A DNA stretch of 21,563 nucleotides from a virus: the IMG/VR virus record IMGVR_UViG_3300030104_003190, positions 1-21,563 of that record; one strand, written 5' to 3'. Of the stretch, positions 1-21,563 are shown one piece after another. Position 1 is the stretch's first letter. Each line of letters begins with the position of its first letter. A model generated the notes under the pieces. That model did no database searches. It saw only the letters and a list, made by a program, of their open reading frames with translations, and was not told the origin of the DNA. The translations under genes were made by a program, and so were the position numbers.

Positions 1-134
1 AAACTATTATCCCCAAGCAAATTTGCTGATTGTATGTAACTTATAAAAAGTAAAATCTGTTTATTAGTTTCATGACTTAGTTGTTTGCCATTCTCATCAA
101 CAAAAACTTTTCTATTTTCTATGTTAATTTTCAT
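1..134 (-). CDS. Partial small hypothetical phage protein (N-terminus only)
   Basis: The reading frame starts at an ATG whose first base is 134 and runs left off the window, giving 44 residues without a stop (begins MKINIENRKVFVDENGKQ). An AGGAGG Shine-Dalgarno at 138-143 sits four bases before the start, which makes the start convincing. It is the last visible member of the leftward cassette series: the conserved 11-mer at 160-170 and a hairpin at 178-195 lie just upstream. The visible peptide is hydrophilic at first and then has a short hydrophobic stretch (ILLFISYI). I do not recognise the family; no function is assigned. Confidence 0.7.
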   Translation of the reverse strand, partial: MKINIENRKVFVDENGKQLSHETNKQILLFISYIQSANLLGDNS

Positions 135-159
135 TATTCCTCCTATGAAAATCTAATTA

Positions 160-170
160 TTACTAAAACG
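160..170 (-). promoter_or_regulatory. Conserved 11-base cassette element, copy 1
   Basis: On the - strand it reads CGTTTTAGTAA. It lies between the hairpin closing the gene at 186-572 and the ribosome binding site of the partial gene at 1-134, with 15 bases between the element and AGGAGG. It is one of six copies in the same relative position. The role (promoter, processing or translational element) is not known. Confidence 0.6.
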
Positions 171-177
171 CTGTTAA

Positions 178-195
178 GCAGGGGCTTAGCCCTGC
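178..195 (-). terminator. Intergenic GC-rich hairpin, copy 1 (terminator-like)
   Basis: A 6-bp stem, GCAGGG paired with CCCTGC, encloses a 6-base loop. The loop (184-189) contains the TAA stop codon (186-188) of the leftward gene at 186-572. A short run of U follows only after several bases, so this is not a textbook intrinsic terminator. It could also be an RNA-stabilising or processing hairpin. Confidence 0.5.
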
Positions 196-572
196 TCTGG
201 ATTGTTTACCTCTTCGATTGTGTCAACGTCTGGGGTGTCTGGTTTCTCAGTCTTAAAAGAAACTGTAGAGATTTCATCAATTCCTGACATTGGATTTATA
301 AACCCAAAGATTTTTATGTCACCTTTGAATTTGTAATCCACAGTTCCATGGTCTTCAATGAGCCGTATGCCATTGCCCCAAACTTGTTGCATTGTGTCGC
401 CCTGCTCATCTGTCCAAGTGTCTTGGTCTTTGTTGTATTCCCAAGCCATTTTGTCAGTGACAGTGACGTATCCATCCTCATCAAAAATGAATAGCATATC
501 TTCAATGCCACCGTTTTTAATGCCAGTTTGTATAGCCTCACCGAGGCTTTGGTTTCTAAATGCCTTATCCAT
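186..572 (-). CDS. Hypothetical phage protein, 128 aa
   Basis: The 128-codon frame starts at 572 behind AGGAGG at 578-583 (five-base spacing) and stops inside the hairpin loop at 178-195. The protein is acidic and begins MDKAFRNQSLGEAIQTGI. Residues about 28-50 (FDEDGYVTVTDKMAWEY) look like a short beta-hairpin; the tail is rich in D, E, P and T. No membrane segment or signal peptide is seen. The VTVTD motif loosely resembles IVVTDN in the 27-residue product at 1480-1563, which may only reflect a common beta-strand pattern. I do not recognise the family. As part of the leftward cassette block it is probably an early or accessory gene, by position only. Confidence 0.8.
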   Translation of the reverse strand: MDKAFRNQSLGEAIQTGIKNGGIEDMLFIFDEDGYVTVTDKMAWEYNKDQDTWTDEQGDTMQQVWGNGIRLIEDHGTVDYKFKGDIKIFGFINPMSGIDEISTVSFKTEKPDTPDVDTIEEVNNPEQG

Positions 573-599
573 AATATCCTCCTGTATGAATAATTGTTT

Positions 600-610
600 T
601 TACTAAGACG
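600..610 (-). promoter_or_regulatory. Conserved 11-base cassette element, copy 2
   Basis: On the - strand it reads CGTCTTAGTAA, 16 bases before the AGGAGG of the gene at 186-572 and three bases after the hairpin at 613-634. It has the same placement as the other five copies. Confidence 0.6.
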
Positions 611-612
611 GT

Positions 613-634
613 TGAGGGGCATTTTTGCCCCTCA
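613..634 (-). terminator. Intergenic GC-rich hairpin, copy 2 (terminator-like)
   Basis: A perfect 8-bp stem, TGAGGGGC with GCCCCTCA, has a six-base A/T loop. It begins two bases after the stop codon of the leftward gene at 637-996. No U-tract follows on the - strand, so termination would be atypical; a transcript-processing or stability role is the alternative. Confidence 0.5.
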
Positions 635-636
635 TA

Positions 637-996
637 TTAAAGGTATAATGGTGGTGGGTATCCTAAACCTCCTGCTTTAGCTTTACCCCACAATAAAAGT
701 CTTATGTAGTGAAATGCTTTTTCATCTTTGCCACCGATATGCCACATATCAATATTTTCTTTATCTAAACCATCAACTGGGTCGTAATTCTTTCCGTCTT
801 TCCAGTTGTAAATTGTTGCAACTGTTTTGTCAGGAAATTCAAACACCCATTCGCACAGTATTTTTGCATCCGAACTCTCACCCAAATGCTCTTTTCCAAA
901 CACTGAAACAAGTTTGTCATAGGATATATTTATATGCCCAATAAAACTAGTTCCAAAGTCATTAAGAGTTGGTTTGATTGTGATTTTTGTTTCCAT
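637..996 (-). CDS. Hypothetical small phage protein with W-H-I-G-G motif, 119 aa
   Basis: I place the start at 996 (METKITIKPTLND) because AAGGAGG lies at 1005-1011, eight bases upstream. An in-frame ATG at 1017 would put this Shine-Dalgarno inside the gene and has none of its own. The protein has a compact pattern: ISYDKLVSVFG near residues 24-34, CEWVFEFPDKTVATIYNWKDG in the middle, and IDMWHIGGKDEKA toward the end. I have the impression that small phage and plasmid proteins of unknown function share this pattern (strand-rich EW/IYNWK core followed by W-x-IGG), but no biochemical role is known to me. It belongs to the leftward cassette array. Confidence 0.8.
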   Translation of the reverse strand: METKITIKPTLNDFGTSFIGHINISYDKLVSVFGKEHLGESSDAKILCEWVFEFPDKTVATIYNWKDGKNYDPVDGLDKENIDMWHIGGKDEKAFHYIRLLLWGKAKAGGLGYPPPLYL

Positions 997-1026
997 GATT
1001 AAATCCTCCTTCATCATGATTATTTT

Positions 1027-1037
1027 TTACTAATACG
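1027..1037 (-). promoter_or_regulatory. Conserved 11-base cassette element, copy 3
   Basis: On the - strand it reads CGTATTAGTAA, the only copy with A at the fourth base. It is 16 bases before AGGAGG of the gene at 637-996. On the + strand it contains TAATACGA, which superficially resembles the left part of a T7-type promoter; see the rejected list. Confidence 0.6.
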
Positions 1038-1043
1038 ATTTAT

Positions 1044-1065
1044 TGGGGGGCATTTCAGCCCCCCA
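1044..1065 (-). terminator. Intergenic GC-rich hairpin, copy 3 (terminator-like)
   Basis: A perfect 8-bp stem, TGGGGGGC with GCCCCCCA, has a six-base loop. It lies five bases after the stop codon (1071-1073) of the leftward gene at 1071-1433. No U-tract follows on the - strand. Confidence 0.5.
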
Positions 1066-1070
1066 TATTG

Positions 1071-1433
1071 TTAGGGTTGTATCTGTTTATCATATTGCTG
1101 AATAACTCTTCTTGCCTCATTCTTAGCCGTTTCAATAAACAGTCTTTTAATTTCTGCCCTGAACTGTCGCCTTGTCTTTGGTATTTCATTGACTTTCATA
1201 CCGATGCAACTTTTAACCATTTCTAAAGTTGGGTATTCAGGTTTTTCAACTGAACCAAAATACATAAATGCCATTTTAGTTTCAATGAGAATTTTATTTC
1301 TCAAGTAAACTTCATGGTAATTATCTTTGGTAATTTCTTGGTAACCTCCGAACATTGCATTAAAACCAAGCACTTTTTCTAGTGCTGAAATTCCTTGTTG
1401 TTCTTTGTTTGGGCTTTCAATTATTAATGACAT
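1071..1433 (-). CDS. Hypothetical phage protein, 120 aa
   Basis: The frame starts at 1433 behind a strong AAGGAGG at 1438-1444 (four-base spacing). The product is mostly helical in appearance. The C-terminal half (about residues 85-118) is rich in R, K, E and Q (KTRRQFRAEIKRLFIETAKN) and could be a basic helix or coiled coil that binds nucleic acid or a partner; this is inference only. No catalytic motif, Cys cluster or membrane span is visible. I do not recognise the family. It is flanked by cassette hairpins at 1044-1065 and 1471-1489, like its neighbours. Confidence 0.8.
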   Translation of the reverse strand: MSLIIESPNKEQQGISALEKVLGFNAMFGGYQEITKDNYHEVYLRNKILIETKMAFMYFGSVEKPEYPTLEMVKSCIGMKVNEIPKTRRQFRAEIKRLFIETAKNEARRVIQQYDKQIQP

Positions 1434-1459
1434 AAATCCTCCTTGGTGTCATTGGTTTA

Positions 1460-1470
1460 TTACTAAGACG
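1460..1470 (-). promoter_or_regulatory. Conserved 11-base cassette element, copy 4
   Basis: On the - strand it reads CGTCTTAGTAA. It follows directly on the hairpin at 1471-1489 with no spacer and lies 16 bases before the AGGAGG of the gene at 1071-1433. Confidence 0.6.
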
Positions 1471-1489
1471 GCAGGGTCATCAACCCTGC
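1471..1489 (-). terminator. Intergenic hairpin, copy 4 (terminator-like)
   Basis: A 7-bp stem, GCAGGGT with ACCCTGC, has a five-base loop. The TGA stop of the 27-codon gene at 1480-1563 lies in the loop, so the last codons of that gene form one arm of the stem. Confidence 0.5.
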
Positions 1490-1563
1490 TCTTTTAAGAT
1501 TGAGAAAATAGAATTATCTGTAACAACTATATTTCCTGTATCATTAATGGATACTTCAATCAT
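1480..1563 (-). CDS. Putative 27-residue microprotein
   Basis: A very short frame on the - strand begins at ATG 1563, five bases behind a strong AAGGAGG (1569-1575), and ends at TGA 1480-1482 in the loop of the hairpin at 1471-1489. It would encode MIEVSINDTGNIVVTDNS followed by IFSILKEQG. The case for a real gene rests on layout. It fills a whole cassette with its own 11-mer, Shine-Dalgarno, frame and closing hairpin, exactly like the longer genes beside it. The alternating hydrophobic pattern suggests a beta-hairpin. Function is unknown. The alternative is a decayed or leader-type cassette. Confidence 0.6.
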   Translation of the reverse strand: MIEVSINDTGNIVVTDNSIFSILKEQG

Positions 1564-1581
1564 TTTAACCTCCTTGATTGA

Positions 1582-1592
1582 TTACTAAAACG
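1582..1592 (-). promoter_or_regulatory. Conserved 11-base cassette element, copy 5
   Basis: On the - strand it reads CGTTTTAGTAA. It abuts the hairpin at 1593-1628 and lies only seven bases before the AGGAGG of the microprotein gene at 1480-1563, the shortest leader in the series. Confidence 0.6.
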
Positions 1593-1628
1593 GTAACGGC
1601 TAGAGGCTTGCGAAACCCTAGCCGTTAC
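1593..1628 (-). terminator. Intergenic hairpin, copy 5, long stem (terminator-like)
   Basis: A perfect 11-bp stem, GTAACGGCTAG with CTAGCCGTTAC, encloses a 14-base loop. This is the strongest hairpin of the series. It follows the stop codon of the leftward gene at 1636-1791 by seven bases. No U-tract follows. Confidence 0.55.
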
Positions 1629-1635
1629 AATCAAA

Positions 1636-1791
1636 CTAAACTTGGTTAGTCTGAACTCTCTCACAGAACATACATTTAGTTTTTGCAGTTCCATCGTCCA
1701 ACCTTTCAATGATTTCACTGACTGGGTGAGAACAATTGAATTGCTCCATTGTGAATTGTTCTGGGTGATTATTAACTATCCATGATGCCAT
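1636..1791 (-). CDS. Putative 51-residue protein with C-x-H...C-x2-C metal-binding pattern
   Basis: A 51-codon frame on the - strand begins at ATG 1791 behind GGAGG at 1796-1800 (four-base spacing) and ends with TAG at 1636-1638. Residues Cys20, His22, Cys40 and Cys43 (NCSH near the middle, KCMFCE near the end) have the spacing of a small zinc-ribbon or treble-clef-like site. That suggests a DNA-, RNA- or protein-binding mini-protein. The layout matches the cassette series: hairpin 1593-1628 closes it and the 11-mer at 1813-1823 precedes it. It is the first protein gene downstream of the structured non-coding region. The specific function is unknown. Confidence 0.7.
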   Translation of the reverse strand: MASWIVNNHPEQFTMEQFNCSHPVSEIIERLDDGTAKTKCMFCERVQTNQV

Positions 1792-1812
1792 GGTTCCTCC
1801 ATTGCTAATTGT

Positions 1813-1823
1813 TTACTAAGACG
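1813..1823 (-). promoter_or_regulatory. Conserved 11-base cassette element, copy 6
   Basis: On the - strand it reads CGTCTTAGTAA. It lies three bases after the hairpin at 1827-1854 and about a dozen bases before the GGAGG of the gene at 1636-1791. It is the rightmost copy; I found none in the + strand structural region. Confidence 0.6.
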
Positions 1824-1826
1824 AGA

Positions 1827-1854
1827 CCAAGCGACAATTTGGAGGGTCGCTTGG
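1827..1854 (-). terminator. Hairpin ending the structured non-coding region (copy 6)
   Basis: A perfect 9-bp stem, CCAAGCGAC with GTCGCTTGG, has a ten-base loop. It marks the likely 3' end of the leftward non-coding transcript and is followed by the 11-mer and the first small gene. Its position parallels the hairpins that follow each protein gene, as if the RNA itself were a cassette. Confidence 0.55.
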
Positions 1855-2508
1855 CGTTGTCGTTGATTTTATCGTTTCGGATTATTAGTCTTTGCATTTA
1901 CCTCAAGCGTTGCCACTTGAGACCATCCACCATCAACAGGTTCGGTTGCATTCCTGACTTGCACAGTTCTTCAGTTAGTAATTTTTTATGAAATAATCTA
2001 GTCTTCCAACGTTTCTGACTCTTCACAGATTTCTTAGGTTCTGAACTGCGTAATCCAATCGCATAAAGTAGTTTTCCGATGTCAGTATTTTAGTCAATCT
2101 CAACCAGTGAAATATAAAAATAGTGACTTGTTTAACATTCGATTATTTATTTGTTGGTGACTTTTTGCATTCTGTCACGGTGTGGTTTCTCTGGCTCCCC
2201 GAAGGCTACAGTTTCCTGTGTGTCGGTGAAAACACTTTGCAAGTTTGGAGGCATCCCAGTTGACTACTTAGGCTCAATTTCTATCAATTCACTTTCATCG
2301 GGATAAGTAGTCCCTTCCAGCAACCTGCGAGACTTGGGGTCTGAGAGGTGAGCCTAAGCCACTTTGCTTTGACCCCTCATCTTTGGTGTTCTACTCAACC
2401 TACTTACCAAGTCCAACCTGTTTCAATCCTAGCGTTTCGGTCTGGGCTTGCATCCAGTATGTCGGAACCCTGACCCCATCTGAGATTTAACTTCATCAAC
2501 TAACCACT
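1827..2508 (-). ncRNA. Candidate large structured non-coding RNA (about 680 nt)
   Basis: No credible protein gene lies between the first leftward gene and terS. A good promoter (2515-2544) fires leftward into this region and a 9-bp hairpin closes it. The - strand transcript has GAAA-capped (2208-2219, ACAG/CUGU) and UUCG-capped (2198-2205) stems; these stable tetraloops appear only in this orientation. Local hairpins include CUCAAG/CUUGAG (1902-1921) and UGCG/CGCA (2047-2063). Long-range pairs are 2407-2413 with 2331-2337 (7 bp), 2371-2376 with 2336-2341 (6 bp), 2349-2358 with 2267-2276 (10 bp), 2304-2312 with 2262-2270 (9 bp), and 2043-2048 with 1964-1969 (6 bp plus wobble). The 10-bp and 9-bp pairings cross and share four bases, so they form a pseudoknot or a switch. 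It does not resemble tmRNA, RNase P RNA or a group I core as I know them. Size and phage context fit giant RNA classes such as GOLLD or ROOL, but membership is only a hypothesis. Confidence 0.55.
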
Positions 2509-2514
2509 CCGTTC

Positions 2515-2544
2515 ATCTTAGCACCATATAAATCAATATGTCAA
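2515..2544 (-). promoter_or_regulatory. Sigma70-like promoter firing leftward into the non-coding region
   Basis: On the - strand a perfect -35 hexamer TTGACA (2539-2544) is followed by an 18-base spacer and TAAGAT (2515-2520), four of six matches to the -10 consensus. Transcription would start near 2508 and read the structured region and then the small cassette genes. It would be used by host RNA polymerase with its housekeeping sigma factor. Confidence 0.5.
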
Positions 2545-2564
2545 CACCTAATTTAAAACGGGAT

Positions 2565-2577
2565 AATGTGACACATT
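2565..2577. promoter_or_regulatory. Perfect 13-base palindrome between divergent transcription units
   Basis: AATGTGACACATT is a perfect inverted repeat (6-base arms, one-base centre). It lies 20 bases upstream of the leftward -35 box and 40 bases before the rightward terS start. The position suits an operator for a dimeric repressor or activator that governs the divergent units; no regulator gene is visible in the window. Confidence 0.35.
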
Positions 2578-2585
2578 CATTTAAA

Positions 2586-2591
2586 TATAAT
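2586..2591 (+). promoter_or_regulatory. Possible -10 box for the rightward structural genes
   Basis: TATAAT matches the consensus and lies 27 bases before the terS ATG. No acceptable -35 hexamer is found 16-18 bases upstream (a GTGACA is too close, at 12 bases), and the region is AT-rich. The call is therefore weak; an activator-dependent or extended late promoter is possible. Confidence 0.25.
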
Positions 2592-2617
2592 TACAACCTG
2601 ATAAAATATAAAAGAGT

Positions 2618-3136
2618 ATGAGCAGGAAAATACAGTTAGATAATAAAAAGATAGATTTAATAAAGAGAGATATTGAACGGCTAGGGCTACACCCTACAAG
2701 TGCCATAATTCGCCACTGTAGGGTTTCTGAGTCTGTGGCTAGTGGTTGGCTCCGTTTCGGTGAGAAAGTCCGAGTTACACTAGATACAGAAGCTAATACA
2801 GATACTGTTACTATAGATACAGTAACTGTTACAGATACTAAGAATATGAACCCTAGTGACAGATACAAGCAACTGACACTGAAATTACATGATACTGTTA
2901 CTGAGGCTGTTACAGAGTTTGAGGCTATGCAATTAACGGAGTTAACGACTGCAGAGAATGAGGCTGTTAAAAGTAAAAATAGCCAGTGGCTCCTGTCTAA
3001 AAAATACCCTGATAGATACGGAGATAATAAGAACCAGACCACAATTGACGACCAAGCAAACGCCCTAATTCAAGCATTAATAAATATAAATATCTCAAAT
3101 CCTGAAGATAAAAAGCCAATAGAGGACACGGCGTAA
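2618..3136 (+). CDS. terS: Terminase small subunit (putative)
   Basis: The 172-residue product should bind the packaging start site and hand DNA to the large terminase. The N-terminus (about residues 10-48, with ASGWLRFGEK) looks like a helix-turn-helix. The C-terminal part has ENEAVKSKNSQWLLSKKYPDRYGD, close to the L-x-K-x-x-P-x-RYG signature found in many small terminases. The linker (about residues 50-75) is a D/T/V-rich low-complexity stretch encoded by AGATAC-type DNA repeats. Position directly before terL supports the call. The start lacks a clear Shine-Dalgarno (only AAGAG). It is the first gene of the rightward block. Confidence 0.75.
   Translation: MSRKIQLDNKKIDLIKRDIERLGLHPTSAIIRHCRVSESVASGWLRFGEKVRVTLDTEANTDTVTIDTVTVTDTKNMNPSDRYKQLTLKLHDTVTEAVTEFEAMQLTELTTAENEAVKSKNSQWLLSKKYPDRYGDNKNQTTIDDQANALIQALININISNPEDKKPIEDTA
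2782..2902 (+). repeat. AGATAC repeat cluster inside terS (possible packaging site)
   Basis: AGATAC occurs at 2782, 2800, 2815, 2833 and 2861, with spacings of 18, 15, 18 and 28 bases. GATACTGTTACT occurs twice, exactly 90 bases apart (2801-2812 and 2891-2902), and AACTGTTACAGATACT lies between them. GTTACT and AGTAAC (2807-2812 and 2821-2826) form an inverted repeat. Repeats recognised by the small terminase often lie in or beside its own gene, so this may be a pac-type site. The simpler alternative is a D-T-V repeat in the protein. Confidence 0.4.
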
Positions 3137-3540
3137 CGCTATACAAAACGCCGTAAGACATTCTAAACTCATAAAGGACAACATTCCCAATTTTTCAGAA
3201 CTATTCCAAACTGACGAAGGACATTCTCAAAAGCATTCTAAATAACAAAATGGGAACGAATGGGAACGTGAGGCACAATGAGGCATGATACCCCCCAAGC
3301 CCCAAAAGCCCGTCTATGAGCCCCTGAGAGCCTCTGAGAGGTGCGTATAATTCGGACTCGGAAAAAAAAATGCGTGTGGTGGGGTGGATGGGTGGTGGTG
3401 GTTGATGGGTGGTCTGGTGTCTGTCTGTGTCTGTGTGTCTGTGATTGTGTGTCGGCTGCAAGGGGGGTGGTTCTTGTGGTCGTTGGTTGGCTGTAGTCTG
3501 TGGTACTACCTCCTGTAAATTTTATGCTAAAATGTGTTTC
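3137..3540. other. Non-coding terS-terL gap with abrupt composition switch
   Basis: About 400 bp separate the terminase genes. From 3137 to about 3250 the + strand is A/C-rich, with CATTC-type repeats (near 3160, 3180, 3222 and 3234). It then has a tandem decamer (3249-3268), a C-rich stretch (3290-3325) and a nine-A run ending at 3369. From about 3370 to 3510 it is almost purely G and T, with several GG and GGG runs that could form a G-quadruplex. A frame open through the G/T part yields a C/G-rich peptide that looks artificial, so I read it as non-coding. It is a candidate part of the packaging or terminus site. Confidence 0.5.
3249..3268 (+). repeat. Tandem decamer, two copies
   Basis: AATGGGAACG is repeated twice head to tail, followed by a near-duplicate TGAGGCA pair (about 3269-3286). 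It lies in the middle of the terS-terL gap where composition changes, so it may be part of a protein-binding site for packaging. Confidence 0.5.
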
Positions 3541-4950
3541 ATGATACATGAACAACGTGATGCCCTATTCGGTGCCATAGGTTACACACCTACGGCTGCC
3601 CAGCTTGATATTCTAAATGATGAGGCAAGATTCAAACTAGTTGCCGGTGGCGTAAGAGCAGGTAAGTCTAACCTTGGGGCTATGTATATGTTTGAAAAGA
3701 TTATGGCTAAGATTGTCGAGGACCCTGATGCTGCTTCTGGCAGTGTCTATTGGCTAGTGGCTGCAGATTACGAGAGAACTAGGGGTGAGTTTGACTATCT
3801 TGGAGATGCCTTTAACAGGCTAGGTATAATTAAACGTGCCACACGTCAGGTTGACCCCGGATACATTGAGGTGTCCGTTGGTTCTAAGAACCTAAAACCG
3901 TTAATAATCAAGACTAAATCTGCAACTGACTACAGAAAACTTGCGATGGAAGCCCCGATGGGCATCGTTGCTTGTGAGGCTTCGCAGTTAGACCAAGAAA
4001 GTTACTGGCGATTGATGGAGAGAGTGGCAGAAAAGCGTGGTTGGGTATTCCTAGAGGGTACTTTCGAGGGAAGTCTGGGATGGTACCCCCAACAATTTAC
4101 CTCATGGCAATCACCGGGTATACAAAATTTAGAGAGTGCAAAAAGTTTTTCACTACCTACATGGACTAATACGCATATATTTCCGTTGGGAGAAGATGAC
4201 CCTGAAATAGAAAAGATGAGAACTGAGCATTCCGATGAATGGTTTAATGAACGTGTCGCCGGAATCCCAAGTCCTCCGAGTGGATTGGTGCATCCGTCAT
4301 TCAATGTAAACATTCATGTAAGAGAAGTTGAGTATGACCCAGACGAGATTGTGTATCTTGCAGTTGACCCCGGCTATTCTAGGATGACCGAAAGTGCGTA
4401 TGCCGTTGAGGTGTGCCACATAATCGATGGGCAAGTGCAGGTATTTGACGAAATTTATGAGAGAGAATTGATTGCTTCCGACATCATCGAGGTAGCCAAA
4501 AAAAGATTTTGGTGGCAGAACACGGATAAGTTTGGAGTGATTGACGTTGCAGGAAATGCACACGCTGGAGCCATGCCATCAAACACTGAGATATGGTTTA
4601 AAGAAGCGAATTTAATCATGCAAAGCCAGCCCGTAAAGATTATTGACGGCATCGAGAGAATGAATAGTATGCTCAAGCCAGACCCGATAGACTTGGAGCC
4701 CGGATTAGTCATTGACCCTACTTGCAAAGGACTGATTTCTGAACTTGGAGGAGGACCAAATCCGTTTGACGGACAGGTCAGAGTTTACAGTTGGCAGATG
4801 AACCGAGAAGGTGGGGTAGTTGGAAATGTTCCGAGAGACAAGTATAATCATGCTGTAAAGGCATTAACTTATCTGATGGTAAATCAGTTTGGATATGCCG
4901 GTAATGAAAACTATCAAAGGGAAGTTATCCCAGTGACGAGATTTAGATAA
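3541..4950 (+). CDS. terL: Terminase large subunit
   Basis: This is the packaging motor: an ATPase that drives DNA into the prohead and a nuclease that cuts it. From the start at 3541 it has 469 residues. The Walker A is GGVRAGKS at 36-43, a Walker B-like segment with the catalytic acid is GIVACEA at 141-147 (E146), and the coupling motif is LEGT at 171-174. RNase H-like nuclease acids are D276 in LAVDPGYS, D335 in GVIDVAGN, and D433/H437 in RDKYNHAVKAL. The frame is open further left into the G/T-rich gap; I reject that extension as compositionally absurd. ATGs at 3532 and 3541 are both possible and neither has a clear Shine-Dalgarno. The stop overlaps the portal start (TAATG). Confidence 0.93.
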   Translation: MIHEQRDALFGAIGYTPTAAQLDILNDEARFKLVAGGVRAGKSNLGAMYMFEKIMAKIVEDPDAASGSVYWLVAADYERTRGEFDYLGDAFNRLGIIKRATRQVDPGYIEVSVGSKNLKPLIIKTKSATDYRKLAMEAPMGIVACEASQLDQESYWRLMERVAEKRGWVFLEGTFEGSLGWYPQQFTSWQSPGIQNLESAKSFSLPTWTNTHIFPLGEDDPEIEKMRTEHSDEWFNERVAGIPSPPSGLVHPSFNVNIHVREVEYDPDEIVYLAVDPGYSRMTESAYAVEVCHIIDGQVQVFDEIYERELIASDIIEVAKKRFWWQNTDKFGVIDVAGNAHAGAMPSNTEIWFKEANLIMQSQPVKIIDGIERMNSMLKPDPIDLEPGLVIDPTCKGLISELGGGPNPFDGQVRVYSWQMNREGGVVGNVPRDKYNHAVKALTYLMVNQFGYAGNENYQREVIPVTRFR

Positions 4951-6878
4951 TGGCTAGAAAGACACAAGACGAAATAGTTGGTGATGTTTTAAATAAAATA
5001 GAAACACTATTTGACCAAGACCAACCTTTACACGACAGAATGGACATGGATTACTCCTCATGGAGATTAACTCACTTTGTCCCAGACGAAGAAGAAGGTG
5101 TCGACCCAGAAGATGCTTACACAACTAACTCACTAAGAACATTAGCAGACAAGATAGAAAGTTTTATTTCTGGTTCTGAGCAAGTTGTAAGAGTGCACAA
5201 TGATGCTGCAGACGAACAGAAACGTGCTGCAAACGACAACTTAGAAAGATTAGTCATTGGAATGCACAGGCAAATAAACAAGAGATTGCAAAGAAAAGGT
5301 GAGCCTTTGCTTGTGTCTCAGCTTGCTTGGTACTCTACGGTACGAGGTGGTAGGATAGCAGCGAGGTCAATGCTTAGAAAGAAACCAAACGGTGAAACTT
5401 TTGCAGAGATAAAACCACTAGACCCAAGACATTTGGTTGTCCAGTACGGAGAAGAAGAACCAATTTTTGCAGCTTACAGAATGACTCAAACAAGGTCAGA
5501 GATAAGAGACACCTACAAGAATTTTAAATTTTACGATGTAACGCTTGACGATGGTCACGAAGTAGAGTTTGTTTACGACTGTTACGAAAGACAGATTGTA
5601 AACGGCGAAGTCAAATACATGAACTATGTAATTATTGATGACCATTATGCCAAGAAACCGGCAGATACTTTTTCAATGATGTTCCCGATATGTACTGTTC
5701 CTGTTGGGAGTGTACCCTTACTTGCTACATCTGACACAGGAATGCGACAGATTGATAGCATGGCAGACATCGAAGACCCGATAAAAGACTTCTCAGAATC
5801 AATTTTTGCTCCTAACAGGGACATCATTAAGTTTAAAAATAGAGTCTTCTCGTACAGGATGGCACTTGCTGCAAGAGCAGTAGACCAAGCCTACAAGGTT
5901 TCATCGTTAGACGGAACTAAGGCATTGGAAGACAACCCGTCAAAGAAGGGGTCACAAATAAATGTGTCAACTCAAAACCAAGAAGACGTACAGCCATTAC
6001 CGTTGTCACAATCACCAAGAGATGCAGACGTATTGCTTGGTGCAATCAATGACGATGAAGTAGACGGTGGATTACCACCACAGGCTTTTGGAATATTGCA
6101 AGCACCGATATCTGGTTATGCGATGAGACAGCTTGGAACTAACATTGAACAGAAAGTTATTCCAAGACTTACAGCAGTTCAGAACTTACTTGAGATGTCT
6201 TTTGAACATTTAATTATGATGTACGAAACTAAATCGTACAAGGCGTTGAATGTATCGGGTAAAACATACGCAAAGATGCCTTTTGATGGACCGATAAAAC
6301 CAGATGACATAAAAAACCACGGTGATTTAACATTTACTTTACTGCCTGCACTTCCAGAAGATGATATGCAAAGATATTCTATTGCACAGATGGCAACTCA
6401 ACCTACAGCAACTGGTGAGTCGCTTGTGTCAATGGACTTTGCTAGAGATAGAATCCTAAGGATGCAAGATGCAGATTTAGAAAGACAAAGAATATTTGAA
6501 CAAATTGCAAGAACATCGACACCGATTATGCAGTTAGTTCAAATGTATACTGCAGCAATGAAGAGTGGTGATGAGCAGATGGCTCAACACTACTTGCAAG
6601 AAATTAAAACTGCAGAAGAACAAAAACAGATGCAGGAACTTGCACAACGTATGACATTTATGCAACAATATGGACAGATGCAGCAACCAATGGCACCCCC
6701 TCAGCAGGGAGCCCCTACATCGAATGGAGTAAGACCAGAGGTCATGCCTAATGCAGCCATGGGAGGCATACCGAATACTCCATCACCTAACCAAGGCAAT
6801 AACACGGCAGCACCCAGACCCGGAGCCCAAAGTGAAAGAACTCAATTACTTAGAAGTATAGGATTAGAAGAAGAATGA
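4950..6878 (+). CDS. Portal protein
   Basis: The 642-residue product is expected to form the dodecameric ring at one capsid vertex through which DNA enters and to which the tail attaches. It follows terL with a TAATG overlap. Its length suits podovirus-type portals (typically above 500 residues), and it shows portal-like features: a helical N-terminus (DQDQPLHDRMDMDYSSWRL), LDPRHLVVQYGEEEP near residues 150-165, and a long helical region with MAQHYLQEIKTAEEQKQMQEL. The C-terminus is Q/M- and then P/G/N-rich and probably disordered. The stop overlaps the next start (ATGA), so translation is coupled. Confidence 0.85.
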   Translation: MARKTQDEIVGDVLNKIETLFDQDQPLHDRMDMDYSSWRLTHFVPDEEEGVDPEDAYTTNSLRTLADKIESFISGSEQVVRVHNDAADEQKRAANDNLERLVIGMHRQINKRLQRKGEPLLVSQLAWYSTVRGGRIAARSMLRKKPNGETFAEIKPLDPRHLVVQYGEEEPIFAAYRMTQTRSEIRDTYKNFKFYDVTLDDGHEVEFVYDCYERQIVNGEVKYMNYVIIDDHYAKKPADTFSMMFPICTVPVGSVPLLATSDTGMRQIDSMADIEDPIKDFSESIFAPNRDIIKFKNRVFSYRMALAARAVDQAYKVSSLDGTKALEDNPSKKGSQINVSTQNQEDVQPLPLSQSPRDADVLLGAINDDEVDGGLPPQAFGILQAPISGYAMRQLGTNIEQKVIPRLTAVQNLLEMSFEHLIMMYETKSYKALNVSGKTYAKMPFDGPIKPDDIKNHGDLTFTLLPALPEDDMQRYSIAQMATQPTATGESLVSMDFARDRILRMQDADLERQRIFEQIARTSTPIMQLVQMYTAAMKSGDEQMAQHYLQEIKTAEEQKQMQELAQRMTFMQQYGQMQQPMAPPQQGAPTSNGVRPEVMPNAAMGGIPNTPSPNQGNNTAAPRPGAQSERTQLLRSIGLEEE

Positions 6879-7660
6879 GATTTTACCCGATAACAATAAG
6901 AACCCCTCAAGGGACAACTCAAACCTTTTTTGTTCGTGCTGGTTCTGAAGCTGAAGCAAGGTCTGAGGCTGAAAGAATGTATGGTGGACAACTAGGTACT
7001 GGAGATAACCAAACTCAAATCGTAACAATTGGAGACCCACAAGATGAAGTACCAACCGGTGCAACCGGTAGAGGTCCAGTTGGAATCATGGACCCCAGTG
7101 GTGATGTAACAAGATTAGGTGCAGATATTGGTGGATTACCTGAAGAAGGCATCCGTGGTGAAAGTGGAATGTTTCAAAGAGCATTTAATGAGTTGTTTCC
7201 AAATGTGCCTACAGCATTTAACAGAACAATAAGAGGACAATTTGCTGCTCCACTTCAGGCAGTCGGTGATGTAGCATCAGCATTAGGTAGAGGTTTTAGT
7301 GGCTCAGTTGGAGCACTTCGTAATGTTGGACCAGAAAACGTTTATAGCACAGCAAGAAATTTATTTTCTGAATTAATACCTTTATCAAGAAATCCAGAAC
7401 AACCTGCTGATTTAGCTTTAAGAAATTTAGTAAATCCAGAAACATTTGTAGATGATACTGGTAGGTTTCAATTAGGTGCTGGTGCACAACAAGCATTTAA
7501 TCTTGCAAGAGCAGGTGCAGCAGATAGGCTTGGCAGATTTACTGCTGGTAGACTTGTTCCGGGCAATTTTACTCAATTACAAGATGAATTTGCTGGTTCT
7601 GATTTACTACCACAACAAGGTGGATATTTACAATTCTTACAAAATAGATTTGGACTTTAG
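6875..7660 (+). CDS. Hypothetical structural-region protein, 261 aa
   Basis: It is translationally coupled to the portal gene (ATGA overlap). The first 45 residues (MRFYPITIRTPQGTTQTFFV, then a Glu/Ala-rich helix SEAEARSEAERMYGG) look like a small strand-helix domain. The rest is rich in G, A, R and N with repeated LGRG/FSG-type segments and probably alternates helices and loops. There are no cysteines. The position between portal and a very large virion-like protein suggests a minor virion or internal protein; this is inference. I do not recognise the family. Confidence 0.8.
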   Translation: MRFYPITIRTPQGTTQTFFVRAGSEAEARSEAERMYGGQLGTGDNQTQIVTIGDPQDEVPTGATGRGPVGIMDPSGDVTRLGADIGGLPEEGIRGESGMFQRAFNELFPNVPTAFNRTIRGQFAAPLQAVGDVASALGRGFSGSVGALRNVGPENVYSTARNLFSELIPLSRNPEQPADLALRNLVNPETFVDDTGRFQLGAGAQQAFNLARAGAADRLGRFTAGRLVPGNFTQLQDEFAGSDLLPQQGGYLQFLQNRFGL

Positions 7661-7670
7661 GAGGCTGTAA

Positions 7671-7988
7671 ATGGTAATGGGACAAAACCCATTTAGTGAT
7701 TTCTTTGAGACAGATGCTTTCGGAAGACAAGCTGCTTTTGGTGGTATGTTGCCAATGGGTGGCACATTTAATCAAGAAAACTTTTTTAGAAATCTTTACA
7801 AACCTGTATTTACAGATTACTTAGGTGCTGTTGGTAGAGCAGGTATGCAAGGAACTAAACCACCAGACTTTACAGAGTTCTTACAAGGAATAGATTTTAG
7901 TCAAAGATTTAGAGATGCACCTATGAGTGCAACAGGAACAGGAACCAGAGGTATCACATCTAGTGGTAGATTCTTCTATGGAAGGTAA
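7671..7988 (+). CDS. Hypothetical structural-region protein, 105 aa
   Basis: The frame begins at ATG 7671, six bases after AGGAGG (7659-7664), which overlaps the previous stop; a second ATG at 7677 is further than usual. The product (begins MVMGQNPFSDFFETDAFGR) is rich in F, G, M and Q, has no cysteine, and ends in GRFFYGR. The low-complexity Gly/Phe character resembles disordered virion-associated peptides. It lies two bases before the giant gene that follows and probably acts with it. Function is unknown. Confidence 0.75.
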   Translation: MVMGQNPFSDFFETDAFGRQAAFGGMLPMGGTFNQENFFRNLYKPVFTDYLGAVGRAGMQGTKPPDFTEFLQGIDFSQRFRDAPMSATGTGTRGITSSGRFFYGR

Positions 7989-7990
7989 GA

Positions 7991-10900
7991 ATGACATTTC
8001 AAAACTTTCAACAAGAAGACGAGTATCTTAATAGAGTTGCAAAAGAGACTATTGGTCCAGATGTAAAAGTAAAGGATTCCGGATTATTTAGACAATTTAT
8101 TAATTTTGTTGGCGATAATTATGGTTCTTTTACAGGAGGAATCACCCAGCAAAATCAACCTTTAGATGATGGTTCCAAAGAATTTATTGGTCCGGGTGGA
8201 TACATTGACCCACAAGTTACAGGCGAAAGATTTACTGATATTGGAGAAGGTATACTTGCTTTACTATCAAGAGGAACAATGGGTGATATAAGTGGTTTAG
8301 CCCAAGGTCCAATAGATGTTCAGGATGCTAGAGATTTTGGTTCTAAGTTTGGTACTGAAATACCAGAGGCTATACCTTTTGTTGGTGGACAAACACCGGC
8401 AGAACTTGCATTTGGTGCTGGTTCAAGTCTTCTAAATGTTCCAGACATAGCATTTACTGTAGGAACTGCAGGACTAGGACCAACTGTCCTTAAGGGTCTT
8501 GGCACAGGTTTAGGTAGCAGAGTGGCAAGAACATTTTTAGAACCTGTTGCAGGTGGACCTTTTGGAAGAAGATTAGCAGCAGAAACTGCAATTCAAGCAC
8601 CAACAATGGCAACAATATCAGGCACAGAACAAAGACAACTAGAAGGTATTGCACAACCATTTGAAAATACATTAACTGCTCTAGCAGCAGGTGCTTTACC
8701 AACTGCAGGAGGTGTTGCTGCACTTGGTAGACGTAATTTAAATCCTAGAGTTTTTCCTGAACCCCCAGTTGAAGTACCAAATATATTAAGACCAACAGAA
8801 GTTGACCAACCATTTATTAGAGAGTCTATATTCCCATCTTTTGGTGATGCACCTACACAACCAAGAGCAAGAGTAGCAATTTCACCATCTGTAACTGGCG
8901 AAGCAGACCAACCTGCAACAAGATTATTTCCACAACAATTTATAGACAAACAAAATGAATTAATTGATTTAGCCAAAACTGAAGGTGTTACAAATCGTAA
9001 TAGGATATTTTCTAATCTATCTGCTTTAAACGCAAATGGTGGTATTTATATAGAAAATCAAAATAGAGGTTTACAAAACCTTACTGCTGGTCATTCAGAC
9101 TTAAGAATAACACCATCTGTTGGTGCATACTTTGGTGACATAGAACCAAGTTTAGATTTAGAAATAGTTAATCCAGCAAATTCTGATTTATCTGTTGCTA
9201 GAATTGTTGACATTGCAGAAAAAGATTTGAATCAAAAAGAAATTATTATTTCCAACAGAATTACACAAGCCGATTTAAGGGCTGTGCCAGCACCTATGGG
9301 AACTGCAAGAAATCCATTAGAAGACCTACCAATCGGTGAAGTTATTGAGCCGGGAGTAACTCGTGATTTTTCAGCAGTATATCAATTCCAAAATAGATTA
9401 ACAGACAATGATATTGAGAATTTAATTAGAATTGCACAAGACAACGATATTGCAGGATTTAGTGTTGGTGGAGACTTCCAATCACTTGAATTTTTTACTG
9501 TTAGGGCTTATAATCCAGAGTATGAGCAAGAAGCTAGAAAAATCATCAGATTCCAAAACCTCATCAACGATTACTTTCGGCAGACTGGTGGAGGTAATGC
9601 AGCAAGAGTCAGACCTACAGCGACAAAAACGAGGGTTATCTCCAGAGAAGCTGGAGCCTTTAATCAATCCTTCTCCGAGTTCAAGAGTAAGAATGCTGAC
9701 AGGTTTAACGAGATTCTTGAAAGGCAAGGGATAACAGGGGCAGTAGACTCTGATGGGTCTATTGACTTTGAACAATTAAGACTTGCAAGACCTTTAACAC
9801 CTGAGCAAATCAATCAACCAACAAGACTTGGTGCTTTTGGAGAACAACAAAGAGGTTTAATGCTTGGTGGTGATGGCACAGATATTCCTGAAGATATATT
9901 TAAAAACTTACCAAAGAATCTTATTGATGACAAAGAATTTGTATTTAGACTTCAATATGTTACCGATGCAGAAAAAGACTTCTTACGACCATTCTTAGAT
10001 AGAGCAAATGCTCGTGCAAAAAGAGGTGAGGCAAGAGTTCTTACTGAAAGTGAGATTGGTTTTGTTAAGAGAAGATTTCTAGCAAGAACAAACAGCAGAA
10101 TCAATGAAGACTTTAGACCATGGGAAACTGGCAACGTACAACCCGAAAGAAGAGTGACACCACAAGAGATTGGTAACTTCTTACAAGATGTTGCAATGTT
10201 CATACCAAACACAATTGCTAGAACTAGATTTCTTGAGTCATTTGTAAAACTAGCAGACAGAGTTCCTAAACTTACTGACATAGATATTAAAAGACTAAGA
10301 AGGTTCTTTGGAAAAGACAATAAAATGGTTGATGGTGCAGAACAAATAGTTAATGACCCACGAGCAGCAAAACCAAAGATAGATAGAGGTCTATGGAATA
10401 ACTCAGTCTTTCTTGCAAAAGCAATTAGAGGTACATTAGATTTTGGTGCAGTGTTAAGACAAAACGCAATATATACAGTATCAAGACCATTTACTACTGC
10501 TAAGTCTTTTGGGCAAGCATTGAAAGCAGCTTTGAGTGACGATGCAGTTTTAAGAAACGAACAATTACTTGAGCAAAACCCAAACTATAATAAGTTAGTT
10601 GAGTCTGGAATGCGTTGGAATAAGACTGGACAAGATGTTGCTGCTGATAGAAGAGCAGAAGCATTTATGTCAGACTTTATTGAAAAGTTACCAAGGGCAT
10701 CAGTTATTGGACCAATACTAAGAGCATCTGCTAGATTTCATACACATTTTTTAAATAACATGAGGTTTAATGTAGCAAACCAGATGTTAAGTCCAAGACG
10801 ACTAAGAAAAGCAACATCTCAAGAAGAGATTGATGATTTATATAGACAAGTTTCAGAAATAGTAAATATCTTTACTGGGGAAGCTGATTTAAAAACAATA

Positions 10901-12211
10901 CCAATAGCAGGTAAAAAGAAACTTGTTAGAGATGTAATGTATCAAACAATGTGGGCACCAAGGCTTTGGTGGTCAAGAATATATTTACCAGTATCAATAT
11001 TAAAAAACCCAATCGTTAGAAATGAAGCAGCACTTGACTTAGCAAAATTTATTGCTGTAGGTGGAGGTATATTAACACTTGCAAACATGGACCCAGATAT
11101 AAGAGTAAATTATCGTAAAGGTGAGATAGCATTTGAAGATGGAACTAAATTTAAAATATGGGGTGGTTTTGAACAATTTATAAACTATGCTTTTGATTTA
11201 GCAAGAGACTACAAAACAAGTAGCACTGGTACTTATTATAAAGTTGGTGACATGGGCAATCTTGCAAATAGATGGTGGAAACAAACATCACAATATATGA
11301 GAGGTAAAGCAAACCCTGTATTAGGAGAACTGGTTGACCATATATCTGGAGAAGATTTTTTTGGTGAAGATGCTTATGACAGATACAAAATTGAAAATTG
11401 GAAATCAATATCATCAAAGAACCCTGCAATACAATCATTAGCACCATTAGTTCTTGCTGAGATAGTTGAACTTATTGAAAATACAGATGACCCATACATG
11501 ATAGCAACTGGTGCTGCAGGTGCTATGTTTGGTGTAAACGTTAACTCATACTCAAACAAAGAAGATGCAGCTTTAAATGTTTACAATAAAAGATATGTTG
11601 AGTTAGAACCGTTTGAACAAAGAGTAACAAATTTACATTATTATGCAGAAGATACAACTAGGTCTGTTCCTGCAAGTTATAAATCGTTAAGTGATATGCA
11701 AGTCAAAATGAAAGCAATCTTTGGCACTTACAAAAATAATAGTGACAGAATTAGAGCATACTATGATGCAAAAGCAGAGGCTTCTAAAGAAAGGCGAGCA
11801 ATCGCACAAGAAGAAGGTTTTGATTATGACGACCCGTTTTACAAGAATCAAATAAGAAATGCAGGTACGGATGCTGAACGAGCAGCACTTGAAACTTATT
11901 ACTCATTGATGGAACAGACTACTACAGAGGATGGACTGTTTCTATATGATAATTTTAACAGAGCAAGAGATACATTTTTGAGAGGACTTACAAAAGCAGA
12001 AAGGTCATACATATCACGAAATACTAATTTTCATGCTGAAACAATACCTCAAGAATTATTTAGAATACTCCCCGGCAGTGAAAGAAAAAAACTATTAGAT
12101 TCAATCAATGAACGTGCAAAATTAGACAGATTAACCTTGCAACCAATTGACCAACAAATAAAAGATAGTTTTGAATCTCTGGCAGATAAGATTGAAAGCC
12201 AAGAAGATTAG
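7991..12211 (+). CDS. Very large internal virion-like protein (1406 aa)
   Basis: The largest gene in the window. The N-terminal 250 residues contain Gly/Ala-rich, moderately hydrophobic segments (AFTVGTAGLGPTVLKGLGTG; ALAAGALPTAGGVAALG) that could insert into a membrane during DNA ejection. The middle third has no motif I recognise. The C-terminal part (about residues 780-1250) has aromatic-rich helices and then WGGFEQFINYAF starting at residue 1057, SSTGTYYK and LVDHISGEDFFGED. This succession of WGGF, SS-TG and a G-x-x-F block is one I associate with a C-terminal domain of large polyvalent or internal phage proteins. No lysozyme or protease triad is evident. The position between portal and scaffold, and the size, suggest an ejected internal protein. 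Residues about 517-594 (9541-9771) use noticeably different codons from their surroundings. Confidence 0.8.
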   Translation: MTFQNFQQEDEYLNRVAKETIGPDVKVKDSGLFRQFINFVGDNYGSFTGGITQQNQPLDDGSKEFIGPGGYIDPQVTGERFTDIGEGILALLSRGTMGDISGLAQGPIDVQDARDFGSKFGTEIPEAIPFVGGQTPAELAFGAGSSLLNVPDIAFTVGTAGLGPTVLKGLGTGLGSRVARTFLEPVAGGPFGRRLAAETAIQAPTMATISGTEQRQLEGIAQPFENTLTALAAGALPTAGGVAALGRRNLNPRVFPEPPVEVPNILRPTEVDQPFIRESIFPSFGDAPTQPRARVAISPSVTGEADQPATRLFPQQFIDKQNELIDLAKTEGVTNRNRIFSNLSALNANGGIYIENQNRGLQNLTAGHSDLRITPSVGAYFGDIEPSLDLEIVNPANSDLSVARIVDIAEKDLNQKEIIISNRITQADLRAVPAPMGTARNPLEDLPIGEVIEPGVTRDFSAVYQFQNRLTDNDIENLIRIAQDNDIAGFSVGGDFQSLEFFTVRAYNPEYEQEARKIIRFQNLINDYFRQTGGGNAARVRPTATKTRVISREAGAFNQSFSEFKSKNADRFNEILERQGITGAVDSDGSIDFEQLRLARPLTPEQINQPTRLGAFGEQQRGLMLGGDGTDIPEDIFKNLPKNLIDDKEFVFRLQYVTDAEKDFLRPFLDRANARAKRGEARVLTESEIGFVKRRFLARTNSRINEDFRPWETGNVQPERRVTPQEIGNFLQDVAMFIPNTIARTRFLESFVKLADRVPKLTDIDIKRLRRFFGKDNKMVDGAEQIVNDPRAAKPKIDRGLWNNSVFLAKAIRGTLDFGAVLRQNAIYTVSRPFTTAKSFGQALKAALSDDAVLRNEQLLEQNPNYNKLVESGMRWNKTGQDVAADRRAEAFMSDFIEKLPRASVIGPILRASARFHTHFLNNMRFNVANQMLSPRRLRKATSQEEIDDLYRQVSEIVNIFTGEADLKTIPIAGKKKLVRDVMYQTMWAPRLWWSRIYLPVSILKNPIVRNEAALDLAKFIAVGGGILTLANMDPDIRVNYRKGEIAFEDGTKFKIWGGFEQFINYAFDLARDYKTSSTGTYYKVGDMGNLANRWWKQTSQYMRGKANPVLGELVDHISGEDFFGEDAYDRYKIENWKSISSKNPAIQSLAPLVLAEIVELIENTDDPYMIATGAAGAMFGVNVNSYSNKEDAALNVYNKRYVELEPFEQRVTNLHYYAEDTTRSVPASYKSLSDMQVKMKAIFGTYKNNSDRIRAYYDAKAEASKERRAIAQEEGFDYDDPFYKNQIRNAGTDAERAALETYYSLMEQTTTEDGLFLYDNFNRARDTFLRGLTKAERSYISRNTNFHAETIPQELFRILPGSERKKLLDSINERAKLDRLTLQPIDQQIKDSFESLADKIESQED

Positions 12212-12251
12212 ATATACAATGTAACCAAAATTAAATATTTTAGGAGTTGTA

Positions 12252-13145
12252 ATGGTAACAGACAAACAACCTGAGAATTCAACATCTCCTGACTCGCAGC
12301 CAGAAATTTCTGAGCCTGCTGAATCTACTTCAGGAATTGTAGACAATACTGACCCTGCTGTGAACGAACAACTACAGCAACAAGGATTGATACAAAGTGG
12401 AGCAGAGCAAGCAGAACCTACAGGAACTTCAGAGCCCGAATCAGCCGGTGCAGAACTACCTCAAAGTGTTGAGCCAACAACGAGTGTTGAAGACTCTCGT
12501 TCTTATTCGCAAGATGAATGGAGGAAAGCCCAATCATCATACGATAAACAAATAGCAGACTTGCAAAAGTCCCAACAAGACTTGCAGTCACAGTTGCAAC
12601 TGAGTCAATCAGAAGCAACGATAGAAGCTAAAAGAAGAGAAGTTCAACAGCAGTATGAGATGCAAGGATATGCTCCTGAGCAGGCACAACAACTTTCTAC
12701 ACAAGCTGCATCACAAGAGAGGCAAATGCTTCAGATACAGCAGGAGAAAGAAAGACTGCTTGCACAACAGCAGCAATTATCCCAATCATCAGAACATACT
12801 GCAAAGGTAGCAACGGCAAGGCAATTGCTTTTGGAAAAGGGTATAAAGCCCGAACAGAAAGTAGGCAAGACCACAGCTTATGATGTGTTAATGTCAACTG
12901 TCGACCCAAATGCAATGCAGTCAATGGCTGAAAGTATCGCTGACTTAACAGTCCAGCAACAGCGAGTTTTAGAAACTCAGCAGAGCAAGGTACCGAGTAC
13001 GGGACCTTCGCAGGAACTTCAGTCAGGACAGCCTTCGCCTGCAGCACCATTAAATGAGAAAACTTTAATGGAACGCTACTTGCAAGGCGACAATGACCCA
13101 AAGGTTGTTGAATATGCAAGAAGAGTAGCTTCCGGTGACATATAG
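12252..13145 (+). CDS. Capsid scaffolding protein (putative)
   Basis: The 297-residue product begins five bases after AGGAG (12242-12246). The first 100 residues are acidic and rich in S, E, P, T and Q (disordered). Residues about 95-175 are Q/E/K-rich with heptad-like spacing, a probable coiled coil (SSYDKQIADLQKSQQDLQSQ). The C-terminus ends LMERYLQGDNDPKVVEYARR, a small helical segment suited to binding coat protein. Position immediately before the major capsid gene is the standard place for a scaffold that guides prohead assembly and then leaves. No protease domain is seen. Confidence 0.75.
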   Translation: MVTDKQPENSTSPDSQPEISEPAESTSGIVDNTDPAVNEQLQQQGLIQSGAEQAEPTGTSEPESAGAELPQSVEPTTSVEDSRSYSQDEWRKAQSSYDKQIADLQKSQQDLQSQLQLSQSEATIEAKRREVQQQYEMQGYAPEQAQQLSTQAASQERQMLQIQQEKERLLAQQQQLSQSSEHTAKVATARQLLLEKGIKPEQKVGKTTAYDVLMSTVDPNAMQSMAESIADLTVQQQRVLETQQSKVPSTGPSQELQSGQPSPAAPLNEKTLMERYLQGDNDPKVVEYARRVASGDI

Positions 13146-13158
13146 GAGATAAACAACT

Positions 13159-14028
13159 ATGGCAACCACAGCAACTACTGGGAATTTAGAAAATGCCCAG
13201 AACATAATTATTACTGCTGCTAGGTTTACTGAAGAGCACAATGCTCCTGCTATGGCTTTAATTGAGCAAATGAATTTGCCAAAAGGGGCTAAACAGGTAA
13301 CTGTGCCAAAAGTAGGTCAAATGACTATTTCTGATTTACAAGACGGATTCGACATTGTTGATGACGAAGAAATCGGAATGACAACTGTAGACCTTACTGC
13401 TTCAGAAGTCGGAGCAAAAGTAATTCTTACAGACAAACTAATCAGGCAATCTGCAAACAACATTTTTTCAATTGTAGGTAGACAGCTTGGTGATGCAATG
13501 GCAAGAAAAAAGGACACTGATGTCCACGCATTGTACTCAGGATTAAACAAAGGCGTTAGCTTCGGTGCAGATAACACAGCAATGAGTCTTGCAAACGTAG
13601 CAGGTGCAATTGCAAATGCTAAAGGTAAAAAGTTTGGTTCGCAGATTTACATCTTGCAACACCCTTTTGCAACCTTTGACATTGCTAATACAGCAGTAAC
13701 AGCAACAGGTGCAGCAGCCGGTATTCCGGATGGATTTGCAACTGACTTGTTAAATAACTTCTTCTCAAACATTAGACCACTAAACGGTGTTCCAATCTTT
13801 GAAGATGGTAATTTAGCAATTGATGCAGATAATGATGCAGTTGGTGTTATTGCAGATAAATCAGCACTAGGTGTACTTAAATCAGTAGACACTAGAACTG
13901 AAAGACAAAGAGATGCTTCAATGAGAGCAACTGAAATAATAATTACAGCAGACTATGGTGTGTTTGAAATTGACGATACAAAGGGTGCACCTTTGACATT
14001 TGATGCTTCAGCACCAGCAACTTCATAA
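13159..14028 (+). CDS. Major capsid protein
   Basis: The 289-residue product is preceded by AGGAG at 13144-13148, with the stop of the scaffold gene overlapping it. The N-terminus MATTATTGNLENAQNIIITAARFTEEHNAP is followed by PKGAKQVTVPKVGQM, LTASEVGAKVILTDKLIRQS and DAMARKKDTDVHALYSG. This pattern (N-arm, then strand and long helix) is typical of HK97-fold coat proteins. The C-terminal third contains NGVPIFEDGNLAI and a strand-rich segment ending YGVFEIDDTKGAPLTFDA. It has no cysteine and even amino-acid use, like highly expressed coat proteins. The fold is inferred from pattern and position after the scaffold, not from a search. Confidence 0.87.
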   Translation: MATTATTGNLENAQNIIITAARFTEEHNAPAMALIEQMNLPKGAKQVTVPKVGQMTISDLQDGFDIVDDEEIGMTTVDLTASEVGAKVILTDKLIRQSANNIFSIVGRQLGDAMARKKDTDVHALYSGLNKGVSFGADNTAMSLANVAGAIANAKGKKFGSQIYILQHPFATFDIANTAVTATGAAAGIPDGFATDLLNNFFSNIRPLNGVPIFEDGNLAIDADNDAVGVIADKSALGVLKSVDTRTERQRDASMRATEIIITADYGVFEIDDTKGAPLTFDASAPATS

Positions 14029-14041
14029 GGTAGGAGAATAA

Positions 14042-14428
14042 ATGGATACTAGAGAACGTGCAGAAAAGAGACAAGAGTTAGTAGCTTCGGGCTACGCTTG
14101 GGACATGATTGATAACTGGCAAGCTAAAACAGATTTATACTGGCACATCGATAAAAAGAATGCTACTGGAGGAATAGGTTTTAAAAAAGGCACAGTGATT
14201 AAAAATGTACCGGGGACACCTGACTACTTACTAAAGATGGCTCGTAATGGGGCGTACTCTTATCCACCTACTACCGATTGTGAATGCAATCATTGTAGTT
14301 ATGAAAGAAAAAAAGAAGAGGCAGAGGATGTAACCATTGACCGAGTTCCTGCCTCTTCTTCAAATAAACAAACATCGGTTGATGACGGGGTGTACAATAA
14401 ACCCGAGGAAAAACAGGAGGCAATTTAA
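14042..14428 (+). CDS. Hypothetical head-region protein with C-x-C-x2-C motif, 128 aa
   Basis: It starts at ATG 14042, five bases after AGGAG. The N-terminal half contains YAWDMIDNWQAKTDLYWHID and GFKKGTVIKNVPGTPDYLLKMA. Around residues 80-86 there is DCECNHCSYE, three cysteines and a histidine close together, which could bind zinc or an Fe-S cluster; a fourth cysteine is absent. The C-terminal 30 residues are polar and probably disordered. It lies between capsid and decoration-like genes, and its TAA overlaps the next ATG. A head-completion or head-tail connector role is possible by position only. Confidence 0.78.
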   Translation: MDTRERAEKRQELVASGYAWDMIDNWQAKTDLYWHIDKKNATGGIGFKKGTVIKNVPGTPDYLLKMARNGAYSYPPTTDCECNHCSYERKKEEAEDVTIDRVPASSSNKQTSVDDGVYNKPEEKQEAI

Positions 14429-15159
14429 TGTCGTTTCCACAAACAATAATGGGTAAACCGGGATGGGAGAAGCAAACTTCTACATCTCAAAAACATAAAT
14501 TAGGAACACCAATGCAAGTTGGTGAAAGAAAATTCAGATACGTTGAAGCAGGTGAAGCTATTACTGCAGGTCTATTAACCATGGGTAAAGCAGGAACAGC
14601 AGCACACCAAGTTGACTTGGCTGTTACAGCAGGTTCAGTTGGTGATACAACAATCACACTTAGTGGTTCTCTTACGATTGCTAAAGACTTATACAAAGAT
14701 GGATACTTAATCTTCAATGACGTTGAAGAAGAAGGTCATTTTTACAAAGTAAAAGGTAACACTAAAGTAGCTTCAGCAACAGGTTGTGTAGTAACAATCG
14801 ATGAAGAAGATGGTTTAGTAACTGCGATTACTACATCACAGCAAGTAGGACTTTACGAAAATCCTTACAAGGATATAGAAGCACATGATGCAAACGATGT
14901 TGACCACGCACCACTCGGATGGACTTGTGTTGACATAGCATCAGGTTCATACGGTTGGATTTGCGTAAGTGGATTTACTTCAGCATTTGTTGATGGTACT
15001 CCAGCAGCAGGTGTTCCTTTAATAGCATCTAATGGTGCAGATGGTGCTGTAGAAGTCTATGATGAAGATGGTACAGTTAACCTTTCACCAGTAGGTTATA
15101 TGGGTCCAATTGCCGGTGTTGCCGGTGAATATGGGCTTATTAAAGCAAACTTAGAATAA
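14428..15159 (+). CDS. Capsid decoration/head protein (putative)
   Basis: A 243-residue protein begins behind AGGAGG at 14415-14420 with a TAATG overlap. It is rich in G, A, T and V, with alternating short strands (TTITLSGSLTIAKDLYKDGYL; VKGNTKVASATGCVVTID) and ends PVGYMGPIAGVAGEYGLIKAN. Such beta-rich proteins with an N-terminal arm following the coat gene are usually cement or decoration proteins that coat the outside of the head. Only position and composition support the call. A strong hairpin follows the gene. Confidence 0.6.
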   Translation: MSFPQTIMGKPGWEKQTSTSQKHKLGTPMQVGERKFRYVEAGEAITAGLLTMGKAGTAAHQVDLAVTAGSVGDTTITLSGSLTIAKDLYKDGYLIFNDVEEEGHFYKVKGNTKVASATGCVVTIDEEDGLVTAITTSQQVGLYENPYKDIEAHDANDVDHAPLGWTCVDIASGSYGWICVSGFTSAFVDGTPAAGVPLIASNGADGAVEVYDEDGTVNLSPVGYMGPIAGVAGEYGLIKANLE

Positions 15160-15171
15160 CATCTAATGGCA

Positions 15172-15209
15172 TAAGTGGGAGGATTGGTTCCTTTCGGTTC
15201 TCCCACTTA
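15172..15209 (+). terminator. Hairpin after the capsid block (attenuator or processing site)
   Basis: A perfect 10-bp stem, TAAGTGGGAG with CTCCCACTTA, encloses an 18-base loop. It lies 12 bases after the decoration-like gene and nine bases before the next ATG. The following sequence has no U-run, so it may stabilise or process the upstream capsid mRNA, or partially terminate it, rather than being a full terminator. Confidence 0.6.
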
Positions 15210-15217
15210 CACTAATT

Positions 15218-15589
15218 ATGGTTACAGAATATAACGGAAACATAGATGGACTTTGGACCCCACAGGGTTCAGTTGTAACTCGTGTCGTAGACTTAGGTGG
15301 AGACACAGGTGCAAAGGTTTATCATTTCAAGGTTAAAGACCCTGTGACTGGTAAACTGTTTGAACTGAGAGTAATCGGAGATGACAATCACAGTAAAGCA
15401 GAGATAGAAGATTTAGCAGGTAATGCTTATGAGAAATGGCTTTTAGACATGAGAGCAAAAGAACATAAGAGAAAACCTACTGTAGAGGAAAGAAGAGAAA
15501 TTGGTAAAATCATCCGTGAGATGAAACAATATTGGAAGAAGAGGAATGAATCTTCAACTGGTAAATTATATTTTGAAGGAGCCAAATGA
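15218..15589 (+). CDS. Hypothetical small structural-region protein, 123 aa
   Basis: No Shine-Dalgarno precedes the ATG; the nearest GGAG is locked in the arm of the hairpin at 15172-15209. The N-terminal half is beta-like (VTEYNGNIDGLWTPQGSVVT, KVYHFKVKDPVTGKLFELRV). The second half is a charged helix (KWLLDMRAKEHKRKPTVEER, then REIGKIIREMKQYWKKR). There are no cysteines. Its place between capsid and fibre genes suggests a tail-completion or adaptor role, not recognisable by family. The ATGA overlap couples it to the next gene. Confidence 0.75.
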   Translation: MVTEYNGNIDGLWTPQGSVVTRVVDLGGDTGAKVYHFKVKDPVTGKLFELRVIGDDNHSKAEIEDLAGNAYEKWLLDMRAKEHKRKPTVEERREIGKIIREMKQYWKKRNESSTGKLYFEGAK

Positions 15590-15963
15590 CATTACAAAGA
15601 GTACATAACAGTCTGAATATACATACTGCATCCATTCCTTTCTATTTAGAAACGAGTTTTACGGCTGACGATACAGACAATCATGATTTTTTATTTAACG
15701 CTAGTGGAAAAGCCGTTCAAACAATTCATGTAAACAACGCAAGTGACCAGACTGCAACGATAACTTTATACGGTTGTCAGGCTGATAATTCAACTGTAGG
15801 TTCCACAACTGCAGTTCAGATAGGTTCGTTTACAGTAGCAGCAACAAGTGGAGGCTATGAATGTTGTAGTGACCCATTTCCGTATTACATAGTAAGAGTT
15901 ACTTACTCTTCTACGCCAGATGGTTCAACTACTAAATTATTTGTAAACACAGGGGTGGATTAA
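15586..15963 (+). CDS. Hypothetical beta-rich virion protein, 125 aa
   Basis: It is coupled to the previous gene by an ATGA overlap and has its own AAGGAG. The sequence alternates hydrophobic and polar residues in many strands (AVQTIHVNNASDQTATITLY; VAATSGGYECCSDPFPYYIV) and ends TTKLFVNTGVD. This suggests a beta-sandwich of the kind found in small phage head-fibre, tail or collar proteins. Three cysteines are present, including an adjacent pair (ECC) near residue 92. The stop directly abuts the fibre start. The specific role is unknown. Confidence 0.72.
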   Translation: MTLQRVHNSLNIHTASIPFYLETSFTADDTDNHDFLFNASGKAVQTIHVNNASDQTATITLYGCQADNSTVGSTTAVQIGSFTVAATSGGYECCSDPFPYYIVRVTYSSTPDGSTTKLFVNTGVD

Positions 15964-18537
15964 ATGTTAGGAGTAAAAGCTGCCAGTCTTGGCAAGATGG
16001 GAACGCACACACTTGATGGTGCTTCTCATACAGACGTTACAAGTTTAACTGAGGCTAAAGGTGATATTTTAGTTTACACAGGAAGCACTTGGGACAAATT
16101 AGCAATAGGTACAAACAATAAAATACTTATTGCAGACTCAAGCACATCAACAGGTTTAGCTTGGGCAGAAGATATTACAGTAGGTGGTGACCTAACAGTA
16201 TCTGGTGACACAATCACAGCAAACGTTGCAACCATTCAGGTTGAAGACAAGAACATGGAGTTAAACAAAGTTGGTTCTCCTAGTGATGCTAATGCTGATG
16301 GTGGTGGATTAACAATTAAAGCTGGTACTGATAAGACAATAACATTTACAAACGCTACTGGTGATTTTGATTTTTCAGAAAACGTAGACATAGCCAGTGG
16401 TAAAACATTTAAAGTAAACGGCACTACAGTTCTTTCTAACAACACTTTAGGTAGTGGAGTAACATCTTCATCACTTACAAGTCTTGGAACAATAACTACA
16501 GGTGTTTGGAATGGTACTGCAATAGGTTTAGCTTATGGTGGTACAGGACTTGTCGGTGCTACAGACGGTAAGATAGTCGTAGCAGACGGTTCTGGTGCTC
16601 CAGTAGCAGTTCAAGCTATGACTGCTAATGATGGTACCTTTAAACACGAAGTAGGTGGTATTGAAGCAGATATCTCAGCAATAGCCAAAGGTGGAATTGT
16701 TGCTGGCTCTGGTACTGGCTCAATGGCAATCAGAACTGTTGGAAGTAATAACCATGTACTTACTGCAGATAGCAGTGAGGCTACTGGTATGAAATGGGCA
16801 GCATCAGCATCAGGTGCAGTTACTGCACTTAACAATGCTACAGCAAACGAAATAGTAACAGTTGGTTCTACAACAACAGAACTAGATGCAGAAGCTAACC
16901 TTACATTTGATGGCTCAGGAGACCTTGAGATAGGTGTTGGCTCATCTGGTGACCCAAGAATAACATTTGATATAAACAGCACAGACGAATGGACTGTAGG
17001 TGTTGATGACAGTGATAGTGATAAATTTAAAATAGACACTGGTGCTGCAGTTGGTGGAGCAACTAAATTTAGTTTAGATAGTTCTGGTAATGCAGTAATT
17101 GCTGGTGCTCTTACTTTAGGTACAACATCTTTTTCAAACTCTGATGGAGTTCTTCAAGTAGCAGGTCAAACTAACATTACATCTTTAGGCACACTTACTG
17201 CTTTGACAGTTGATGACATCGGTTTAGATAGTAAGACAGTCACAATGACTGGTTCTTCTGGTGATACAGCAACATTAGTTGTTGCAGCAAACGGTGCATT
17301 TTCAATAAATACTAACGATGCTTCTGCAGCAGCAGCACATCTAACAGTAGATATTGACGGTGATATTGATTTAGATTCTCATTCAGGTGTACTAAAAATA
17401 TCAGCAGCAGGAACTGAAATATTAAATATATCTAATAGTTCTAGCGATGTAATTATAAAACCAGTTGTTGACGAAAAAGATATTATATTTCAACAAAGGG
17501 ATGGTACTGAAGTAGCAAGAGTAGAAGATAATGCAACATTTAATATAGTAACTGACAAGTTAGCAATTAATGGAACAGCAGTTACATCAACTGCTGCAGA
17601 GTTAAACATACTTGATGGTGTAACTTCAACAACAGCAGAACTTAATATACTTGACGGAGTTACCTCTACTGCAGCAGAACTTAATATTATGGATGGTAAT
17701 GCAACTGTTGGCACAACAGCAGTAGCAGACGGAGATGGAATCGTAACTAATGATAATGGCACAATGCAGCAAACTACAGTTCAAACATTTGCTACATATT
17801 TTGGTAGTGAAATAACTGCTATGACTAATTTAGTTGAAACAGGAGCATTAGATGCAGGTTCAATTACTTCTGGGTTTGGCACTATTGACACAGGTTCATC
17901 TGCTATATCAACAACAGGTGCAGTTAGAACTGGAGATATTAATTTAGGACACGCATCAGACACTACTATTGCTAGAGCAAGTGCAGGTGAAGTTACTATT
18001 GAAGGTGTCGCAGTCAAGAAAGTTGGACTAGAAAATATGTGGATACCAGCAACTGCCATGACACCATCAGAATCAAATGGTTGTGGTTCTTTAACATCTG
18101 TTGAAACATCATCTGGTAGACCTGACTTAATTGTTTTGGATTTTGATAAAGACTCTGATGAATTTGCACATTTTTCTGTAGCAATGCCAAAGTCTTGGAA
18201 CGAAGGTACAATTACTTTCCAAGCATATTGGACATCAGCAAGTACAAACACAGGTACAGTAGCATGGGCAATGTCAGGTGTATCTTTTGGTGATAATGAC
18301 CTCATTGACCAAGACTATGGAACAACAGTCGTGGCTACTGCAAAAGCACATAGTGGTACAGCAGAAGATTTAAACATAAGTGCTGCTAGTGGTAACCTAA
18401 CTGTTGCAAATGCAGCAGCAGATGAATTAGCTTTCTTTGAAATATTTAGAGATGTGTCAGCAGATGGTCATACATCAGATGCAAGATTATTAGGTGTAAA
18501 AATATTTTATACAACAGACACTAGCACGGATGCTTAA
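15964..18537 (+). CDS. Tail fibre / side fibre protein
   Basis: The 857-residue product starts immediately after the previous stop. It is poor in charged residues and rich in G, S, T, A and D, with long runs of short beta-repeats. Typical fibre segments include SLTEAKGDILVYTGSTWDKL, ITVGGDLTVSGDTI, SLGTITTGVWNGTAIG and AYGGTGLVG. A triple 13-residue repeat (TSTAAELNILDGV type) lies at residues about 540-578. The last 190 residues (from about PATAMTPSESNGCGS) form a separate globular-looking domain with GTITFQAYWTSASTNTGTVA, likely the tip that touches the host or a cap. The gene overlaps the next by TAATG. Host-recognition fibre is a confident general call; the receptor is unknown. Confidence 0.87.
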   Translation: MLGVKAASLGKMGTHTLDGASHTDVTSLTEAKGDILVYTGSTWDKLAIGTNNKILIADSSTSTGLAWAEDITVGGDLTVSGDTITANVATIQVEDKNMELNKVGSPSDANADGGGLTIKAGTDKTITFTNATGDFDFSENVDIASGKTFKVNGTTVLSNNTLGSGVTSSSLTSLGTITTGVWNGTAIGLAYGGTGLVGATDGKIVVADGSGAPVAVQAMTANDGTFKHEVGGIEADISAIAKGGIVAGSGTGSMAIRTVGSNNHVLTADSSEATGMKWAASASGAVTALNNATANEIVTVGSTTTELDAEANLTFDGSGDLEIGVGSSGDPRITFDINSTDEWTVGVDDSDSDKFKIDTGAAVGGATKFSLDSSGNAVIAGALTLGTTSFSNSDGVLQVAGQTNITSLGTLTALTVDDIGLDSKTVTMTGSSGDTATLVVAANGAFSINTNDASAAAAHLTVDIDGDIDLDSHSGVLKISAAGTEILNISNSSSDVIIKPVVDEKDIIFQQRDGTEVARVEDNATFNIVTDKLAINGTAVTSTAAELNILDGVTSTTAELNILDGVTSTAAELNIMDGNATVGTTAVADGDGIVTNDNGTMQQTTVQTFATYFGSEITAMTNLVETGALDAGSITSGFGTIDTGSSAISTTGAVRTGDINLGHASDTTIARASAGEVTIEGVAVKKVGLENMWIPATAMTPSESNGCGSLTSVETSSGRPDLIVLDFDKDSDEFAHFSVAMPKSWNEGTITFQAYWTSASTNTGTVAWAMSGVSFGDNDLIDQDYGTTVVATAKAHSGTAEDLNISAASGNLTVANAAADELAFFEIFRDVSADGHTSDARLLGVKIFYTTDTSTDA
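17581..17697 (+). repeat. Three tandem 39-bp units encoding V-TSTAAELNILDG
   Basis: Units at 17581-17619, 17620-17658 and 17659-17697 encode nearly identical 13-residue peptides (VTSTAAELNILDG, VTSTTAELNILDG, VTSTAAELNIMDG). Synonymous positions differ among the copies. The protein sequence is therefore conserved while the DNA has drifted, which points to selection rather than a recent duplication. Confidence 0.85.
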
Positions 18538-19466
18538 TGTCTAAGTTTGGGTATACAGTATTAGGTTTCGGTGGGCACACACCAGCAGGTGGATTAGGTG
18601 TATGGACTTTGATAGCTGATTCACAAATTAATAGTAATAGGTATATGTCTGTGATTGCTGGTAACGCTAGTGCAGCACTTATTTCTGGTGGTGCTAATCC
18701 TCCTACAAGTACTGTTCAATCTTGGAATGGTACTGCTTTTGCTAATATTCCCGGTGTTTCTCATTTAAGTGCAGCTGCATCTTCTGGTAATGGTGGTGGC
18801 GAACAACTTAATTGTTTATTCATTAGTGGTAATAGAGGTGGTTCACGTTCAACTGTTGTTGAAAAATTTGATGGTAGCACTTATGAAACTGCTGATTCAC
18901 TAACAACTGCTACGGCAGATGGATGTTCTGCAGTAGAAGATAAAGAAAACGCTTGGTCATGTGGTGGTTATACTGGAAGTGCAAGTGGAAAACATGAAAT
19001 TATGAGAAGTGGCACTTGGAGTGTACAAAGCACAGACATGCTTACTCCTAGATATTATTTAGCAAATAATGCTTGTGGTTCATCTGGAAATGGTGCAGCA
19101 GTTACAGGCAGCACAGGTTCACGTTCTACTAAGAATGAGGAATATACACTTAGTTCTGGCTCAAGTGGTTCATGGACTACAAATGCAAATATTACAACAG
19201 CATTAGATGAAAATCCCGGTTGTCTTGGAAAAACAAGTGCAGATGATTTAGTAGTTTTTTGTGGAGAAGCTGCAGGGGGTCCAGATGGTGGTACATACGA
19301 ATATAGTGGAGGTTCATGGACTACAGGCAATACATACCCAGTACCTGCAAGAAACAACTATGGTGGTGGTCCTACAGGTAATGGACTTTCAGTCGGTGGT
19401 TTTAGGGAAGATGGAGTTGGATATATAGATGATGGTTATATTTTTACGAGGGCAATTAGCACATGA
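18537..19466 (+). CDS. Kelch-like beta-propeller adhesin (putative)
   Basis: The 309-residue product is coupled to the fibre gene (TAATG). It has about six spaced blade-like units: SGGANPPTSTVQSWNGTAF, SGNRGGSRSTVVEKFDGSTY, CGGYTGSASGKHEIMRSGTW, TGSTGSRSTKNEEYTLSSGS, CGEAAGGPDGGTYEYSGGSW and VGGFREDGVGYIDDGYIF. Each carries G-G or G followed by an aromatic/strand segment ending in W, F or Y, the pattern of Kelch motifs. A propeller of this kind next to a fibre is a natural receptor- or glycan-binding module. There is no signal peptide. Blade number is read by eye and may be off by one. Confidence 0.75.
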   Translation: MSKFGYTVLGFGGHTPAGGLGVWTLIADSQINSNRYMSVIAGNASAALISGGANPPTSTVQSWNGTAFANIPGVSHLSAAASSGNGGGEQLNCLFISGNRGGSRSTVVEKFDGSTYETADSLTTATADGCSAVEDKENAWSCGGYTGSASGKHEIMRSGTWSVQSTDMLTPRYYLANNACGSSGNGAAVTGSTGSRSTKNEEYTLSSGSSGSWTTNANITTALDENPGCLGKTSADDLVVFCGEAAGGPDGGTYEYSGGSWTTGNTYPVPARNNYGGGPTGNGLSVGGFREDGVGYIDDGYIFTRAIST

Positions 19467-19771
19467 AGTATTGGGAAATAGAAAATATAAATGCCAACAC
19501 ATTTGTAGGCAATGAAATAAAAAGATTTGATGTAAAAAGTTATGGCAACGTTATAGTTACTAATGACAAGTGGGCAACAGGTAACTGGGCTACAAGAGTA
19601 GGTGCAACTGAAAAAACAAAAACAGAAGCACAGGCTATTTTAGATAACAGAAGAAATACAGTTATAGCAAACTGGGATAATACTGTAAATGTGGATACCC
19701 CAGAGGGAGAAACAGTTGAAGTTGCCACAAGAAATATAAATACACAACCAGAAAGGGTGGTATTACCATGA
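19463..19771 (+). CDS. Hypothetical fibre-associated protein, 102 aa
   Basis: It is coupled to the Kelch-like gene by an ATGA overlap and to the next gene in the same way. It begins MKYWEIENINANTFVGNEIK and contains several W residues and a helix around EKTKTEAQAILDNRRNTVIANWDN. No cysteine or catalytic motif is visible. Genes of this size directly behind a fibre are sometimes fibre-assembly chaperones, but I see no sequence evidence for this and leave the function open. Confidence 0.75.
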   Translation: MKYWEIENINANTFVGNEIKRFDVKSYGNVIVTNDKWATGNWATRVGATEKTKTEAQAILDNRRNTVIANWDNTVNVDTPEGETVEVATRNINTQPERVVLP

Positions 19772-20412
19772 ATGAATTTCCAGCACTAAATAACGAAAAC
19801 GCAAAGAAAATGGAAGCATTGCGTGAAGAAGTCCAAGATTCTTATATAAAACAACAAGTGTACAGAACAGAAGCACAAATGCGTTACTCTGTTTTAAATG
19901 ACAATAGCTTTCCTACAAGAGCAGGGAAGTATTGGCAATGTGTAAGAGAACAAGCAAGTATGTATGAAAACTTAGCATGGTTATCTTTTGATTATAGAAA
20001 AGAAAAGATTACTTTAGAACAAACAAAAGAAATATTAGAAAATACAACAGATAAATATGAAAAACAATTTTTGCAACTAGAAATAGAAAAATTACAATGG
20101 CAGTTAAGAAACCATGAAAGAGTTGGTAATGACAGGGTGAGAGAAATAGAAGCATGGTCCAAACTTAAAAAAGAACTAGATGATGGTAGCTTTGATACTA
20201 AAAATGTAGAAACAGATAAACTAGAAGATATGTATAAATCATTGCTAGCAAGAGCAGAAGTCTTAAATCCACATCATGGTCCTAGTGAAATATTGAATGT
20301 GCATGGACCACTAGATACAATAAAGAAAAATATAGACATGACTATGCTAGATGCAGAACACATGAAAAAAAGTTTAGACCCTAAAGAATTTAAAGAACTT
20401 AACAAAAAATAG
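19768..20412 (+). CDS. Hypothetical helical/coiled-coil protein, 214 aa
   Basis: It is the third gene in the ATGA-coupled chain after the Kelch-like gene. The sequence is almost entirely helical in appearance, with long K/E/Q-rich stretches (LEQTKEILENTTDKYEKQFL; LEIEKLQWQLRNHERVGNDR) and few glycines until residue 170, followed by LNPHHGPSEILNVHGPLDTI. It could be a structural rod, an assembly chaperone or a DNA-metabolism accessory; nothing decides between these. I do not recognise the family. Confidence 0.75.
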   Translation: MNEFPALNNENAKKMEALREEVQDSYIKQQVYRTEAQMRYSVLNDNSFPTRAGKYWQCVREQASMYENLAWLSFDYRKEKITLEQTKEILENTTDKYEKQFLQLEIEKLQWQLRNHERVGNDRVREIEAWSKLKKELDDGSFDTKNVETDKLEDMYKSLLARAEVLNPHHGPSEILNVHGPLDTIKKNIDMTMLDAEHMKKSLDPKEFKELNKK

Positions 20413-20418
20413 TATAAT
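20390..20418 (+). promoter_or_regulatory. Possible internal promoter before the gene at 20478
   Basis: A perfect TATAAT (20413-20418) lies just after a gene end, with a poor -35 (TTAAAG) 17 bases upstream and a 60-base leader before a strong AGGAGG. This is the first non-overlapping junction since 15963, which makes an independent start plausible. The AT-rich composition makes chance matches common. Confidence 0.25.
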
Positions 20419-20477
20419 ATAAGTAGAACTTGCAAAATGAGTTGGAATAAGTTAAGATACGATTTTAGGAGGTATAA

Positions 20478-20900
20478 ATGCCAATAGAAACTAAAACGTA
20501 CAAACATTACTGGACGGATAAAAAGTGGTGGCAAGACGAAGATTATGTAGAGTTTCCTGTTTTAACTTACAAGAAACACTATGCAAGGACTAAAACAGTT
20601 GAAAGAAAAATAAAAAGTTTATTAAGAAGAGGTAAATCTTTTATACTTAACACAAATATTTTGACTGGAGATGATATACTATATGTAAGTGGTTTTAACG
20701 GAATGGTTCAATCATGTGAGGGTGCATCAGAGGAATGTAAACAAACATGGCAAACCAAAAAAGAAGAAGGTCACATGTTACATATAAACAATTGTCTACC
20801 CTTTTTAAATGGGGTTAGACCTGTGTGGGGAGAACCTCCACCTAAAAGAATTAGAAGAGCCTCAATGAAAAGAGGCATTAGTTCAAGGAGAAATGCGTAA
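20478..20900 (+). CDS. Hypothetical basic protein, 140 aa
   Basis: It starts behind AGGAGG (spacing about five bases). The N-terminal third is aromatic (YKHYWTDKKWWQDEDYVEFP), followed by VERKIKSLLRRGKSFILNTN; the last 20 residues are very basic (PPPKRIRRASMKRGISSRRN). Four cysteines are scattered. The basic tail suggests binding to nucleic acid or to an acidic surface, which is inference only. It overlaps the next gene by TAATG. The family is not recognised. Confidence 0.7.
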   Translation: MPIETKTYKHYWTDKKWWQDEDYVEFPVLTYKKHYARTKTVERKIKSLLRRGKSFILNTNILTGDDILYVSGFNGMVQSCEGASEECKQTWQTKKEEGHMLHINNCLPFLNGVRPVWGEPPPKRIRRASMKRGISSRRNA

Positions 20901-21121
20901 TGCAAGAAGAGTTTAAAAAAGATTTAGAAACTTTAGACAAAGAAATTGAAGGATTAAGACAACAATTAATTAATGTTAATACTCAACGAGATACGTTAAT
21001 AGCAAAAGTCCAACAATTAAACGGAGCAGCAGCTTATCTGAGAGGTAAGTTAGGAGTAACTCCAGAAGAAGTAGTAGAAGAAAAGCCTGAAGAAACAACG
21101 GAGGAAAACTCGGAGGGTTAG
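20900..21121 (+). CDS. Small coiled-coil protein, 73 aa
   Basis: Coupled by TAATG to the previous gene. Residues 1-45 (MQEEFKKDLETLDKEIEGLR, then QQLINVNTQRDTLIAKVQQL) have clear heptads with L and I at a/d positions, so a dimeric or trimeric coiled coil is likely. The tail is E/T/P-rich and acidic. Size and shape resemble small phage accessory coiled coils such as spanin-, holin-linked or assembly factors, but there is no membrane span or signal peptide here. Function is open. Confidence 0.75.
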   Translation: MQEEFKKDLETLDKEIEGLRQQLINVNTQRDTLIAKVQQLNGAAAYLRGKLGVTPEEVVEEKPEETTEENSEG

Positions 21122-21124
21122 CCA

Positions 21125-21563
21125 ATGCCTACAGTGGCAAATGAACAATTTGATTATGTTAGAATCGATACTGGTGGAGGTGTTTTTACTAATAGAGATT
21201 TAGAAGCACGGTCTATTACTGGCACATCATTTTCAGTGATAGAGGGTACTGACGATTTTTTATATTTAGGGGATGATGCTAAATTTGATATGGCAGTATT
21301 TGATATAGATACACCCGGCAGTTACACAGCACCTTTAAAATATGAGTACTTCAACGGGTCTACTTTTGCAGAATTTATCCCTGATACTCAAGAATTTAAT
21401 TTAGATGACAATGATGATGGCACATACTCTGGAGATGCTTATGGATTCGCAGGAGATGGTGTAGAAATTTTTCCAGTAAGAGTAATAAGCGACTGGGCTA
21501 AAACAACCGTTGATGAGGGGCAGTCCGCGTATTGGATAAGAATAAGTGCCCCAAACGGTATAA
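21125..21563 (+). CDS. Partial virion structural protein (N-terminal 146 aa)
   Basis: The frame begins at ATG 21125, three bases after the previous stop, with GGAGG just upstream, and is open to the window end. The product begins MPTVANEQFDYVRIDTGGGV and carries KYEYFNGSTFAEFIP, then WAKTTVDEGQSAYWIRISAPN. The combination of a YxNGSxF segment, an acidic loop and a terminal YWIRI strand is one I associate with beta-sandwich domains of phage tail and head proteins. It is probably a virion surface protein; length and role cannot be judged because the gene is cut. Confidence 0.7.
   Translation, partial: MPTVANEQFDYVRIDTGGGVFTNRDLEARSITGTSFSVIEGTDDFLYLGDDAKFDMAVFDIDTPGSYTAPLKYEYFNGSTFAEFIPDTQEFNLDDNDDGTYSGDAYGFAGDGVEIFPVRVISDWAKTTVDEGQSAYWIRISAPNGI

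Follow-up and report, generated by a model that had tools for sequence, protein, structure and literature searches.

A large pseudoknotted noncoding RNA, probably of a new family, at the head of the early-gene block of uncultured tailed phages

Very few bacterial RNAs of a size and complexity comparable to the one described here are known to us, and GOLLD and ROOL, which are phage-borne giant RNAs, have to our knowledge no assigned function. The packaging RNA of phage phi29 is a phage RNA gene located near packaging genes. GOLLD is pseudoknotted, combines a kept 3' half with a variable 5' half and assembles as a 14-mer RNA nanocage, and ROOL, likewise large and encoded by phages, has several pseudoknots (PMC12286853). 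The put RNA of HK022 is a structured element that acts on the transcription of early phage genes (PMC9378689). Here, we report on a phage RNA for which no description was found in the open-access literature.

The RNA is encoded in a tailed-phage fragment, positions 1-21,563 of the IMG/VR record IMGVR_UViG_3300030104_003190; this whole stretch of 21,563 nucleotides was analysed and is referred to as the window. The small early genes to the left of the RNA region are encoded on the minus strand, and the region is located between this leftward early block and the plus-strand block of terminase and head genes. The RNA gene heads the early block and runs from 2508 to 1827 on the minus strand. The locus contains the following features:

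2618-3136, plus strand: small-terminase-like gene, named from its position only
3541-4950, plus strand: large terminase of the conventional type
13159-14028, plus strand: major head protein gene
1827-2508, minus strand: large noncoding RNA of about 680 nt, with covariation and no conserved ORF
2515-2544, minus strand: sigma-70-like promoter, TTGACA-18-TAAGAT, with TG before the -10 element
2502-2508, minus strand: 5' end of the RNA, AGUGGUU, pairing with 2319-2325
2319-2325, minus strand: GGUUGCU, partner in the 5' terminal helix
1949-1968, minus strand: most conserved stretch, AACUGUGCAAGUCAGGAAUG, invariant or nearly so
1827-1854, minus strand: terminal hairpin CCAAGCGAC/GUCGCUUGG of 9 bp, with compensatory pairs at 3-4 positions
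1813-1823, minus strand: CGTCTTAGTAA element after the terminal hairpin; the same element follows hairpins between early genes

A low-complexity GTGTCTGTGTCTGTG/GGTGG tract was observed between the small and the large terminase genes (window 3360-3490). The original prediction, made from the letters of the window, had described about 700 bp without a credible gene, and this holds: no ORF of more than 60 aa lies within 1827-2508, and the homologues compared share no frame across the RNA region. The absence of a conserved frame is what is looked for in a large structured phage noncoding RNA, and the existence of such an RNA from 2508 to 1827 of the window is regarded as highly probable from the sequence comparisons presented below.

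Searches of Rfam with the window and its relatives at gathering thresholds returned no match, and the matches obtained at relaxed thresholds (MIAT, mir-129, caiA and others) were dismissed as chance. A family search for GOLLD (RF02032) at E values up to 10 gave one chance match of 7.9 bits elsewhere, with the controls below the cut-off, and ROOL (RF03087) was matched neither by cmscan nor by a family search, the controls of which did not respond. Neither the window nor two near-complete relatives showed a tRNA. GOLLD is often found near tRNA islands and sometimes has a tRNA inside, which does not apply to the phage RNA, whereas the conserved 3' and variable 5' regions of GOLLD have a counterpart: identity between the window and relative L003 is about 80% in the RNA 3' domain (window 1827-2000) and 45% in the rest of the RNA, shuffled sequence giving 38-43%. 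The neighbouring small terminase, unlike this RNA body, is more than 90% identical in the same comparison. A further difference from GOLLD is that the phage RNA heads an early block and lies opposite terminase genes. It resembles ROOL in being large, phage-encoded and equipped with multiple pseudoknots, but lacks a nearby tRNA island. Compared by position only, it occupies the same place relative to the early operon as HK022 put, yet it is far larger and has its own closing hairpin, and it differs from the phi29 packaging RNA in its much larger size, the conventional large terminase next to it and the lack of an Rfam match. Membership of GOLLD or ROOL, as originally proposed, is not supported, as the Rfam searches gave no match to either at any threshold used and a tRNA island is missing, and the alternative offered at the time, a new RNA class, is the better one. 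The best reading of these comparisons is that the RNA represents a family of its own among the large ornate RNAs of phages, new and absent from Rfam.

The leftward promoter seen in the original prediction is the joint best site in its surroundings: the sequence at 2544-2515 shares the top score among the sigma-70-like sites in 1-3600, of which 11 were observed against 9.6 expected, i.e., there is no overall excess. Counterparts of it were present in every relative aligned, and in L024, the most divergent relative, which owes its assignment to position and motifs alone, the promoter is the perfect consensus TTGACA-17-TATAAT. The 5' terminal helix formed by 2502-2508 and 2319-2325 shows a single compensatory change, from A-U to G-C in L040. 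At the other end, the 9-bp hairpin that had been thought to close the RNA (1827-1854) is real and covaries. Its loop carries CCUCC (plus strand GGAGG, 1841-1845), which is shared by all relatives, L018 and L024 with their wholly replaced stem among them. A pairing of this loop with a GGGAGG/GGGUGG stretch of the 3' domain, noticed by eye, was dropped because the partner varies and the loop is constant. Since the end hairpin is not followed by a clear U-run, a separate 3' end of the RNA is uncertain.

Relatives were collected from IMG/VR using terminase proteins and the conserved RNA stretch as queries. The RNA region is complete or nearly so in at least 15 IMG/VR contigs and partial in two more, all from uncultured, apparently marine viruses with bacterial hosts. 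It spans 677-825 nt from promoter to end hairpin across the relatives and always occurs at the same place and in the same orientation, opposite the small terminase gene. As an exact pattern, the AACUGUGCAAGUCAGGAAUG stretch was found in 14 contigs. A nucleotide search of 50,697 phage records yielded no copy of the RNA, and exact-pattern and terminase searches of 84,980 bacterial and archaeal genomes yielded neither a copy nor a host. The covariance model of the 3' domain gave weak matches only at 68 distant-terminase loci, the best of which was rejected for its place downstream of the terminase gene, a position that the RNA never takes. To judge by these searches, the RNA family is restricted to one phage lineage within the collections covered.

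The RNAs of this lineage are mosaic. Type A bodies are found in the window, L007/L025, L040 and part of L010, and type B bodies in L003, L006, L009, L014, L021, L042 and L063, while the middle part is of yet another kind in L011/L012, L018 belongs to type B as a distant member and L024 differs over its whole length. Type B itself has two versions of the opening part of the RNA (L003-like and L009-like), and L042 mixes parts. The 5' and middle body comes in at least four alternative versions, to which the 3' domain is common. In our reading, recombination has probably replaced modules and so produced this mosaic. A frame of 50-60 aa present in most type B sequences was set aside; it is frame-shifted in L018 and missing from type A.

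The 3' domain comprises two helices, a and b, and two hairpins, c and d:

1947-1950, minus strand: 5' arm of pseudoknot helix a, UGCA, pairing with 1893-1896
1893-1896, minus strand: 3' arm of pseudoknot helix a, UGCA
1932-1938, minus strand: 5' arm of pseudoknot helix b, UGUUGAU, pairing with 1861-1867
1861-1867, minus strand: 3' arm of pseudoknot helix b, AUCAACG
1902-1921, minus strand: hairpin c with a GCAA tetraloop; stem and closing pair covary
1880-1890, minus strand: hairpin d, directly followed by a conserved CCGAAA; in the window it is weak, with one C-A mismatch

Along the RNA the order is a, b, c, a', d, b', so that helices a and b cross and form a pseudoknot (1861-1950). Each of the crossing helices covaries: helix a occurs as UGCA/UGCA, UGAA/UUCA and UGCU/AGCA, and helix b as GUUGAU/AUCAAC, AUUGAU/AUCAAU and GUGGG/CCCAC. 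In hairpin c, six of the seven pairs changed on both sides with 97% paired, and the GCAA loop is closed by G-C, C-G or U-A; hairpin d, which reads GUUU/AAAC in type B, has one compensatory pair and is 83% paired. Taken over the domain, 12 of the 22 tested pairs changed on both sides (alignment A4, nine distinct sequences), and 92.4% of the cells are standard pairs, compared with 78.7% in shuffled alignments and at most 48.5% in slid controls. Across 500 shuffles the observed values were never equalled, apart from the count of pair types. Here as for the bodies below, the sequences scored are those from which the structures were drawn, and the figures are strong, yet no formal significance test. 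In L024, the covariance model found nothing at the expected place of the 3' domain; by eye, UGCA/UGCA and UGCUAUU/AAUAGCA are possible in the same order.

Structure also extends into the exchangeable bodies. The type B middle domain contains seven helices, in which 13 of 38 pairs changed on both sides (alignment A5, six sequences) and 97.3% of the cells are paired, beyond all 500 shuffles. Its helix 1 (CCGAR/YUCGG) crosses helix 2 (UGUUG/CAAUA, CAUUG/CAAUG, CGUUG/CAACG) to form a second pseudoknot, in which helix 1 is the weaker of the two helices since it rests on one varying pair; at least type B among the exchangeable bodies hence has a pseudoknot of its own. For type A, the comparison comprised three full sequences only, and the following elements were recorded in the window:

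2407-2413, minus strand: 5' arm of a type A body helix, GACUUGG
2331-2337, minus strand: 3' arm of this helix, CCAAGUC
2267-2358, minus strand: 10-bp pairing of 2349-2358 with 2267-2276, invariant in L025 and L040
2157-2178, minus strand: hairpin e, GUGAC-(AGAAUGCAAAAA)-GUCAC, with the loop motif GAAUGNNAAAA common to types A and B

The helix 2331-2337/2407-2413 has three compensatory pairs in comparison with L025/L040 (GACUUGG/CCAAGUC to GGUUCGG/CCGAACC), and the parallel-strand control for type A gave no helix with two or more compensatory pairs. Around its GAAUGNNAAAA loop, hairpin e has the type B stems CUGUU/AGCAG, GAGUU/AGCUC or AGUG/CACU. Only those helices were used that recurred in the closer sets or belong to hairpins whose loop is kept; the automatic alignment of L018 (set B2) was rejected, as it produced many chance helices with a parallel control just as rich. 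Compensatory changes in several helices, the second property looked for in a large structured phage noncoding RNA, were found in both domains, their counts being taken from few, closely related sequences and hence not from independent events.

The general form of the original prediction, according to which the minus strand specifies a large, ornate and noncoding RNA with a pseudoknot, is supported. Its individual pairings fared unevenly. The 10-bp complementarity between 2349-2358 and 2267-2276 exists exactly as described, and the 9-bp complementarity between 2304-2312 and 2262-2270 is correct as a sequence match, but only eight of its nine pairs are kept in L025 and seven in L040. The loop pseudoknot proposed between 2304-2310 and 2264-2270 loses pairs without compensation (six of seven left in L025, five of seven in L040), and L025, which has GUUCGGGG at this place, does not preserve the UUCG-capped stem CCUUCGGG. 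A pseudoknot is present in the RNA, but the named site (2264-2314) is lost in relatives and the covarying ones lie elsewhere; the well-supported helices, i.e., the 3' pseudoknot domain and 2331-2337/2407-2413, differ from those first picked out.

The single-sequence folding energy of the window is ordinary (z of -0.62 for the minus strand and -0.17 for the plus strand), so that the window alone gives no proof of structure. Consensus folding was better than that of shuffles on both strands, with the plus-strand z the stronger for type A, and it does not decide the strand for this reason. Among helix cells off the consensus, 34 G-U stand against six A-C, G-U having been allowed when the helices were drawn. 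That the minus strand is the RNA is indicated by the promoter, the end hairpin and this preponderance of G-U.

Several further elements were observed in the early block and in related loci. An 11-base CGTNTTAGTAA follows a GC-rich hairpin before nearly every leftward early gene on the minus strand; six copies were found against 0.65 expected in the window, and it recurs in eight relatives. The element may serve in processing, in regulation or as a promoter. The plus-strand reading of the copy at 1027 is TTACTAATACG. The first gene after the RNA (window 1636-1791) encodes a 51-aa cysteine-containing protein, and unrelated proteins occur there in L003, L009 and L011, which gives the early block the look of a cassette array. 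At the position of the RNA, phages that are further removed (terminase 48-50%) carry another candidate RNA, unrelated and about 370 nt long, which is about 80% identical between two groups and has no match in Rfam. One helix of it changes from GUAAGU/ACUUAC to AUAAGC/GCUUAU, with covariation no higher than in the parallel control. In other relatives, the equivalent gap is an AT-rich, largely noncoding stretch of 1-2 kb with repeated TGTACATAA.

160-170, 600-610, 1027-1037, 1460-1470, 1582-1592 and 1813-1823, minus strand: copies of CGTNTTAGTAA
L105:3911-4531, L110 and L129; L124:1798-2408 and L127, minus strand: candidate RNA of about 370 nt
L103:271-2371, L108:3241-4501 and L113: AT-rich gap with repeated TGTACATAA

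The explanation that fits best overall, and to which we lean slightly, is an early RNA made from its own promoter, bounded by a covarying end hairpin and acting in trans as a scaffold. Host RNA polymerase would transcribe it at an early stage of infection, ahead of the other products of the leftward early block, and it would accumulate as a separate stable molecule and act as a folded scaffold, as GOLLD and ROOL are thought to do, perhaps as an RNA-only oligomer or as a ribosome binder. Ribosome binding is proposed from the constant CCUCC of the end loop, the anti-Shine-Dalgarno core. The scaffold mechanism in trans, taken by itself, is an even bet. The first gene downstream of the RNA varies between relatives, which speaks for an independent product; the RNA would serve no one particular gene and would be either independent or relevant to the whole operon. 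The latter would suit a giant leader acting in cis, an unlikely but serious alternative in which the RNA is the 5' UTR of the leftward early operon and makes RNA polymerase read through the hairpins, in the manner of HK022 put, or is otherwise regulatory: in all relatives it lies between the operon promoter and the first gene on the same strand, and with a hairpin and CGTNTTAGTAA separating every early gene, read-through of hairpins may matter. The changing first gene excludes regulation of a single gene, not of a whole operon. A length of about 700-800 nt is, however, far beyond what put needs, the early-gene hairpins mostly lack U-runs so that a termination to be overcome is not evident, and the RNA is closed by its own hairpin. 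An element of nascent RNA with the ability to suppress early termination has been described (PMC9378689).

The same CCUCC loop could instead pair with phage or host Shine-Dalgarno sequences, with the rest of the molecule as a stabilising body of an antisense regulator in trans. The loop is constant in every relative, even in L018 and L024 with a different stem, and the GGAGG of the next gene follows shortly after the end hairpin, but a five-base match is unspecific and a regulator would require neither pseudoknots nor exchangeable bodies, which makes this reading rather improbable. Descent from GOLLD or ROOL beyond the reach of the Rfam models is suggested by the similar length, the phage location and the kept 3' and variable 5' halves; it is very improbable given the missing tRNA island and the models that stayed without a match even at relaxed limits, the latter a weak negative with controls below the cut-off or unresponsive. 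Hardly any weight is given to a DNA element, such as a packaging site, an origin or a recombination hot spot, without a functional RNA: it would account for the position adjoining the terminase genes and for the exchange of the body between relatives, but the kept promoter, the GCAA hairpin with its covarying closing pair, the crossing covarying helices and the G-U pairs are traits of a transcribed RNA.

Returning to the scaffold acting in trans, the exchange of bodies would alter the binding target while the 3' chassis is retained. A conserved pseudoknotted 3' chassis with exchangeable folded bodies, which are swapped between phages by recombination, is offered as a tentative and still doubtful idea; such swapping would be an RNA counterpart of the swapping of recognition domains in proteins, possibly driven by different hosts or defences. 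The RNA adds a further family of giant RNAs, with a defined early promoter, and the natural exchange of modules within this family shows which parts of such an RNA are replaceable. If the RNA is early and acts in trans, it would be a further independent case for understanding why phages invest in giant RNAs.
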